NCBI GenBank assembly: GCA_947489665.1
Contig: CANLEH010000001.1
Span: 964,501 to 1,028,500, forward strand
From: an uncultured Roseicyclus sp.
GTDB taxonomy: Bacteria; Pseudomonadota; Alphaproteobacteria; Rhodobacterales; Rhodobacteraceae
DNA: 64,000 nucleotides
Reading direction: 5' to 3'
Shown piece after piece: positions 1 through 64,000 of the stretch; position 1 is the stretch's first letter; each line of letters opens with the position of its first letter. The position numbers and the translations under genes are program-made. A model generated the notes under the pieces. The model saw only the letters and a program-made list of their open reading frames with translations, searched no databases and was not told the origin of the DNA.

Positions 1-26
1 TCAACATTGTAAGTTGCGATCCGCAT
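1..26 (-). CDS. Endonuclease/exonuclease/phosphatase family protein, N-terminal fragment
   Basis: Only the first eight codons are in the window, reading M-R-I-A-T-Y-N-V on the minus strand before the left edge. 'MRIATYNV(E)W' is the usual opening of the endonuclease/exonuclease/phosphatase (EEP) superfamily, where the Asn is part of the metal-binding active site. A good ribosome-binding site (GAGGAAGGGCAGA) precedes the ATG, and the upstream DjlA-like gene ends 45 bases before it on the same strand. The family call rests on eight residues and a good start signal, so it is tentative. Confidence 0.45.
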
Positions 27-71
27 TCTGCCCTTCCTCGAGCCTTTGACTCTCCTCGCAGCATGGCCTTT

Positions 72-773
72 TCAGGCCGCGCGGCCCGCCTGTATCTCTT
101 CCCAGGCGCGGTTGATCGCCACCATACGGCGTTCGGCCAGGCGCACCGCTTCCTCGGGAACGCCCCTTGCAATCATGCGGTCGGGGTGGGTTTCGCGGAC
201 TTCGGCGCGCCACGCCGCACGAATCTCGTCCATGCCAGCATCCGGCGAGACACCCAAAACCGTGTAGGGATCCGGGCCATAATCGGGCGCATGGCGCGCG
301 CGCAGCCGCTCAAAGGCCGCGCGTTCCATCCCGAAAATGTCTGCGACCCGCGCCAGGAATGCATCTTCTGCCGGGTGATATTCCCCATCGGCAGCTGCGA
401 TGTGGAACAGCCCTTCCATCAAGTCACAAAGGACAGAGTCCACTCCGCATGGCTGGCCTTCGACCCGGAACATGCTTGCAATCCGTTCGGCATAGGTCTC
501 AAACCCGGCCACATCCTCACGGGCCATGTTGAAGACGCGCGCGGCGGCAGGCTCATCGGCGGGCGGGATGTGGAACACTTCGCGGAAGGCCGTAACCTCG
601 TCGCGGGTCACCAACCCGTCTGCCTTGGCCATCTTGGCCGACAGGGCAATCACGGCGATGGTGAAAGCCACGGTGCGTTCAGGTGGCGAGCGCAGTCGTG
701 AAAAGACCTCTGACAGGCTTTCCCCTTGCCGCAGCGCCTCCAACGCGTCTGATATGCGAGACCACAATGACAT
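72..773 (-). CDS. DjlA-like TerB/J-domain co-chaperone
   Basis: A 233-residue protein with two parts. Residues about 30-150 form an all-helical TerB-like (tellurite-resistance B) domain with the acidic motifs 'KADG' and 'AADGEY'. Residues about 165-230 form a DnaJ J domain, with the diagnostic HPD tripeptide at 196-198, which stimulates DnaK ATPase. This order matches DjlA, but unlike E. coli DjlA there is no N-terminal membrane anchor, so it is probably cytosolic. It starts a leftward pair with the partial EEP-family gene. The client protein is unknown. Confidence 0.85.
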   Translation of the reverse strand: MSLWSRISDALEALRQGESLSEVFSRLRSPPERTVAFTIAVIALSAKMAKADGLVTRDEVTAFREVFHIPPADEPAAARVFNMAREDVAGFETYAERIASMFRVEGQPCGVDSVLCDLMEGLFHIAAADGEYHPAEDAFLARVADIFGMERAAFERLRARHAPDYGPDPYTVLGVSPDAGMDEIRAAWRAEVRETHPDRMIARGVPEEAVRLAERRMVAINRAWEEIQAGRAA

Positions 774-820
774 GGGCAGACCTTAACGCGGTCTCATGCA
801 GAACGTCAGGCCGAAAACGA

Positions 821-1291
821 TCACAGCCGCTTCTGCATCAGCACAAGGTCCAGATAACGCCCGAATTTATGGCCCGCCTCTCGCACTCGTCCCACTTCGA
901 CAAAGCCCATCGCGGCATGAAAGGCTAAGCCGCCTTCGTTCTCTCCCGAAATCCCCCCGATCAGCGAATGCGCCCCGTCGGCCCGCGCACTGTCTTCCAA
1001 CGCACCCAACAGCATGCGTCCCAGCCCATGCCCCCGCGCGGCGTCACTCAGGTAGATCGCATGCTCCATCGTCCGGGCATAGCCATCGCCACTTCGGAAT
1101 GGGCCATAGGTGCCGAAGCCCACGCAGGCCCCGTCGATCTCGGGCACGAAAACCGGCTGATCCGCCAGAACCTTCGCGATTTGGTCTTCAGTTTTGGGGG
1201 CGGAGGTGAACGTGATCGTCGTATCCCGGATCACCTCGTTCCACAGGGCCAAAATGACCGGCAAATCCTCTGACGTGGCGCGCCGGATCAT
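821..1291 (-). CDS. GNAT family N-acetyltransferase (phosphinothricin acetyltransferase-like)
   Basis: 156 residues with the complete GNAT fold signature. It opens 'IRRATSEDLPVILALWNEVI', typical of the pat/bar (phosphinothricin acetyltransferase-like) branch, and has the acetyl-CoA pyrophosphate loop 'RGHGLGRML' near residues 85-93 and the C-terminal 'AFHAAMGFVEVG' acceptor-side motif. It would transfer acetyl from acetyl-CoA to the amine of a small molecule, possibly methionine derivatives or a toxin; the substrate cannot be read from sequence. Its ATG overlaps the stop of the upstream VOC gene (ATGA), so the two are translationally coupled. Confidence 0.85.
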   Translation of the reverse strand: MIRRATSEDLPVILALWNEVIRDTTITFTSAPKTEDQIAKVLADQPVFVPEIDGACVGFGTYGPFRSGDGYARTMEHAIYLSDAARGHGLGRMLLGALEDSARADGAHSLIGGISGENEGGLAFHAAMGFVEVGRVREAGHKFGRYLDLVLMQKRL

Positions 1292-1893
1292 AGCTGGATC
1301 ACACCGCCATTTGTGCGCAGCACCGCTTCAACCCGAGGTTTTTCCGCATACTCGATCGTGATCCACGTGTCCGTCAGGATTGGGGCCAGCGCCGCTTCCA
1401 GTGCGTCCGCTTCAGGTGTCAGGAGCCGCAAATCCGCCAACCGCACCCCGGTATCCTGCAACGCCGGTGGCGGCGTATCCCATTGGATCAACGCCGGGAA
1501 CAGCCCGCCAAACGGGGTCTGCCCACTCTCTGGTACCGCCATCCGCCAGCGCAAATTGCCACGTTCCAGCGCCCACGGCACGCCACACCCCTCGGGCGCG
1601 CGTGCCAAAGCGGCTTCCAGATCATCACACCGCGCCGCCCAGTGGGTCAGCCCCGTGCCCGGCCCGCGTGCATCCAAGTTGTACCAACGCGGCTGATGTG
1701 GCGCAGCCCCCTCCGGGTCCACCGCGATCACCTCAAAATAGGCATCGGGCCCCAACGACAGCAGCCGATTGTGCGTGCCCATCGCCGCGTGCTGTCCGCC
1801 CGGAAGCAATTCCTGACCCAGCCGCGCCTCGATGTCTGCCACGCCCCGACCCAAGTCGCTGGTTGTGACGACGATATGATCCAATGTCAGCAT
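1288..1893 (-). CDS. VOC family protein (glyoxalase-like domain)
   Basis: 201 residues from the ATG of 'MLTLDHIVVTTSDL', the normal first beta strand of vicinal-oxygen-chelate proteins. The open frame runs further upstream, but that extension is low-complexity Ala-rich and overlaps the divergent gene at 1961, so I chose the internal start. 'LDHIVVTTSDLGRGVADIEARLG' and 'YFEVIAVDPEG' are typical of the Glyoxalase_3-like branch. It is probably a metal-dependent lyase, isomerase or dioxygenase, or a binding protein; the substrate is unknown. It is coupled (ATGA) to the downstream GNAT gene. Confidence 0.8.
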   Translation of the reverse strand: MLTLDHIVVTTSDLGRGVADIEARLGQELLPGGQHAAMGTHNRLLSLGPDAYFEVIAVDPEGAAPHQPRWYNLDARGPGTGLTHWAARCDDLEAALARAPEGCGVPWALERGNLRWRMAVPESGQTPFGGLFPALIQWDTPPPALQDTGVRLADLRLLTPEADALEAALAPILTDTWITIEYAEKPRVEAVLRTNGGVIQL

Positions 1894-1960
1894 GGCCCTG
1901 TCGTAACCGATGCCCCACGCGTCGGAAAGCCCGTTGCGCCCGACGCTCGCGCCGTGGCCT

Positions 1961-2542
1961 ATGCACCCTATGACCCAAGACCGCAAAGCCGCCGCCCGCA
2001 AAGCCGCCTTCGCCGCCCGTAAGGCCGCCCACGCCAACGTGCAGGCCGCGTCGGCAACCAAGCATCTGCTGGCTGCCATTGGCCGCGCGAAAGGCCGCAT
2101 CATCGCGGGCTATATGCCGATCCGTACCGAGATTTCTCCGCTCTCGGCCATGTCGGAACTCCACGCCCTCGGCGCGCGCCTGTGCGTGCCGGTCATCAAA
2201 GGCGAAGGCCAGTCGCTCGATTTCCGGGAATGGACCCCCGATTGCACTATGGAAAGCGGCCCCTTCGGCGCGCAGATCCCCACGACGGGCGACTGGCTCA
2301 CCCCCGACACCCTCATTGTCCCGCTGGTCGCCTTCGACGCCAACCTCAACCGTCTGGGCTATGGCGGCGGCTTCTATGACCGCACGCTAGAACGCCTGCG
2401 CAGCGCCGCTCCCACCCGCGCCATCGGCTTCGCCTATGCCGCACAGGAACTGCCAGATGTCCCGCAGGAGCCCACGGATCAGCCTCTCGACGCACTCGTC
2501 ACCGAACAAGGACCCCTTGCCCCGCCACGCACACCGGAATAA
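1961..2542 (+). CDS. 5-formyltetrahydrofolate cyclo-ligase
   Basis: About 193 residues of the 5-FTHF cyclo-ligase (MTHFS/YgfA) family. It converts 5-formyl-THF and ATP to 5,10-methenyl-THF in the cytosol, clearing a folate storage form that inhibits enzymes. The ATP/Mg signature 'RLGYGGGFYDR' is intact and the length is normal. The Ala/Lys-rich N terminus starts at 1961 or nine bases downstream at 1970 (MTQDRK); no strong ribosome-binding site separates the two. It is divergent from the VOC gene with about 67 bases between them and is followed after 9 bases by the phosphoesterase gene, probably in one operon. Confidence 0.9.
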   Translation: MHPMTQDRKAAARKAAFAARKAAHANVQAASATKHLLAAIGRAKGRIIAGYMPIRTEISPLSAMSELHALGARLCVPVIKGEGQSLDFREWTPDCTMESGPFGAQIPTTGDWLTPDTLIVPLVAFDANLNRLGYGGGFYDRTLERLRSAAPTRAIGFAYAAQELPDVPQEPTDQPLDALVTEQGPLAPPRTPE

Positions 2543-2551
2543 CTCCGTCGG

Positions 2552-3352
2552 ATGCGTATTCTCTTCCTAGGCGATGTCATGGGCCGCGCGGGCCGGGCCG
2601 CCATCACGAGCCGTCTGGCCCAACTCAAAACCGACTGGCGTGTCGACTTTGCCGTGGTGAACGGCGAAAACGCCACGTCCGGCGCGGGGCTGTCTGGCGC
2701 GCACGCAAAGACCTTGCTTGATGCAGGGGCCGATTGCCTGACCTTGGGCGACCATGCCTTTGACCAAAAAGACATGCTCCAGTTCATCGAGACGGAGCCG
2801 CGCATCCTCCGCCCGCTGAACTTCTCCGCCCAGGCCCCTGGCAAGGGCGCGCGCCTGTTCGACGTGAAAGGCCGCAAAATCCTCGTGGCCCAAGCGCTTG
2901 GCCAGGTCTTCATGAAGCGCCCCTTTGCCGACCCGTTTTCGGCCCTTGAGGCTGCGCTCAAACAATTGGGGGGCCAAGCCGCCGTCCGTATCGTTGATTT
3001 CCATGCCGAGGCGACATCCGAGAAGATGGCCATGGGCCATTTCCTTGATGGTCGCGCGTCGCTGGTCGTCGGCACACACACCCATGTCCCCACGGGGGAC
3101 GCGATGATCCTGCCCGGCGGTACCGGCTACCTGACCGATGCGGGCATGTGCGGCGACTACAACTCCGTCATCGGCATGGAGAAGAAAGAGCCGCTCCGCC
3201 GTTTCCTGACCGGCATGCCAAAAGAACGTTTCACACCTGCCACGGGTGATGCGACGCTCTCCGGCGTTCTGATCGAGACCGACCAGGGCGGAAAAGCCAC
3301 GGCCATCACCCCGATCCGAGAGGGCGGGCGGCTGCAAGCCTCCACCCCATGA
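2552..3352 (+). CDS. YmdB-type metallophosphoesterase (TIGR00282 family)
   Basis: 266 residues of the calcineurin-like YmdB family. The di-metal ligands are all visible: 'FLGDVMGRAG' (Asp), 'VNGENAT' (Asn), 'GDHAFDQKD', and 'VVGTHTHVPTGD' (His pair). Bacillus YmdB hydrolyses 2',3'-cAMP and affects development; the role in alphaproteobacteria is not defined. It follows the cyclo-ligase closely, and its stop overlaps the ATG of the DMT transporter, so the three genes look like one operon (fau-type, ymdB-type, DMT). Confidence 0.9.
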   Translation: MRILFLGDVMGRAGRAAITSRLAQLKTDWRVDFAVVNGENATSGAGLSGAHAKTLLDAGADCLTLGDHAFDQKDMLQFIETEPRILRPLNFSAQAPGKGARLFDVKGRKILVAQALGQVFMKRPFADPFSALEAALKQLGGQAAVRIVDFHAEATSEKMAMGHFLDGRASLVVGTHTHVPTGDAMILPGGTGYLTDAGMCGDYNSVIGMEKKEPLRRFLTGMPKERFTPATGDATLSGVLIETDQGGKATAITPIREGGRLQASTP

Positions 3353-4251
3353 GCCACAGCCGAACGACCCTGATCGCCATCCTCGTCGGCATGGGCGCGG
3401 CGTGGGGCATCACCCAGCCCCTGTCGAAAATTGCCGTCTCCGAGGGATATCGTGATATCGGCATCATCTTCTGGCAATTCGCAATCGGGGCAGGGCTGCT
3501 TGGTGCGCTGCTGCTGATCCGCCGCAAGCCCCTGCCCATCCGACTCGCCCACTTGCGGTTCTACCTGCTGATCGCGCTCATCGGCACGATCCTCCCCAAT
3601 TGGGCCAGCTTCACCGCCGCCGTGCACCTTCCATCGGGCATCCTCTCCATCGTGATCGCCACCGTTCCAATGATGGCCCTGCCGATCGCTGTCGGCCTCG
3701 CGATGGACCGTTTCTCGCCCGCCCGGATCACTGGCTTGGCCCTCGGCCTGCTGGCGATTGTCCTCATCGCCCTGCCGGACACCAGCCTGCCTGAGGCTGG
3801 AATGGCCATCTGGCTGCCCATCGCGCTGATCGCGCCATTTCTCTACGCTTGCGAGGGAAACATCGTGGGGAAGTGGGGCACCTACGGCCTGGATGCGATG
3901 CAGGTTTTGGCGGGGGCCTCCATCTTGGGCCTCCTAATTTCGGCGCCGCTCGCAGTCGTGACTGGCGAATGGATTAATCCGCTCGGCCCATGGGGTGCGC
4001 CGGATTGGGCCATCCTTGGCTCCTCCATCGCCCATGTCGCGGCCTACGTCACCTATGTCTGGCTGGTCGGCGCAGCGGGCGCGGTCTTCACGGCGCAAGT
4101 TGGCTACCTCGTCACCGGGTTCGGCATTCTCTGGGCTAAATTGATCTTGGGCGAGAGTTACAGCCCATGGGTCTGGGGGGCGCTGGCGCTGATGATGGTT
4201 GGTCTATTTTTGGTCACTCCGCGCCCCGGCGCGGCACAGCCCGCGCAATAG
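3349..4251 (+). CDS. DMT superfamily transporter (two EamA domains)
   Basis: 300 residues with about ten hydrophobic segments arranged as two EamA repeats, the layout of drug/metabolite exporters in the inner membrane. The N-terminal 'GMGAAWGITQPLSKIAV' resembles the first EamA helix, and the second repeat ends with 'WAKLILGESYSPWVWGALALMMVGLF'. The cargo is unknown; relatives export amino acids or metabolites. It overlaps the upstream phosphoesterase by 4 bases (ATGA), so it is co-translated with it. The next gene begins about 98 bases downstream. Confidence 0.88.
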   Translation: MSHSRTTLIAILVGMGAAWGITQPLSKIAVSEGYRDIGIIFWQFAIGAGLLGALLLIRRKPLPIRLAHLRFYLLIALIGTILPNWASFTAAVHLPSGILSIVIATVPMMALPIAVGLAMDRFSPARITGLALGLLAIVLIALPDTSLPEAGMAIWLPIALIAPFLYACEGNIVGKWGTYGLDAMQVLAGASILGLLISAPLAVVTGEWINPLGPWGAPDWAILGSSIAHVAAYVTYVWLVGAAGAVFTAQVGYLVTGFGILWAKLILGESYSPWVWGALALMMVGLFLVTPRPGAAQPAQ

Positions 4252-4349
4252 CCAAACGGCTCGCGACGCAGCCCGCGCAATAACGCGCCTTGCCGCCGTC
4301 ACCGGCCTCGGCCACACTCCCCGTAACGCTTCCAAGCTGACGGCTTCAC

Positions 4350-6131
4350 ATGCTTGATCTGCCGCTATCCCAGACCGGCGAGGGCCTCCTCGCCCTGACC
4401 GTCCTTTTGGTCATGTTCGCCCTTTTCATGTGGGAGAAATGGCCAACCGAGGTTGTCGCCATCGGCGGCACCGCATCCCTGTTGGTTCTGGGACTTCTTC
4501 CCTATGATGACGCCATCGCCGTCTTGTCCAACCCCGCGCCGTGGACGATTGCGGCAATGTTCATCGTCATGGGGGCACTGGTGCGCACAGGCGCCCTCGA
4601 CCGGCTCACAAAATTCGCTGAGACAAATGCCAAAGCCCGCCCCGCCGTCGCTGTCGTGAGCCTTCTGGCCTTCGTCGCCGTCGCCTCGGCCTTCATGAAC
4701 AACACGCCGATTGTGGTCATCATGATCCCGGTCTTCGTGCAGATCGCCAAGATACTCGGCCAGTCGCCGTCGAAATTCCTCATCCCTCTCAGCTACGCCG
4801 CGATCATGGGAGGCACGTTGACGCTGATCGGGACCTCCACCAACCTACTGGTGGACGGCGTGGCGCGGGCTCAGGGTTTGGAGCCCTTCACCATATTCGA
4901 GGTTACCCCCATCGGCCTCGTCGTTGTCGCTTGGGGCATGCTCTACCTCACCCTCATCGGTCGTAGACTTCTACCGGATCGCACCTCTATGGCCGCGCTT
5001 CTGGGCGGAGGTCGGGCTCGCCCGAAATTCTTCACCGAGGTCGCGGTCCCCGAAGGGTCCGCCCTGATCGGGCAGGCGGTGCAAGAGGTTGATCTGTTCA
5101 AACGCGACGGCGTTCGCCTGATTGACGTCCTGCGCGGCGATGCCTCTCTGCGCCGCGACCTCAAAGGAGTCGAGCTGCGGGAAGGCGACCGCGTCGTCCT
5201 GCGCACCGAGATGTCGGAGGTCCTCAGTCTGCAAGAGTCGAAAGACCTTAAGACGGTCGACAAGCTTAGCCATGTGGCGACTGCTACCGTCGAGGTGCTG
5301 ATTACCCCCGGCTGTCGCATGATCGGCCGCTCGCTCGGTGCGCTCCGCTTACGTCGCCGCTACGGCGTGTACCCATTGGCCGTGCATCGCAGGAACCAGA
5401 ACATCGGCACGCAATTGGACGATCTGGTGGTTCGCGTCGGCGACACGCTCCTGCTTGAAGGCGATCCTGCCGATATCCAACGCCTCGCCGCCGATATGGA
5501 CCTTGTGGATGTGTCTCAACCGTCCGAGCGTGCGTATCGCCGCGCCAAATCCCCAATCGCCATCGCCTGCATGATCGGCATCGTTGTACTTGCTGCCTTC
5601 AACGTGGCCCCCATCCTCGCGCTTGCCATCACAGCCGTCGCCATCGTCCTGCTGACCGGGTGCATCGACGCGGAAGAGGCGTTTTCTTTCATCGACGGCC
5701 GGCTGCTGGCCCTGATCTTCGCCATGCTCGCCGTTGGGGCAGCACTTTCGCATACAGGCGCGGTCGACCTGATCGTGGATCAAGTCGCCCCCGCTCTGTC
5801 TGCCGCGCCGACCTGGGTGCTTCTAATCGCGGTCTACTACTTTACGATGGTCCTGACCGAGCTCGTCTCCAACAACGCCGTTGCCGTTATCATGGCCCCC
5901 ATTGCAATCGCGCTCGCCGCCGCCGTCGGCATCGACCCACGCCCCCTGGTGATCGCCGTGATGATTGCGGCCTCGGCCAGCTTCGCCACCCCGATCGGCT
6001 ACCAGACCAACATGCTGGTCTACGGCCCGGGCGGCTACGCCTTCAGCGATTTTGTGCGCGTGGGCCTGCCTTTGAACCTCAGCCTTGGCATTGTCGTCTG
6101 TTTGGCGATACCGCTGATCTGGCCCCTTTGA
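4350..6131 (+). CDS. SLC13/DASS family permease with two TrkA-C domains
   Basis: 593 residues. Membrane halves at about 1-205 and 400-593 carry the SLC13/CitMHS hallmarks, including the repeated 'SAFMNNTPIVVIMIP' and 'ELVSNNAVAVIMAPIAIALA' Asn-Asn hairpins and 'GTLTLIGTSTNLLV'. Between them lie two cytosolic RCK_C/TrkA-C domains (about 210-290 and 300-380). Such proteins move di- or tricarboxylates, or sulfate or sulfonates, with Na+, and the RCK_C part is thought to sense a ligand. The substrate is not predictable. A paralogue with the same architecture lies at 7022-8797 on the other strand. Confidence 0.88.
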   Translation: MLDLPLSQTGEGLLALTVLLVMFALFMWEKWPTEVVAIGGTASLLVLGLLPYDDAIAVLSNPAPWTIAAMFIVMGALVRTGALDRLTKFAETNAKARPAVAVVSLLAFVAVASAFMNNTPIVVIMIPVFVQIAKILGQSPSKFLIPLSYAAIMGGTLTLIGTSTNLLVDGVARAQGLEPFTIFEVTPIGLVVVAWGMLYLTLIGRRLLPDRTSMAALLGGGRARPKFFTEVAVPEGSALIGQAVQEVDLFKRDGVRLIDVLRGDASLRRDLKGVELREGDRVVLRTEMSEVLSLQESKDLKTVDKLSHVATATVEVLITPGCRMIGRSLGALRLRRRYGVYPLAVHRRNQNIGTQLDDLVVRVGDTLLLEGDPADIQRLAADMDLVDVSQPSERAYRRAKSPIAIACMIGIVVLAAFNVAPILALAITAVAIVLLTGCIDAEEAFSFIDGRLLALIFAMLAVGAALSHTGAVDLIVDQVAPALSAAPTWVLLIAVYYFTMVLTELVSNNAVAVIMAPIAIALAAAVGIDPRPLVIAVMIAASASFATPIGYQTNMLVYGPGGYAFSDFVRVGLPLNLSLGIVVCLAIPLIWPL

Positions 6132-6143
6132 GAAAGTATTTTC

Positions 6144-6512
6144 ATGACCCGTATCCTTTTGATCCTGCCCGCAGCCCTTTTGACAGGCTGCCTGAATACT
6201 CCTCCGCAGCCCCAGACGGTCACGGTCTCTGCCACGGGGATCGAGGTTCAAATGTCGAACCGCCAAACTTGCATCGGTGCGACACCTGTGCCTGCAACAA
6301 GCTGGTCCGGCACGCTCCAAGGCTGCGACGCCCCCTATCCCTACCGCGTAACGCTGGCTGACAGCGGCAACCCGCTGCGCGCCGCACTGGAATCCGGAGC
6401 ATCCGCAATCGGGCTGACCCTTGCCCCTATCGCAGAAGTAGAAATCGATGGCCCCGTCGGAAATACGTGGCGGTTCCAGTCGCCTGAACCCAGCCGCTTC
6501 GATAATGATTAA
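6144..6512 (+). CDS. Small putative lipoprotein
   Basis: 122 residues with a type II signal peptide: basic start 'MTRILLILPAALLTGC', where LTGC is a clear lipobox (Cys15 lipidated). The mature part contains one further Cys pair ('RQTCIG' and 'LQGCDAP') that could form a disulfide in the periplasm. No family was recognised. It starts 13 bases after the SLC13 permease and is probably in the same transcript. A role in the envelope is inferred only from the lipobox. Confidence 0.7.
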   Translation: MTRILLILPAALLTGCLNTPPQPQTVTVSATGIEVQMSNRQTCIGATPVPATSWSGTLQGCDAPYPYRVTLADSGNPLRAALESGASAIGLTLAPIAEVEIDGPVGNTWRFQSPEPSRFDND

Positions 6513-7021
6513 GCGGTGACATATCGGCAGCCCCGCCTACGGCGGTTGCGCTTTGGCTTCGCCAAATCGCCCGAGGGCGCGCTCGCCTTCGGCTCGCGCG
6601 CAGTGGCGCCCTTCGGGCGCTTTCAGATGCCTGGAAAAAGAGCGAGAAGCCACCCGGGCTAGCCGCAGCCATTCCTCCCGGGTGCCTTCCACGTGCACGG
6701 CCATCGGCGTCCCCGCCTGTACCGCGTCGACACCATGGGGCTTCATGGTTGAGGAAGCGTTAAAAGCGTCTTCCATGTGCTCCAAATATCCCCGCCGGAG
6801 GCATTGAAGTTAAAGCGACGACAAAACCCAAGAGACTACTGTTTCATGGGGGCGCTGCCCCCGTCGCCATTGGGCGACTCCCCCGGGATATTTTTGGCAC
6901 ATGGAAGGCAGGGCCGCGCGAGGCCGTCAGGCCGAGCGCCACCGCCGCCGAGCAAAGGGCGCGTCAGCGCCGTGCGAGGCGGCCCACCCCGTGCGGTTTG
7001 GCGCCGCCAATGCGCTACGTC
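6513..7021. repeat. 509-base gene-free convergent region with short GC-rich inverted repeats
   Basis: No believable gene lies between the two convergent units. The DNA has several small inverted or echoing blocks: 'cgcctacggcgg', 'ttcgccaaatcgcc', 'gcccttcgggcgc' and 'gggggcgctgccccc'. It also holds a pair of related motifs facing each other, 'ccaaatatccccgcc' near 6780 and 'cccccgggatatttttgg' near 6880. I recognise this last arrangement as resembling short palindromic intergenic elements common in Rhodobacteraceae, from memory only. It probably also holds the terminators of both flanking genes. Confidence 0.4.
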
Positions 7022-8797
7022 TCACAGCGGCCAGACCACGAGGATCGTCGGGATCGACACCGCGATCACCAGCACTTCCAGCGGTAGACCCATGCGCCAG
7101 TAATCTCCGAACTGGTAGCCCCCGGGCCCCAGGATCAGTGTGTTGTTCTTGTGCCCGATAGGCGTCAGGAACGCGGCCGAGGCCGCCACAGCAACAGCCA
7201 TCAGAAACGGGTCGGGCGAGACGCCAAGCGACTGCGCCATCGTGATGCCTACAGGGGCCGCGACGATGGCCGTGGCCGTGTTGTTCAACACATCCGACAT
7301 CGTCATGGTCACGACCATCAGCACCGTCAGGATCGCCCAAGCGGGCAAACCAGCGGTCAGGCTCACCAAGGCACCCGCAATCAATTCGGTCCCGCCACTG
7401 GTCTCCAGTGCGGCGCCCAAGGGGATCATCGACCCCAGCAAAACGACGACCGGCCATTCGATATGGTCATAGATCTCACTCAACGGCAGAATTTTCAGAA
7501 GCACATAACCAATCGCAACGATCCCCAGAGCAATCGGCAGATAGAGCAGGCCGAACGAGGCCAAGGCCACAGCCGCTGCAAAAAGGCCAATGGCGGCCCA
7601 GGTCTTCGTGTCATTCGTGACTGTCAGTCCGCGATCTGCCAAGGGCAGCCCGCCCAACCAGCTCACCACATCTTCGGCGCGGTCAGACGGCGTCAGAAGC
7701 AACAGGATGTCACCCGGCTCAACCACGGTTTTGCGCAAACGCTTGGTGATCCGTGTGCCTTTGCGCGCAATGCCCATCAACGTTGTGCCCTGCCGCCAGC
7801 TCAAACCCACAGCCTCGGCGGTTTTGCCGGCGATCCGACTGTCACCTTGCACAACCATCTCGACAAAACTGACGCCGTCACCGGTGACACCTTCGGATAC
7901 ACCGCTGCCCGCGGGCTCCAGGTTTTGGCCAACACGGAACTCGTCCAGCGCCTCGGGCTCAGCTTCCAGAACCAGAATATCGCCCTCGCGCAGCTTCAGG
8001 TTGCGCCCCATGCCAAAGCGGCGCTTCCCGTCGCGCAGGATCCCCAACAGAGCAACGTCTGCCTCTGCGGCAGCCCCTTCCAGATCGCGCAGGCGTGTGT
8101 CAGCCAGCTTTGACCCTTCTGGCAGGCGAAGCTCAGCGATATAGGGCTCCAGCTTGCTCAGCTGCTCGCCAACTCCGGAATCCCGCGCGGGGATCAATTG
8201 CCAGCCAAAGAGGGCCACGAACGCCAGACCAACAATGGCCGCCACACCACCGACCGGGGCAAAGTCGAACATCTTGAACGGCGCGCCCAGGCTGTCCTCG
8301 CGGATCGTGGCGATGATGATGTTGGGCGGCGTTCCGATCAGCGTAACCATGCCGCCCAGGATCGTCGCAAACGAGAGCGGCATCAGCGACACGCCCGGGC
8401 TGCGTCCCGCCTTGCGCGCCGTGGCAATGTCCACCGGCATCAACAGAGCCAGAGCAGCCACGTTGTTCATGAACGCGCTCAACACGCCCCCGATCCCGCC
8501 CATGATCGCGATATGCGCCCCAAGGGATCGCCCCGCATCCACCAATGTCCGCGTGATCAGAAACACCGCGCCCGAGCGCACGAGGCCCGCCGAGACCACC
8601 AACACCAGCGCTACCACCAGCGTGGCCGGGTGCCCGAAGCCCGCAAATGCGTCAGATGGCTCTACCACCCCCAAAACCGTGCCCGCCATCAGGGCGCCGA
8701 AGGCCACCATATCGTATCGGAACTTGCCCCACAGCAGCAGGCCAAAGACGATACCGAATAGGGAGAAGAGGATGGTCTGGTCTTGCGTCATGGCCAA
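7022..8797 (-). CDS. SLC13/DASS family permease with two TrkA-C domains (second paralogue)
   Basis: 591 residues, same layout as the permease at 4350: an N-terminal membrane half with 'SAFMNNVAALALLMPVDIATARKAG' and 'GTPPNIIIATIRE', two RCK_C domains at about 205-375, and a C-terminal membrane half with 'MSDVLNNTATAIVAAPVGITMA'. The Asn hairpins that bind Na+ and carboxylate in the family are kept. Sequence identity between the two copies is clearly partial, so this is an old duplication or separate acquisition rather than a recent tandem copy. Substrate unknown. Confidence 0.88.
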   Translation of the reverse strand: MAMTQDQTILFSLFGIVFGLLLWGKFRYDMVAFGALMAGTVLGVVEPSDAFAGFGHPATLVVALVLVVSAGLVRSGAVFLITRTLVDAGRSLGAHIAIMGGIGGVLSAFMNNVAALALLMPVDIATARKAGRSPGVSLMPLSFATILGGMVTLIGTPPNIIIATIREDSLGAPFKMFDFAPVGGVAAIVGLAFVALFGWQLIPARDSGVGEQLSKLEPYIAELRLPEGSKLADTRLRDLEGAAAEADVALLGILRDGKRRFGMGRNLKLREGDILVLEAEPEALDEFRVGQNLEPAGSGVSEGVTGDGVSFVEMVVQGDSRIAGKTAEAVGLSWRQGTTLMGIARKGTRITKRLRKTVVEPGDILLLLTPSDRAEDVVSWLGGLPLADRGLTVTNDTKTWAAIGLFAAAVALASFGLLYLPIALGIVAIGYVLLKILPLSEIYDHIEWPVVVLLGSMIPLGAALETSGGTELIAGALVSLTAGLPAWAILTVLMVVTMTMSDVLNNTATAIVAAPVGITMAQSLGVSPDPFLMAVAVAASAAFLTPIGHKNNTLILGPGGYQFGDYWRMGLPLEVLVIAVSIPTILVVWPL

Positions 8798-9099
8798 AGC
8801 CTATCCGGCATCGCGTGGGCCGGAAACCGGGAAAACAGATCGCCGACGGAACCAGGTGTGCCACTCATCCAACAAGGACCGAGGGCGCCGTGATCAAATT
8901 CACCTTGATATTCATCAACGGCACCATCAGCCGCTCAAAGCTGCCATTTTTTGCATGATATTTCAGGCCCCTCACGCCGCCGTCAGCGATCCTCACGCTC
9001 CTGTGTTGCGAAGGTAAGGCCAGCCTCCATGCCGCCCCAAATCGGGCCGTGCCATAACGTTTCCATCGAAACACAAAACACCCCGCAAGGAGACACCCA
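8798..9099. other. Intergenic region, 302 bases, without recognisable gene
   Basis: It separates the divergent starts of the SLC13 permease (leftward) and the 35-residue secreted peptide (rightward), so it must hold both promoters. A relatively AT-rich patch lies at 8890-8965 (including 'attttttgcatgat'). No convincing -35/-10 pair or known operator was identified. The last 14 bases hold the AAGGAG ribosome-binding site of the peptide gene. Confidence 0.4.
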
Positions 9100-9207
9100 A
9101 TGACCCGCAAGACCACACTCACCGCGCTCGCAACCCTCGCCCTGATTGCCATTTCCGCCGACGCCGCACTCGCCGATTGCTACTGGCCCGTCTACCGCTC
9201 CTGGTAA
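9100..9207 (+). CDS. 35-residue secreted peptide precursor
   Basis: A short reading frame with unusually good signals. A consensus ribosome-binding site AAGGAG (9087-9092) lies 7 bases before the ATG. The product opens with a Sec-type signal peptide ('[20 protein letters not shown]' then 'DAALA'), with an Ala-x-Ala cleavage site after residue 25. The mature part would be only about ten residues, [10 protein letters not shown], rich in aromatics and holding one Cys. A strong terminator follows at 9271. No family was recognised; it could be a secreted peptide or a small envelope protein. Confidence 0.6.
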
Positions 9208-9270
9208 TCCCGTCCCCCCCAAGTCGCGTTCCACGCCTCTCCTTCCCTGTCCTTCGTCAGAACGCGCACC

Positions 9271-9308
9271 AAACGCGGGCCGTCCCCTCCGGCCCGCGTT
9301 TTCTTTTG
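9271..9308 (+). terminator. Rho-independent terminator
   Basis: A perfect stem of 12 base pairs (AAACGCGGGCCG, 9271-9282, pairing with CGGCCCGCGTTT, 9290-9301) around a 7-base loop, followed by a T-rich tail TTCTTTT. It lies 64 bases after the stop of the 35-residue peptide gene and upstream of yebC, so it ends the peptide transcript. Confidence 0.85.
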
Positions 9309-9391
9309 CTCAAATCCCACGGCCCATTGCCCCATTCCCGCCCCTTGGGTATGACACCCGCCAAACCGCATTCCCAAGAAGGATCAGCGCC

Positions 9392-10162
9392 ATGGCCGGC
9401 CACTCAAAATGGGCGAATATCCAGCACCGCAAGGGGCGTCAGGACAAGATCCGCGCCAAGCTCTTCTCCAAGATGGCGAAGGAAATCACCGTCGCCGCCA
9501 AGATGGGCGACCCCGACCCCGAAAAGAACCCACGCCTGCGCCTCGCCGTGAAGGAAGCCAAATCCCAATCCGTCCCCAAGGACGTCATTGAACGCGCCAT
9601 CAACAAGGCTACCGGCGGCGATGCCGAGAATTACGACGAAATTCGTTATGAAGGCTACGGCCCCAACGGCGTGGCCGTCATTGTCGAGGCGATGACCGAC
9701 AACAAGAACCGCACCGCTTCGACCGTCCGCTCCACCTTCTCCAAGAACGGCGGCAATCTGGGCGAAACCGGCTCCGTCGGCTTCATGTTTGAGCGCAAGG
9801 GGCAGGTTACCTACCCGCTCTCCGCCGGTGACGCCGACACCATCATGATGGCCGCGATCGAAGCAGGTGCCGAAGATGTCGAGACCAACGAAGGCGACGG
9901 TGACGAGGATCCCGGAAACCACATCATCTGGTGCGCCGATACGGACTTGAGCGAGGTCTCCAACGCGCTGGAGGCCGAACTCGGAGAGTCCGAGTCCACC
10001 AAACTCGTCTGGCGCCCGACGACCACCACCGAACTGCAACTCGAAGACGCGCAGAAACTCATGAAACTGATCGAGGCGCTCGAAGACGACGACGATGTGC
10101 AGAACGTCACGACAAATTTCGAAGTCTCCGACGAGGTCATGGCGCAACTGGGCGCGGAGTAG
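9392..10162 (+). CDS. yebC: YebC/PmpR-family protein
   Basis: 256 residues. '[23 protein letters not shown]' is the conserved start of the YebC/TACO1 family, preceded by an AGAAGGA ribosome-binding site. The open frame extends further upstream without family similarity, so the internal ATG is used. Further signatures are '[22 protein letters not shown]' and '[14 protein letters not shown]'. Members are three-domain cytosolic proteins described as transcriptional regulators (PmpR) or, more recently, as helpers of ribosomes on proline-rich stretches. RuvC or RuvA, frequent neighbours, are not next to it here. Confidence 0.95.
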
Positions 10163-10302
10163 TGGGCGACGGCTGCGAAGTGCGGACGTTCGTCTGTAGT
10201 GCGGCGAAGGGCGGTTTCGAGTCCAAACCCCACGGATGCTGCATAGCGCTGCAATGTCCGCTCTCGGGATGAAAGCGCTGGCAGCAGACTTCGATCAATT
10301 GG

Positions 10303-11256
10303 TCATAGTTTCCACGTGAACCCGACGGCTTTTTCGGACACCTCCCACAGCCTCGACATGACGGCCTTGTCATAGGCATGTGCGTTCAATGTGCCTTTGC
10401 CGACCGCGCCCACCGCCTCCATGCGGCCTGTCGGACCGTAGAGGGCGCGTTGCTCGGTCAGAGCCTCTTCGGTCGCGCACATCACCTCAGGGTATGAGCC
10501 TTGTTCGGCCGTCTGAACCATTGGTGTCTTCGTCATCAGCCACCAGATGAGCCGCATCGTTCGGCTGCCGCTGGTGGTGATCAGAGACGTCGCCGAGGAG
10601 CCGGGATGGCAGACGAAAACCCCAACATCTTTCCGCCCCGCAGCGGCTAGCCGGTCCTGCAATTCATAGGCGAACATCATCTGCGCCAGCTTGCTCTGCG
10701 AATAGGCAGTGTTTGCCCCGTAGCCTTCATCCCAGCTCATATCGTCGAACTTGATGGTCTTGAGACCCATGTTGTAGCCGAGGCTCGCGACGACCACGAT
10801 CCGGCCTTTGCTTTCGGTGATGCGGTCAAAGAGCAGTCCATTGAGCAGAAAATGTCCGTAGTGGTTGGTGCCGAGCTGGCTCTCGAACCCGTCGACGGTC
10901 AGCTTGCGAGTCGGCACCTGCGCGATGGCGGCGTTGTTGATCAACGCATCGACGCGCGGCACGGTCTTCAGAACCTCGTCGGCGGCCTCGCGCACGCTAT
11001 CCAAATCGGACAAGTCCATGCGGATAAAGCTCACGTCGGCCTGCCCGCCGAACTCCTGTTTCAGCTCCGCGATTGCCGCCTCGGATTTCTCGGCCGAGCG
11101 GTTCAGCATCACGACCTTGGCGTTCTTCTTCAGCAAGATACGCGCGGCTTGAAAGCCTGCACCAGCGTTGGCGCCCGTAATGATGTAGGTATTGCCTGAC
11201 AAGTCGCCGAGGCGTTCGGGTGTCCAACCTTTGGACCCAAATGTCGTATCTGCCAT
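10303..11256 (-). CDS. Short-chain dehydrogenase/reductase
   Basis: 317 residues of the classical SDR fold. The Rossmann glycine motif 'YIITGANAGAGFQAARIL' is near residue 20, 'NNAA' follows near 95, and the catalytic 'Tyr-Ser-Gln-Ser-Lys' motif occurs in 'NTAYSQSKLAQMMF'. The length and the 'YFEDLSDLDSVREAAD'-like region place it near the retinol-dehydrogenase/protochlorophyllide-reductase-like group; the substrate is unknown. The start is chosen at 'MADTTFGSKGW', which has an AGGAG site 8 bases upstream. It is divergent from an AraC-type regulator, the usual arrangement for a regulator and its target. Confidence 0.9.
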   Translation of the reverse strand: MADTTFGSKGWTPERLGDLSGNTYIITGANAGAGFQAARILLKKNAKVVMLNRSAEKSEAAIAELKQEFGGQADVSFIRMDLSDLDSVREAADEVLKTVPRVDALINNAAIAQVPTRKLTVDGFESQLGTNHYGHFLLNGLLFDRITESKGRIVVVASLGYNMGLKTIKFDDMSWDEGYGANTAYSQSKLAQMMFAYELQDRLAAAGRKDVGVFVCHPGSSATSLITTSGSRTMRLIWWLMTKTPMVQTAEQGSYPEVMCATEEALTEQRALYGPTGRMEAVGAVGKGTLNAHAYDKAVMSRLWEVSEKAVGFTWKL

Positions 11257-11389
11257 TCTCGTGCTCCTGCCAGCCCAGACTGGCGTTAGGGATGTTGTTG
11301 CTCGAAGGCACAGATAGAACCTAATTGGGCACAAAAATAGGCAAATTACTCTTGTTTACTTGCCCAATCATCTCAGCCTCATTGCAAAG
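11257..11389. promoter_or_regulatory. Divergent SDR/AraC promoter region with an inverted repeat
   Basis: The 133 bases between the two divergent starts contain an exact 8-base inverted repeat, ATTGGGCA at 11324-11331 and TGCCCAAT at 11361-11368, separated by 29 bases. The interval is AT-rich compared with the surroundings. It is a plausible binding site for the AraC-type regulator encoded next door, controlling itself and the dehydrogenase. No footprint or consensus supports this. Confidence 0.5.
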
Positions 11390-12307
11390 ATGAAAGTGCT
11401 CTGGCAGTTAGAATGCATGAGCAAAGACCAGATCAAAGATCTTATCGAGCGGCGCCTGCCAGAGGCTGGCCTTTTCGATACCGCGCTGAAGGGCGTGCAG
11501 ATTTTCCGGGTGACCGAGGCCATGCCCTGCGTCCCGGCCGTTTATGAGCCCACGATTGTGGCCATTCTCAGCGGCACCAAGGAAGCTGTGCTGGATGGTG
11601 AACACCATGTCTATGGCAGCGACAAATACCTGCTATGCCCAATGACCTTGCCGGTCGAGGCAGGGACGCCGCGAGCTTCCAAAGCTGATCCTCTGCTTGG
11701 GATTATGATTGTGTTGGATCCACGGATGATGCGCGCGCTTACGATGGAGATTGAGACCGCCGCTGGCGGAAACAGACAATCGCGGGGAGGCGCGCAATCG
11801 GCTTTGGCACTGGCGTCCTGGGATGTTGAATTCACGCAGGCTTTGCTGCGTCTTCTCGAGCTGCTCGACAATCCGCTTAGTCTGGAGGTTCTCGGACCCG
11901 GACGAATGCGCGAGTTGTGTTATGCGGTGCTCATGGGCGAGGCTGGGGCCGCCGCAAGACGGGCCTTTGGCGTAGGCAACGAAATCGCACGCACCATTGA
12001 CTACCTTTCAACCCACCTGAACGAACAGGTCACCATCGACGACATGGCCGACCACGTCGGCATGAGCCGGGCTGTCTTCCATCGGCGGTTCAAAGAAGCC
12101 ACGACGATGTCCCCGATCCAGTTTGTGAAGTCCATGCGCCTGAACAACGCCGCCATGAAGATCGCCGAAGGAAAGACCGTTTCGGAGGCGGCCTGGGATG
12201 TGGGTTATCAAAGCTCGTCTCAATTCAGCCGCGAGTTCAAACGGATGTACGGCCAGTCACCCCGGCAGTGGAGCAGCGCGGCAAAGGTGCCTGAACGATT
12301 GACTTAA
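11390..12307 (+). CDS. AraC-family transcriptional regulator (AraC_N sensor)
   Basis: About 305 residues. The N-terminal half ('VTEAMPCVPAVYEPTIVAILSGTKEAVLDG') is the AraC_N effector domain, and the C-terminal 100 residues hold two helix-turn-helix motifs ('VTIDDMADHVGMSRAVFHRRFKE' and 'VSEAAWDVGYQSSSQFSREFKRMYGQSP'). Candidate starts are 11390 (MKVLWQ) and 11417 (MSKDQ); neither has a strong ribosome-binding site, and family alignments usually begin near the second. It probably controls the divergent SDR gene. Relatives sit beside aldehyde or ketone reductases and respond to electrophiles, which is inference here. Confidence 0.88.
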   Translation: MKVLWQLECMSKDQIKDLIERRLPEAGLFDTALKGVQIFRVTEAMPCVPAVYEPTIVAILSGTKEAVLDGEHHVYGSDKYLLCPMTLPVEAGTPRASKADPLLGIMIVLDPRMMRALTMEIETAAGGNRQSRGGAQSALALASWDVEFTQALLRLLELLDNPLSLEVLGPGRMRELCYAVLMGEAGAAARRAFGVGNEIARTIDYLSTHLNEQVTIDDMADHVGMSRAVFHRRFKEATTMSPIQFVKSMRLNNAAMKIAEGKTVSEAAWDVGYQSSSQFSREFKRMYGQSPRQWSSAAKVPERLT

Positions 12308-12677
12308 ATAACATCGGTGGGTTCACATTTGTGGCGAATGCTTGAGTCGGGTTTTGCAACAGTCAAAGGGCGCGGCGTAGCGAACGGAAGCTTCGTCCAC
12401 AACGCGAACCTTGATGTAGGGCGTCGCGCACTACTGCTTTGCACCCAGGGCAGGCAAGCATCGGGCGTAGACTTCGTGATCTCCTTTCCTATAGCCAAGC
12501 AGCGAGGCTTAGCCAAATGAACGTAGTTAACACTTCCTTATCTGAAATCCCTTTCCCAAGCCTTTCCAACGCCTTAACCCCCGGTTGCAACCTTGCAACC
12601 CACCCCAGATCCCTCTCGACACCACCCCCGCCGCACGGTAGGCAATGCCCTTCCGACCCACGCCCGAGACGCGCCCC
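12308..12677. other. Intergenic region, 370 bases, no supported gene
   Basis: There is an open frame at 12317-12520, but it has no recognisable domain or start signal, so it is not called. Near the end, two 8-base-spaced TTGCAA half-sites (12585-12590 and 12593-12598) sit about 80 bases before the ArgO start and could be an operator. The rest shows nothing recognisable. Confidence 0.4.
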
Positions 12678-13283
12678 ATGCTCCCCATTTTCACCGCAGG
12701 CTTCGCGCTCTCCTTCTCGCTGATCCTCGCCATCGGCGCGCAAAATGCATTCGTCCTGCGCCAGGGTATCCGCCGCCTCCATGTCGCCCCCGTTGTCGCC
12801 GTCTGCTCCCTCTCCGAAGCCATCCTGATCTTTGCAGGCGTCGCTGGTTTCGGCGTCATCGCCGAAGCCGCCCCGTGGGCGCTAGAGGCCATGCGCTGGG
12901 GCGGCGCGGCCTTCCTGCTGGCCTACGGATTGCGGAGCCTCTACGGCGCCTTGAACGCCACCGACGCACTCGAAGCCGAGGGCACCGCAGAGCAAAGCCT
13001 GACCGCCGCGCTCACCACCGCGCTGGTTCTTACCTGGGCCAACCCGCACGTCTATCTCGACACCGTGGGCCTGATCGGCGCCGTTGCCGCCACCTATGGC
13101 GAGGGCCGCTGGATCTTCGGTACCGGCGCGCTTTCGGCCTCGGTCGTTTTCTTTCTCATCCTGGGCTACGGCGCCCGCGCCCTGGCACCGGTATTCGCAA
13201 GGCCCAAGGCGTGGATGTGGCTGGACGTCATTGTCGGTGTCACCATGCTGGCGCTGGCCGCAAAACTGGCGTTGAACCTTTGA
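12678..13283 (+). CDS. LysE/ArgO-family amino-acid exporter
   Basis: 201 residues, about six transmembrane helices. 'GFALSFSLILAIGAQNAFVLRQGI' is the conserved first helix of LysE/ArgO exporters (the 'GxQN' motif), and 'ALVLTWANPHVYLDTVGLIG' is the typical central 'NPxxYLDT' motif. It exports basic amino acids, probably arginine or lysine, across the inner membrane. The start at 'MLPIFTAGF' is chosen because the family begins there; an upstream in-frame ATG at 12645 is possible. A TTGCAA pair lies upstream. The DMT gene follows after 24 bases. Confidence 0.9.
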   Translation: MLPIFTAGFALSFSLILAIGAQNAFVLRQGIRRLHVAPVVAVCSLSEAILIFAGVAGFGVIAEAAPWALEAMRWGGAAFLLAYGLRSLYGALNATDALEAEGTAEQSLTAALTTALVLTWANPHVYLDTVGLIGAVAATYGEGRWIFGTGALSASVVFFLILGYGARALAPVFARPKAWMWLDVIVGVTMLALAAKLALNL

Positions 13284-13307
13284 GGGAAGGGTGATCTTGT
13301 CCCAACA

Positions 13308-14204
13308 ATGGACACGCCCGCCACCCCTGACATTCCAGCCCAACCCGCAGCCCGGCCAGGCTGGGGCCTGTTTTGGATGTTCATTACCGGCCTTTGCTTT
13401 GTGACGGTCACAGCGTCGGTCAAGATGGTCGGCGACACCGTGCCATCAACCCAGGCCGGTTTCCTGCGCTACGCCCTGGGCCTTGTTTTCCTGGCGCCCA
13501 TGATCCCGTCCGTCCGGCGAACGACAATAGACCGCCAAACGGGAGGTATGTTGTTCGCGCGCGGCGCCTGCCATGCGCTGGCTGTCTCGATGTGGTTCTT
13601 TGCCATGACGCGCATCCCGATCGCAGACGTCACGGCGCTCAACTACCTCAACCCGGTCTACGTCATCTTGCTGGCGGTCGTTTTTCTGGGCGAACGCCTG
13701 GGCCCCTGGCGGATCGCGGCGGTCTGCGTGGCCTTTCTGGGCACCCTCATCATCATCCGGCCCGGCTTTCGAGAGATCGACACCGGCCATATCGTGATGC
13801 TCTTCGCCGCCGTTGCGATGGCCGGCAGCTATTTCCTCGCAAAGATCTTGTCACAGAAGCTCGCCCCCGAAGTTGTGGTCTTTTACCTGTCCGTGCTGGT
13901 GCCGATATTGCTCGCCCCGGTGGCCTGGGCGGTCTGGGTTCCGATTGGCTGGGTGGATTTGAGCTGGCTTTTTGTGTGCGCCCTTTTTGCGACGCTCGGC
14001 CACTACACGATGACTTTGGCGTTCCGTGCAGCGCCCCTGACCGTCACCCAACCGATCACGTTCCTTCAACTGCTATGGGCCACGCTTCTGGGCGTCATCG
14101 TTTTCGGTGAACCGGTGGACGCTTACGTGGTTCTTGGGGGCACAATGATCATCGCAGCGGTCAGTTTCATCACCTGGCGCGAGGCCGTGCGGGCGCAGCG
14201 TTAA
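13308..14204 (+). CDS. DMT superfamily transporter (two EamA domains)
   Basis: 298 residues with ten predicted helices and two EamA repeats. The motifs 'TRIPIADVTALNYLNPVYVILLAVVFLGERLG' and 'APLTVTQPITFLQLLWATLLGVIVFGEPVD' are typical of the RhaT/YdcZ-like 'threonine/homoserine' branch. The first 20 residues are Pro/Ala-rich and cytosolic. It follows argO-like by 24 bases, so the two exporters may form an operon for efflux of amino acids or related metabolites; this is a guess from position. Confidence 0.88.
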   Translation: MDTPATPDIPAQPAARPGWGLFWMFITGLCFVTVTASVKMVGDTVPSTQAGFLRYALGLVFLAPMIPSVRRTTIDRQTGGMLFARGACHALAVSMWFFAMTRIPIADVTALNYLNPVYVILLAVVFLGERLGPWRIAAVCVAFLGTLIIIRPGFREIDTGHIVMLFAAVAMAGSYFLAKILSQKLAPEVVVFYLSVLVPILLAPVAWAVWVPIGWVDLSWLFVCALFATLGHYTMTLAFRAAPLTVTQPITFLQLLWATLLGVIVFGEPVDAYVVLGGTMIIAAVSFITWREAVRAQR

Positions 14205-14352
14205 CCATTTTGTGTTCGCCTCATAATTGTGCAGAGCGCCGGTATACCGCCCATGTTTGCTCTAACATCCATGCTGCACTGCCGCATTATCCGCCCATAG
14301 GTTGTCCGCGCTCAGCGCAATACTTTCGTGTGAAAGAACACGGGAGAACGAC

Positions 14353-15051
14353 ATGACATTGGAAGGCATCATCTTCGGCGGAATGGGTTCGATTTCGGAA
14401 TGCGCCGAGATGGATCGGGTGGCCTGGAACGCAGCATTTCGAACCCACGGGCTCGACTGGGACTGGTCGTGGAGCACCTATTCTGGCCTGATGCGCGCCG
14501 GGGGCGATCGCCAGCTTGTGTCAAGCTACGCGGCACAACTCGGAGAGCTTTGCCCAGTTCAACCCGAGATACTCGATGACACGCATCAGAAACGATTTGC
14601 GTCGATGTTGACGGGCAGCCTTCCTTTGCGGCCTGGCGTCGGTCGTACGATGGGCTGGTTGGCCCGCGCGGGCGTTAGCATGGGGCTGGTCAGCAGGTCG
14701 GGGCTTGCCCCGGTCCGCGCCTTGCTGACCGCAACGGCGCGCGCGCGCGCTGGCATTGGTTTTGATGTTGCTGTCTTGCGGGATGACGTCACTCGTTTGG
14801 CGCCGGACCCCGAGGCCATGACCCTTGCGACACAGGCGTTGGGCGTGGGCCGCAGCCGGGTTCTGGTGGTCGCCGACACACCTGCCAGCGCGCAAGCCGC
14901 ACAGGATGCAGGCTTGGCGGTGCTGGCCTTTCCGGGCGCACTTGCCGCCGACACACCTGAGGATTTCGGGACCTTGCCGGTAGCCAGGGTGCTAAGCCCG
15001 GAGGTTCTGACAGCGGCCTGGCGTGGAGCGCTTGATACCGCGGCGGAATAA
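14353..15051 (+). CDS. HAD-like protein (CbbY type) lacking the catalytic aspartates
   Basis: 232 residues with the overall CbbY/HAD-IA layout: an N-terminal strand, a helical cap (about 15-90), then 'MGLVSRSGLAPVRALL' (motif II region) and 'VLVVADTPASAQAAQDAGL' (motif IV region). Motif I should read D-x-D-G-T/V but here reads 'IIFGGMGSISE', so the nucleophile Asp and the acid/base Asp are both missing. Phosphatase activity is therefore unlikely and a binding or regulatory role is more plausible. The start has a GGGAGAACGAC site. It stands alone between the DMT gene and YdcH. Confidence 0.8.
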   Translation: MTLEGIIFGGMGSISECAEMDRVAWNAAFRTHGLDWDWSWSTYSGLMRAGGDRQLVSSYAAQLGELCPVQPEILDDTHQKRFASMLTGSLPLRPGVGRTMGWLARAGVSMGLVSRSGLAPVRALLTATARARAGIGFDVAVLRDDVTRLAPDPEAMTLATQALGVGRSRVLVVADTPASAQAAQDAGLAVLAFPGALAADTPEDFGTLPVARVLSPEVLTAAWRGALDTAAE

Positions 15052-15146
15052 GACGCTCGCACATGGTCAACTTGACCCAGCGCAAAGCGGAGCGGCGCCT
15101 GCACTGACATCATAGTGGCAACTCAATGAGACGGAGGTTGCACGAT

Positions 15147-15386
15147 ATGTCCCACACACCCCACGAACTGGCAGAGGATTTCCCGGATAAGGTCGATCAG
15201 ATCCATGCCCTGAAGCAATCGGACGCGCATTTCGCCAAATTGGCCGCGACCTATCACGACGTGAATAGGGTGATCCACCGGACGGAAACCGGTGTTGAAC
15301 CCATGGGCGAGGCGGCCGAGCAAGACATGCGGCGTCAGCGGATGGTGTTGAAAGATGAAATCGCGAGGATGTTGGCGGCGGTCTGA
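15147..15386 (+). CDS. YdcH family protein (DUF465)
   Basis: 79 residues, largely one long charged helix pair ('FAKLAATYHDVNRVIHRTETGVEP' and 'EDMRRQRMVLKDEIARML'-type ending), matching the small YdcH/DUF465 family. The function is not established; a role in the envelope or in stress has been guessed in others. The ATG at 15147 is chosen over one 21 bases upstream because GGAGG sits 9 bases before it. A second DUF465 gene lies at 43205-43423. Confidence 0.85.
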   Translation: MSHTPHELAEDFPDKVDQIHALKQSDAHFAKLAATYHDVNRVIHRTETGVEPMGEAAEQDMRRQRMVLKDEIARMLAAV

Positions 15387-15508
15387 CCGACCCCGTCACA
15401 GTAGGCGGCGGGTGCCACACCGCGTCTTGCCGCGCTGACCGCCTTTGTTCTGAACCAGCCTGTTGTGATGCTGCGCCAGAGGATCATTTGGCGCCCGACG
15501 CCACGGTG

Positions 15509-15976
15509 TCAGGCGGTCTCTGTGCCGTCAGTTGGGCCTTCGACGTGGGCCTGGAAACGTTCGAAAAACTGGTCGGCCATCTTGGTCGCGAAGCTGTCAA
15601 CGAGGCGGGAGCCGAGTTGCGCCAACTTGCCGCCGACCTTTGCATCGACACTATATGTCAGCTCGGTCCCACCTTCTGGATGGTCGGCCAATGCAACCTG
15701 TGCAGCACCTTTAGCGAAGCCTGCCACGCCGCCTTTGCCCTCGCCCGAAATCGTGTAGCTGGTCTCCGGCACCACGTCCGACAGAACGACGTCACCTTTG
15801 AACGTGGCTTTGACGGGGCCCACCTTTTGTTTGACGACGGCTGAAAAGCCGTCTTCCGGCGAGCCGGTCAGCTCTTCACAGCCGGGGATGCAGGCCTTGA
15901 GGGTCTCGGCATCGTTGAGGGCAGCCCAGACCGTGGCACGGTCGGCGGCGATGTGGCGGCTGGCGTGCATTTCCAT
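15509..15976 (-). CDS. CoxG/SRPBCC family protein
   Basis: 155 residues of the START-like SRPBCC fold, close to the carbon monoxide dehydrogenase subunit G family. The opening 'ASRHIAADRATVWAALNDAETLKACIPGCEEL' is the family hallmark, followed by 'VGPVKATFKGDVVLSDV' and the C-terminal 'LAQLGSRLVDSFATKMADQFFERF'. CoxG anchors or matures CO dehydrogenase in some bacteria, but no cox genes are in the window, so the partner is unknown. It is transcribed away from the upstream unit and leaves about 50 bases to pccR. Confidence 0.88.
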   Translation of the reverse strand: MEMHASRHIAADRATVWAALNDAETLKACIPGCEELTGSPEDGFSAVVKQKVGPVKATFKGDVVLSDVVPETSYTISGEGKGGVAGFAKGAAQVALADHPEGGTELTYSVDAKVGGKLAQLGSRLVDSFATKMADQFFERFQAHVEGPTDGTETA

Positions 15977-16026
15977 GGGGCGACGTCCTTTTCCGGTCTG
16001 ATTTCAGGACGGTAGCGAGGTGTCCA

Positions 16027-17415
16027 TCAGGGGGCAACCTCGTAGGGCAGGGTGCCGCGTCGGTTGGGATCGACGGTAAGCTGCCGTTCCAGCGGCGGCA
16101 CCGCGCGCTGGTGACAGCCCTGGCGCTCGCAGATCCGGCAGGAGATGCCGATAGGCTGCGGGGCGGCGGCGAGGTCCAGGTCGTCGGCATAGATCAGGCT
16201 TTGGGCGTGGCGGACTTCACAACCAAGCGAGATCGCATAGCGGCGCGTCGGGCGGCCCCATGCCCCGCCGGATTTCGACACGTCACGGGCCAGGATTACA
16301 TAGCGCGCGCCATCTGGCGTTTCGGCCAACTGGCGCAGGAAACGGCCCGGCGTCTCGAACGCCTGATGCACATTCCACAGCGGGCACGCGCCGCCGAAGC
16401 GGGCGAATTGCAGCCGCGTGGCAGAGTGGCGTTTCGTGACAGTGCCTGCCTGATCCACACGGGCGAAGAAGAAGGGAATGCCTTTTGCACCGGGGCGCTG
16501 CAGGGTCGAGAGCCGATGGGCGATCTGCTCGATCGAGGCGGAGAAGGTGATGGACAAACGCTCAAGGTCATGGCGCGTGTCGGTCGCGGCCTCGGCAAAG
16601 CGTACATAGGGCATCAGGCAGGCGCCCGCGAAGTAATTCGCCATGCCAATGCGTGCGATTTCACGGGCGGTGTCGGATTGGAAGCGGGCAAGGTCGAGCG
16701 TGGCCTCGATCAATTCATGCTGACCGAGAAGGGCATATTGATGCAGCAGCTGAAAACGCTGCGTTTCAGGCGCGGCCTGCGGGCTGAGGGTGAGGGTTTT
16801 TGAGGCCGGGTCGAAGTTGCGCACACCTTCGCCGGCGGCGTAGCGGATCGTGATGCCCCGGTCTTGCAAGACGGCTGCGGTGTGGGCCGCCAGATCTCCG
16901 GTCGCGCGGGTGGCAAAGCGTTCTGCGGCGCGGTCGACGGCGTCGATGTAGTTGTCGGTGTAGTGGAAGAAATCGCGCACCTCCTCCCACGGGGAGGCGG
17001 TGGTGGACGGCGCCTGGCCGAGAGCTTCGTCAAGGGAGGCGAGGCGTTCATGGGTCTGGCGATAGGCCCGGTGAAGCGCAAGGAAGGCATGGGCCAGGGT
17101 TGGCGCGTTCGCAGCGGTCAGTCGCAAGTCGGCCAGATTGGGCTGATCTTCAGTAAAAAGCGGGTCGGCAAGCGCCTCGCGCATGTCAGAGACGAGGCGG
17201 TCGGTGTCGGATGCACTCAGCTCTGTCACATCCACGCCGAAATCCTGCGCAAGGCCCATCAGAACGGCAGTAGAGAGGGGACGATTATTGTTCTCCATCT
17301 GGTTCAGATAGGGCAGGGAGATGCCGAGTTTGGAGGCGAATTCCTTCTGCGTGAGCCCCAGGCGGCTGCGCACAGAGCGGAGCTTGGCGCCGACATAGAG
17401 TTTTTGGGTGGGCAT
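16027..17415 (-). CDS. pccR: ScfR/PccR-type propionate regulator (HTH, IrrE-like, DUF2083)
   Basis: 462 residues. An XRE-type helix-turn-helix lies at about 8-65 ('LRSVRSRLGLTQKEFASKLGISLPYLNQMENNNRPL'), a central IrrE/ImmA-like region follows ('QRFQLLHQYALLGQHELIE', with the metal-binding HExxH apparently lost), then a C-terminal DUF2083 region with a Cys cluster ('GISCRICERQGCHQRAVPP'). This architecture and its place beside pccB match the short-chain fatty acyl-CoA regulator PccR, known in Rhodobacter sphaeroides to control propionyl-CoA carboxylase. The start at 'MPTQKLYVG' is used. Its own promoter holds a TTTGCAAA operator array, so it probably regulates itself. Confidence 0.88.
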   Translation of the reverse strand: MPTQKLYVGAKLRSVRSRLGLTQKEFASKLGISLPYLNQMENNNRPLSTAVLMGLAQDFGVDVTELSASDTDRLVSDMREALADPLFTEDQPNLADLRLTAANAPTLAHAFLALHRAYRQTHERLASLDEALGQAPSTTASPWEEVRDFFHYTDNYIDAVDRAAERFATRATGDLAAHTAAVLQDRGITIRYAAGEGVRNFDPASKTLTLSPQAAPETQRFQLLHQYALLGQHELIEATLDLARFQSDTAREIARIGMANYFAGACLMPYVRFAEAATDTRHDLERLSITFSASIEQIAHRLSTLQRPGAKGIPFFFARVDQAGTVTKRHSATRLQFARFGGACPLWNVHQAFETPGRFLRQLAETPDGARYVILARDVSKSGGAWGRPTRRYAISLGCEVRHAQSLIYADDLDLAAAPQPIGISCRICERQGCHQRAVPPLERQLTVDPNRRGTLPYEVAP

Positions 17416-17431
17416 GGGCTTGTGTCCTGAC

Positions 17432-17473
17432 TTTGCAGGATCGGGTTTGCGGGTTTGCAAACGGATTTGCAAG
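17432..17473. promoter_or_regulatory. TTTGC operator array upstream of pccR
   Basis: Four direct half-sites in 42 bases just before the pccR start: TTTGCAGG (17432), TTTGCGGG (17446), TTTGCAAA (17454) and TTTGCAAG (17466). The last two form TTTGCAAA-N4-TTTGCAAG, which I recall as the published form of the PccR site (TTTGCAAA-X4-TTTGCAAA). The position next to the start codon suggests autoregulation by blocking transcription. Confidence 0.7.
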
Positions 17474-17546
17474 GGATGGGGTGACGCTGGCGCGCGGTTT
17501 TGCGTGGCAAAACACGCGCCCTTCGCCCCACCCACCATCCCGCAAG

Positions 17547-18764
17547 TCAGGGCGCGGTCACCTGCGCTTCACGCCGGATCGTGTAGAGAATGGCCAGAAC
17601 ACCCAGAACAGAGGTGGTCAGCATCATAATAAGTAGCGGATAGGCATCGCTGTCGTCGGTCAGCACGGCGCCCGCCAGAACGGACAAGCCCGCACCGCCC
17701 GCCAGCATGATCGCGCCACCCAGGCCGGATGCCGTGCCCGCAAGGTGCGGGCGCACCGACAGCATACCAGATGTTGCGTTGGGAAGGACCATGCCGTTGC
17801 CGAGACCTACAAAGGTTGTGAAGCCGAAAAAGACATAGGCGTTCTGGAAGCCTGCGAGAAATAGCAGGAGCGCGGCCCCGAGGCCCAGGACCGTCAGGGC
17901 CGCGCCGTAAAGGATCATCCGGTTGATGCCGAGCGTTTTCGAATAGCGCCCGGAGATACCGTTGCCGAAGAAGTATCCCAAGGCCGGCGCGCCAAAGAAA
18001 AGGCCGACCTGAGCGGCACTAAGGCCAAAGACTTCGGAGCCGACAAAGGGCGCGCCGCCGAGGTACGAGAAAAACGCACCGGAGGCGAAGGCCGCGCACG
18101 CGCAGTAGCCCCAGAACCTGCGCGATGCGAGCAATTCCGGGTATTCGCGGAATTGCGCTGCAAAACTGGCAGAGGTTGTTTGCGCGGTTTCCCCCAAATC
18201 GCGGTAGATCAGGCCAAGCACAAGCACACCAAGGACCAGCAGCAACCAGAAGTTTGCTTGCCACCCCAGTGTCTGATCCAAACCTCCGCCGATGGCCGGG
18301 CCGATCATGGGGACAATCGCCATGCCCATCGTCACATACCCGATCTGGGAGGCTGCGTTCTCAGCGTCGTTCATGTCGCGCACGACGGCGCGTCCCAGAA
18401 CGAGGCCCACGACGACCACGGCCTGCATCATCCGAAACAGCAAAAAGACTTCGATATTTGGCGCGAGCAGGCAGCCGATGGTAGCCAGAAGAAACAGGAT
18501 GAAGCCGCCAATCAGGACGGGACGCCGACCGAAGCGGTCGGAAATCGGGCCAATCACCACCTGCAGCACTGCATTCACGCCGAGGTAAAGCGACACCGAC
18601 AACTGCATGACGCGGTACTCGGTGTCGAAGAACGTGGTCATTGCAGGCAATGACGGCAGGAAAATGTTCATCGACAGCGCGCCGAGGCCCGTGATCACGA
18701 TCAGCGTGAAAATGTGCGGAGGGGTGGAGCGGTCCAAAAACCGAACCGGTGCGTGCGTGCTCAT
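17547..18764 (-). CDS. MFS transporter, Bcr/CflA type
   Basis: 405 residues, twelve hydrophobic helices, major facilitator fold. 'VQLVIGPISDRFGRRPVL'-type loop 2-3 motif is visible as 'VVIGPISDRFGRRPVLIGG', and 'ALGYFFGNGISGRYSK' and 'PNATSGMLSVRPHLAGTASGLGGAIML' fit the Bcr/CflA drug-exporter branch. The start at 'MSTHAPVRF' is used. It lies between pccR and pccB, transcribed toward pccR, and shares the TTTGC-rich control region with pccB, so it may belong to the propionate regulon, for example as an efflux pump for an acid or intermediate. Confidence 0.85.
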   Translation of the reverse strand: MSTHAPVRFLDRSTPPHIFTLIVITGLGALSMNIFLPSLPAMTTFFDTEYRVMQLSVSLYLGVNAVLQVVIGPISDRFGRRPVLIGGFILFLLATIGCLLAPNIEVFLLFRMMQAVVVVGLVLGRAVVRDMNDAENAASQIGYVTMGMAIVPMIGPAIGGGLDQTLGWQANFWLLLVLGVLVLGLIYRDLGETAQTTSASFAAQFREYPELLASRRFWGYCACAAFASGAFFSYLGGAPFVGSEVFGLSAAQVGLFFGAPALGYFFGNGISGRYSKTLGINRMILYGAALTVLGLGAALLLFLAGFQNAYVFFGFTTFVGLGNGMVLPNATSGMLSVRPHLAGTASGLGGAIMLAGGAGLSVLAGAVLTDDSDAYPLLIMMLTTSVLGVLAILYTIRREAQVTAP

Positions 18765-18782
18765 TGCTGCACAGGTATGGGA

Positions 18783-18879
18783 CCTGCAAAGAGAGGTCCA
18801 GTGGGTGCGAAGATGTATACCGATTTGCAATTTTGCAAACTTCGAGATGCAGGAAAGATAGAATTTGCAAATATGCAGG
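18783..18879. promoter_or_regulatory. TTTGCAAA operator array between the MFS gene and pccB
   Basis: The divergent 178-base gap contains CCTGCAAA (18783), TTTGCAAT (18824) immediately followed by TTTGCAAA (18832), GATGCAGG (18846), and TTTGCAAA (18864) immediately followed by TATGCAGG (18872). These match the sites in front of pccR and are the natural PccR targets for pccB and the MFS gene. Spacing within the pairs is 0 rather than 4 bases, so the exact binding register is uncertain. Confidence 0.7.
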
Positions 18880-18942
18880 ATAGCACTGGCAGATGCCGCA
18901 CCGCAGCTTTAGGTTCCGTCGCAATTCAAGGGGAGTTGGGAC

Positions 18943-20475
18943 ATGAAAGATATCGTCGAACAGCTGGAAAAGCGGCGCGGTCAGGCGCGACTGGGCGGGG
19001 GTGAAAAGCGGGTCGCTGCACAGCATGCAAAAGGCAAGCTGACCGCCCGAGAGCGGATCGAGCTGCTGCTCGATGAGGGCTCGTTCGAGGAATACGATAT
19101 GTTCGTGGCCCACCGGGCGACTGAGTTCGGCATGGCTGCAAACCGTCCACCCGGCGATGGGGTTGTGACGGGGTGGGGCACGGTCAACGGGCGGCAAGTC
19201 TATGTGTTCTCACAGGATTTCACGGTTCTCGGCGGCTCAGTATCCGAGACGCACGGTCAGAAAATCTGCAAGATCATGGATATGGCGATGCAGAACGGGG
19301 CGCCGGTTGTGGGGATCAACGATTCCGGCGGTGCCCGCATTCAAGAGGGCGTAGATAGCCTGGCCGCCTATGGTGAAGTCTTCCAGCGCAACATTGAGGC
19401 CTCGGGCGTGGTTCCGCAGATTTCCATGATCATGGGGCCCTGCGCGGGTGGTGCGGTCTATAGCCCGGCCATGACAGACTTCATCTTCATGGTGAAGGAC
19501 TCGTCTTACATGTTCGTCACAGGCCCCGATGTGGTCAAAACCGTCACGAACGAGGTGGTGACAGCCGAAGAGTTGGGTGGTGCGAGCACGCATACGAAGA
19601 AATCCTCCGTCGCGGATGGCGCGTTCGAGAACGACGTCGAAGCCCTTTCGGAAGTGCGCCGCCTGATCGATTTCCTGCCTCTGTCGAACCGAGAAAAGCC
19701 GCCGGTCCGTCCGTTCTTTGACAGCCCAGACCGAATTGAGGAAAGCCTCGACACGCTGGTCCCCGCGAACCCCAACCAGCCCTATGATATGAAAGAGCTG
19801 ATCGGAAAAATCGCGGATGAGGGTGATTTCTACGAAATCCAGAAGGATTTCGCTGGCAACATCATCACCGGCTTCATCCGGCTGGAGGGGCAAACGGTCG
19901 GCGTTGTGGCGAACCAGCCCATGGTCCTCGCGGGTGTGCTCGACATCGACAGCGCTCGCAAAGGCGCGCGGTTCGTTCGGTTCTGTGATTGCTTTGAAAT
20001 CCCGATCCTGTCGCTTGTGGATGTGCCAGGGTTCCTGCCCGGCACGGCACAGGAATATGATGGGGTGATCAAGCACGGGGCGAAGCTGTTGTTCGCCTAT
20101 GGCGAGGCGACGGTGCCGAAGGTCACGGTGATTACGCGCAAAGCCTATGGTGGGGCCTATGTTGTGATGGCGTCCAAGCATCTGAAAGCAGATGTAAATT
20201 ACGCCTGGCCAACGTCCGAGATTGCGGTGATGGGGGCCAAGGGTGCTGTGGAAATCCTGCATCGCGCCGATCTTGGGGATGCCGAGAAGATCGCCTCCCA
20301 CACGGCCGAGTATGAAGATCGGTTTGCAAACCCGTTTGTTGCGGCCGAGCGCGGACATATCGATGAGGTGATCCAGCCCCATTCGACGCGTCGCCGCGTG
20401 TGCCGGGCTTTCGCGGCGCTTCGCCGAAAGAAGCAAGACCGGCCCTGGAAGAAACACGACAACATTCCGCTTTAA
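18943..20475 (+). CDS. pccB: Propionyl-CoA carboxylase beta subunit (carboxyltransferase)
   Basis: 510 residues, full length. It transfers CO2 from carboxybiotin (on PccA) to propionyl-CoA, giving methylmalonyl-CoA, in a cytosolic alpha6-beta6 complex. Both crotonase-like halves are complete: '[24 protein letters not shown]' and '[20 protein letters not shown]' in the first, '[25 protein letters not shown]' and '[15 protein letters not shown]' in the second. The start has a GGGGAG site. pccA lies 1.8 kb further on, separated by small genes and terminators, so the two subunits are not simply co-transcribed. Confidence 0.97.
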
Positions 20476-20476
20476 C

Positions 20477-20487
20477 GGGGGGGGGGG
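20477..20487 (+). repeat. Homopolymer of 11 G between pccB and the next gene
   Basis: Eleven consecutive G lie one base after the pccB stop and end 4 bases before the ATG at 20492. The tract acts as the only purine-rich ribosome-binding sequence for that gene. Such a tract is prone to slippage in replication and to miscounting in sequencing, so its true length is uncertain. Confidence 0.8.
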
Positions 20488-20491
20488 CGAG

Positions 20492-20908
20492 ATGGTTCGC
20501 ATTTTAGTCTTTATCGCTGGCCTGGGATTGATTGGTGCGGCAGCTTACTGGCTTCTTGCAGCCCCGAACGCGGTTGAAGTCTGCCCGTTGGATGAAAGCC
20601 AAACAGCACCTTCCGGGCGGACGTTGGTTCTGTGCGACATCGTTTTCGAAGTGCAACCAAACAATGACGGATGGGCCATCGTGCGGGTCGTCGATGAGGG
20701 TCTGCAGACAAATGCAGGACAGGCCGATCACGATTGGGCCTGTGAGATCTGGGGCCTTGATGCGATGGAAAAAGAGCCTCGTCCGACCAGAATTGTCGTG
20801 CAAATCATGGCCGAGCCCTTTGTGAGAGGAGAGCCCGCGCCGGGGATAACTCAATCGATCGAGGCCTATTCCGCACCGGGTGATGCGTGCCAGTGGGAGC
20901 TTTTGTGA
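20492..20908 (+). CDS. Small secreted or membrane-anchored protein, DUF6497-like
   Basis: 138 residues with an N-terminal hydrophobic segment ('VRILVFIAGLGLIGAAAYWLLAA') that could be an uncleaved anchor or signal peptide. The mature part shows 'APSGRTLVLCDIVFEVQP', 'DHDWACEIWGL' and a C-terminal 'IEAYSAPGDACQWELL'. These resemble DUF6497 proteins of Rhodobacteraceae, which end with a Cys-x-Trp-Glu motif; this is from memory and tentative. Four Cys could make disulfides in the periplasm. It follows pccB across the G tract and probably shares its transcript. Confidence 0.65.
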   Translation: MVRILVFIAGLGLIGAAAYWLLAAPNAVEVCPLDESQTAPSGRTLVLCDIVFEVQPNNDGWAIVRVVDEGLQTNAGQADHDWACEIWGLDAMEKEPRPTRIVVQIMAEPFVRGEPAPGITQSIEAYSAPGDACQWELL

Positions 20909-21173
20909 TGATCTCTCAAATGATTGCACTGCGAAGCTCATGCAAACCGATTGGTGATGCAACTGAGTCACAGACAGCATTCCTTTGTGGAAAGGTCTGT
21001 GGAGAACTCGTCAGTCGATGTAACGTCCGCGCTAGCTGCACACATGCAGCTGTACCTCGGATCGTGGCCGGGTCACCCGGCCAACAGCCATTTGGCCCGG
21101 TCACACCGCGAGGCAATAAGAAGAAGAAAACGGCACGGGCGGAATTGCAGACGCCTCCCATGTCGCAAAGGCA

Positions 21174-21254
21174 GGTCGTAAGGCACTATCCCCCAGTGTG
21201 CCTGAGCAGACCGTTTCCCCTAACCGGGCGAGGCGTGAGCCTTGCCCGGTTTTT
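21174..21254 (+). ncRNA. Structured RNA leader or small RNA ending in a terminator
   Basis: A gene-free stretch (20909-21272) ends in a compact foldable segment. A first hairpin pairs GGTC (21174-21177) with GACC (21209-21212) and AGGCAC (21181-21186) with GTGCCT (21198-21203). A second is a strong terminator: AACCGGGC (21222-21229) with GCCCGGTT (21244-21251) plus an inner AGGC/GCCT pairing, then TTT. It could be a small RNA or an attenuating leader of the gene at 21273, whose ATG is only 18 bases past the terminator. No RNA family was recognised. Confidence 0.4.
21222..21254 (+). terminator. Rho-independent terminator just upstream of the 21273 gene
   Basis: An eight-base-pair GC-rich stem (AACCGGGC/GCCCGGTT) with an additional four-pair inner stem (AGGC/GCCT), followed by five T. 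It ends whatever transcript comes through from pccB or starts locally; the next start codon lies 18 bases later. Confidence 0.75.
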
Positions 21255-21272
21255 CCGTGGGGGTTTGCGCCC

Positions 21273-21638
21273 ATGTTGAAGCATCGCGGTTTCCCCGGCA
21301 GGCTTCCGGGCACGGATTACCAGTTCACCATCCGTCGGGACAACAAGGCGGGCGCGACCAAGCTGGTCGCACGCGAACGCTTTGCGGATCGGAAGCCAGC
21401 GGATCGACGCGCGGATGCAGGCTTTATGGAAGCATTGTGGATGTGTTTCGGGGATGCACCATTTGAGCGGGGCAACCTCGATGCAGGCCGCCTGAGCTGG
21501 CTGTTTGGCCGCGAAGTGGTTCCGGCAGAGGATCCGTTCGATCCCGAAAGCTACGAGGCCCTATTGCAGATAGACGAAGCGCGCGCACGCGCCGCTTTTC
21601 CCGAAGCCTTCGACGGCACGGGCATCTGGGAGGGGTGA
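21273..21638 (+). CDS. Hypothetical protein, 121 residues
   Basis: A soluble, charged 121-residue product beginning 'MLKHRGFPGRLPGTDYQFTIRRDNKAGATK' and ending 'FPEAFDGTGIWEG'. No signal peptide, membrane segment or known motif was recognised. GGGGGT about 8 bases upstream of the ATG is a weak ribosome-binding site. The codon use matches its neighbours, which favours a real gene. It sits between two terminators in the pccB-pccA gap, so it may be expressed on its own or through attenuation. Confidence 0.55.
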   Translation: MLKHRGFPGRLPGTDYQFTIRRDNKAGATKLVARERFADRKPADRRADAGFMEALWMCFGDAPFERGNLDAGRLSWLFGREVVPAEDPFDPESYEALLQIDEARARAAFPEAFDGTGIWEG

Positions 21639-21948
21639 TCGGCATGATTTCGCCATCGGTTAACCAATTTGAGCGGGCCATCGCGCACATTGTCTGCGCA
21701 GGTTCGGCCCCCCTTTCGCGGCTCGCGAATCCTGTCATGGTCACTTTGCCGACCACTGTCCCCAGTTGTTTTTACCCGGTCGGCACCCACAAGACGTGTT
21801 ACCCTTCCCCTTTAAGGCGGTCGGCTGGTTTCCCCAACCGACCGCCTTTTTTTGCCCAAATACGTGCGGAGGAAATCCGGACTTATCCACAGGGCCATTC
21901 GGGTGTAAAAGCGGTTACACGAGGTAATTCGACAGGAGACGCATCAAA
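21639..21948. other. Intergenic region, 310 bases, with an internal terminator
   Basis: No gene is supported. The middle of the interval carries a strong terminator (21814-21853) about 175 bases beyond the 21638 stop, so a short unannotated transcript may lie between 21640 and 21813. The part after the terminator must hold the promoter for the small lipoprotein gene at 21949, whose ribosome-binding site is GACAGGAGACGC. Confidence 0.4.
21814..21853 (+). terminator. Rho-independent terminator
   Basis: A perfect 11-base-pair stem, AAGGCGGTCGG (21814-21824) with CCGACCGCCTT (21838-21848), 13-base loop, then a run of seven T (21847-21853). It is one of the strongest terminators in the window. 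Confidence 0.88.
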
Positions 21949-22149
21949 ATGCGCACTAAATTCAACATCACTGCACTCTTCACGGCAATGCTCGCCGTCT
22001 CGGGCTGCGTCGCATCTGACCTTGAACGCGCCGGGGTTGGCGCCGTTGTCGGTGGGGTTGGAACCGCCGTCGTCGGCGGCTCGGTCGCCACTGGCGTTGT
22101 CGTGGGCGCCGCTGCCGGCGCGCTGTGCGACGACGTCAACCTCTGCTGA
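21949..22149 (+). CDS. Small glycine-rich lipoprotein
   Basis: 66 residues with a type II signal peptide ending in a lipobox ('LAVSGC', Cys20). The mature part is almost entirely a Gly/Ala/Val stretch ('GVGAVVGGVGTAVVGGSVATGVVVGAAAGALC') that resembles glycine-zipper modules found in outer-membrane lipoproteins such as the 2TM/SlyB type, here with a Cys pair at the end ('LCDDVNLC'). AGGAG precedes the ATG. Function unknown. A terminator follows before pccA. Confidence 0.75.
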   Translation: MRTKFNITALFTAMLAVSGCVASDLERAGVGAVVGGVGTAVVGGSVATGVVVGAAAGALCDDVNLC

Positions 22150-22219
22150 GGGTGCAAGGGCTGGCGCATCTTGCGCTGATCTGAATTCCGGGGCCGCGCG
22201 CCCCGCCACATCTGTTTCC

Positions 22220-22262
22220 AAAGGCCATCAGGGCGCTGGCAGCGCCCCGGTGGCCTTTTTTT
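22220..22262 (+). terminator. Rho-independent terminator 42 bases before pccA
   Basis: Outer stem AAAGGCCA (22220-22227) with TGGCCTTT (22251-22258), inner stem GGGCGCT (22231-22237) with AGCGCCC (22241-22247), then a run of seven T (22256-22262). It ends the lipoprotein transcript. Only 42 bases then remain before the pccA ATG. Confidence 0.88.
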
Positions 22263-22304
22263 GCATGCGCGGGCGGCAAGACCCGCAAGGAAGGGACGTA
22301 AATC

Positions 22305-24353
22305 ATGTTCAAAAAGCTGCTGATCGCAAACCGGGGTGAAATCGCCTGCCGTGTCATCAAAACCGCCAAACGAATGGGGATCCCGACCGTGGCGGTGTAT
22401 TCCGATGCCGATGCCCAGGCGCTGCATGTGAAGATGGCCGATGAGGCCGTGCATATCGGCCCGCCGCCCGCTGCGGAAAGCTATATCGTGATCGACAAGA
22501 TCATGCAGGCGATCCGCGATACCGGTGCCGATGCTGTGCATCCGGGCTATGGTTTCCTGTCTGAGAACAAGGCCTTCGCCGAAGCGCTGGAGGCGGAGGG
22601 CGTGGCCTTTGTGGGTCCACCGGCCAGCGCAATCGAAAGCATGGGGGACAAGATCACCTCCAAAAAGATCGCAGCCGAAGCCGGCGTGTCGACTGTTCCG
22701 GGCCATATGGGCCTGATCGAGGACGCGGCAGAGGCGATCAAGATTTCGGGCGAAATCGGCTATCCGGTGATGCTGAAGGCGTCCGCCGGTGGCGGCGGCA
22801 AGGGCATGCGCATCGCCTGGAATGAAGGCGAGGTGGCCGAGGGCTTCCAGGCCTCGAAGAACGAGGCGGCCTCCAGCTTTGGCGACGACCGCATGTTCAT
22901 CGAGAAATTCGTGACCCAGCCGCGCCATATCGAAATTCAGGTGTTGGCTGACAAGCACGGCAACGCAATCTATCTGGGCGAACGCGAATGCTCGATCCAG
23001 CGACGCAACCAGAAGGTCATCGAAGAGGCGCCTTCGCCCTTCCTTGATGAAGCCACCCGCAAGGCCATGGGCGAAGAGGCCGTCGCGCTGGCCAAAGCCG
23101 TGGGCTATACCAGCGCGGGTACGGTTGAATTCATCGTCGATGGTGAACGGAACTTCTACTTCCTTGAAATGAACACCCGCCTCCAGGTGGAACACCCCGT
23201 CACGGAATTGATCACCGGCGTTGATCTGGTCGAACAGATGATCCGGGTCGCCGCTGGCGAAAAGCTCCCCATGGCGCAAGAAGATGTCACCCTGACCGGC
23301 TGGGCGATCGAATCGCGCCTCTATGCCGAAGATCCCTATCGCAATTTCCTTCCCTCCATCGGGCGGCTGACCCGCTATCGCCCACCCGTTGAGGTCGCCG
23401 CCGGTCCGATGCTGACCAATGGCAAATGGCTTGAAGAAGGCCCGCAGGGTGAGACCGCGGTGCGCAATGATACCGGCGTCTATGAGGGTGGCGAAATCTC
23501 AATGTATTACGACCCGATGATCGCCAAGCTGTGTTCATGGGGCGAGGACCGCGACGCTGCGCTGGAGGCGATGCGCGTAGCACTTGATGGGTTTGAGGTG
23601 GAAGGGATCGGCCACAATCTACCGTTCCTCAGCGCCGTGATGGACCATGCCAAATTTGCCAGCGGCGACATGACGACAGCGTTCATCGCCGAGGAATATC
23701 CAGACGGCTTTGAAGGGGTCGACTTACCCCAAGACGCCAAGCGTCGTATCGCGGCGGCAGCCGCCGCCATGCACCGCGTCGCGGAAATTCGCCGCACGCG
23801 CGTCAGCGGACGGATGGACAACCACGAACGCCATGTGGGCGAGGATTGGGTCGTGAAGATGGGGGGCGAAATCCCGTGGCCTCTTGTCGTGAAAGGTGAC
23901 CATGACGGCAGCACCATCACCTTTGCTGATGGGGCCAAGATGCGTGTTGAAGGCGATTGGGTGCCGGGCCAAAGCCTTGCGCGGATGTCCGTGGATGGCA
24001 CGCCGCTGGTCCTCAAGGTCGACAAGATCCCCTCGGGCTTTCGCCTGCGGACCCGTGGCGCAGACCTGAAAGTGACCGTGCGCACGCCGCGTCAGGCCGA
24101 ATTGGCCGAAAAGATGCCCGAAAAGCTGCCGCCTGACACTTCGAAGATGCTGCTCTGCCCGATGCCGGGCCTTGTTGTGAAGGTCGACGTGGAAGAGGGG
24201 CAGGAGGTGCAGGAAGGCCAGGCGCTTTGCACGGTTGAGGCGATGAAGATGGAAAACATCCTGCGCGCCGAGAAGAAGGGCGTGGTGACCAAGATCAATG
24301 CAGGTGCAGGCGACAGTCTGGCCGTGGACGATGTGATCATGGAGTTCGAATGA
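22305..24353 (+). CDS. pccA: Propionyl-CoA carboxylase alpha subunit (biotin carboxylase and carrier)
   Basis: 682 residues: a biotin carboxylase/ATP-grasp part (1-445; 'KASAGGGGKGMRIAWNEGEVAEGF', 'GERECSIQRRNQKVIEEAPSP', 'FLEMNTRLQVEHPVTELITGVDLV'), a BT linker domain, and a C-terminal biotin carrier with 'EAMKMENIL', where Lys648 is biotinylated. It carboxylates biotin with ATP and bicarbonate and passes CO2 to PccB. A GGAAGGGACG site precedes the ATG. Its promoter is not obvious because of the terminator directly upstream. The next gene begins 4 bases after the stop. Confidence 0.97.
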   Translation: MFKKLLIANRGEIACRVIKTAKRMGIPTVAVYSDADAQALHVKMADEAVHIGPPPAAESYIVIDKIMQAIRDTGADAVHPGYGFLSENKAFAEALEAEGVAFVGPPASAIESMGDKITSKKIAAEAGVSTVPGHMGLIEDAAEAIKISGEIGYPVMLKASAGGGGKGMRIAWNEGEVAEGFQASKNEAASSFGDDRMFIEKFVTQPRHIEIQVLADKHGNAIYLGERECSIQRRNQKVIEEAPSPFLDEATRKAMGEEAVALAKAVGYTSAGTVEFIVDGERNFYFLEMNTRLQVEHPVTELITGVDLVEQMIRVAAGEKLPMAQEDVTLTGWAIESRLYAEDPYRNFLPSIGRLTRYRPPVEVAAGPMLTNGKWLEEGPQGETAVRNDTGVYEGGEISMYYDPMIAKLCSWGEDRDAALEAMRVALDGFEVEGIGHNLPFLSAVMDHAKFASGDMTTAFIAEEYPDGFEGVDLPQDAKRRIAAAAAAMHRVAEIRRTRVSGRMDNHERHVGEDWVVKMGGEIPWPLVVKGDHDGSTITFADGAKMRVEGDWVPGQSLARMSVDGTPLVLKVDKIPSGFRLRTRGADLKVTVRTPRQAELAEKMPEKLPPDTSKMLLCPMPGLVVKVDVEEGQEVQEGQALCTVEAMKMENILRAEKKGVVTKINAGAGDSLAVDDVIMEFE

Positions 24354-24357
24354 TCCA

Positions 24358-24957
24358 GTGACCGACTGGGACGCACGCATATGGCAGGCGGTTGTCGCCG
24401 GGGTCTTCATCGGGCTTGGATGGTTCGTGAACGGCTGGCTTGTGCGGCGCGACGCGGCGGCGCTGCGGGCCGAGAAACTGCGCGACATGCACCGGGCGAT
24501 CTACGCGGAGATTGGAAATTATCTAGCGAACCTGTGGGATGAGGCGCGGCTTGACACCTACGCCGACGCGATGCTTGAGCGGATGCGGAATGATGCAGAC
24601 TTTGTTCCGTTCATTCCACGTGAGAAAAGCGATGCCCTGTTCGAGTCGCTGACCCCAGAAATCCACGTCCTGCCCCGATACACGATTGATCCGATCGTGG
24701 CCTACTACAGCCAGGTGCGGGCGATAGCGTCGCTGATCGACGATATGCGGGGGGAAGGGTTCAAGGCGATGTCGCAGGATCGCCGCATGGCGATGTATGC
24801 GGATTACATCGATATGAAGAAGCAGGCGTTACAGTTCGGACGCTACGCCAATGCGATGATCACGGCTTATGCGGAAGGCGGCGCAGACCGCGCCAAGGCC
24901 GAAGCCCGTCGGTTCAGTAGCCCGGTTGCGGACCAGTCCGACCGGTCACAGGGATAG
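24358..24957 (+). CDS. Hypothetical membrane-anchored protein
   Basis: 199 residues starting at a GTG 4 bases after the pccA stop. One N-terminal transmembrane helix ('IWQAVVAGVFIGLGWFVNGWLV') is followed by a charged, helical cytosolic part with 'YAEIGNYLANLWDEARLDTYADAMLERM' and 'VAYYSQVRAIASLIDDMRGEGFKAMSQDRR'. No catalytic motif was recognised. The tight spacing to pccA suggests co-expression. It may be a small phage-like or regulatory membrane protein; function unknown. Confidence 0.7.
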   Translation: MTDWDARIWQAVVAGVFIGLGWFVNGWLVRRDAAALRAEKLRDMHRAIYAEIGNYLANLWDEARLDTYADAMLERMRNDADFVPFIPREKSDALFESLTPEIHVLPRYTIDPIVAYYSQVRAIASLIDDMRGEGFKAMSQDRRMAMYADYIDMKKQALQFGRYANAMITAYAEGGADRAKAEARRFSSPVADQSDRSQG

Positions 24958-24979
24958 GTGTGTAGGTGTTCTTATCCAT
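24914..24979 (-). CDS. Possible 21-residue peptide (MDKNTYTPIPVTGRTGPQPGY)
   Basis: A very short frame on the minus strand, overlapping the 3' end of the hypothetical gene above. Its ATG follows AAAGGATGTGGC, a fair ribosome-binding site, and the product, rich in Pro, Thr and Gly, ends in Tyr. Nothing else supports it, and it could be chance. Confidence 0.15.
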   Translation of the reverse strand: MDKNTYTPIPVTGRTGPQPGY

Positions 24980-25048
24980 GCCACATCCTTTCAATGCCGA
25001 TGTCCCTAACATAAGGCGTCGCGACCTGTCCCACAAGGCAGAGCTGTT

Positions 25049-25540
25049 TCAGCCCCCGTTGGCCATTTCTTCCTGTCTGAGTTGGAAATTGTCGATCGCG
25101 CGGATGATCTCGCGCACATCGCGGGGGGCCGGGCGACGCAAGCCCACGGTGCCGTCTTTCGACAGGACCACGATCGAAAAGCCACGCGGGCGCAACGCGG
25201 TTCGAATGTCTGAGCGTGCCGATGGGTCTGTGTCGACGATGATGACGACATCGCGCTCCAACAGCGCGTCCGCCCGTTCGGTCAGAAGCGCCATCTGCTC
25301 GATAAAGCGCGGGTCGGCAGGCGTATCGGCAAAGACGACAATCGGACGCGCAATCCACTGGAATTCGTCCAGCGTCAGACCAGCCGCGTCGCGGGGCGCC
25401 AACGGATCAATTGCGTCCGCGTCGCTCACTGCCTCGGCGTCATCCGCCATGGCGATGGTTGCACCGCTCGCCTCTTGCGCCGTGGCAGGCAGTGGTGACA
25501 GGGCCAAAAGGGCCAAAAGAAACAGACTCTTGGGTCGCAT
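25049..25540 (-). CDS. DUF4174 family secreted protein
   Basis: 163 residues. A Sec signal peptide ('MRPKSLFLLALLALSPLPATAQ') precedes a domain with 'LTLDEFQWIARPIVVFADTPADPRFIEQMALL', 'ERDVVIIVDTDP', 'SIVVLSKDGTVGLRRPAP' and 'IRAIDNFQLRQEEM'. This series is the DUF4174 signature, a thioredoxin-like periplasmic fold without the redox Cys pair. Function unknown. The start at 25540 is chosen because the signal peptide begins there. It is transcribed away from the sulfotransferase gene at 25686. Confidence 0.85.
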   Translation of the reverse strand: MRPKSLFLLALLALSPLPATAQEASGATIAMADDAEAVSDADAIDPLAPRDAAGLTLDEFQWIARPIVVFADTPADPRFIEQMALLTERADALLERDVVIIVDTDPSARSDIRTALRPRGFSIVVLSKDGTVGLRRPAPRDVREIIRAIDNFQLRQEEMANGG

Positions 25541-25685
25541 GGGTCCTCCAGTTGCCACAGATATAGGCAGCCCTGTACGGATTTCTAAGGGATTAACACA
25601 GCAGAAACCGGTGTTGACCGGATATTCATGGGTTTGGCCGAACTTGGGCAGGAGCAATTCCGCGATCCTGCCAAAGGCCCATGCA

Positions 25686-26571
25686 ATGGATGTCATCCTT
25701 CATGTCGGCGCTCACCGCACCGCCACAACGACCTTCCAGCATCATATTGCCGCGAACCGGCCTGCTTTGCGGGCGTCCCGCGCGGCCTATTGGGGGCCGA
25801 AAGTCGTGCGGGGTGGCCTGTTTCGCACGATGTCCGGCGGCACCGACCCGATCTTGCCATGGCAAGCCAAGCGCGCCGCAAGACGGGCCGCTTTGCGGGT
25901 CGAAGCCTTGCGTCAGGACGGGATCAAACGACTGATCGTCAGCGATGAGAATATGCTGGGCAATCTGCGCAATGTGCTGGAAGAGACGCTGCTTTACCCT
26001 GGCGCAGGTGCGCGGATCGCAGAGTTTTCCAAGGGATTCCAGAAGCATAACCTGACGGTTGGATTGGGCATCCGCTGCTATTCACATTGGTGGACCTCCG
26101 CCCTCGCATTCCGGCTGATGCGAGGCGGGCCCTTGCCCCGTGCCGGTTTGCGCGAATGCATGGTGACGCAACCGCGCCGCTGGCGGCACATTATCGAGGA
26201 GATTGCAGGTGCCGTGCCGAACGCGCGCTTGGTGGTCTGGACGCATGAAGCCATGTCTTCCGCGCCCCATCTGCAATTGCACGCGCTGGCCGGCATTGTG
26301 ACAGATGCCGTGAGCCTTCCGGTTTTGAACGCCGCGCCCCGTGGGGCTGATCTGCGGCGTTTCATGGCGGATTGCGGGTTGAATGCCGATGAATTCGCTT
26401 GGCCCGACAACCGCTTTCTGCCGTTCGAGATGCACGAGGCAGACGCGTTGCGCGCCCAATACCAAAACGATCTGACCTGGCTGGCCGAAGGGGCTGGCGG
26501 GTTGGCCGAATACATAGATGCGACCCCGGCTGAGATCGGCGCGCAGACAGTTGAAGGAAAAGGATTATCCG

Positions 26572-26600
<29 letters not shown>
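25686..26600 (+). CDS. Sulfotransferase-like P-loop protein
   Basis: 304 residues. The N-terminal '[21 protein letters not shown]' is the 5'-phosphosulfate (PSB) loop of cytosolic/bacterial sulfotransferases, in the degenerate form 'GxHRTATT' seen in many alphaproteobacteria; PAPS would be the sulfate donor. The 3'-phosphate-binding '[12 protein letters not shown]' follows near residue 85. The acceptor is unknown, possibly an exopolysaccharide or a cell-surface glycan. Its last 29 bases overlap the start of mcm, an odd coupling of a sulfation gene to propionate metabolism. Confidence 0.8.
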
Positions 26601-28701
<2,101 letters not shown>

Positions 28702-28773
28702 CGGCGGCGGAGCGAGGGGCCAGCCCCTCGCGCTCCCCGGCATTTTCGTGGAACAAAGAGGGGCGCCGATCGT

Positions 28774-29220
28774 TCAGACCCCTGGCTCCTCGATGATATA
28801 CTCTTCCCACTCTTCCTCGGGGATCTCGAATTCCGGCACGGTGATGCCGCGCACCGACACGCCCGCCTCGTGGACTGAATTCGGATCACCCGAGATCAGA
28901 GGGTGCCACCAGTAAAGCGGTTTGCCCTCATGCAGCAGGCGGTAAGCACAGGTCTCGGGCATGAAGTAAGCCACATCGCCCATGGTCTGCGGCGTCAGCT
29001 GGATGCATTCCGGCACCAGTGTCTTGCGGATGTCGTATTGCCCGCACTGGCAGGTCTCATCATCCAGCAATCGGCAGGCCACGCGGGTCAGCGCCACCTC
29101 CTGCGTGTCCTCATCTTCCAGCTTGTTCAGGCAGCACTTGCCGCAGCCATCGCACAAAGCCTCCCATTCCTCCGCCGTCATCTTGGCCATGGGGACGTGG
29201 GCCCAGAACTCGCGTCTCAT
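28774..29220 (-). CDS. YkgJ/YcgN family cysteine cluster protein (UPF0260)
   Basis: 148 residues. The UPF0260 signature is clear: 'EEWEALCDGCGKCCLNKLEDEDTQEVALTRVACRLLDDETCQCGQYDIRK' with its closely spaced Cys, then 'VPECIQLTP' and 'TCAYRLLHEGKPLYWWHPLISGDP'. The Cys cluster probably binds a metal or iron-sulfur centre; no function is established. It overlaps the stop of ribF by four bases (ATGA), so they are coupled, as often seen in this clade. An alternative start at 'MAKMTAEEW' (about 29190) is possible. Confidence 0.9.
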   Translation of the reverse strand: MRREFWAHVPMAKMTAEEWEALCDGCGKCCLNKLEDEDTQEVALTRVACRLLDDETCQCGQYDIRKTLVPECIQLTPQTMGDVAYFMPETCAYRLLHEGKPLYWWHPLISGDPNSVHEAGVSVRGITVPEFEIPEEEWEEYIIEEPGV

Positions 29221-30140
29221 GCGCGCAGTGCTGCGCGGGCGGCCGCAGAATCCGCATCCATCTGCACGATCAGCGCATCCAGGCTGTCGAAATGCGCCTC
29301 ACCCCTGAGGTAGGCCACAAGGCCGACGGACAGGTCCGTGCCGTAAAGATCGCCCGAGAAGTCGAACAGGAATGTCTCGAGGTTCGGCGTTTCGCGTTCG
29401 AACATCGGGCGGTACCCGAGGTTTGCAACGCCGCCATAGGTGCCCGCATGGGGGCCATCGCGCACCTCGACGGTCACGGCGTATACGCCCGGCTTGGGCA
29501 CGTGCAGCCCGTCGAGATCCATGTTCGCCGTCGGATACCCCAACTCGCGCCCCCGCTTTTCGCCATGCAGGACGGGGCCTTCGATGCGGTGCCAATGGCC
29601 AAGCATGCCTGCCGCGTCCGCCGGCCGCCCGTCACTCAAGGCTTGCCGAATTGCGGTGGAGGATACCGCCCCATCATCCCCCTCCAGCAAAGTCGCGATG
29701 GTCACGTCAAAGCCGTGATCTGCGCCAAGCTGTTGCAGCGCCTGCGCATCGCCACCGCGTCCCTTCCCAAACCGGAAATCCGCCCCCACGACGGCGTGGC
29801 TAATGCCAAGCCCGTCAACCAGGACCGATTGCACGAAATCCGCCGCGCTCAATCCCATCAGGCGCGTATCGAACGGCAGTTCCGCCAACAAATCCACGCC
29901 CAATTTCTCCAACCGGTTGGCCCGCGCTGCGGCATTCATAAGTCGGAAGGGTGGGGCGTCGGGGGCGAAAACCTCCCGCGGGTGCGGCTCGAACGTTACC
30001 ACGCCAAGCGGGGCGTCAAGGCGTTTGGCCAAGCCGAGTACATGTTGATGACCTCGGTGGACGCCGTCAAAATTGCCGATGGCGACGGACGCGCCCCGAT
30101 CCCGGGATTGAGCATATTGGTAATCACGCAGGACTCGCAT
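29217..30140 (-). CDS. ribF: Bifunctional riboflavin kinase/FAD synthetase
   Basis: 307 residues. The N-terminal FAD-synthetase domain has 'VAIGNFDGVHRGHQHVL' (the H-x-G-H nucleotidyl motif) and 'ADFRFGKGRGG', and the C-terminal flavokinase domain has 'GRELGYPTANMDL' and 'GVYAVTVEV' and 'RGEAHFDSLDALIVQM'. It phosphorylates riboflavin to FMN and adenylates FMN to FAD in the cytosol. Full length. It starts 44 bases upstream of the PhaJ-like gene stop and is coupled to the cysteine-cluster gene. Confidence 0.95.
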   Translation of the reverse strand: MRVLRDYQYAQSRDRGASVAIGNFDGVHRGHQHVLGLAKRLDAPLGVVTFEPHPREVFAPDAPPFRLMNAAARANRLEKLGVDLLAELPFDTRLMGLSAADFVQSVLVDGLGISHAVVGADFRFGKGRGGDAQALQQLGADHGFDVTIATLLEGDDGAVSSTAIRQALSDGRPADAAGMLGHWHRIEGPVLHGEKRGRELGYPTANMDLDGLHVPKPGVYAVTVEVRDGPHAGTYGGVANLGYRPMFERETPNLETFLFDFSGDLYGTDLSVGLVAYLRGEAHFDSLDALIVQMDADSAAARAALRA

Positions 30141-30184
30141 AAGCGGCAGTTAGGCTGCGCAGCGGGCGAAGTGCAAGACGCGGA

Positions 30185-30628
30185 TCAGTCGAATTTGCCG
30201 GACGGGGCCAGGACGGTTGCTTCACCCTTCAGAACCACAGTCTCCCCCACGCGCGCTTCGGTTTGTAACTGCACACGGCGGCGGGCGTAGTCGATGGACA
30301 GCACGGTCACAACAGCCTCGACCGCATCGCCCGGCCGGACAGGTGCCATGAACTTCAGCGTCTGGCCCAGATAAACCGTGCCATGGCCGGGAAGCTGTTC
30401 GCCGATCACGGCTGAAATCAACCCGGCCGTCAGCATTCCGTGGGCAATGCGCCCCTCAAAGATCGTATCCTGCGCATAGCTGTCATCCAGGTGGACCGGG
30501 TTCCGGTCGGTGGAGACCTCGGCAAACATCTCGATATCCTGATCGGTCACGATTTTCGTCAACGAGCGGGTCATGCCCACTTCAAGGTCTTCGACGACAA
30601 TGGTGCCAGTGTTGATGTTGTCGAGCAT
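30185..30628 (-). CDS. MaoC-like (R)-specific enoyl-CoA hydratase (PhaJ type)
   Basis: 147 residues, a hot-dog fold protein. 'MTRSLTKIVTDQDIEMFAEVSTDRNPVHLDDSYA' contains the active-site region D-x(4)-H ('DRNPVHLDD'), and 'GRIAHGMLTAGLISAVIGEQLPGHGTVYLGQTLKFMAP' follows. PhaJ links beta-oxidation to polyhydroxyalkanoate by hydrating enoyl-CoA to (R)-3-hydroxyacyl-CoA. The start at 30628 is chosen because GGAGG is 8 bases upstream; the longer frame is not needed. A CTGC-N3-GCAG palindrome sits 44 bases upstream and points to PhaR control. Confidence 0.85.
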   Translation of the reverse strand: MLDNINTGTIVVEDLEVGMTRSLTKIVTDQDIEMFAEVSTDRNPVHLDDSYAQDTIFEGRIAHGMLTAGLISAVIGEQLPGHGTVYLGQTLKFMAPVRPGDAVEAVVTVLSIDYARRRVQLQTEARVGETVVLKGEATVLAPSGKFD

Positions 30629-30671
30629 GTGCAGGCCCTCCTTGACCGCTACATAGGGCGATTCAGGGGTA

Positions 30672-30686
30672 TTCTGCAATGCAGAA
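30672..30686. promoter_or_regulatory. PhaR-like operator CTGC-N3-GCAG upstream of the MaoC gene
   Basis: A perfect palindrome TTCTGCA-A-TGCAGAA, centred 51 bases before the start of the MaoC gene. PhaR of Paracoccus denitrificans is reported to bind CTGC-N3-4-GCAG; this site is exactly CTGC-AAT-GCAG. PhaR senses polyhydroxybutyrate, which fits control of a hydratase feeding that pathway. Confidence 0.6.
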
Positions 30687-30739
30687 AGTAACAAAGTGTG
30701 AATTTTGTCGCGCCAGTCGCAACTTTGTTGCGTGGCGAC

Positions 30740-31612
30740 CTACCGCAAATACCCGATGGAATAGGATGGCTCAAGCTGCGCATCGGTCAGAAAGCGCGCC
30801 AGCTTTGACGGATCAGGTTGCTCCTCAGTGCCCGTTTCCGCGCGCGCAAGACCGCCCGTGATAAAGAGTGTGTCGATGTTTTCGCCCACTCCGCCGGGAA
30901 TGTCGGTGACGATCCCGTCACCAATCGCAAGAATGCGGTCGTCGCTGGTGCCTTTGCCCATCTGGGTCAGCCGCCGGCGGGCCAGATCGTAGATCGGGGG
31001 GTGCGGTTTGCCGAAATAAAGGCTTTCGCCCCCCATCTCGGTGTAAAGCTGCGCAAGGGCGCCCGCGCACCATTCCCGGCTTTCGCCCCGGTCCACCACG
31101 ATGTCGGGGTTCGCGCAGAGCAGCTTCAGCCCCTTGGTCTTCGCAAGAAGGAACTGCGGGCGCATCACCGATGGATCGGCGTGGGGATCAAAGGGGCCGG
31201 TGCATACGATGCCCTCTGCCTGATCAAGCTCCACCCGCTCAATATCGACTGCATCCTCAATCAGGTCCATTTTCTCGAAGAAGGGGGCATCATGCGGCTC
31301 CCCGATATGCCAGACCTTCCGCCCAACGGCCCCCGTCAGCATCGCTGCCCGGGCGCTGTCGCCAGACGTTGCGATCACATCCCAGCAGTCGCGGGGCACG
31401 CCGATGCGGTCAAGTTGCGTGGCCACCGACGCGCGGGGGCGGGGCGCATTCGTCAGCAAAAGGACGGTGCCGCCCTGTGCCTTGAACGCACGCAATGCTT
31501 CGACCGCTTCGGCAAAAGGCTCCACGCCGTTATGAACGCAGCCCCACAGGTCGCAGAAGACCGCATCATACATGCCTGAGATTTCGGCGAGATTTTCAAT
31601 GATACGTGTCAT
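30740..31612 (-). CDS. HAD-superfamily phosphatase, TIGR01459 (CUT family)
   Basis: 290 residues. Motif I 'DAVFCDLWGCVHNG' keeps the nucleophile Asp, 'VLLLTNAPRPR' is the 'Class II' cap-type sign, and 'GKPHPPIYDLA' and 'ILAIGDGIVTDIPGGVG' give motifs III and IV. This family has members that act on p-nitrophenyl or sugar phosphates; the TIGR01459 group in alphaproteobacteria is uncharacterised. It is transcribed leftward toward the MaoC gene with its stop at 30740. No partner in the window. Confidence 0.9.
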   Translation of the reverse strand: MTRIIENLAEISGMYDAVFCDLWGCVHNGVEPFAEAVEALRAFKAQGGTVLLLTNAPRPRASVATQLDRIGVPRDCWDVIATSGDSARAAMLTGAVGRKVWHIGEPHDAPFFEKMDLIEDAVDIERVELDQAEGIVCTGPFDPHADPSVMRPQFLLAKTKGLKLLCANPDIVVDRGESREWCAGALAQLYTEMGGESLYFGKPHPPIYDLARRRLTQMGKGTSDDRILAIGDGIVTDIPGGVGENIDTLFITGGLARAETGTEEQPDPSKLARFLTDAQLEPSYSIGYLR

Positions 31613-31664
31613 GCCTGTGCTCCGCTTTGGTGGGCGGAGACTTAGGGCATTGACCCGGCAGCTT

Positions 31665-32186
31665 CTAGCGGAAGATGCAGTTCAGGCCGGTCCAGATCGC
31701 CTCAATGCGCGCGCCGTCCTCGGTCAGCAGCCCGTAAAGGCCGGCGCTGTCAAATTCCGTGCCAAGGCCGCTCTCGAAAAAGCTGACGCCGCCCGGCGTG
31801 GTCAGATTGCTTGTCGGCGCCCCGTGCCAAAGGCCGGTGTCGGTTGAAAGCAGGTCGCCAGTGCCCAGAAACCAGCCCGCGAAGCGGTCATTTTCAAACA
31901 TCAGGGTGATCTCGTTCGGCCAGTCCGCGGCCACCATCGGGCCCGCACCGCATTCCTGCGGGAACGTGACATCGACCTCCCACCCGAAGATGCCGATCAG
32001 ACCGTGCATCGTGTCCTGAAACCCGCTGCCAAACGGAATCTCGGCGCGCGTGGTCCCGTCTTCGCTTGCCACTGACAGGCCGCGGGCGGTTGGCGTGACA
32101 ATGTCACTTTCGCTTGGCCAATAGGTATCGGCCGTTGCTGGAAAAGCGAGGGTGGCGATCAGGGCGCCGAAAAGGGCAGTGCGCAT
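31665..32186 (-). CDS. Hypothetical secreted protein
   Basis: 173 residues with a Sec signal peptide ('MRTALFGALIATLAFPATA', cleaved before DTYW). The mature part has 'TYWPSESDIVTPTARGLSVASEDG' and ends 'GLNCIFR', with two Cys. No family was recognised. The start at the signal peptide is chosen over an upstream frame. It precedes the TIGR01459 phosphatase by about 52 bases on the same strand, probably one transcript. Function unknown. Confidence 0.65.
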   Translation of the reverse strand: MRTALFGALIATLAFPATADTYWPSESDIVTPTARGLSVASEDGTTRAEIPFGSGFQDTMHGLIGIFGWEVDVTFPQECGAGPMVAADWPNEITLMFENDRFAGWFLGTGDLLSTDTGLWHGAPTSNLTTPGGVSFFESGLGTEFDSAGLYGLLTEDGARIEAIWTGLNCIFR

Positions 32187-32273
32187 GGGAACCTCCGGAA
32201 TGCTGGCCAGAGCCTGCATCCGAGAGGTTCGCCCTTGCAAGGCGGGAAATCCCGGCCCCTGCGTCTTCGGGGC

Positions 32274-33197
32274 TCACACCGTGAGGTTCGGAATGATCTG
32301 TTTCTTGCGGCTGACAACGCCCGGCAGAACAACCTGGTCAGCGTCACCGACCACGGTGGCAAAGCTCTTTTCTGCCACGCTCTTCGTCAGCTCGTTGGGG
32401 ACCAGCATGGTCGCTTCTTCCTTCAGAATATCCACGACGAACAGCAGGACCTGATCTGCCCCGTCTTCGTCGGCCACCTTCGGCATGGTGTCCATCAGCG
32501 ATGCCTTGCGGTCCAGAACCGTGCCGGGCGAGGTTGTCTCCAACACACTCACACGGAAGGTCTTTCCACCCACCTCGTAGGTCTTGCTGTCCATCCGCAA
32601 AAGCTCCGCATCCGAGAACGCCGAGACATCGGATTTTGCGGCGAACATTTCAGCCGCGTATTCCGGTATGTCGATGCCCAGATCCTTGGCCAGATCTTCC
32701 GCAATTGCGCGATCTTCCTGCGTCGTTGTCGGGGAGCGGAATTCAAGTGTGTCGGACAGGATGCAGCTCAGCATCGCACCTTTGATGTTTTCAGGCGCCT
32801 GCGCCATGTGCTTGCCGATCATCTTCCACATGATCGTCGCTGTGCACGCCAGCGGTTCGATCCGAATGTCGATGGGCCCCTTTGTCTCCAACCCGCCAAC
32901 CAGCTTGTGGTGGTCGATGATGCCCTGAATATCGGCCGCGTTGATGTCGTCGGGCAGTTCGCCAGGGTTGTTGGTGTCCACGATGACCACAGGCGTGTCG
33001 GCGGCCACACCCTCGATGATCCGGGGCTTCTCGAGGCTCCAGCGCTCCAACATGAACGCCGCCTCGGTATTTGGTTCCCCCAGCAGGACAGCTTCGGCCT
33101 GCATTTGCTTGATCTGGTTCAAGTACCAGGCCCAGATGATCGGAGAGCCCGTGGAGTCGGTGTCAGGGGATTTATGGCCGAAAACCAGAGTGGTCAT
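32274..33197 (-). CDS. ppaC: Manganese-dependent inorganic pyrophosphatase (family II)
   Basis: 307 residues. The N-terminal DHH domain has 'VFGHKSPDTDSTGSPII' (metal ligands His and Asp) and 'DHHKLVGGL' (the D-H-H motif), and the C-terminal DHHA2 domain ends with 'ATMLVPNELTKSVAEKSF' and 'VVLPGVVSRKKQIIPNL', with the substrate-binding 'SRKKQ'. It hydrolyses pyrophosphate to drive biosynthesis. Length is normal. It is transcribed leftward alone. Confidence 0.95.
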   Translation of the reverse strand: MTTLVFGHKSPDTDSTGSPIIWAWYLNQIKQMQAEAVLLGEPNTEAAFMLERWSLEKPRIIEGVAADTPVVIVDTNNPGELPDDINAADIQGIIDHHKLVGGLETKGPIDIRIEPLACTATIMWKMIGKHMAQAPENIKGAMLSCILSDTLEFRSPTTTQEDRAIAEDLAKDLGIDIPEYAAEMFAAKSDVSAFSDAELLRMDSKTYEVGGKTFRVSVLETTSPGTVLDRKASLMDTMPKVADEDGADQVLLFVVDILKEEATMLVPNELTKSVAEKSFATVVGDADQVVLPGVVSRKKQIIPNLTV

Positions 33198-33317
33198 GTG
33201 TCAGAACCTTCGCGTCGAGAGGCAAATTTTGCGCCCTTCTAGCCGCGCCAATCCGGGATGTCACGCGGCGCGGGGCTTGGCTACGTATTGGCCAAAGCAC
33301 GCTCAGCAAAACGCGGT

Positions 33318-35252
33318 TCAAAACCCGTGAAAGGCGTTGGATTTATCTCCGCCATCAACGGAAAGCGGGAGGGACAGATCGGCGTCACCCTGTTCAGCAA
33401 ACGGGCCAGGTGCAGCCTGATGCGCCGCCGCAGCGGCCCAGTTCCGCGCCTTTGAGGCGTCGAGCTTGAACCGTGCGATCTGGGTGGCAAGGCCTGCGGC
33501 CGCGTTCGTCAGGCTCTCGCTGGCCGAAGATGTCTCCTCGGCCATGGCTGCGTTCGATTGGGTGGCGGCGTCCAGATCCCGTACGCCATCGTTGATCTCC
33601 GCAACACCGATCGCCTGCTCCCGCGCAGACGCAGCGATGTCCGAGACGAGGCCCGCAACGGTTTCCACACGACCGATGATGTCTTTGAGGGCATCACCTG
33701 TGTCCCGCACCAGTTTCGATCCGCTTTCCACCTGTTCGCTGGACGCTGCGATCAACAATTTAATTTCCTGTGCCGAGGCTGAGGAATGCTGTGCCAGCGC
33801 CCGCACTTCCGAGGCAACGACAGCAAAGCCGCGGCCCGCATCGCCCGCGCGCGCGGCCTCGACGCCCGCGTTCAAGGCAAGCAAGTTCGTCTGGAACGCG
33901 ATATCGTCAATGACGGCGATGATCTGCGTGATCTGTTCGGAGGAGGCCTCGATCTGCGCCATGGCACCAATCGCCGTCTCGACAATCTCGCCTGTGGCGT
34001 TGGTGGCCGCGCGGTTCTCGGCAGTCGATTGCTCGGCCGCGGCCGCATTGTCTGCCGTCGATTTGATGGACTGGCTCAATTCCTCAAGGGCTGCCGCGGA
34101 TTCCTGCAAGGTGGCTGCCTGTCCCTCGGTCCTGTTCGACAAATCAATCGCTGATTTTGTCATTTCACCGGCATCCCCCTCGATTTCATCCGCCACATCG
34201 CGGATCGCTTCGATCGTCTCGGCCAATTGGTCGACCACCAAATTGAAGGAGGTGCGCAGGGCGTCATAGTCTGCGGGAAAGGGATCATCTGCGGTGCTTT
34301 CGATGCGGGCGGTCAGATCCAGGTTGGCCAATCGGGAAAGCCCTTCGCTGAGGGAGTCGACAACACGTTCCTGCGTGCGTCGCTTCAGCTCGTCTTCCTT
34401 CAGGCGTTCAGCCTCCGCCAGCTTGAGTTTTTCTGCATCCAACATGGAGTTTTGCAGTGCCACCAAACTCTGCGCGATTTCCCCAATCTCGTCCTGCCTG
34501 CCGGAATGGACGATTTCGGATGCATAATTCCCGCTCGACAGCTCGTGAATGGAGGCGCGAATGCCCTGCAACGGGGCCAAAAGACCGCGCACCGCCCAGA
34601 ACGCGACCGCAAGGATTACCGCAACCAGCAGGAGCGAGACCATCATGGTTCCGGAAACGTTGGCCGCCTCAGCGATAGACGACCTGAACGCCGCATAATC
34701 CCGTCCAACCCCCAAAGCACCGATGACCTGACCATCCCCGGACACGATCGGCACGTATTCCCCAAAGTAGTTGTTTCCCAGAACGCCGAACTGCCCCGTA
34801 ATGGGGTTGCCGCGCAGCAAGGTTTCCAGCGCTTCGGGAGAATTCAGCGATGTCCCCGTGATCGCGACGCCGTTTTCGTCCGCCACGGTTGTCGCAACGC
34901 GCAGGAATTCTCCACTTTCAGCGTTCAGCATGAAAAGGGAGGCTTCCAAACCCGAAACCGATTGCACCATGTCCGCGATGTGATTGTCGAAGGTTTCAGG
35001 TGGGTTCGGCCAAACGATTTGGCGAAGGTGCCCATCATCCCCATCCACTGTCGAAACCCCGCGATAGCGATTGTTCAACAGGTACGCGAAGGACCGCGCC
35101 GTGGCCTCGTTGTCCTGCGTTGCCTGCGCGATATACGTCTGCTCCAGCGCGCGGTGGGTCTCTCGGATCAATCCGGCCGATAGCAGCAAAAGCAAAAGCG
35201 CCATCGTGCCGAGCAACTTGGCGCGTAAAGTGATTGAGTTGAGAAAGGCCAT
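33318..35252 (-). CDS. Methyl-accepting chemotaxis protein
   Basis: About 644 residues. An N-terminal helix ('[17 protein letters not shown]'), a periplasmic single-Cache-type sensor (about 40-190; '[34 protein letters not shown]'), a second helix ('[19 protein letters not shown]'), HAMP, and the cytosolic signalling domain with the hairpin '[41 protein letters not shown]'. It senses an unknown ligand and talks to CheA/CheW. No che genes are nearby. No C-terminal CheR-tether pentapeptide is apparent. The ATG of MAFLN is used. Confidence 0.93.
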
Positions 35253-35332
35253 CGTCACCGAACCAGCAAAGGGGAAGCGTCGGCCAAGTGCTAAAGTCTG
35301 TTTCTAAAGGTTCAGTTACCGCAGGCGGCCTC

Positions 35333-35361
35333 TTGACTCGAAAATTTCGCCCCCCTATCTC
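35333..35361 (+). promoter_or_regulatory. Promoter of groESL (sigma-70 or RpoH type)
   Basis: TTGACT (35333-35338) and TATCTC (35356-35361) are spaced 17 bases apart, ahead of CIRCE. The region 'CTCTTGAC' to 'CCCCCTATCT' also resembles the RpoH (sigma-32) pattern of alphaproteobacteria, so heat induction may use both. Confidence 0.55.
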
Positions 35362-35368
35362 TCCGCCG

Positions 35369-35395
35369 TTGGCACTCTCCAGTGGTGAGTGACAA
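35369..35395. promoter_or_regulatory. CIRCE element (HrcA operator)
   Basis: TTGGCACTC-N9-GAGTGACAA matches the CIRCE consensus TTAGCACTC-N9-GAGTGCTAA at most positions. It lies 8 bases after the -10 region and 47 bases before groES. HrcA bound here would repress groESL under normal conditions. Confidence 0.8.
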
Positions 35396-35441
35396 CACAA
35401 CAGAGAGACATTCCGATTTCGGAAAAGAGGAGAGGCCGAAA

Positions 35442-35729
35442 ATGGCATTCAAACCGCTTCATGACCGCGTTCTGGTCCGCCGTGTTGAATCGGACGAAAA
35501 GACCGCTGGCGGTCTGATCATCCCCGATAGCGCAAAAGAAAAGCCGTCCGAGGGCGAAGTCGTCGCATGCGGCGATGGTGCGCGCAAAGACAGCGGCGAA
35601 CTGATCGCAATGGCCGTCAGCGCGGGCGACCGCATCCTGTTCGGCAAGTGGTCGGGCACCGAAGTCACCGTCGACGGTGAAGAGCTTCTGATCATGAAGG
35701 AATCGGACATCCTCGGCGTCATGGCCTGA
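35442..35729 (+). CDS. groES: Co-chaperonin GroES (Cpn10)
   Basis: 95 residues. '[44 protein letters not shown]' is the complete Cpn10 N terminus with the mobile loop, and the C terminus '[17 protein letters not shown]' is typical. It caps GroEL and lets folding proceed in the cage. The ATG at 35442 has AGAGGAGAGG upstream. It precedes groEL by 48 bases in the same transcript, under CIRCE. Confidence 0.97.
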
Positions 35730-35765
35730 GATCCGATCCCGCAATTCGCAGATAATTCCAGATAA

Positions 35766-37418
<1,653 letters not shown>

Positions 37419-37422
37419 GGGT

Positions 37423-37528
37423 AAATCTGCAAAGCAGATTTGCCCGAACCCGACAGGCGACTTTGCACCGCAAAGTCTGCCGAAAGGGTAAGGCTGATTA
37501 TTGTGCAAAGGGGCCCTCGGGCCCCTTT
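37423..37528 (+). terminator. Three tandem hairpins in the groEL 3' region
   Basis: Three perfect stems in order: AAATCTGC (37423-37430)/GCAGATTT (37434-37441); GACTTTGC (37459-37466)/GCAAAGTC (37470-37477); AAAGGGGCCC (37507-37516)/GGGCCCCTTT (37519-37528). The first two have 3-base loops. The third is the strongest and ends in a short T-run; it is the probable terminator, while the first two may protect the mRNA 3' end. Confidence 0.7.
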
Positions 37529-37623
37529 GTCATGTCTAAAGGCTGTCAATGGAGGTATACCCGCGTCGCCATACACTTTGCTGTCAGCGGATAATGCGCA
37601 CCAGTTTCACTAGGAATATTCCA

Positions 37624-38226
37624 ATGACGCCTCGATCCAACCTAATGCGATATAGCCTTGTGGCCCTTTTGCTGTCCGCCGCGCCCGCACTGGCCTGCCC
37701 GACCGGCAAAGCCGTGGAAATCGAATGGAACGGCAGCCAATTCGCAGGACAGGTCCTCGATGGGCCCGACGCGCAAGGCCAATGCCTTGTCAGCTACGAT
37801 GGCTGGGACGAGACCTGGAACGAATGGGTTGCGGTCAGCCGCATCACGAACCTCGACGTAGTCCCACCTGCACCTGCTGCATGCCCCGCTGGGGCCTCGC
37901 GCCAGATCGAATGGAATGGCAGCCTGTGGGATGGAACCATCCTTGAAGGTCCCAATGCCGCGGGCGAATGCTTCGTCACTTATGAGGGGTGGAGCGATGA
38001 GTGGAACGAATGGGTCGGGCCAGGCCGTATTCAAGCCGCCGCCGCACCCGCTGGCGCGTCGTGCCCGGTCGGCCAAACGCTGGAAATCGAATGGAACGAC
38101 ACCTGGTGGGATGGCGCCGTATTGGAAGGCCCAGATGCGCAGGGCCATTGCCTTGTGACCTATGAAGGCTGGGACGCGACCTGGAATGAATGGGTGTCCA
38201 CCGACCGTTTGCGCGGCGCTGAGTGA
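37624..38226 (+). CDS. Periplasmic protein with three chromo-barrel/Tudor-knot-like repeats
   Basis: 200 residues: a Sec signal peptide ('MTPRSNLMRYSLVALLLSAAPALA') then three tandem repeats of about 60 residues, each built as C-P-x-G, 'EIEWNG', a loop with 'GP(D/N)AQG', and 'YDGWDETWNEWVAVSRI'. The last block, Y-x-G-W-x3-W-x-E-W-V-x3-R, is close to the eukaryotic MRG15/MOF chromo-barrel and Tudor-knot motif. Each repeat has a conserved Cys pair suited to disulfides. It lies between groEL and phnM with its own terminator. Function unknown; it may bind peptides or glycans. Confidence 0.75.
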   Translation: MTPRSNLMRYSLVALLLSAAPALACPTGKAVEIEWNGSQFAGQVLDGPDAQGQCLVSYDGWDETWNEWVAVSRITNLDVVPPAPAACPAGASRQIEWNGSLWDGTILEGPNAAGECFVTYEGWSDEWNEWVGPGRIQAAAAPAGASCPVGQTLEIEWNDTWWDGAVLEGPDAQGHCLVTYEGWDATWNEWVSTDRLRGAE

Positions 38227-38247
38227 ACGCAGCCACACGGATGATTG

Positions 38248-38279
38248 AAAGGGGTGCAATCCTGCGCCCCTTTTCTTTT
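38248..38279 (+). terminator. Rho-independent terminator
   Basis: AAAGGGGTGCA (38248-38258) with TGCGCCCCTTT (38263-38273) and one G-T pair, loop ATCC, followed by TCTTTT. It lies 21 bases beyond the stop of the repeat protein and before phnM. Confidence 0.8.
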
Positions 38280-38305
38280 GCGCGTCCCCCTGCCAGACGT
38301 CAGGC

Positions 38306-39448
38306 ATGACGCAGCCCCTTTCCCTTCGCCTGACCGGCGCGCAGGTCCTTCATCCCGATGGGTTGTGCGAGGGCGCGCTGGCCATGACGGACGGTGCGCT
38401 CACCGACACGGCCGCGCGGGATGTGGATGCCTCCGGCTACATGATCCTTCCGGGCATCATCGACCTGCACGGGGACGGGTTCGAACACCACATGGCCCCG
38501 CGCCGGGGCGCACAAACCGACCCGATGCTCGGCCTGCGTGCCGTTGAGGCAGAGCTTGCCGCCAACGGCATCACAACCGCCGTGCTCGCCCAGTTCTTCT
38601 CCTGGGAAGGGGGCATGCGCGGCCCCGACTTCGCGGAGGCGCTGATTGCCGCCACCGGCCAGTACGCATCTGCCTTGGATCTGCGCATCCAGCTGCGGTT
38701 CGAACTGTCGCTTCTGGAGGACTTTGATCGGGTCAAAGCCCTGATCGCGCGCGAAAATATCGGCTACGTTGTCCTCAACGATCATCTCAACCACGAGGCT
38801 CTTGCCGCAGGAAAGCGCCCGCCGCGCCTTGTCGGGCAGGCGCTGAAATCGGGCCGCTCGCCCGAGGATCACATGGCGCTTCTGACGCGGCTCCATCAGC
38901 AGACCCCGGCGGCGCTTGCCGCTTTGCCAGACCTGACCGCATGGATGACCGGTCGCGGTGTGAAAATCGGCAGCCACGATGACGCCACAGCGGAGAGACG
39001 CGCACAGTTCCGCGCGATGGGAGCGGCCATCGCCGAATTCCCCGAAACCCGCACCGCAGCGGAGGCCGCCAAGACCGCAGGTGATCCGGTCATCATGGGC
39101 GCGCCAAACGTGGTGCGCGGCGGCTCCCACGACGGCAAGATTGCCGCTGCCGATCTGATAGCAGACGGCCTCGTCGATGCGCTCGTTTCTGATTATCACT
39201 ATCCCGCCCCGCACCGCGCGGCTTTGGCCTTGTGGGGCGGTGGCATGGCCCTGCAAGACGCCTGGGCGCTAATCTCCAGCGGGCCCGCGAAGGTCATGGG
39301 CTGGTCGGATCGCGGCACGCTTGCTGTTGGCAAACGCGCCGACCTCGTCGTGATGCACGCGCGCACCCGCCGCATCGAAGGCGTCTTTGCCGCCGGTCGC
39401 CCCGCTTACCTGAGCGGGGCCTTCGCCACCCGCCTGATCGGAGGCTAA
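38306..39448 (+). CDS. phnM: PhnM, RPnTP hydrolase-like amidohydrolase
   Basis: 380 residues of the amidohydrolase superfamily. 'PGIIDLHGDGFEHHMAPRRGA' supplies metal ligands, 'DHLNHEALA', 'GRGVKIGSHDDATAE' and 'VSDYHYPAPHRAAL' the rest, and the C terminus 'GWSDRGTLAVGKRADLVVMHA' is typical. PhnM removes diphosphate from alpha-D-ribose 1-methylphosphonate 5-triphosphate in the C-P lyase pathway. No other phn gene is in the window, so this copy is an orphan here and may act on another substrate. The DMT gene follows 1 base after the stop. Confidence 0.9.
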   Translation: MTQPLSLRLTGAQVLHPDGLCEGALAMTDGALTDTAARDVDASGYMILPGIIDLHGDGFEHHMAPRRGAQTDPMLGLRAVEAELAANGITTAVLAQFFSWEGGMRGPDFAEALIAATGQYASALDLRIQLRFELSLLEDFDRVKALIARENIGYVVLNDHLNHEALAAGKRPPRLVGQALKSGRSPEDHMALLTRLHQQTPAALAALPDLTAWMTGRGVKIGSHDDATAERRAQFRAMGAAIAEFPETRTAAEAAKTAGDPVIMGAPNVVRGGSHDGKIAAADLIADGLVDALVSDYHYPAPHRAALALWGGGMALQDAWALISSGPAKVMGWSDRGTLAVGKRADLVVMHARTRRIEGVFAAGRPAYLSGAFATRLIGG

Positions 39449-39449
39449 G

Positions 39450-40319
39450 ATGCGCCTGATCCTGCTTACCTGTGTGGTTCTGATCGCCTTCGCCTCGAAC
39501 TCCATCCTCAACCGCATGGCCGTGGGTGGAGGCGAGATTGACGCCATCGCCTTCGCTGTCATTCGCGCCATCGCGGGCGCGGTCATGCTGGCCGCACTGG
39601 TTCTGGTGCAACGCCGGGGCCTGCCGGTCTTCCACCGCGCGCGGTGGGCGGGGGCGGGCAGCCTGACGCTTTACCTAATCGGGTTCTCCATCGCTTACGT
39701 CCAGATCGATGCAGGCCTTGGGGCGCTTATGCTATTCGGCGGGGTGCAGGTCACGATGTTCGCAGGCGCGCTGGCAGGGGGCGAACGCCCGCCCGTCCGT
39801 CGCTGGATCGGCGCGGCCATGGCGCTCGCAGGTCTGGCCTGGCTCAGCTGGCCCGCGGGCGAGGCTGCCGTTCCGGGCATCGCGATCATCGCCATGCTGT
39901 TGGCGGCTATCGGCTGGGGCATCTACAGCCTTGCCGGGCGCACCGCGACCGACCCGATGGCTGAGACCGGCGCAAATTTCATCTGGTCGGTCCCGCCCCT
40001 GATCCTTCTGACCCTGATGCGCCCCGCGCAGATCGACGGGATCGCGACCACGACAAACGGCATCCTTCTGGCCGTTGTGGCAGGCGCGATCACCTCAGGT
40101 CTGGGCTACGCGCTGTGGTATTCCGTCCTGCCCAAACTTGGCGGCACGGTCTCAGCTCTGCTGCAACTGACTGTGCCGATCATCGCCATGGCGGCAGGTT
40201 TCGTGCTGTTGGGCGAAGGCGTGACCTGGCGCATGGTCGGCGCATCGCTGGTAACGCTTGGGGGCGTTGCCTACGGGCTTGGCGCGTTTCAGCGCAGGAC
40301 CGGCTCCAGCCGGTCGTAG
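39450..40319 (+). CDS. DMT superfamily transporter (two EamA domains)
   Basis: 289 residues, about ten helices in two EamA repeats ('IAFASNSILNRMAVGGGEIDAIAFAVIRAIAGAVML' and 'YALWYSVLPKLGGTVSALLQLTVPIIAMAAGFVLLGEGVTWRMV'). It starts right after the phnM stop, so it is co-transcribed and may export a metabolite linked to phosphonate use. Its 3' end overlaps the NUDIX gene on the other strand by 31 bases. Confidence 0.87.
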   Translation: MRLILLTCVVLIAFASNSILNRMAVGGGEIDAIAFAVIRAIAGAVMLAALVLVQRRGLPVFHRARWAGAGSLTLYLIGFSIAYVQIDAGLGALMLFGGVQVTMFAGALAGGERPPVRRWIGAAMALAGLAWLSWPAGEAAVPGIAIIAMLLAAIGWGIYSLAGRTATDPMAETGANFIWSVPPLILLTLMRPAQIDGIATTTNGILLAVVAGAITSGLGYALWYSVLPKLGGTVSALLQLTVPIIAMAAGFVLLGEGVTWRMVGASLVTLGGVAYGLGAFQRRTGSSRS

Positions 40320-40732
40320 AAAACCGCCTCACCCCAGGCGATGTCCGGCAGGCTGTCCGGCTTGTAACGCAGCCCCGCCATCTCCTCCCGCGTCACAAGA
40401 TGCCGCTCGGTCACCACGCCTTCGGGGTCCGTCCAGCGCTGCAACGGCTCCCCGGCAACCAACGAGACGCGAAAATAGACATCCACCTGATGATAGTCGC
40501 GCCCAGGGTCGTGGAACTCGTTGACCAGACACGGCGCGCCAACCGCAATCTCCAACCCCGTCTCCTCATGGAATTCCCGCTTGAGGTTATCCTCCAGCGA
40601 GGCATGCGGCTCCGCCCCGCCGCCGGGGGCACACAGCAGATCAGACGTGCCACCGGGCCAGGCATTGACCAGCAAAAGGCGGTTGTCGACCAGAAGAAGG
40701 CCGCGGACAGCAAGGCGAATGGGGCGAGACAT
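40289..40732 (-). CDS. NUDIX hydrolase
   Basis: 147 residues. The Nudix box G-x5-E-x7-R-E-U-x-E-E-x-G-U is visible as '[26 protein letters not shown]'. It would cleave a nucleoside diphosphate linked to another moiety; the true substrate is unknown. The start is chosen at '[22 protein letters not shown]', the typical first beta strand. It ends 31 bases inside the convergent DMT gene. Confidence 0.9.
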
Positions 40733-40808
40733 GGGGCACACAGTTACGTTACGGCGCAGGCAGAGCAAGGCCCCTCGGAATTTCTGCAATATCGCTTATG
40801 TTGAGGGT

Positions 40809-41534
40809 ATGCGCCATGCCCTCCTCGCCCCGCTCCTCGCACTTGCCCCGATGCCGGCGCTCGCCGATTGCGTCGTGCTGCTGCACGGCTTGGGGCGCAG
40901 CGAGACGTCGCTGTTTCTGCTCGAAGAAAGCTTGGAGGCTGAAGGCTTCACCGTTGTGAATGCGGGCTATCCCTCGACCCGCGCCGCGATTGCGGAATTG
41001 GCGGAACAGACGATCCCGGATGCGGTGGAAGCCTGCGGCGCGCAGCGCATCAACTTTGTCACCCACTCGATGGGGGGCATTCTGGTGCGCTATTGGCTGG
41101 GGGAGCACACGCTGCCCGACTTGGGCCGCGTCGTGATGCTGGCCCCGCCCAATGGCGGCTCCGAACTGGTGGATGTGCTTGGGCCACTTGAGCCGTTCGA
41201 ATGGTTGAACGGACCGGCGGGCCAACAATTGGGCACCGCAGAGGGCGATCTGGTGAACCGACTCGGCGATGTGAACTTTGAGCTTGGGGTCATTGCCGGG
41301 AACCGCAGCCTCAACCCGATTTATTCTGCCCTGATCCCGGGCGCCGACGATGGCAAAGTGGCCGTGGACAACACCGAGGTGGACGGCATGGCCGATCACA
41401 TCGTGCTGCCCGTCACGCACACCTTCATGATGAACAGCCCGCTCGTGCTTGCACAGGTTGAGGCGTTCCTGGAGACCGGCGCCTTTGACCACGATCTCGG
41501 CGTGATCGGGGCAATCGGCGAGTTGATCGAGTAA
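40809..41534 (+). CDS. Secreted alpha/beta-hydrolase (lipase-like)
   Basis: 241 residues with an N-terminal signal peptide ('[19 protein letters not shown]') and an alpha/beta hydrolase domain. '[31 protein letters not shown]' is the oxyanion region, and '[16 protein letters not shown]' is the G-x-S-x-G nucleophile elbow (variant H-S-M-G-G) with Ser in the middle. It is close to PGAP1-like lipases or esterases. The acceptor is unknown. The start at the signal peptide ATG is chosen. Periplasmic or secreted. Confidence 0.85.
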
Positions 41535-41579
41535 GGGCGCGCTGCGCCCGGGGCCTTTCTGGCAAACCGAACGGGCGGC

Positions 41580-42644
41580 TCAGGCCGGGCCGGTTACTCG
41601 GTTGATATGACCCATCTTGCGACCGGGGCGCGTTTCCGCCTTGCCATAAAGGTGAACCTGCACGCCGGGCTCCGCCGCCAGGGTTCCCGCGCGGGCAACA
41701 TCGTCGCCGATCAGGTTCTCCATCACCACGTTGGCGTGTCGGCTCCCGTCGCCCAGGGGCCAGCCCGTCACCGCACGAATATGCTGCTCAAACTGATCCA
41801 CGGCGCAGCCTGCCTGGGTCCAATGGCCGGAATTGTGCACCCGGGGCGCGATTTCGTTCACCACCAGACCGCCCGGGGTCACGAACAGCTCCACTCCCAA
41901 AACGCCGACATAGTCCAGCGCATTGAGGATTTGCGACGCGATCAGGACCGCATCGGTGCGAAGCGGGGGGGCGATCTGGGCGGGTAGGGTGGTTGTGGAA
42001 AGGATCCCATCATCGTGCACATTCTCACCGGGATCGTAGGCCGCGATGGCCCCGTCTTGCCCGCGCGCCGCGATCACGCTGATCTCTTTCGAAAAATCCA
42101 CGAACCCTTCGGCAATGGCAGGCGCGCCGTCCATGCTTGCAACTGCCGCTTCCGCCTCACCGGCGGCCATAATCCGGGCCTGCCCCTTCCCGTCATATCC
42201 AAAGCGCCGGGTCTTCAGGATCGCAGGCACGCCGGTCATCTTCAGATCGGCATGAATGTCCGAGGTGACCGGCGCAAAGGGCGCCGTCTCCAGCCCCAGA
42301 TCCCGCAGAAAGCTTTTTTCGATCAAACGGTCCTGGCTGACCTCAAGCGCGCGGCGGTCGGGGTAAAGCGGCGTCGTCTCCGACAGCACGTCCAACGCGT
42401 CAGCGGGGATGTTCTCAAACTCGAAGGTGATGACATCGCAGGCCTCCGCAAAGGTCCGTAGCGCGTCCAGATCATCGTAGCCCGCCTGGGTCCAGGCATG
42501 GGCGACGTCCGCGGCAGGGGCGGCACCCGGCTCGAATATATGAGTTCTATAGCCAAGGCGCGCGGCGGCCATGGCCAGCATCCGGCCCAATTGCCCGCCG
42601 CCCAGAATGCCGATCACGCTGCCCGACGGAAGCGGTTCAGTCAT
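41580..42644 (-). CDS. purK: N5-carboxyaminoimidazole ribonucleotide synthase
   Basis: 354 residues of the ATP-grasp fold. '[32 protein letters not shown]' at the N terminus and '[14 protein letters not shown]', '[16 protein letters not shown]' and '[13 protein letters not shown]' at the end match PurK. It makes N5-CAIR from AIR, ATP and bicarbonate in purine synthesis. It overlaps purE by 8 bases and is translated after it. Confidence 0.96.
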
Positions 42645-43119
42645 CGCTCGGCTCCTCGGGGATAGAGGCGCTCAGATCAGCGCGCCACTGGTCCAGTCGC
42701 TCCGCAAGGGCGGGATCGTCATTGGCGAGGATTGCTGCGGCCATCAACCCCGCATTCGCGGCCCCGGCCGCGCCAATGGCCATGGTCGCCACGGGGTATC
42801 CGCGAGGCATCTGCAGAATGGAATAAAGGCTATCAACGCCTGACAGGGCCTTGGTCTGAACCGGCACACCAATCACCGGCACGCGCGTCTTGGACGCCAC
42901 CATGCCCGGCAAATGCGCAGCACCACCCGCGCCCGCGATGATCGCTTTCAAGCCACGATCCGCCGCCGATTTGCCGAACTCCCAAAGTCGGTCCGGCGTG
43001 CGATGGGCTGATACGATCTTTTTCTCGTAGGGCACGCCAAGCGCGTCCAGCATCTCTGCCGCTTCGCGCATGGTGGGCCAATCCGATTGCGAGCCCATGA
43101 TGATGGCGACCTGAACCAT
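42637..43119 (-). CDS. purE: N5-carboxyaminoimidazole ribonucleotide mutase
   Basis: 160 residues of class I PurE. '[42 protein letters not shown]' carries the signature GSxSD and SAHRTP, and '[53 protein letters not shown]' the rest of the site. It isomerises N5-CAIR to CAIR. It is the first gene of the purEK operon, and the pair is standard in proteobacteria. Confidence 0.97.
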
Positions 43120-43204
43120 GGCCTATCCCTCTGACAACGTGAACTTCGGGGTATAGCGCAAAGGGGCGGCGGTGCAATTGGGCAATGCCATGGGCGTCCG
43201 GGGC

Positions 43205-43423
43205 TCAGGCGATGATATCCGGCGTCAACTCGTCCTCGATCCGGGCGATCCGGTCCTTGAGGCGCAGCTTCTGCGATTTCAGGCGCTTGAGGGTCAGCTG
43301 ATCCACCGTGACGCGCTCGCCAAGGGCTTCAATCGCCTCGTCCAGATCGCGATGTTCGCGGCGCAAAGCCTCAAGCTTTACGCGCAACACGTCTTCGTGG
43401 CTCATCTCCGATGGTGCAACCAT
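43205..43423 (-). CDS. YdcH family protein (DUF465)
   Basis: 72 residues, one long charged helical hairpin ('RREHRDLDEAIEALGERVTVDQLTLKRLKSQKLRLKDRIARIEDELTPDIIA'). The 'LKRLKKQKLxLKDxI' end is the conserved DUF465 motif. The start at 43423 ('MVAPSEMSH') has AGGGGAC upstream; 'MSHEDV' six codons later is also possible. It lies upstream of purE on the same strand. Confidence 0.85.
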   Translation of the reverse strand: MVAPSEMSHEDVLRVKLEALRREHRDLDEAIEALGERVTVDQLTLKRLKSQKLRLKDRIARIEDELTPDIIA

Positions 43424-43587
43424 GGTTGGTCCCCTGTTCCCGACTGCAAAGATAGGGGCAATCCGCGCGCGCTCCAAGCCTCGTCGGCCTTGTTTTGCTC
43501 TGATCGTGCTCCCATATTCCGTCTGCGCCGTTGCCGAACGCGGGACGGGCCGAAATTGCAGATCGCTTGATCAAGGATGTGCGCGAC

Positions 43588-44010
43588 ATGACAAAACTGA
43601 CCCTTGCCTCTCACCCCTTCCTGTTGGGGTTCGATCAGTTGGAACGACTGGTGGAACGGACCGCGAAATCCGGCAACGAAGGCTATCCCCCCTACAATAT
43701 CGAACAGCGCGGCGAACACGCCTACCGCATCACGCTGGCCGTGGCCGGTTTTGCGGAAGAGGATTTGTCGATCACCGTCGAAGATCGCCAATTGGTAATC
43801 CGCGGCAAACAGGCCCCCGCAGACGAAGACCGCATCTTCCTGCATCGCGGGATCGCCACCCGGCAGTTCCAGCGCAGTTTTGTGCTGGCTGATGGGGTGG
43901 ATGTGGCCGGTGCGGCGATGGAACATGGTTTGTTGCATGTCGATCTGAACCGCGCCGTGCCCGAAAGCATTGTTCAGACAATAAAGATCGAAACCGGAGG
44001 TGCATCGTGA
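43588..44010 (+). CDS. Hsp20/alpha-crystallin small heat-shock protein
   Basis: 140 residues of the IbpA type. The alpha-crystallin domain runs from about 38 to 125 ('YNIEQRGEHAYRITLAVAGFAEEDLSITVEDRQLVIRG' and 'RGIATRQFQRSFVLADGVDVAGAAMEHGLLHVDL'). It holds unfolded proteins for DnaK or ClpB. The N-terminal 'FLLGFDQLERLVER' resembles IbpA. It shares its end with the DUF1150 gene (GTGATGA), and the pair is conserved in Rhodobacteraceae. Confidence 0.93.
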   Translation: MTKLTLASHPFLLGFDQLERLVERTAKSGNEGYPPYNIEQRGEHAYRITLAVAGFAEEDLSITVEDRQLVIRGKQAPADEDRIFLHRGIATRQFQRSFVLADGVDVAGAAMEHGLLHVDLNRAVPESIVQTIKIETGGAS

Positions 44011-44231
44011 TGACCCAAGACCAGATCAAACAGGATGAGCGACCGATCGTTTACATCCGCGAAGTGGCCGTGGCCGACCTGCCCGATGAGGTGCAGGAAC
44101 GCGCGCGGGGGTTGGATCGGCTCTACGCCATCGGTGGCGCAAATGGCGAGCAGATCGCCCTCGTGAAGGACCGCGATCTTGCCTTCATCGTTGCGCGCCA
44201 GAACGACCTTAGCCCCGTGAGCGTCCACTGA
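44007..44231 (+). CDS. DUF1150 family protein
   Basis: 74 residues. 'PIVYIREVAVADLPDEVQERARGLDRLYAIGGANGEQIALVKDRDLAFIVARQNDLSPVSVH' matches DUF1150, a small soluble protein always found with Hsp20 in this clade. A start at GTG (44007) or ATG (44010) is possible; both overlap the Hsp20 stop, so translation is coupled. Function unknown, perhaps a partner of the small heat-shock protein. Confidence 0.9.
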   Translation: MMTQDQIKQDERPIVYIREVAVADLPDEVQERARGLDRLYAIGGANGEQIALVKDRDLAFIVARQNDLSPVSVH

Positions 44232-44264
44232 TCAGCGTCCACTAAAGCGCGGCTGGCAGGGGTC

Positions 44265-46172
44265 TCAGGCGCTGCCCGACCGGATCGTGGCAATCCGCTC
44301 GGCCAGCGCGGCTTCCCAATCGCCGCGCATCTCGTTGACCCGCGCCACATAGGCCTCGTTCTCGTGCGGGGCGACGCCCGGCTCATGGACCTCTGCAATG
44401 GCCAGCATCGCCTCGCGGTCATGGTCGTTGAAGGCAGCAATGATCCCTTCCGCCGTCTCCCGGCTTTCGCCCATCGCCTCAAAAGCCGAACGCCCCATCC
44501 GAAGGGAGCTGTCGTAGGTCTCCCGGATGATGTCCCGGCAGCCCCGATACCAAAGATCGTAGACATGGTCGCGGTCCACGGCGCGACCGATCACATGCAG
44601 GTTGGGGTAGGTGGAGGTCGCATATTCCACGATCTGGTCGATCCCTTCGCGATCATCAATCGCAACAATCAGGGTATGCGCCTCGGCAATGCCAGCGGCG
44701 TTCAGCAGATCCGGACGCCGCGCATCCCCGAAATAGGTCTTGATCCCGAACCGCTCCATGATCTGCAAGCGGCGTGAATTATAGTCGATCACCGTCGTCT
44801 TGTGGCCGGCGGCCCGCAGGATACGGTCGATAAGCCCGCCCACACGGCCCGCGCCCGCGATGATGATCTTGCCATCCCCCGGCATATCGTCCGCCTCACG
44901 CTCCTCATTGGCCACAAAGCGCGGCGCAATGACCCGGTCGTACAGGATGAAAAGGCCCGGGGTCAGCAACATCGATAAGGCCACAACCAATAGCAAAATG
45001 TCCGACACGGCCTGCGGCATGATCCCACCCGCCACCGTGAACGACAGCAACACAAAGCCGAACTCACCCGCCTGTGCCAGGCCAAGCGCCATCAGGTACT
45101 TGTCCGACCCGCGAATTTTGAACGCAAAGGCCAGGGCCATCAGTATGACCGCCTTCAAAACGATCAACCCCAACGTCATGCCCAGAACCATGGCGATGTT
45201 CTCGCCCAACAGGCCAAAGTTGATCGACGCACCCACGGTCATGAAGAACAGGCCCAACAACAGGCCACGGAACGGGTCGATGTCACTCTCCAACTCGTGC
45301 CGATAGGGGGAGTTCGCCAGAACCACGCCCGCAAGGAACGTGCCAAGCGCAGGCGACAGGCCCACAAGGCTCATCAGAAGCGCGATACCGATCACCAGCA
45401 TCAACGCGGCGGCGGTGAACAATTCCCGCAGGTTCGCGGCCGAGATAAAGCGGAAGATCGGCCCGGTCAAAACCGATCCAATGCCCAGAACCGCCGCAAT
45501 TGCGGCAAGGTTCACCAGCGCGGTCTGCCAACCGCTTAACCCGTCCACAAGGCTCATACTTGGCCCGTGTCCATCGCCATGATGCGCGTCATCCGCATGG
45601 GCATCCCCATGGCCCGCATCACCATGGCCCGCGGCATCCGCCCCCAGATCCATCAACTCCGGCATCGCCAGAAGCGGCAGGAACGCCAGCATCGGGATCA
45701 CCGCGATGTCCTGCATCAGCAGGACCGAAAAGCTGCCTTGCCCTCCGTCCGACCGCATCAAGCCCTTTTCGTTCAACGTCTGCAGCACAATCGCGGTCGA
45801 CGACAACGCCAGAACCATGCCGATGGCCAGACTGATCTGCCACGGCTGGCCGAACACCATCGCCACACCCATCACGGCGAGCGTCGTCAGCACAACCTGC
45901 CCCCCGCCAAGCCCGAAAAGCTGCCCGCGCATCTCCCACAGCGACTTGGGCTGCAACTCCAGCCCCACCAGGAACAGCATCATCACAACGCCAAATTCCG
46001 CGAAATGCTGGATCGAGATCACATCGACCCCCAGCACCGCCAAAAGCGGAGAAATCGCAATCCCTGCAATCAGATAGCCAAGGACCGAGCCAAGCCCCAA
46101 ACGGCTGGCAATCGGCACCGCGACAACGCCCGCGACAAGGAAGATCGTGGCAAGAAGCAGGAAATCGGTCAT
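44265..46172 (-). CDS. CPA2 monovalent cation:proton antiporter with RCK domain (KefB type)
   Basis: 635 residues. About 12 helices (Na_H_Exchanger; 'GYLIAGIAISPL', 'FGVVMMLFLVGLELQP', 'LALSSTAIVLQTLNEKG') are followed by a TrkA-N/RCK domain from residue 425 ('GKIIIAGAGRVGGLIDRILRAAGHKTTVIDYN') and a C-terminal tail. It is like the KefB/KefC glutathione-gated K+ efflux systems, but no glutathione-binding partner (KefG/KefF) is adjacent. An unusual His/Asp-rich loop (about 183-203) lies between helices and may bind metal. Monocistronic. Confidence 0.9.
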   Translation of the reverse strand: MTDFLLLATIFLVAGVVAVPIASRLGLGSVLGYLIAGIAISPLLAVLGVDVISIQHFAEFGVVMMLFLVGLELQPKSLWEMRGQLFGLGGGQVVLTTLAVMGVAMVFGQPWQISLAIGMVLALSSTAIVLQTLNEKGLMRSDGGQGSFSVLLMQDIAVIPMLAFLPLLAMPELMDLGADAAGHGDAGHGDAHADDAHHGDGHGPSMSLVDGLSGWQTALVNLAAIAAVLGIGSVLTGPIFRFISAANLRELFTAAALMLVIGIALLMSLVGLSPALGTFLAGVVLANSPYRHELESDIDPFRGLLLGLFFMTVGASINFGLLGENIAMVLGMTLGLIVLKAVILMALAFAFKIRGSDKYLMALGLAQAGEFGFVLLSFTVAGGIMPQAVSDILLLVVALSMLLTPGLFILYDRVIAPRFVANEEREADDMPGDGKIIIAGAGRVGGLIDRILRAAGHKTTVIDYNSRRLQIMERFGIKTYFGDARRPDLLNAAGIAEAHTLIVAIDDREGIDQIVEYATSTYPNLHVIGRAVDRDHVYDLWYRGCRDIIRETYDSSLRMGRSAFEAMGESRETAEGIIAAFNDHDREAMLAIAEVHEPGVAPHENEAYVARVNEMRGDWEAALAERIATIRSGSA

Positions 46173-46238
46173 GGCGCGCCCCTAAATTCGTCCGCAACAA
46201 GCAGACGCGCAAGGGCGCGGAACGTCAAGCGGTCCCGA

Positions 46239-46955
46239 TCAGCAGACCGGAACGACCAACTCGTCCAATTCTACCGTCACACCCCGCGCGCGCAATTGCG
46301 CGATCACGTCGGTATGAAGGTCAGTATTGCCGAAATACGTAATGGAGACTTGGCGCAGATTCGGGAGGCGCAGCAAAGGCGACAGGTCAGAGACCAGCTC
46401 ACTATCCAGATGAACCGCGCGTAGGCCGCGATGGCGGCCAAGGGTGGAAAGGTCGGTGCTTTCCGTCACCTCGGACAGGTGAAGTCTTTGCAAACCCGGC
46501 ATCTGTGCGATGAAAGATAGATCGGACATGCCGTTGTAACCCACGGCCAGTTCCCGCAGCCCCGAAACCTGTGTCAGGGGCGTCCAATCAGCCGGCTGAA
46601 TGCCCTGCATATGGATCAGCCGCAGATTGCCGAAATTGGCAAGGCCGGACAGGTCCTGCACCCGGCTGTTGCCCATGTGCAGTTCATTCAACTGCCCCAT
46701 CGCGGCAATGTCCGACAGGCTGGAAAAATCCGTGCTCGCCACCATCAGCGATGTCACGTGGCTCAGCGCGTTGAGCTGCGTGTAATCGGCCAATGGCGCG
46801 TAATCGAGGCCAAGGGTCGAGCAAGCCTCAACCGCGCAGGTCTCCACCAGACCCTGCCCGTAATCGTAAACGGGAACGGTTTGGCCCACCTGGCAGGCGG
46901 CAAGGGTTGTGATAGCGGCGGAGGCGAGGAGGGCGGGGCGAAGAAAGCGGGGCAT
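46239..46955 (-). CDS. Leucine-rich-repeat lipoprotein
   Basis: 238 residues. A lipobox ('TTLAAC', Cys21) ends the signal peptide. The mature part holds about seven repeats of 21-24 residues of the internalin/LRR type ('LSDIAAMGQLNELHMGNSRVQD', 'LSGLANFGNLRLIHMQ', 'LSTLGRHRGLRAVHLDS', 'LSPLLRLPNLRQVSIT'). Such repeats make a curved binding surface, so it is probably an outer-membrane or periplasmic binding protein. Two Cys near the start and one at the end. Partner unknown. Confidence 0.8.
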   Translation of the reverse strand: MPRFLRPALLASAAITTLAACQVGQTVPVYDYGQGLVETCAVEACSTLGLDYAPLADYTQLNALSHVTSLMVASTDFSSLSDIAAMGQLNELHMGNSRVQDLSGLANFGNLRLIHMQGIQPADWTPLTQVSGLRELAVGYNGMSDLSFIAQMPGLQRLHLSEVTESTDLSTLGRHRGLRAVHLDSELVSDLSPLLRLPNLRQVSITYFGNTDLHTDVIAQLRARGVTVELDELVVPVC

Positions 46956-47156
46956 GGCAATAAACCTCTTGGTCGGTTGCCGTCACGATAGCACAACATT
47001 CCGCAAGGCCAGAGTGCGGGTTTACTTACCCACTCTATGGGTAAGCGACCCCTACCAACTCTTCCTACATCGCCCAAACAACACGCCTGTCTCCAGTTGC
47101 GCCCCCTTGTCAGACGCGACATAGCTGAAGCCATCGTCCCCCGACTGGTCCCTGCA

Positions 47157-47939
47157 ATGTCTGACACATCGCCCCTCAACTCCGTCCTTCAGCTCGCTCT
47201 CTTGGCAGCACCATTCCTGCTCTTGATCGCGGGTCTCTTGGCCTTTTGGCGGATGCGCGGGTCCCGCCCCGTTCTGGCGCTTGCTGCTCTCGCCTTGCCC
47301 CTCCTGATCTTTGTCGGCGTTGCGGGCGCGACCTTCTACGCGCATCAGGCCCGCACATCCTTCCTCACGGACTTGATCGTTGTGCCGGATCAGATCGCGC
47401 CGGGCCGGGTCCTGACCGTCACGATGTATGGCGAAGGTTCGGTTGCGGCGCATCACCTGCGCCGTGTTGGTGTTGCAACCGACGTCATCACAGCGACCGA
47501 AGACGGTGCGCATTGGCGGCACGATGGGTCGGACCCGATCCTTGATTTCAGCGCGGCCACGCTGCACGAGGCCGGGGACTGGGGCGATATAGGCACTGTC
47601 TTTTCCGGCTCCGTCGCGGACGCGGATTACATCTACGTCACAGGCCATCTTTCGGGTTTCATCGCATTGGACCCGGACCGTTGGGGCGCATTGGATAATC
47701 TCGGGTATGAGTTGGGGCTGGTGTCGTTGATGTACGACACTTCAGATGGCCTGCCCATCAACCTGGTCACGTCCGAGCCGATCTTCCGGTTCGCCAGCAC
47801 CGAAAGCAGCTATTTCCGCCTGCCCAATTGGTCGACCGCTTGGGCCTTTGAGGAAATCTTCGATTGGGACGCCTTCACGCCCACCCCTCCGGTCGGCGAA
47901 ACCCGCTTCGACATGCTGGCCGAAAGCGTGGTGGAGTAG
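47157..47939 (+). CDS. Hypothetical membrane protein
   Basis: 260 residues. Two N-terminal hydrophobic helices ('LNSVLQLALLAAPFLLLIAGLLAFW' and 'PVLALAALALPLLIFVGVAGATFY') are followed by a 190-residue soluble part, probably periplasmic, with 'LTDLIVVPDQIAPGRVLTVTMYGEGS' and 'FASTESSYFRLPNWSTAWAFEEIFDWDAF'. No family was recognised. The start at 'MSDTSPLNSVLQ' is chosen since the longer frame has no coding sense upstream. Divergent from the LRR gene. Confidence 0.65.
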   Translation: MSDTSPLNSVLQLALLAAPFLLLIAGLLAFWRMRGSRPVLALAALALPLLIFVGVAGATFYAHQARTSFLTDLIVVPDQIAPGRVLTVTMYGEGSVAAHHLRRVGVATDVITATEDGAHWRHDGSDPILDFSAATLHEAGDWGDIGTVFSGSVADADYIYVTGHLSGFIALDPDRWGALDNLGYELGLVSLMYDTSDGLPINLVTSEPIFRFASTESSYFRLPNWSTAWAFEEIFDWDAFTPTPPVGETRFDMLAESVVE

Positions 47940-47996
47940 CGGGGTCAGGCCCGGCCCCGCAAGACCGTCACATCGACCGCCTCTCTCGACGAACGC

Positions 47997-48242
47997 TCAG
48001 CCGAAAAACTGTGCGAAGAACCGAAGGGCTATGTAAGACGCCGCTGCATAAAAGATGAAAATTATGAACAGTCCAGGCGCCCCAGCGGCACCCACCATCA
48101 TCAGGTGAAACGGCGTATCGAACCGCGTTGGCTTCTTGCCGCGTTCCTTTGCGTTGGTCCGGCGAACGTAGACTACGATGATCGCGAAATACCCGATCAG
48201 AGTGGCGATGAACCAGATGAGCTCGAACGTCTCGGCGCTCAT
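47997..48242 (-). CDS. Small membrane protein
   Basis: 81 residues with two predicted helices ('FELIWFIATLIGYFAIIVVYV' and 'GAPGLFIIFIFYAAASYIALRFF') joined by a basic cytosolic loop 'RRTNAKERGKKPTRFD'. Its ATG overlaps the stop of the NAD synthase gene (ATGA), so it is translationally coupled to nadE. No family was recognised. Confidence 0.7.
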   Translation of the reverse strand: MSAETFELIWFIATLIGYFAIIVVYVRRTNAKERGKKPTRFDTPFHLMMVGAAGAPGLFIIFIFYAAASYIALRFFAQFFG

Positions 48243-49930
48243 CCACCATCCCTCCAGCGGTTCACCACCGGATAGCGCCGATCCAACCAGAACGCGCGTT
48301 CCGTCAACCTTGCCCCCGGCGCACTCTGGAAGCGCTTGTATTCGCTGAGGTAAATCAACCGCTCTACCTTGCGGACCCACTCAAGATCATGACCCGCAGC
48401 GACGACCTCAGCGACCGACCGCTCCTGATCAATCAGCATCTCCAGCATCACGTCCAGATCGGAGTAGGGCGGCAGCGAGTCCTCGTCCTTTTGATCCTCG
48501 CGCAACTCGGCGGTCGGCGGCTTGTCGATCACCCGCGGCGGGATCACCTCGCCCTCCGGCCCCTTCATCCAGTCCCGGTGCGTCTTGTTCCGCCAGCGAC
48601 AGGTCTCAAAGACCCGCGTTTTGTAGAGGTCCTTGATCGGGTTATACCCCCCCGCCATGTCGCCATAAATCGTGGCATAGCCCACCGCGACCTCGGATTT
48701 GTTGCCCGTGGTCAGCAGCATGGAGCCGAACTTGTTCGACAAAGCCATCAGCATGACGCCCCGCAGGCGCGACTGGATATTTTCCTCCGTCACGTCCGGC
48801 TCCAACCCCTCGAACAGGCCCGACAGCGACTCCGTCACGGCCTCCCGCGCGGGCGTGATCGGGATCGTGTCCAACCGGCACCCAAGCCGCTCCGCCACAT
48901 CGCGCGCATCCTCAAGGGACGTCTCGGACGTGTAGCGCGAGGGCAGCATCACACAGTGCACATTCTCTGGCCCGATCGCGTCGCTTGCGATCGTCGCCAC
49001 GATCGCCGAGTCGATCCCGCCCGATAGCCCCAACACAACCTGTTTGAACCCCGTCTTCCGCAGGTAATCGCCCAACGCCATCACCATCACACGGTAATCG
49101 GCCTCGTACTCATCGGGCAGCGCGGCTTTCTCCCCGTCCACCGCGCGCCAGCCGTCCGCCCCACGCTCAAAATCAACGTAGTGCAGCCCAGTCTCGAACT
49201 GCGGTGCCTGCACCGCCAGCGCCCCGCCAGGGTTCAACACGAACGACCCGCCATCGAACACCTGATCATCCTGCCCGCCCACAAGGTTCACATAGGCCAG
49301 CGGCAGCCCCGTCTCGACGACGCGAGACACGATCACCTGATGGCGCACCGCCATCTTGCCGCGATGATAGGGGGAGCCGTTGGGCGACACCAAAATCTCG
49401 GCCCCAGACTCCTGCAATGTCTCGCAAACATCCTCGAACCAGGCATCCTCGCAGATCGGGATGCCGATCCGCACGCCACCAACCGAAATCGGGCCTTGCA
49501 GATCGGCGGGATGGTAATACCGCACCTCATCAAAGACCGCGTAATTCGGCAGCTCGTGCTTCAGCACCTTGGCCTTCACCGCCCCGCCTTCGCAGACATA
49601 ATAGGCGTTGTACGGGCTACCCGCCCCCCACATAGGCCCGCCCTTGGCATCGCCATCACCCCACCAGGGGCCGCCGATCCCGAACGCAGGTCCATCGGCG
49701 CACCGCGCCGCTAACTCGCCGATCACACGCTCCACATCCTGCGCGAAGGCCGGCTTCATCACCAGATCCAGCAGCTGGTAGCCCGTGGCGAACATTTCCG
49801 GGAAGGCCACGAAATCCGCCCCCTCAACCTTGGCCGCCTCCCACGCCACAAACGCCTTCTCGGCATTGCCCGCAAGGTCGCCCACGGTGGCATTCAACTG
49901 TGCCATGCACAAACGGAACGTATCGGACAT
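48239..49930 (-). CDS. nadE: Glutamine-dependent NAD+ synthase
   Basis: About 563 residues. The N-terminal nitrilase/glutaminase domain (1-270; 'VAFPEMFATGY', 'LKHELPNYAVFDEVRYY', 'IPICEDAWF') carries the Glu-Lys-Cys triad. The C-terminal synthetase domain has the PP-loop 'LGLSGGIDSAIVATIASDA' and 'TTGNKSEVAVGYATIYGDMAGGYNPIKDLYKTRVF'. It makes NAD from nicotinate adenine dinucleotide, ATP and Gln. A coupled small membrane gene follows. Confidence 0.96.
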   Translation of the reverse strand: MSDTFRLCMAQLNATVGDLAGNAEKAFVAWEAAKVEGADFVAFPEMFATGYQLLDLVMKPAFAQDVERVIGELAARCADGPAFGIGGPWWGDGDAKGGPMWGAGSPYNAYYVCEGGAVKAKVLKHELPNYAVFDEVRYYHPADLQGPISVGGVRIGIPICEDAWFEDVCETLQESGAEILVSPNGSPYHRGKMAVRHQVIVSRVVETGLPLAYVNLVGGQDDQVFDGGSFVLNPGGALAVQAPQFETGLHYVDFERGADGWRAVDGEKAALPDEYEADYRVMVMALGDYLRKTGFKQVVLGLSGGIDSAIVATIASDAIGPENVHCVMLPSRYTSETSLEDARDVAERLGCRLDTIPITPAREAVTESLSGLFEGLEPDVTEENIQSRLRGVMLMALSNKFGSMLLTTGNKSEVAVGYATIYGDMAGGYNPIKDLYKTRVFETCRWRNKTHRDWMKGPEGEVIPPRVIDKPPTAELREDQKDEDSLPPYSDLDVMLEMLIDQERSVAEVVAAGHDLEWVRKVERLIYLSEYKRFQSAPGARLTERAFWLDRRYPVVNRWRDGG

Positions 49931-50090
49931 CACGCCCTCCAGAGCCTGTCTGCCCCTGACATATCAACTCTGCGCCCGAGGCCAAGCGTCAACCTGCCGA
50001 AGCAAATGGTTAAAGACATTGCCACAACGCGCCGCCTCCCCTAGCTTTGCGGGCGAAAATGAACATCTCCGATCAAGGGAGGGTGCGGGA

Positions 50091-51587
50091 ATGAAACAGG
50101 CAATCTTCGCAGCGGCACTGATCGCCGCCACGGGCATGGCGCAGGCGCAGGAAAGCGGCGAGACCACAACCGACATCCAGCAATACGACAATGGCGGGAT
50201 CTACGAAGGTGAATTCCGCAACGGTGTGCAGCACGGCACCGGCACCTACCGCCTGCCGAACGGCTACACCTATACCGGCACCTGGGTGGATGGTGAAATC
50301 CGCGGCGCGGGCACCGCAACCTTCCCCGACCAATCCGTCTATGTCGGCAATTTCGTCGCCGGGCGCCCTCAGGGCGAGGGAACCATCACCTTCGCCGATG
50401 GCTCCACCTATGAAGGCGAATGGAATGAGGGCCGGATTGAAGGCACCGGCACAGCCACCTATTCCAACGGCGTCACCTATACCGGCCAGTTCCGCAACGC
50501 ACTGCATCACGGCAACGGCGTGATGACCGGGCCCAACAGTTATCGCTATGACGGTCAATGGCAGGACGGCCTGAAGCATGGCACCGGGTCCATCACCTAT
50601 CCCGATGGCGCGACCTATACGGGCCAGTTCGCGGCCGGTGTTCGGTCTGGCACCGGACGGTTGGAGATGGCGGACGGCGTGGTTTATGAGGGCCAATGGG
50701 CCGAGGGTCAGATCAACGGCACAGGCACGCTCACCCAACCCAATGGCGATGTCTATGTTGGCGCGCTCGTCAACGGCCAGCGCCAGGGGCAAGGCCGCGT
50801 GACCTATGAGAACGGCGATGTCTATGAGGGTGCCTTCGCGAATGACCGTCGCCATGGGCAAGGCACGTTCACCGGCGTCGATGGCTATGTCTATGTCGGC
50901 GCATGGGTCGAAGGCTCGATCCAGGGCGAAGGCCGCGTCACCTATCCTGACGGCTCGGTGTATGAGGGCATGTTCCGCAACGACCTCGCCCACGGGACGG
51001 GAACCATCACCTATCCCAACGGCTCCAGTTATACCGGCGGTTGGGTCGATGGTGTGATCCAGGGCGCGGGCGTCGCCCGCTACGCCAATGGCCTCGTCTA
51101 TGACGGCAACTTCCTCAACGCGCGTCAGCATGGCCAAGGCACGATGACCCACCCCGACGGCTACCGCTATCAGGGCCAGTGGGAAGAGGGTCTGCGCCAC
51201 GGACAAGGTGTCGCCACCTACGCAGACGGTACTGTCTACGAAGGCACGTTTGAGGCCGGGCAGCGCGAAGGCACGGGAACTCTGACCATGCCCGACGGCT
51301 TCACCTACACGGGCGCCTGGGATGATGGAGAGATCAATGGCGCCGGCACCGCGACCTATTCCAGCGGCGATGTCTATACCGGCACCTTCGTCAATGGCCG
51401 CCGGCAGGGCGCGGGCACGATGACTTACGCGACTGGCGAAGTGCTGGAGACAGAGTGGGAAAACGGCCTGCCCACCGATGGGAATGCCCCCGCCGTCGCG
51501 GATGAGCCCGATACGGGGGAGGTCGGCCCGGGCGAAGCAGGGGCCGTCGATGAGGCGGACGGGCAGGCCCCCGTCGAAGACGGATAA
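50091..51587 (+). CDS. Secreted MORN-repeat protein
   Basis: 498 residues: a Sec signal peptide ('MKQAIFAAALIAATGMAQA'), then 18 to 19 tandem 23-residue MORN repeats ('YEGEFRNGVQHGTGTYRLPNG', 'YTGTWVDGEIRGAGTATFPDQ' and so on) from about 40 to 455, then an acidic Pro/Glu-rich tail. MORN repeats make long beta-hairpin platforms that can bind lipids or proteins; most known examples are intracellular, so a signal peptide is notable. GGGAGG precedes the ATG. A terminator follows. Confidence 0.88.
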   Translation: MKQAIFAAALIAATGMAQAQESGETTTDIQQYDNGGIYEGEFRNGVQHGTGTYRLPNGYTYTGTWVDGEIRGAGTATFPDQSVYVGNFVAGRPQGEGTITFADGSTYEGEWNEGRIEGTGTATYSNGVTYTGQFRNALHHGNGVMTGPNSYRYDGQWQDGLKHGTGSITYPDGATYTGQFAAGVRSGTGRLEMADGVVYEGQWAEGQINGTGTLTQPNGDVYVGALVNGQRQGQGRVTYENGDVYEGAFANDRRHGQGTFTGVDGYVYVGAWVEGSIQGEGRVTYPDGSVYEGMFRNDLAHGTGTITYPNGSSYTGGWVDGVIQGAGVARYANGLVYDGNFLNARQHGQGTMTHPDGYRYQGQWEEGLRHGQGVATYADGTVYEGTFEAGQREGTGTLTMPDGFTYTGAWDDGEINGAGTATYSSGDVYTGTFVNGRRQGAGTMTYATGEVLETEWENGLPTDGNAPAVADEPDTGEVGPGEAGAVDEADGQAPVEDG

Positions 51588-51622
51588 GCCCACCCATAAT
51601 CTCGCACAGTCCAAGCCAAAGG

Positions 51623-51657
51623 CGCGCCCTGTCCAAGACGGGGCGCGTTTGTCTTTT
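51623..51657 (+). terminator. Rho-independent terminator after the MORN gene
   Basis: An 11-base-pair stem, CGCGCCCTGTC (51623-51633) with GACGGGGCGCG (51637-51647), one G-T wobble, loop CAA, then TTTGTCTTTT. It ends the MORN transcript before the two PAN-like genes. Confidence 0.82.
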
Positions 51658-51697
51658 CTAACGTACCGTTGTCCAAAGCCTTTTTAGGAACCCTTAT

Positions 51698-51997
51698 ATG
51701 TCTCGATTTCAGTACATTGCCGCAGCCCTATTGATCGGGCTGCCCTCTACCCTCATTGCCCAGGAGGCGGAGAATTGCTGGCAATCCGCCGTTTCCACGA
51801 TCCTGCTCAACGACGCCGCTAATCATACCGAATACGCCACCTGCCTCGCGGCCTGTGATGCGAATGCCGACTGCGCAGGTTGGAATTTCCGCCCACATTC
51901 CTTCGATGCCGCCATCCCGGGCAATTGTCAGCTTCTGGGCGACATCTACCAATCCGAGCCGTCAGATCGCGCCTTTTGCGGGCAGATTGAACGCTGA
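51698..51997 (+). CDS. Small secreted PAN/Apple-like protein
   Basis: 99 residues with a signal peptide ('MSRFQYIAAALLIGLPSTLIAQ'). The mature part has 'CLAACDANADCAGWNFRPHSF', 'GNCQLLGDI' and 'SDRAFCGQIER', the Cys pattern of a PAN/Apple domain (C-x3-C-x5-C-AGW...C...C). These domains bind protein or carbohydrate ligands outside the cell. A paralogue follows 34 bases after the stop. No transmembrane segment. Confidence 0.78.
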   Translation: MSRFQYIAAALLIGLPSTLIAQEAENCWQSAVSTILLNDAANHTEYATCLAACDANADCAGWNFRPHSFDAAIPGNCQLLGDIYQSEPSDRAFCGQIER

Positions 51998-52031
51998 CCG
52001 GACCCCCCCCAAACTCTGAAAGGGAATTTCC

Positions 52032-52340
52032 ATGACCAGACTTCTTGTATCCGCCGCCCTGATCGTCTTTGCGCTGCCCGCCGCCGGGCAGGATTTCGAG
52101 GAATGCAGGATCATCCCCGGCGGGGGCTCGTCCTCCAGCGTCGATTACACCCAGATTGGCACCGCGGCTTGCGCCGAATTCTGTGCCGCCACCGATAGTT
52201 GCGCGGGCTGGACGTACACGCCGCACAATTTCAATCCAACCGGCGCCCCCGGTGAATGCCGCTGGGTGACCGAAGTGGGCTCCGTCGAGCCGCCAGCCGA
52301 AACCGCGTCGGCCAATTTCTGTGGCCAGATCAGCGGTTAG
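52032..52340 (+). CDS. Small secreted PAN/Apple-like protein (second copy)
   Basis: 102 residues with a signal peptide ('MTRLLVSAALIVFALPAAG'). The same pattern as its neighbour: 'CAEFCAATDSCAGWTYTPHNF', 'GECRWV' and 'SANFCGQISG', clear homology though divergent in sequence. Both copies end with 'FCGQI'. The pair are tandem duplicates, probably in one transcript, with their own ribosome-binding site (AAAGGG). Function unknown, perhaps binding a surface glycan. Confidence 0.78.
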   Translation: MTRLLVSAALIVFALPAAGQDFEECRIIPGGGSSSSVDYTQIGTAACAEFCAATDSCAGWTYTPHNFNPTGAPGECRWVTEVGSVEPPAETASANFCGQISG

Positions 52341-52390
52341 ACCACCGGCAAAACCGGGTGTGCTAGAGTGCCGTAAGGAAGGATTCGCAC

Positions 52391-53371
52391 ATGGAAACCC
52401 TGGCGCCCCCGGAGCCAATGGCACTCAACCGGTTTTCCACCGATTGGTTGCCTACACCACACCGCCTAGAGATTTGGCGCGAGGTGTTCGGGCGCGAAGT
52501 CATCCGCCTCGACCTCGCGCCGCTGAATGACCAACCCGTCCACTGCGATGTGACGTTTCGCGAAATCGACCGCATGACGCTCAGCCTTGGCTGCGTCTCG
52601 GCGATCTCCTGTGACCGGACCCATGCACTCTTGACCGATGGCAATGACGATATCGTTCTGATGATCCCCGTTGAGGGGACAATCACGCTTGAAGTGCGCG
52701 GGCGTGAACTGACCGCTGGCATGGGCGATGTGCTGGTGCGCCGTTCGGACGATGCCTGCACCACCTATTCGTCCAATGGCCGTTACATGACGCTAACGCT
52801 CCCGGTGCGCGAGTTGGAGCGGCGGGTCGCCAGGATCGACCAACTGACCATGGCCGTCCTGCCCGCCGCCTCCGAAGGCGTGCGCCTGCTGGCGCAATAT
52901 GCCCGGATGATCCTGTTCGATACCGATGTCACGCCCGAGATGTCGCGTATGATCCACGCCCATATTGCAGACATCGCGGCGCTGGCCATTGGCGCGCAGC
53001 GCGACGCATGGCACCACGCCGAACAGCGCGGCATGAAGGCCACGCGGCTGCGCGCGATCCACGCCGCCATACGGGCCGAGGCCGCGGGTGAAGGCTTCTC
53101 GATCAACACGCTTGCCCGTCAGAGCAGGATTTCACCGGGCTATATCCGCAAACTTCTGGCGGGCGAGGGGACGAGCTTCACTGCACTCGTGCTGGAACGT
53201 CGCCTGCAATTGGCCCATGACGCGCTGGTTGATCCGGCGCTGGCCACCCGCACAATCAGCGCCATCGCGCTGGATTGCGGCTTCGGTGATGTGAGCTATT
53301 TCAACCGCGCCTTCCGCAAACGGTACGACGCGACGCCGGGCGATGTTCGGGCAAACGCGCTGCGGTGTTGA
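52391..53371 (+). CDS. AraC-family transcriptional regulator
   Basis: 326 residues. The C terminus has the double helix-turn-helix of AraC ('GFSINTLARQSRISPGYIRKLLAGEGTSF' and 'RTISAIALDCGFGDVSYFNRAFRKRYDATPGDVR'). The N terminus is a cupin-like sensor of the AraC-binding-like type ('LGCVSAISCDRTHALLTDGNDDIVLMIPVEGTITLEVRGRELTAGMGDVLVRRSDD'). The effector and target are unknown; it is downstream of the PAN genes and upstream of the outer membrane gene. AAGGAAGG precedes the ATG. Confidence 0.88.
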   Translation: METLAPPEPMALNRFSTDWLPTPHRLEIWREVFGREVIRLDLAPLNDQPVHCDVTFREIDRMTLSLGCVSAISCDRTHALLTDGNDDIVLMIPVEGTITLEVRGRELTAGMGDVLVRRSDDACTTYSSNGRYMTLTLPVRELERRVARIDQLTMAVLPAASEGVRLLAQYARMILFDTDVTPEMSRMIHAHIADIAALAIGAQRDAWHHAEQRGMKATRLRAIHAAIRAEAAGEGFSINTLARQSRISPGYIRKLLAGEGTSFTALVLERRLQLAHDALVDPALATRTISAIALDCGFGDVSYFNRAFRKRYDATPGDVRANALRC

Positions 53372-53495
53372 ACGGAGCGCATGGTCGACAGAACGTGCCC
53401 GATTAAAATCCGCAAGCCAATTCGATTGCAAAAAATTCCGCTCTTTGTCACGGTTTGTTCCAACGCCAGATCTCAAAAAAGGGCGAGATGGTCCG

Positions 53496-53999
53496 ATGTG
53501 CCGATTGCTGATCGCAAGTGCCCTGCTGTTTCTCTCTCCTGCTTTCGCGCAAGCGCAGGACAGCCAGCGTTACGCCGCATTGATCCTCGGCTCAGTCCAC
53601 TTTGGCGTGGACCTCAACGACTTTAATCCCGGTCTGCTGATCGGCCATCGCTGGCAGCGCGGGGAGGGCGGTTTTGAATACCACCTCGAAGGGGGTGTGT
53701 TCTACAACAGCTATGAAGAGGTCGCGCCTATCCTGATGGGCGGTGTCTCTTATCAGTTGGCCGAGCTTGGGTCGTTCAACCTGCGCGGTGGGGTCAGCGC
53801 TGGGACCGGATATTATGGTGCCTTGGCCCCAACGCTTGAGCGTGACTATGGCATCCCGAATGTCGAAGGGTTCATCCCGCTCGTCGCGGCCTCGCTTGCG
53901 CTGCGCGATACGCGCCGGCCGGTGGAATATCGTCTGACCGCATTGCCCGGCGACGCGGGCACAGGCGTTCTCAACCTGTCGGTCGCTTTCGATTTCTGA
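53496..53999 (+). CDS. Putative outer-membrane beta-barrel protein
   Basis: 167 residues. A signal peptide ('MCRLLIASALLFLSPAFAQA') precedes alternating hydrophobic strands ('LLIGHRWQRGEGGFEYHLEGGVFYNS', 'SFNLRGGVSAGTGYYG') and the protein ends with 'LSVAFDF', a C-terminal Phe typical of BAM-recognised barrels. An eight-strand barrel of small porin or lipid-A-modifying type is possible; no family was recognised. The start at the signal peptide is chosen. Confidence 0.6.
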   Translation: MCRLLIASALLFLSPAFAQAQDSQRYAALILGSVHFGVDLNDFNPGLLIGHRWQRGEGGFEYHLEGGVFYNSYEEVAPILMGGVSYQLAELGSFNLRGGVSAGTGYYGALAPTLERDYGIPNVEGFIPLVAASLALRDTRRPVEYRLTALPGDAGTGVLNLSVAFDF

Positions 54000-54009
54000 G
54001 CGGTAGATG

Positions 54010-54124
54010 TGACCATCTGGTCAGGTTTGCTCTGCTGGCGGGCAGCACGGCCAAACTCTGACCATTTGGACGCATTTTTCCGGGAAATCGTGACCAGATG
54101 GACGCAACTGTGACCAACCGGTCA
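54010..54124. repeat. Four TGACCA-N2-TGGTCA-type repeats
   Basis: Four imperfect palindromes in 115 bases: TGACCATCTGGTCA (54010), TGACCATTTGGAC (54059), TGACCAGATGGAC (54091) and TGACCAACCGGTCA (54111). The first and last share longer flanks (TCAGG then GTTTGC), and the middle two share GGACGC. They lie between two convergent gene ends, so a promoter role is not obvious. Confidence 0.7.
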
Positions 54125-54128
54125 GGGT

Positions 54129-54154
54129 TTGCGGGGCAATCCATCGCCCCGCAA
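54129..54154. terminator. Hairpin in the convergent gap
   Basis: A perfect 9-base-pair stem, TTGCGGGGC (54129-54137) with GCCCCGCAA (54146-54154), loop of 8. No T-run follows on either strand, so it may be a weak terminator for the convergent genes. Confidence 0.45.
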
Positions 54155-54173
54155 CTTGGGTATTTGGAGGCAA

Positions 54174-56228
54174 TCAGGCCGCGATCAGGCCCATGCTCTC
54201 CAGTTTCAAAAGCACCTGTTGCGCGCAATAGTCGACGTCAACACTCTCGGTATCGACCACCAGTTCGGCGTTTGTGGGGGCCTCGTAAGGATCTGAAATT
54301 CCTGTGAATTCCTTGATCTTGCCTTCCCGCGCCAGCTTGTAGAGGCCCTTGCGGTCGCGCCGTTCGCATTCCTCAATCGACGTCGCGACATGGACTTCCA
54401 CAAACGCGCCGAACTGCTCAATCTCTTCGCGAACAGCCCGCCGCGTCGCCGTGTAAGGCGCAATCGGCGCACAGATCGCAATGCCACCATTTTTGGTGAT
54501 TTCCGAGGCGACATATCCGATGCGACGAATGTTTAAGTCCCTGTGTTCTTTGGAGAATCCAAGCTCACTCGACAGGTTCTTGCGCACCACGTCCCCGTCC
54601 AGCAACGTCACCGGGCGGCCGCCCTGTTCCATCAGTTTGACCATGATGGCGTTGGCGATCGTCGATTTCCCCGAGCCCGAAAGACCGGTGAAAAAGACCG
54701 TGAATCCTTGCTGCGAGCGCGGCGGCGAGGTGCGGCGCAGTTCCTTGACCACCTCGGGGAATGAAAACCATTCCGGGATCTCCAGACCCTCACGCAGGCG
54801 GCGGCGCAGCTCTGTCCCGGAAATGTTTAGAATCGTTACGTTTTCCCGATCCGCGATCTCGTCATTCGGCTCATACTGAGCGCGCTCCTGCACATAAACC
54901 ATGTGCTTGAAGTCGACCATTTCGATGCCGATTTCGTCTTGATGCTGCCGGAACAGGTCCTGCGCATCATACGGCCCGTAAAAGTCCTCGCCCGCCGAAT
55001 TCTTGCCCGGCCCGGCATGGTCGCGGCCCACGATCATATGGGTACAGCCATGATTTCGCCGGATAATTCCGTGCCAGACCGCTTCGCGCGGACCGGCCAT
55101 GCGCATGGCGAGGTTCAGAAGGCTCATCGTTGTAGTGGCCGCCGGATACTTATCCAAAACAGCCTCATAGCAGCGCACGCGGGTGAAATGGTCCACATCT
55201 CCGGGCTTCGTCATGCCCACAACGGGATGGATCAGCAAGTTGGCCTGCGCCTCTTTCGCGGCACGGAACGTCAGTTCTTGATGCGCGCGGTGCAGCGGGT
55301 TGCGGGTCTGAAACGCGACAACGCGGCGCCAGCCGAGCTTGCGGAAATAGGCGCGCAACTCGTTGGGCGTGTCGCGACGGGCGCGGAAATCGTAGTGGAC
55401 CGGCTGCTGGATGCCGGTGATGGCACCACCCAGATAGACCGGGCCAGCGACGTTGTGCAGGTAATTCACGGCCGGATGGGCGATGTCGTCAGCACCGTAA
55501 ACCTTGACCGCTTCGCGCGCCTTGTCGGGGCTCCACTTGTCCGAGATCGACAGGATGGCGAGGATGACGCCCTCGGCATCGCGCAGCGCGATGTCCTGGC
55601 CTTCTTCGATGCTCGCCGCAAATGCCTCCGACACATCCAACGTGATGGGCATCGGCCAAAGCGCGCCGTCGGCGGTGCGCATATTTTCAACGACGCCGTC
55701 GTAATCTTCCTTTCCCATGAACCCCTTAAGCGGGTTGAACCCGCCGTTCATGAGCAGTTCGAGGTCGCAGACCTGGCGCTGGGTCAGATCCCAACTTGGA
55801 AGCTCCGCGGCCTCCATCTTCAGTTTCTGAGCGCTGTCGTACGAGACATAGAGTTCCGGGATCGGAGCGTGGAGCGGCATGGCCATGGTTGCGGTCCTTT
55901 TGGCGGGAGAGAGCGTGGCGCCGGTGCCGGTTAACTCGGCATGGAGGGCGTTATATTCAGCGCGTTTTCGCGCGAGGAAATCATCGACAAGGCGCGCTTT
56001 TTCGGCGGCCCCTTTCTGGGTGAGGGCGTAGGCGACCTTCTGACGCCGATCCGTGCTGTCACGGTCAACGATCTGGACCAGCCCATCTTGTGTGGCAGCA
56101 CGTAACACCGTGTTCAGGCCGCCAAGGCTGATGCCAAGGGCCTGCGCCGTTGCGCGTTGCGATCCCTGCGGTGCGACATCTATCTGACGCAACAACCGGA
56201 ACAGCAGATCTGTGTCAGGCATCGACAT
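54174..56228 (-). CDS. MarR-like winged helix fused to bifunctional ATP sulfurylase/APS kinase
   Basis: 684 residues. Residues 1-100 are a MarR-type winged helix of the 'EPS-associated' kind ('LLFRLLRQIDVAPQGSQRATAQALGISLGGLN', then 'QKGAAEKARLVDDFLARKRAEYNALH'). From residue about 120 follow an ATP sulfurylase ('FQTRNPLHRAHQEL', 'IVGRDHAGPG') and an APS kinase ('FTGLSGSGKSTIANAI', 'LLDGDVVRKNL', 'ISDPYEAP'). Together they make PAPS from sulfate and two ATP. No stop separates the parts. An internal ATG (Met115, 55886) has AAAAGGA upstream, so free enzyme may also be made. Divergent from a sulfotransferase, with two operator-like palindromes between. Confidence 0.88.
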   Translation of the reverse strand: MSMPDTDLLFRLLRQIDVAPQGSQRATAQALGISLGGLNTVLRAATQDGLVQIVDRDSTDRRQKVAYALTQKGAAEKARLVDDFLARKRAEYNALHAELTGTGATLSPAKRTATMAMPLHAPIPELYVSYDSAQKLKMEAAELPSWDLTQRQVCDLELLMNGGFNPLKGFMGKEDYDGVVENMRTADGALWPMPITLDVSEAFAASIEEGQDIALRDAEGVILAILSISDKWSPDKAREAVKVYGADDIAHPAVNYLHNVAGPVYLGGAITGIQQPVHYDFRARRDTPNELRAYFRKLGWRRVVAFQTRNPLHRAHQELTFRAAKEAQANLLIHPVVGMTKPGDVDHFTRVRCYEAVLDKYPAATTTMSLLNLAMRMAGPREAVWHGIIRRNHGCTHMIVGRDHAGPGKNSAGEDFYGPYDAQDLFRQHQDEIGIEMVDFKHMVYVQERAQYEPNDEIADRENVTILNISGTELRRRLREGLEIPEWFSFPEVVKELRRTSPPRSQQGFTVFFTGLSGSGKSTIANAIMVKLMEQGGRPVTLLDGDVVRKNLSSELGFSKEHRDLNIRRIGYVASEITKNGGIAICAPIAPYTATRRAVREEIEQFGAFVEVHVATSIEECERRDRKGLYKLAREGKIKEFTGISDPYEAPTNAELVVDTESVDVDYCAQQVLLKLESMGLIAA

Positions 56229-56256
56229 GCAGGGACGTCCCAAACAAGGCAAAAGG

Positions 56257-56325
56257 TTTGTTCATGAATGAACAAATATACAAAACCTATCCCTGAGGGA
56301 AGATGTTTGTTCAAGTTTGAACGAT
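56257..56325. promoter_or_regulatory. Two MarR-type operators in the divergent PAPS-synthase/sulfotransferase promoter
   Basis: A perfect palindrome TTTGTTCATGAATGAACAAA (56257-56276; 9-base arms, 2-base centre) lies 29 bases before the start of the fusion gene. A second, TTTGTTCAAGTTTGAACGAT (56306-56325), keeps GTTCAA-GT-TTGAAC and lies 49 bases away centre to centre. A weaker third copy may begin at 56325. The shape and size fit a MarR dimer, so the winged helix encoded next door is the obvious candidate to bind. Confidence 0.65.
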
Positions 56326-56449
56326 TTGTTTTCGATTTGAGAACACTCGCCAAAATTCGTGGCGAATTTGCCGCAAATCCCGCCAAGGACGGCATTTTTC
56401 CCGGCGCTTGCCCATGCTTTGTTAACGGCCTTCAGCGATAGCTTCCCAA

Positions 56450-57505
56450 ATGATTGAGGAACTGATCCTTCATATTGGCATGCCGAAGACCGGCACCACA
56501 TCCATCCAGCGTGCGTTGAGTGCAGCGCGTGGTGGTCGGGATTGGACCTACCTTGACCTCAACCCACCGCATTCCGCCAACCCGGTGATCCTAAGGGCCC
56601 ATGGCGGCGTCTCACCCGTAGCGACACATCCCGGGCCGCGTGGCGCGCAATCTCCGGCCGCGGCGTGGGCACATCTGGAAAACGCACTCAAGGCGGTTCG
56701 AACGCCCCGCGCGATCCTGTCGGCGGAGGCCATGGTTCGGCTTCCACCCGCCGCGATTGCCAATTTGCTCGCGCATCTTTCCACGCATGCAAAGACGTTG
56801 AGTGCGATTGCGTATATCAGGCCGCCTTATTCCTTCATCACCTCCTACACTCAGCAATTCTACAAGACGTCCTACGCGCCTTTGGCTGATGTGATCCGGC
56901 GCGCACACCGCCCGATCGCCGCCGACATCACGATGTGGGATCATGCGTTGGGCCAGGAAAATGTGAGGCTGTTTCCCTTTGCACGCGACACCTTTGCCGC
57001 GGGGTCCGTCGTTCAGCACTTTGCAGAGGCCCTTGATCTGGGTGCCTTGCCGGAACATCCAACCAACGCGAATGTAAGCCTTGGGGATGAGGCCACGCGC
57101 CTGCTGGTCCTGTTTCGGCGCTACAATGCGATGCGGCATCCCAGGGACGGGCGCATATTGCATCGCTTGGCGAAGGTGCAAAGGCGGCCGTTTCAGCTTC
57201 ACCCCGGTTGTCTGCTGGACGCCGCCGATATGGCGGAAGCGACGCAGGATTGGGCGAAATCCCGGATGGGATGGTCGATCAAAGAACCCCAGCCGGAACA
57301 TCATAACCGCGCTGTTCGATGTGATGTGGATTTCGAAGACCTGCTGCCCGACAGCCTGAACTGGCTGGCGGAGCAGACTGGTTGGTCAGCCAGCGCATTG
57401 CGGGCGGACCCGAGTGCCGTCGCGGATGCCGTGCGCACTCTGCGCGATCGCCCAACAGGCCAAAGCAGGGTGGGCCGCATTGCCAAACGTCTGCGTTTGG
57501 CGTGA
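56450..57505 (+). CDS. Sulfotransferase-like protein
   Basis: 351 residues. 'LILHIGMPKTGTTSIQRAL' is the PAPS-binding 5'-phosphosulfate loop, and 'RTPRAILSAEAMVR' may be the 3'-phosphate-binding part. It would transfer sulfate from PAPS to a hydroxyl on a sugar or surface polymer. The start is weak in ribosome-binding signal. It is divergent from the PAPS synthase, which would make its donor, so the two form a probable sulfation module. Confidence 0.82.
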   Translation: MIEELILHIGMPKTGTTSIQRALSAARGGRDWTYLDLNPPHSANPVILRAHGGVSPVATHPGPRGAQSPAAAWAHLENALKAVRTPRAILSAEAMVRLPPAAIANLLAHLSTHAKTLSAIAYIRPPYSFITSYTQQFYKTSYAPLADVIRRAHRPIAADITMWDHALGQENVRLFPFARDTFAAGSVVQHFAEALDLGALPEHPTNANVSLGDEATRLLVLFRRYNAMRHPRDGRILHRLAKVQRRPFQLHPGCLLDAADMAEATQDWAKSRMGWSIKEPQPEHHNRAVRCDVDFEDLLPDSLNWLAEQTGWSASALRADPSAVADAVRTLRDRPTGQSRVGRIAKRLRLA

Positions 57506-57518
57506 TCGACACCGACCG

Positions 57519-58229
57519 TTAGCTGATGGGGGTGAGTTCGTCGCCCGTGGTCTGGCCTTCGTAGAACTCCACCTGTGTCACGCCAGGATGGCCGGGATCG
57601 GTCCGGTTAAAGCCGCCGCGATTGACCGCAACACTCGTTGTGCCGCCCGCGATTGTGCCGGCATTGCCGCCTGCAAGACTTGCGGCCTGGAACGAAGACT
57701 GGTCAACCAGATCGCCGTTCACATAGAGGGCCAGCCCGCCGTCCGCGTTCATCGAGCCTTCGATGGTGTGGGTGCCTTCCGTGACTTGCCAAGCTGCCTC
57801 GCCACGCGATGCACTCTCGCCGTAGTTACTGCCAGTTCCGGCCTGCAGGTAGAGTATGCCATCATGCTGATACATAATGAAACCGCGGCCCGTGCCGCCT
57901 GCTTCAAAGATGATCCCTTCATCGCCCACGCCGAACGCCACCTCGGTGGAGAAGGAAAGCTGGTCGACATTCGCGAATTCGGTGGAGGTTTGTCCGGGAG
58001 AGTCCCACAGCGCAGTCTGCGTCATCGCGGCGGTTGCGGCGACAAAGCCAAATGTGGTCGAGATCTGCAGGTTGGCCAGCGAATTCGCCACGTCGGTCGA
58101 GAGGTTTTCAACCCCGCTCGATACGACTGAGGCCGTTGCAAGCCCAAGGCCCACCAGGCCCCCGGTCAGGACGACCCAATCGACTGCGACGGCACCGTCT
58201 TCTGACGACAAGAAACTCCGAATACACAT
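57519..58229 (-). CDS. Flp-pilin-like N terminus fused to a LamG/concanavalin-like domain
   Basis: 236 residues. Residues 1-60 ('FLSSEDGAVAVDWVVLTGGLVGLGLATASVVSSGVENLS') match the class IVb Flp pilin hydrophobic start found in Rhodobacteraceae, with Gly-Ala before a Glu/Asp-like 'VDW' stretch. Residues about 75-236 look like a LamG/concanavalin sandwich ('FSTEVAFGVGDEGIIFEAGG', 'GFIMYQHDGILYLQAG', 'HTIEGSMNADGGLALYVNGDLVDQSSFQAA'). It may be a pilus-displayed or membrane-tethered lectin. No tad genes are in the window. Transcribed toward the sulfotransferase end. Confidence 0.7.
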   Translation of the reverse strand: MCIRSFLSSEDGAVAVDWVVLTGGLVGLGLATASVVSSGVENLSTDVANSLANLQISTTFGFVAATAAMTQTALWDSPGQTSTEFANVDQLSFSTEVAFGVGDEGIIFEAGGTGRGFIMYQHDGILYLQAGTGSNYGESASRGEAAWQVTEGTHTIEGSMNADGGLALYVNGDLVDQSSFQAASLAGGNAGTIAGGTTSVAVNRGGFNRTDPGHPGVTQVEFYEGQTTGDELTPIS

Positions 58230-58361
58230 AACTCAACTCCACTTGGTGTTCGCGGCTGAGTTATAGTTATCGTTACGTAAAGCGGCGCAATTGCGGAGAC
58301 AATCGGCCGAATTGTGTGAAAAGATTGTGTCGTGCGTTTGTTGCGGCTTTTGGCCGGTATT

Positions 58362-59489
<1,128 letters not shown>

Positions 59490-59583
59490 CTATTCCATTT
59501 CTTGCGCAGCTGTGAAATAAAGTTGCGCAACAGACGCATATTGCGGTTCATCTGAAAAATGACCGCCACGGAGCACGACCAAA

Positions 59584-60084
59584 ATGCAAAGCGCAAAACT
59601 GGACCCGATCGACCGCAAAATCCTTGCCGAATTGCAGGAAGACGGGCGCATGACCAACGTGGAGCTCGCCAAACGGGTCGGCATTTCAGCGCCGCCCTGC
59701 CTGCGCCGGGTGCGGACGCTGGAAGAGGCGGGCTTTATCAAAGGCTACCATGCAGATGTCGATGCCCGCCAACTGGGGTTTGAGGTGCAGGTCTTTGCCA
59801 TGGTCGGCCTTGTCAGTCAGGCCGAGGCTGATCTTGTGGCCTTTGAGGCGCGTTGCAATGGCTGGCCGCTTGTCCGGGAATGCCACATGCTGAACGGCGA
59901 GATTGACTTCATTCTGAAATGCGTGGCGCCCGACTTGTCGTCGTTCCAGTCCTTCCTGACGGCTGAATTGACCTCGGCGCCGAACGTCGCCTCGGTCCGG
60001 ACCTCGCTGGTGATCCGGGGTGCAAAGGACACGCCCGGGGTGCCGTTTGACGTGATGGAAGATCGCCTGGCGCAAACGGCCTAA
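59584..60084 (+). CDS. Lrp/AsnC-family transcriptional regulator
   Basis: 166 residues. An N-terminal winged helix ('LDPIDRKILAELQEDGRMTNVELAKRVGISAPPCLRRVRTLEEAGFIKGYHADVD') and a C-terminal RAM effector domain ('VRECHMLNGEIDFILKCVAPDLSSFQSFL'). It is of the amino-acid-sensing Lrp type; the ligand is unknown. Divergent from trxB, and the TPR-sulfotransferase gene starts 5 bases after its stop, so the two are co-transcribed. The -10/-35 region is AT-rich (59480-59570). Confidence 0.93.
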   Translation: MQSAKLDPIDRKILAELQEDGRMTNVELAKRVGISAPPCLRRVRTLEEAGFIKGYHADVDARQLGFEVQVFAMVGLVSQAEADLVAFEARCNGWPLVRECHMLNGEIDFILKCVAPDLSSFQSFLTAELTSAPNVASVRTSLVIRGAKDTPGVPFDVMEDRLAQTA

Positions 60085-60088
60085 GCCC

Positions 60089-62098
60089 ATGCCACCTGTT
60101 GATCTAACGGCGCTTTACCGGGACGGTTTGGCGCATCAGCAAGCTGGTCGGGTGGCAGAGGCTGTGGCGATCTATGACCACATTCTGTCGCTTAAACCCG
60201 ACATTGCGGAAGTGCTGTTCCAAAAGGGGCGCTGCCTGTCTGACCAGCCCGCCGAGGCGGAGGGGCTGTTTCGCAAGGCGTTGAAGCTGAAGCCGAAAGA
60301 GCCCGCCATCTGGCAAGGCCTGCACGCGGTGCTGACGGGCCCGGCGCGCGCAAAGTTGGAAGCGCAAGCGCACAAGGCTGGCATTGTGGTCGGATCCGAG
60401 AAGGACATGGCCAAGGTGCAACGGCTTTGGCGCAATGGCGAGGAGGCCGCGGCCGAGGCGGAGGCACTGCGTCTGACGAAGGCCGCTCCACAAGCCTTCT
60501 GGCCGGTCTATACGCTTGGCCTGATCCGTGAGGGTGCTGCAGCCGTCGCACCGCTGGAAGCGGCGCATGCGCGCGATCCATCCCATGTCGGGGCGCGATT
60601 GGCCCTGGCGCGGGCGGCGCTTGCGGCGGGGCAGATCGGGCGGGTTGAAACGCTGCTGTTCGCACCTGATTTGCCCCCGGCGGCCTTGGTCATCCGGGCG
60701 CAAATGCTGCGTGAAACCGCGCTGCCGGATGTCGCAGCCGACCTGTTGGCCGATGCGCACCCCGAAGACAAGGCATGGCAGGTAGAGCTTGCTCTGTGCT
60801 CGGCGGCAGCCTCACGGGGGGACGCCGCGAAGGCCGCTCTTTCACGGGCCATCTCCGCAAGCGCGCCGCGTATCGCGACGACGCGCCGTGTCGCGATGCT
60901 GGCCGAAGCAGCAGGCGACGTTGCGACGGCGGAGTCCCTGATCGAAGCCGCGGCGGATCATGCGCCCAATGCCCTGATCCTCACCCACCGCGCCCAACTG
61001 CGCCAATCCGCGGGGGATCTTGCGGGGGCAGAGGCGGATCTGGATGCGGCATTGGCGTTGGATGCTACAAATGGGGAGGCGTTTCGCGCTTTTGCCAATG
61101 GGCGAAAGGTAACGTCTGACGCGCCGCTTGTTGGGCGGCTGGAACAAGCGCTGGCTGCGCCGCACGTCGCAGCGAGCGATCGAGCGGGACTGCTGTTCGC
61201 CGCCGCAAAATGTGCAGCGGACCTTGGTCGGCACGATCAGGTCATGGACCTCCTTCACCGGGCCAACAGGTTGACGGCAAAGGCCTTTCCTTATGGGTTT
61301 GAAGCCGATCTCGCCGCGGCAAAGGCCCTTGTTGCCGACTGGCACGCGCTTGAACCGATCAGGCCTGACGGGCCCACGGCGCCCGTGGTTTTTGTCACCG
61401 GCCTGCCGCGTTCCGGCACCACGCTGGTTGAAACCATTCTCGCTGCCCACCCGCAGGTGGGCGCTGGGGGGGAAATGGCGTTTCTCGGCCAAGCCCTTGC
61501 CCCGACCATGGATTTGCTCCGCCGTGAAGGACGGGCGGACGCCGAAATGCTGACCCAAGCGGGCAACCGCTACCTCACCTTGGCGGGGCGTTGCACCGGA
61601 CAACCGGGCGTCATTGTGGACAAGGCAATCTCCACTTTTTCGCGCATGGGGCATGCCTTGCGCGCGCTGCCGGGCGCCCATTTTGTGCATGTCACCCGAG
61701 ACCCGCGTGACGTTGGGCTGTCGCTTTACCGCAATCGGTTCCCGGATGGTCTGCACCGCTACGCCTACGATCTGGCCGCGATGGGGCGCTACATTCGCCT
61801 GCATGACGCGATCACTGATTTTTGGAGCCGCGCGTTGCCCAACCGCGTCTACAGGATTTCGTACGAGGCGCTGACGGCGGACCCTGAGGTTCAGATCCGC
61901 GCGCTCTTGAAAGCTGTCAATTTGCCATGGGACCCGGCATGCCTTGCACCGCAAGACAGCGACCGTCGCATCCAGACGCTCAGCTTTGCACAAGCGCGTG
62001 AACCGATTGGCAGGGCCGCCGTTGCCGGGTGGGAGCGCCACGCAGATGAACTTGCGCCGCTGATCAAGGCCCTAGAAGAGCCCGTCGACTTGAATTAA
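60089..62098 (+). CDS. TPR-containing sulfotransferase
   Basis: 669 residues. The N-terminal 400 residues are tetratricopeptide-like helices ('AVAIYDHILSLKPDIAEVLFQKGRCLSDQPAEAEGLFRKALKLKPKEP'), and the C-terminal part is a sulfotransferase with the PAPS loop 'VFVTGLPRSGTTLVETILAAHPQVGAGGEM' near 435 and 'ARFVHVTRDPRDVGLSLYRNRF'-type 3'-phosphate region as 'FVHVTRDPRDVGLSLYR'. This architecture is common in alphaproteobacteria and is often annotated as tyrosyl or glycan sulfotransferase. Acceptor unknown. A terminator follows. Confidence 0.9.
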   Translation: MPPVDLTALYRDGLAHQQAGRVAEAVAIYDHILSLKPDIAEVLFQKGRCLSDQPAEAEGLFRKALKLKPKEPAIWQGLHAVLTGPARAKLEAQAHKAGIVVGSEKDMAKVQRLWRNGEEAAAEAEALRLTKAAPQAFWPVYTLGLIREGAAAVAPLEAAHARDPSHVGARLALARAALAAGQIGRVETLLFAPDLPPAALVIRAQMLRETALPDVAADLLADAHPEDKAWQVELALCSAAASRGDAAKAALSRAISASAPRIATTRRVAMLAEAAGDVATAESLIEAAADHAPNALILTHRAQLRQSAGDLAGAEADLDAALALDATNGEAFRAFANGRKVTSDAPLVGRLEQALAAPHVAASDRAGLLFAAAKCAADLGRHDQVMDLLHRANRLTAKAFPYGFEADLAAAKALVADWHALEPIRPDGPTAPVVFVTGLPRSGTTLVETILAAHPQVGAGGEMAFLGQALAPTMDLLRREGRADAEMLTQAGNRYLTLAGRCTGQPGVIVDKAISTFSRMGHALRALPGAHFVHVTRDPRDVGLSLYRNRFPDGLHRYAYDLAAMGRYIRLHDAITDFWSRALPNRVYRISYEALTADPEVQIRALLKAVNLPWDPACLAPQDSDRRIQTLSFAQAREPIGRAAVAGWERHADELAPLIKALEEPVDLN

Positions 62099-62137
62099 CC
62101 GCACCTGAAAAGGCTCGATCCTATGGCTGGCAAAACA

Positions 62138-62162
62138 AAAGGCGGCCGTTCTGGCCGCCTTT
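62138..62162. terminator. Bidirectional rho-independent terminator
   Basis: A perfect 10-base-pair stem AAAGGCGGCC (62138-62147) with GGCCGCCTTT (62153-62162) and loop GTTCT. T-runs on the plus strand and A-runs upstream mean it can work for the TPR-sulfotransferase and for the small gene coming from the right. Confidence 0.8.
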
Positions 62163-62214
62163 GCAAGCGTTCGTGTGTTGGGGTCCTCGGGGTCTTTGTC
62201 CGGGGTCTTCCGCT

Positions 62215-62346
62215 TTATTCAGCGGCCATGAGCTGACGCGGCTTCTCCGCGCGCCGGGCTGCGCGCACCTTGCGCGACCACGGCATTTCGATCTGCTCTT
62301 TCTTTGCTTCGTTCAGGACTGTTTTCATCCAGCGTTGCGTTTTCAT
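62215..62346 (-). CDS. Small basic conserved protein, 43 residues
   Basis: 43 residues starting 'MKTQRWMKTVLNEAKKEQIEMPWSRKV', a pattern I have seen in Rhodobacteraceae small hypothetical proteins with 'M-K-x-x-R-W-M-K-x-V-L'. Highly basic. AAGGACGAGGC precedes the ATG. It is translated leftward toward the terminator. Function unknown. The homology is from memory, so moderate. Confidence 0.6.
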   Translation of the reverse strand: MKTQRWMKTVLNEAKKEQIEMPWSRKVRAARRAEKPRQLMAAE

Positions 62347-62608
62347 TTTGCCTCGTCCTTCGTGCCATGCCCGCGTTTGCCGGGCGTTGTTCTCGATTGG
62401 CACCAAGATGCCGGGGCTTTCAGGCAGTCTTGCGGCAAAAACGCTAAAGTCCGGTAAATCATCTGGGCCATTTTGGGGCGAAGATCCGGGCAGAGCGGGC
62501 TTGTTTCACAGGCATTCATGGAAATTTTGAACTGAATTGTGCCCAAGCCGGGGCAGGGGGTGCCCCGATTGTGTCCAATTTCGCATCAATCGCGGCTCCA
62601 GGCCGCGC

Positions 62609-63379
62609 CTACAATCGAATCGCAGAGATCAGGCGCCCGTAATCAGCCTCACCCTGATGCGTGGCGCGGCGATAGGAATAGAAGCGCGTCGCGTCGGAAT
62701 ATGTGCAATGGCCGGTCCACTCTGCCTCTGCCACACCCGCTGCTCGTAAGCGCGCAAGGCCGAAACCCGTCAGGTCAAATTGGTATTTGCCGTCTGCCCC
62801 ATTCACGAAAAAGCGGCTGTGGCTTGGATCTTCATCCATGAACCGTTCCAGGAATTCCTGACCCACTTCATAGGCGCGTTGGCTGATCGACGGGCCGATG
62901 ACCGCGTTTATCCGCGTCCGATCCGCGCCCAAACCCTCCATTGCGTCCACGGTTGCTTCCAGCACGCCATCCAGCGCCCCGCGCCAGCCCGCATGGGCGG
63001 CACCTATGACCCCAGCCTGCCGATCGGCAAACAGAACGGGCTGGCAATCCGCTGTCAGCACACCAAGGGCCACGCCGGGCGTCGCGGTCACAACGCCATC
63101 CGCCTTGGGACGCGCCTCGGTCGGGCCGTCGACAACCACGACATCGGCTGAATGGATCTGGTGCACGCCGACAAGGGCATCGGGCGCAACCTCCATCTCC
63201 CCCGCAACGCGGGCGCGGTTCATGGCAACCACCTCGGCCTGATCGCTCGACCCGCCGCCGCAATTCAGCCCTGCGAAAATGCCCGTCGAGGCCCCACCGA
63301 TACGCGTAAAGAAGCCATGCTTCACGCCATCCAGCAGCGGAGAGGTCACAGGGTCCAATCGTGTTGCGGTGATGGTCAC
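62609..63379 (-). CDS. pgeF: Peptidoglycan editing factor PgeF (YfiH/laccase-domain)
   Basis: 256 residues. 'HGFFTRIGGASTGIFAGLNCG', 'GVHQIHSADVVVVDG', 'TADCQPVLFADRQAGVIGAAHAGWRG' carry the metal His and Cys ligands of the family, and 'VIGPSISQRAYEVG' follows. PgeF removes wrongly inserted L-Ser or Gly from UDP-MurNAc in E. coli; others call it a polyphenol oxidase. It overlaps midA by 4 bases (ATGA), the usual lgt-midA-pgeF order. Confidence 0.93.
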   Translation of the reverse strand: MTITATRLDPVTSPLLDGVKHGFFTRIGGASTGIFAGLNCGGGSSDQAEVVAMNRARVAGEMEVAPDALVGVHQIHSADVVVVDGPTEARPKADGVVTATPGVALGVLTADCQPVLFADRQAGVIGAAHAGWRGALDGVLEATVDAMEGLGADRTRINAVIGPSISQRAYEVGQEFLERFMDEDPSHSRFFVNGADGKYQFDLTGFGLARLRAAGVAEAEWTGHCTYSDATRFYSYRRATHQGEADYGRLISAIRL

Positions 63380-64000
63380 GGGGCGGGCTCCAGGGCTGGG
63401 GGTGGCGGCGCGCCGTCCGGGGTCAGCGCCATCGCCTTGAACAGGGTCCCCATTTCCTGCGCGTGCGTCAACCGCCTGTGCGCGGCGATATGGGCCTCAA
63501 GCGCAGCCCCGCTCAGGCCTTTGGCCAGCGATTGCGCTCGCGCGGTGATCCCCAACCGTTCAAGAAACAGACCTTGGGGAACAGGGCCGCTCGCCTGTAC
63601 GCCGGCGGCATGCGCCAAGGGCCCAAACGCCACATGGGCCGTAAGGTCAGCTTGCCCCGGCGTGTCGAGCGGGTCGGCAAAGGCATGTTTTGCAAGGGCC
63701 TGAAACGTGTCTCCGGTGCTTTCCTTGTCCCCATAGTCGACGATCAGCGCGGCACCGCCATGGGCCTTGATGCGCCGTCCGATTTCTTCAGCGATGGCTT
63801 CGCCCGGTGCGCAAGTCTCCACGATCATGCCCGGCTTGAACCCGTCCCGCACTTCCAGTGGTGCGGGCGGCGCCAGTCCCCAGATCAACGCGCCATCCGA
63901 AGTGCCGATCTGCTGTTCCTGCCAATCGCCCGCCGCGTTCATCTGGAACTGGCGGATCGGCAGGGCATCGAAGAATTCGTTTGCGATCAAGAAGAGGGGG
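63376..64000 (-). CDS. SAM-dependent methyltransferase, MidA/NDUFAF7 family (partial)
   Basis: At least 208 residues at the right edge, C-terminal part only. 'ANEFFDALPIRQFQ' is the family hallmark (E-F-F-D-A-L-P-x-R-Q), and 'ETCAPGEAIAEEIGRRIKAHGGAALIVDYGDKESTGDTFQAL' and 'DLTAHVAFGPLA' the rest. The human homologue NDUFAF7 methylates a complex I Arg; in bacteria the target is unknown. The start is beyond the window. Coupled to pgeF. Confidence 0.9.
   Translation of the reverse strand, partial: PLFLIANEFFDALPIRQFQMNAAGDWQEQQIGTSDGALIWGLAPPAPLEVRDGFKPGMIVETCAPGEAIAEEIGRRIKAHGGAALIVDYGDKESTGDTFQALAKHAFADPLDTPGQADLTAHVAFGPLAHAAGVQASGPVPQGLFLERLGITARAQSLAKGLSGAALEAHIAAHRRLTHAQEMGTLFKAMALTPDGAPPPPALEPAP

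Follow-up and report, generated by a model that had tools for sequence, protein, structure and literature searches.

In an uncultured Roseicyclus genome, one gene joins a predicted winged-helix DNA-binding domain to a complete PAPS synthase, and the fused enzyme probably controls its own production. From comparison of this gene, located in a stretch of 64,000 nucleotides (hereafter the window), with its relatives, we consider it likely that it encodes an autoregulatory DNA-binding enzyme (a trigger enzyme) and carries two translation starts. Across the loci compared, a palindrome in the putative promoter region accompanies the helix and was not found where the helix is missing, and an AGGA together with a start codon in the linker is conserved at the nucleotide level. 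The coordinates of the predicted features are collected in Table 1.

The minus-strand frame from 54174 to 56252 is free of stops and comprises 692 residues counted from a TTG, or 684 from the ATG at 56228-56226, the likely start of the long product. The original prediction, made from the letters of the window, described a MarR_EPS-type helix in frame with a complete ATP sulfurylase/APS kinase at 54174-56228, and it held in both respects: the frame is open, its end coordinate is the first base of the ATG, and residues 123-691 of the 692-residue frame scored 1047.5 bits against NF004040 (bifunctional ATP sulfurylase/APS kinase), passing the curated cut-off of 669. The N-terminal part scored 76.4 bits against TIGR04176 (MarR_EPS) over residues 15-108, and 80.6 bits in the genome search, both under the curated cut-off of 88; among five fused relatives scanned, three lay above it (L022, 91.9; L043, 97.8; L038, 89.6) and two below (L002, 83.0; L065, 82.6). 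Because the window's own score is below the cut-off, its domain is called MarR_EPS-like, not MarR_EPS. With the Pfam model MarR_2 (gathering cut-off 27 bits), the window (17.5) and L022 (19.8) fell short, and L043 (29.4) and the divergent fusion L089 (31.7) passed.

AlphaFold2 predicted the helix domain with a mean pLDDT of 85.4, placing helices at residues 5-17, 23-30 and 34-46, strands at 50-54 and 64-68, and then a long helix at 70-99. In a Foldseek search of solved structures, most of the top matches of this domain were to MarR proteins, with a best E value of 1.1e-4 and TM-scores of about 0.5-0.6, and the nearest solved relative by sequence was the MarR protein CouR, at an E of only 0.0087. 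The full-length monomer model (pLDDT 72.6, pTM 0.51) drops below a pLDDT of 50 at residues 107-128, and two modules joined by a flexible linker are a fair reading of it, no more. Judged by sequence and predicted fold, the chain carries both the enzyme and the DNA-binding domain that a trigger enzyme requires. In 16 hand-chosen pairs of relatives, dN/dS (Nei-Gojobori) was 0.00-0.14 in the helix, which judged by these ratios is under purifying selection in many genera, and up to 0.60 in the linker, a short segment.

Table 1 Predicted features of the fused PAPS synthase gene and its upstream region (positions of the window).
Feature	Position	Strand	Remarks
Long product, winged helix plus PAPS synthase, 684 aa	54174..56228	-	Open frame; same join in 70/70 complete loci including the window
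Predicted short product, helix-free PAPS synthase, 570 aa	54174..55886	-	From internal ATG 55886-55884
PUA_2, ATP sulfurylase and APS kinase domains	54252..55865	-	Pfam scores above cut-offs; NF004040 1047.5 bits
Linker of near-constant length with internal start	55851..55928	-	Between the defined columns, 22 aa (68 loci) or 23 aa (2 loci)
Internal AGGA, Shine-Dalgarno-like, holding an in-frame AGG Arg codon	55895..55898	-	70/70 loci; 8-nt spacer
Winged-helix (MarR_EPS-like) DNA-binding domain, predicted	55929..56213	-	TIGR04176, AlphaFold2, Foldseek, dN/dS
Proximal operator (predicted), TGTTCA-N4-TGAACA	56259..56274	.	0 mismatches; 30 nt upstream of the long start
Distal operator (predicted)	56308..56323	.	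1 mismatch; 49 nt further upstream than the proximal operator

A genome collection was scanned with the first 152 residues of the frame, yielding at least 80 loci; among the 80 matches listed, 69 hold the complete join, 9 lack the helix and 2 (L012, L073) are truncated. The fused set used throughout consists of the 69 complete loci and the window (n = 70), the truncated loci being dropped. A frameshift or other sequencing artefact was rejected, since the frame across the join is free of stops in all 70; the linker of 22-23 residues and the low dN/dS of the helix likewise make a sequencing error unlikely. The original prediction would have fallen with a frameshift or stop at 55886-55930, and none of the 70 loci has one there. 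That interval, flagged for a possible stop and not as a start, contains the AGGA and the start codon described below. A programmed frameshift releasing the helix alone was also rejected, as no out-of-frame stop at the junction is common to all loci; the commonest one nearby occurs in 35/70, at +43, inside the enzyme.

A family-wide search for the junction, which had been proposed with the original prediction, found the join kept in many genera. Of 394 family genomes surveyed, which represent 393 genera, 135 matched the helix profile at E 1e-10. Among the matches listed, 90 reached at least 134 bits, 88 of them in frames of at least 690 residues and the other two in frames of 267 and 601 residues, and a clean gap separated these 90 from 60 others scoring 106.4 bits or less in frames of 119-335 residues. 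The predicted self-regulating fusion is found in 90 of the 394 sampled genomes. In a class-level sample of 385 genomes, long frames occurred among the matches listed only in the family members G000 and G210. A plasmid-borne fusion was not supported: 527 plasmid records matched, the best 12 of the 527 all starting at residue 109 or later and none covering more than 84%. Nor are the two parts always separate in close relatives, the other outcome that would have told against the prediction; the fused form is widespread, and when 34 unfused stretches totalling 102,529 bases, with flanks of up to 4 kb, were searched by profile for a separate helix copy, 0/34 had one, the helix being recovered in 4/4 fused controls. 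No description of this fusion was found in the open-access literature searched, subscription papers lying mostly outside that search. The accessible parts of PMC10599003 and PMC3150298 describe no such fusion, and the accessible part of a regulon survey of Proteobacteria (PMC5343134) links Rhodobacterales with neither sulfate nor PAPS.

Both palindromes of Table 1, the proximal one reading TGTTCATGAATGAACA, fall inside 56229-56449, an interval that the original prediction had named without mentioning them. The core TTCA-N4-TGAA is found no more than 200 nt upstream of the helix in 69/70 fused loci, which are related and not 69 independent cases, against 0.13 expected from mononucleotide shuffles; 12/70 have two or more sites. 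The same loci contain no copy in 142 kb of gene body and 9 in 411 kb of flanks. The sole fused locus without an exact site is L063, whose operator has a mismatch. Upstream of unfused orthologues, the core was absent within 500 nt in all 31 rows examined (29 distinct, L144 being a duplicate of L072 and L141 of L076), three of the 34 rows given (L093, L146, L152) having been dropped because the anchor was not recognised. A search of the 394 family genomes for the exact 14-mer GTTCACGCGTGAAC gave 24 sites in 23 genomes, and none for its reversed control; by coordinate comparison, 20 of the 24 adjoin a fused helix, one adjoins a standalone MarR_EPS gene (G107) and three lie elsewhere (one in G326, two in G284).

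The same palindrome is also found upstream of standalone MarR_EPS genes. Among 37 that were fetched and found again, out of at least 60 standalone matches listed, 16 have it within 250 nt upstream against 0.06 expected, 15/36 being the fairer count once G107, chosen for its exact site, is set aside; it is absent in exact form from the other 21, and at least seven of its eight letters are present upstream of 23/37 (2.26 expected). GTTCAN4TGAAC has three sites in the window's genome, two of which belong to the fused gene (control, 1), and a profile search found no further MarR_EPS match. The third and only other site lies at C5:272935-272948 of this genome (G000; L084). A regulon beyond the fused gene was considered and rejected, as the open reading frames near C5:272935 show no evident sulfur link on reading and TGTTCAN4TGAACA with up to one mismatch occurs at 8 places (two of them here) versus 3 for the reversed control.

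Taken together, this distribution makes it very likely that TTCA-N4-TGAA is the fused helix's own operator, and the conserved palindrome fits DNA binding at the gene's own promoter. On the simplest account, the helix family binds this palindrome and the fusion acquired helix and operator together. The palindrome is also a specific candidate for the motif that MarR_EPS-type proteins bind. When the loci were aligned on the operator, a conserved TGNNAT appeared directly upstream of it and a CTTTG another 16 nt before; a sigma-70 scan found no promoter. Given these two elements, the operator may overlap the transcription start, and because it lies just downstream of the conserved TGNNAT we propose repression rather than activation.

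The second predicted feature is the internal start. Within the linker sequence AAAAGGACCGCAACCATG, AGGA at 55898-55895 precedes an ATG at 55886-55884, and the codon that begins 12 nt past the first base of the AGG reads ATG in 67, GTG in 2 and ATA in 1 of the 70 loci. AGG is otherwise rare, making up 87 of the 3669 Arg codons in the aligned genes; 70 of the 87 stand in two neighbouring columns at this spot, 17 elsewhere. As the computed pairs show synonymous distances of up to about 1.5 and the AGG is yet kept in 70/70, its choice looks like selection on the nucleotides, as for a ribosome-binding site. The AGG column was found by inspection of the junction columns, and a synonymous-conservation window scan did not place the junction among its best 12 windows. 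The predicted duplex of the AGGA with the anti-Shine-Dalgarno sequence is stronger than that of any upstream candidate for the long form's start in 63/70 loci. It is moderate in absolute terms, 0/70 lying within the strongest 5% of random in-gene positions. Furthermore, the internal ATG sits where unfused orthologues have their start codon, many of which are preceded by a GAGA-like leader and one (L153) by AGGA. The gene thus probably gives plain enzyme as well as the fusion. L063, from an Octadecabacter MAG, alone among the 70 loci has ATA as its internal start codon and alone lacks an exact operator, and may be losing both together.

Cysteine synthesis and sulfation both begin with the activation of sulfate. 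The fused gene is the only match to its enzyme type in the window's genome, where a single CysH-type reductase carries two cysteine pairs, and six weak matches to CysN were found, none above the cut-off. Two cysteine pairs of this sort mark APS reductases. With one PAPS synthase, one CysH-type reductase and no CysN, the fused gene probably occupies the point where the routes to cysteine (via APS) and to sulfation (via PAPS) divide. In the accessible part of a review centred on metazoan enzymes (PMC3734648), APS is described as an inhibitor of ATP sulfurylase that also stabilises bifunctional PAPS synthases, and for this reason it would be a natural candidate effector by analogy.

The divergent gene at 56450-57505 (plus strand), which shares the intergenic stretch with both palindromes, matches Sulfotransfer_4 weakly (19.7 bits, cut-off 22.8). 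A co-regulated divergent sulfotransferase-like gene was rejected as a general feature, since within the flanks examined only 3/69 fused relatives have one. A TPR-Sulfotransfer_3 protein is encoded nearby at 60089-62098 (plus strand), and 10/69 relatives have one within the flanks examined. The fusion and the convergent gene 53343-53999 have two exact TGACC-N4-GGTCA palindromes between their 3' ends, at 54010-54023 and 54111-54124, which could act as terminators or be bound by another regulator.

MarR-superfamily regulators bind palindromes as dimers. In the mechanism we propose, the long form would dimerise through its helix domain, occupy the palindromes over its own promoter and repress transcription. 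The internal start would yield helix-free enzyme from the same mRNA, leaving much of the enzyme without a repressor function and the repressor dose to be set by mixed oligomers. Ligand occupancy of the enzyme part by APS, PAPS or ATP/sulfate may alter DNA affinity, in which case the output of sulfate activation would tune its own synthesis. The full combination, in which translation sets the repressor dose through mixed oligomers of helix-bearing and helix-free PAPS synthase and APS/PAPS occupancy gates the grip of paired helices on the palindromes, is advanced tentatively; if true, it would describe a regulator-enzyme with a built-in diluter.

Several other readings of the same loci were weighed. 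One retains autogenous repression and omits the sensing, and so overlaps with the trigger-enzyme explanation: the long form would be a simple repressor indifferent to metabolites, the enzyme serving as a tether that couples repressor dose to enzyme dose. It agrees with the predicted disorder of the linker and with the concentration of sites at the fused gene (two of the three exact sites in the window's genome, 20 of the 24 14-mer sites in the family), and we regard it as possible, if somewhat doubtful; a model of the monomer would not reveal allostery. That the long fusion alone is made, the internal AGGA/ATG being unused for initiation, would be in keeping with the moderate AGGA duplex and with the ATA of L063. 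This is unlikely, given an AGG kept in every locus despite its scarcity elsewhere, which looks like nucleotide-level selection, and an ATG or GTG following it in 69/70.

The occurrence of the palindrome at 16/37 standalone MarR_EPS genes raises the question of whether a different regulator recognises it in trans, for instance a standalone MarR_EPS protein, the fused helix no longer binding DNA. The failure of the profile search to find another MarR_EPS match in the window's genome, the conservation of the helix and the missing palindrome in the 31 unfused rows all speak against this, and we give it little credence. The helix could also have exchanged DNA binding for a part in oligomerisation or folding of the enzyme; its modelled long C-terminal helix (residues 70-99) could pair, and human PAPS synthases are dimers according to the accessible text of PMC6509946. 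Such a role would leave unexplained both the co-occurring operator and how trxB-adjacent orthologues manage without a helix, and we hold it to be most improbable.

A trxB gene lies upstream on the same strand in 68/69 fused loci and was found in 10/14 unfused loci, some of them short stretches; L072, with 8.1 kb examined, has none. Because trxB is nearby in both groups, fused and unfused genes are mostly orthologues at one locus. In a tree of the enzyme part (70 fused, 12 unfused and L089; L093 and L074, the latter cut by its contig, were left out), fused and unfused sequences are intermixed, and a single clade of fused enzymes was rejected (p-AU 3.5e-5). In a tree of the helix (42/70 fused, 37 standalone), the fused helices form one group with 85% SH-aLRT, an unstarred branch built on few columns. 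On supported branches of the enzyme tree, the helix was gained or lost at least four times, and the operator goes with the helix in four independent pairs on such starred branches; nearly all of 200 pairings agree in 4/4 and the rest in 3/4, with traits coded by hand and a sign test (p 0.125) that cannot reach significance at this size. The distribution of the helix could reflect either repeated loss or transfer of a helix cassette. Jannaschia seohaensis, with the helix, and J. formosa, without it, offer one natural pair for studying how a metabolic enzyme comes to regulate itself. A divergent fusion of a MarR_EPS domain with PAPS synthase, L089 (genome G296, 2065-2514; TIGR04176 65.9 bits), has a different linker, two TTCAN4TGAA palindromes near its start and an internal ATG preceded by an AGGA of its own. 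This fusion may have arisen independently, as a second origin, its tree position being unsure.

Standalone TIGR04176 regulators, whose EPS link comes from the name of the model, match over the same region as the fused helix and at similar size, but stand alone, the at least 60 such matches to the fused profile lying in frames of 119-335 residues. The enzyme part is that of the NF004040 bifunctional sulfate adenylyltransferase/adenylylsulfate kinases; unlike the window's gene, the PAPS synthases of many family members lack the helix, and the proposed regulation is therefore dispensable. The domains and pathway of PutA, the proline dehydrogenase/repressor, are unrelated to those of the PAPS synthase fusion. 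Both PutA and BirA are enzymes that repress their own operons, according to part of the text of PMC6978683, and PutA would resemble the fusion in this self-repression. Rhodobacter capsulatus belongs to the same family as the window's organism. Its AerR is a precedent for a regulatory gene with paired long and short forms, which have differing roles, although AerR is a cobalamin photoreceptor and not an enzyme, and its short form also regulates (PMC6199135, accessible part). Among biotin ligases, group II enzymes have a DNA-binding part and group I enzymes do not, as stated in the accessible part of PMC4016012, and the two groups parallel the fused and unfused PAPS synthases. We propose that the fusion would work like the biotin ligase/repressor BirA, likewise an autoregulatory DNA-binding enzyme, from which it differs in the kind of enzyme and in the conserved internal start between helix and enzyme.
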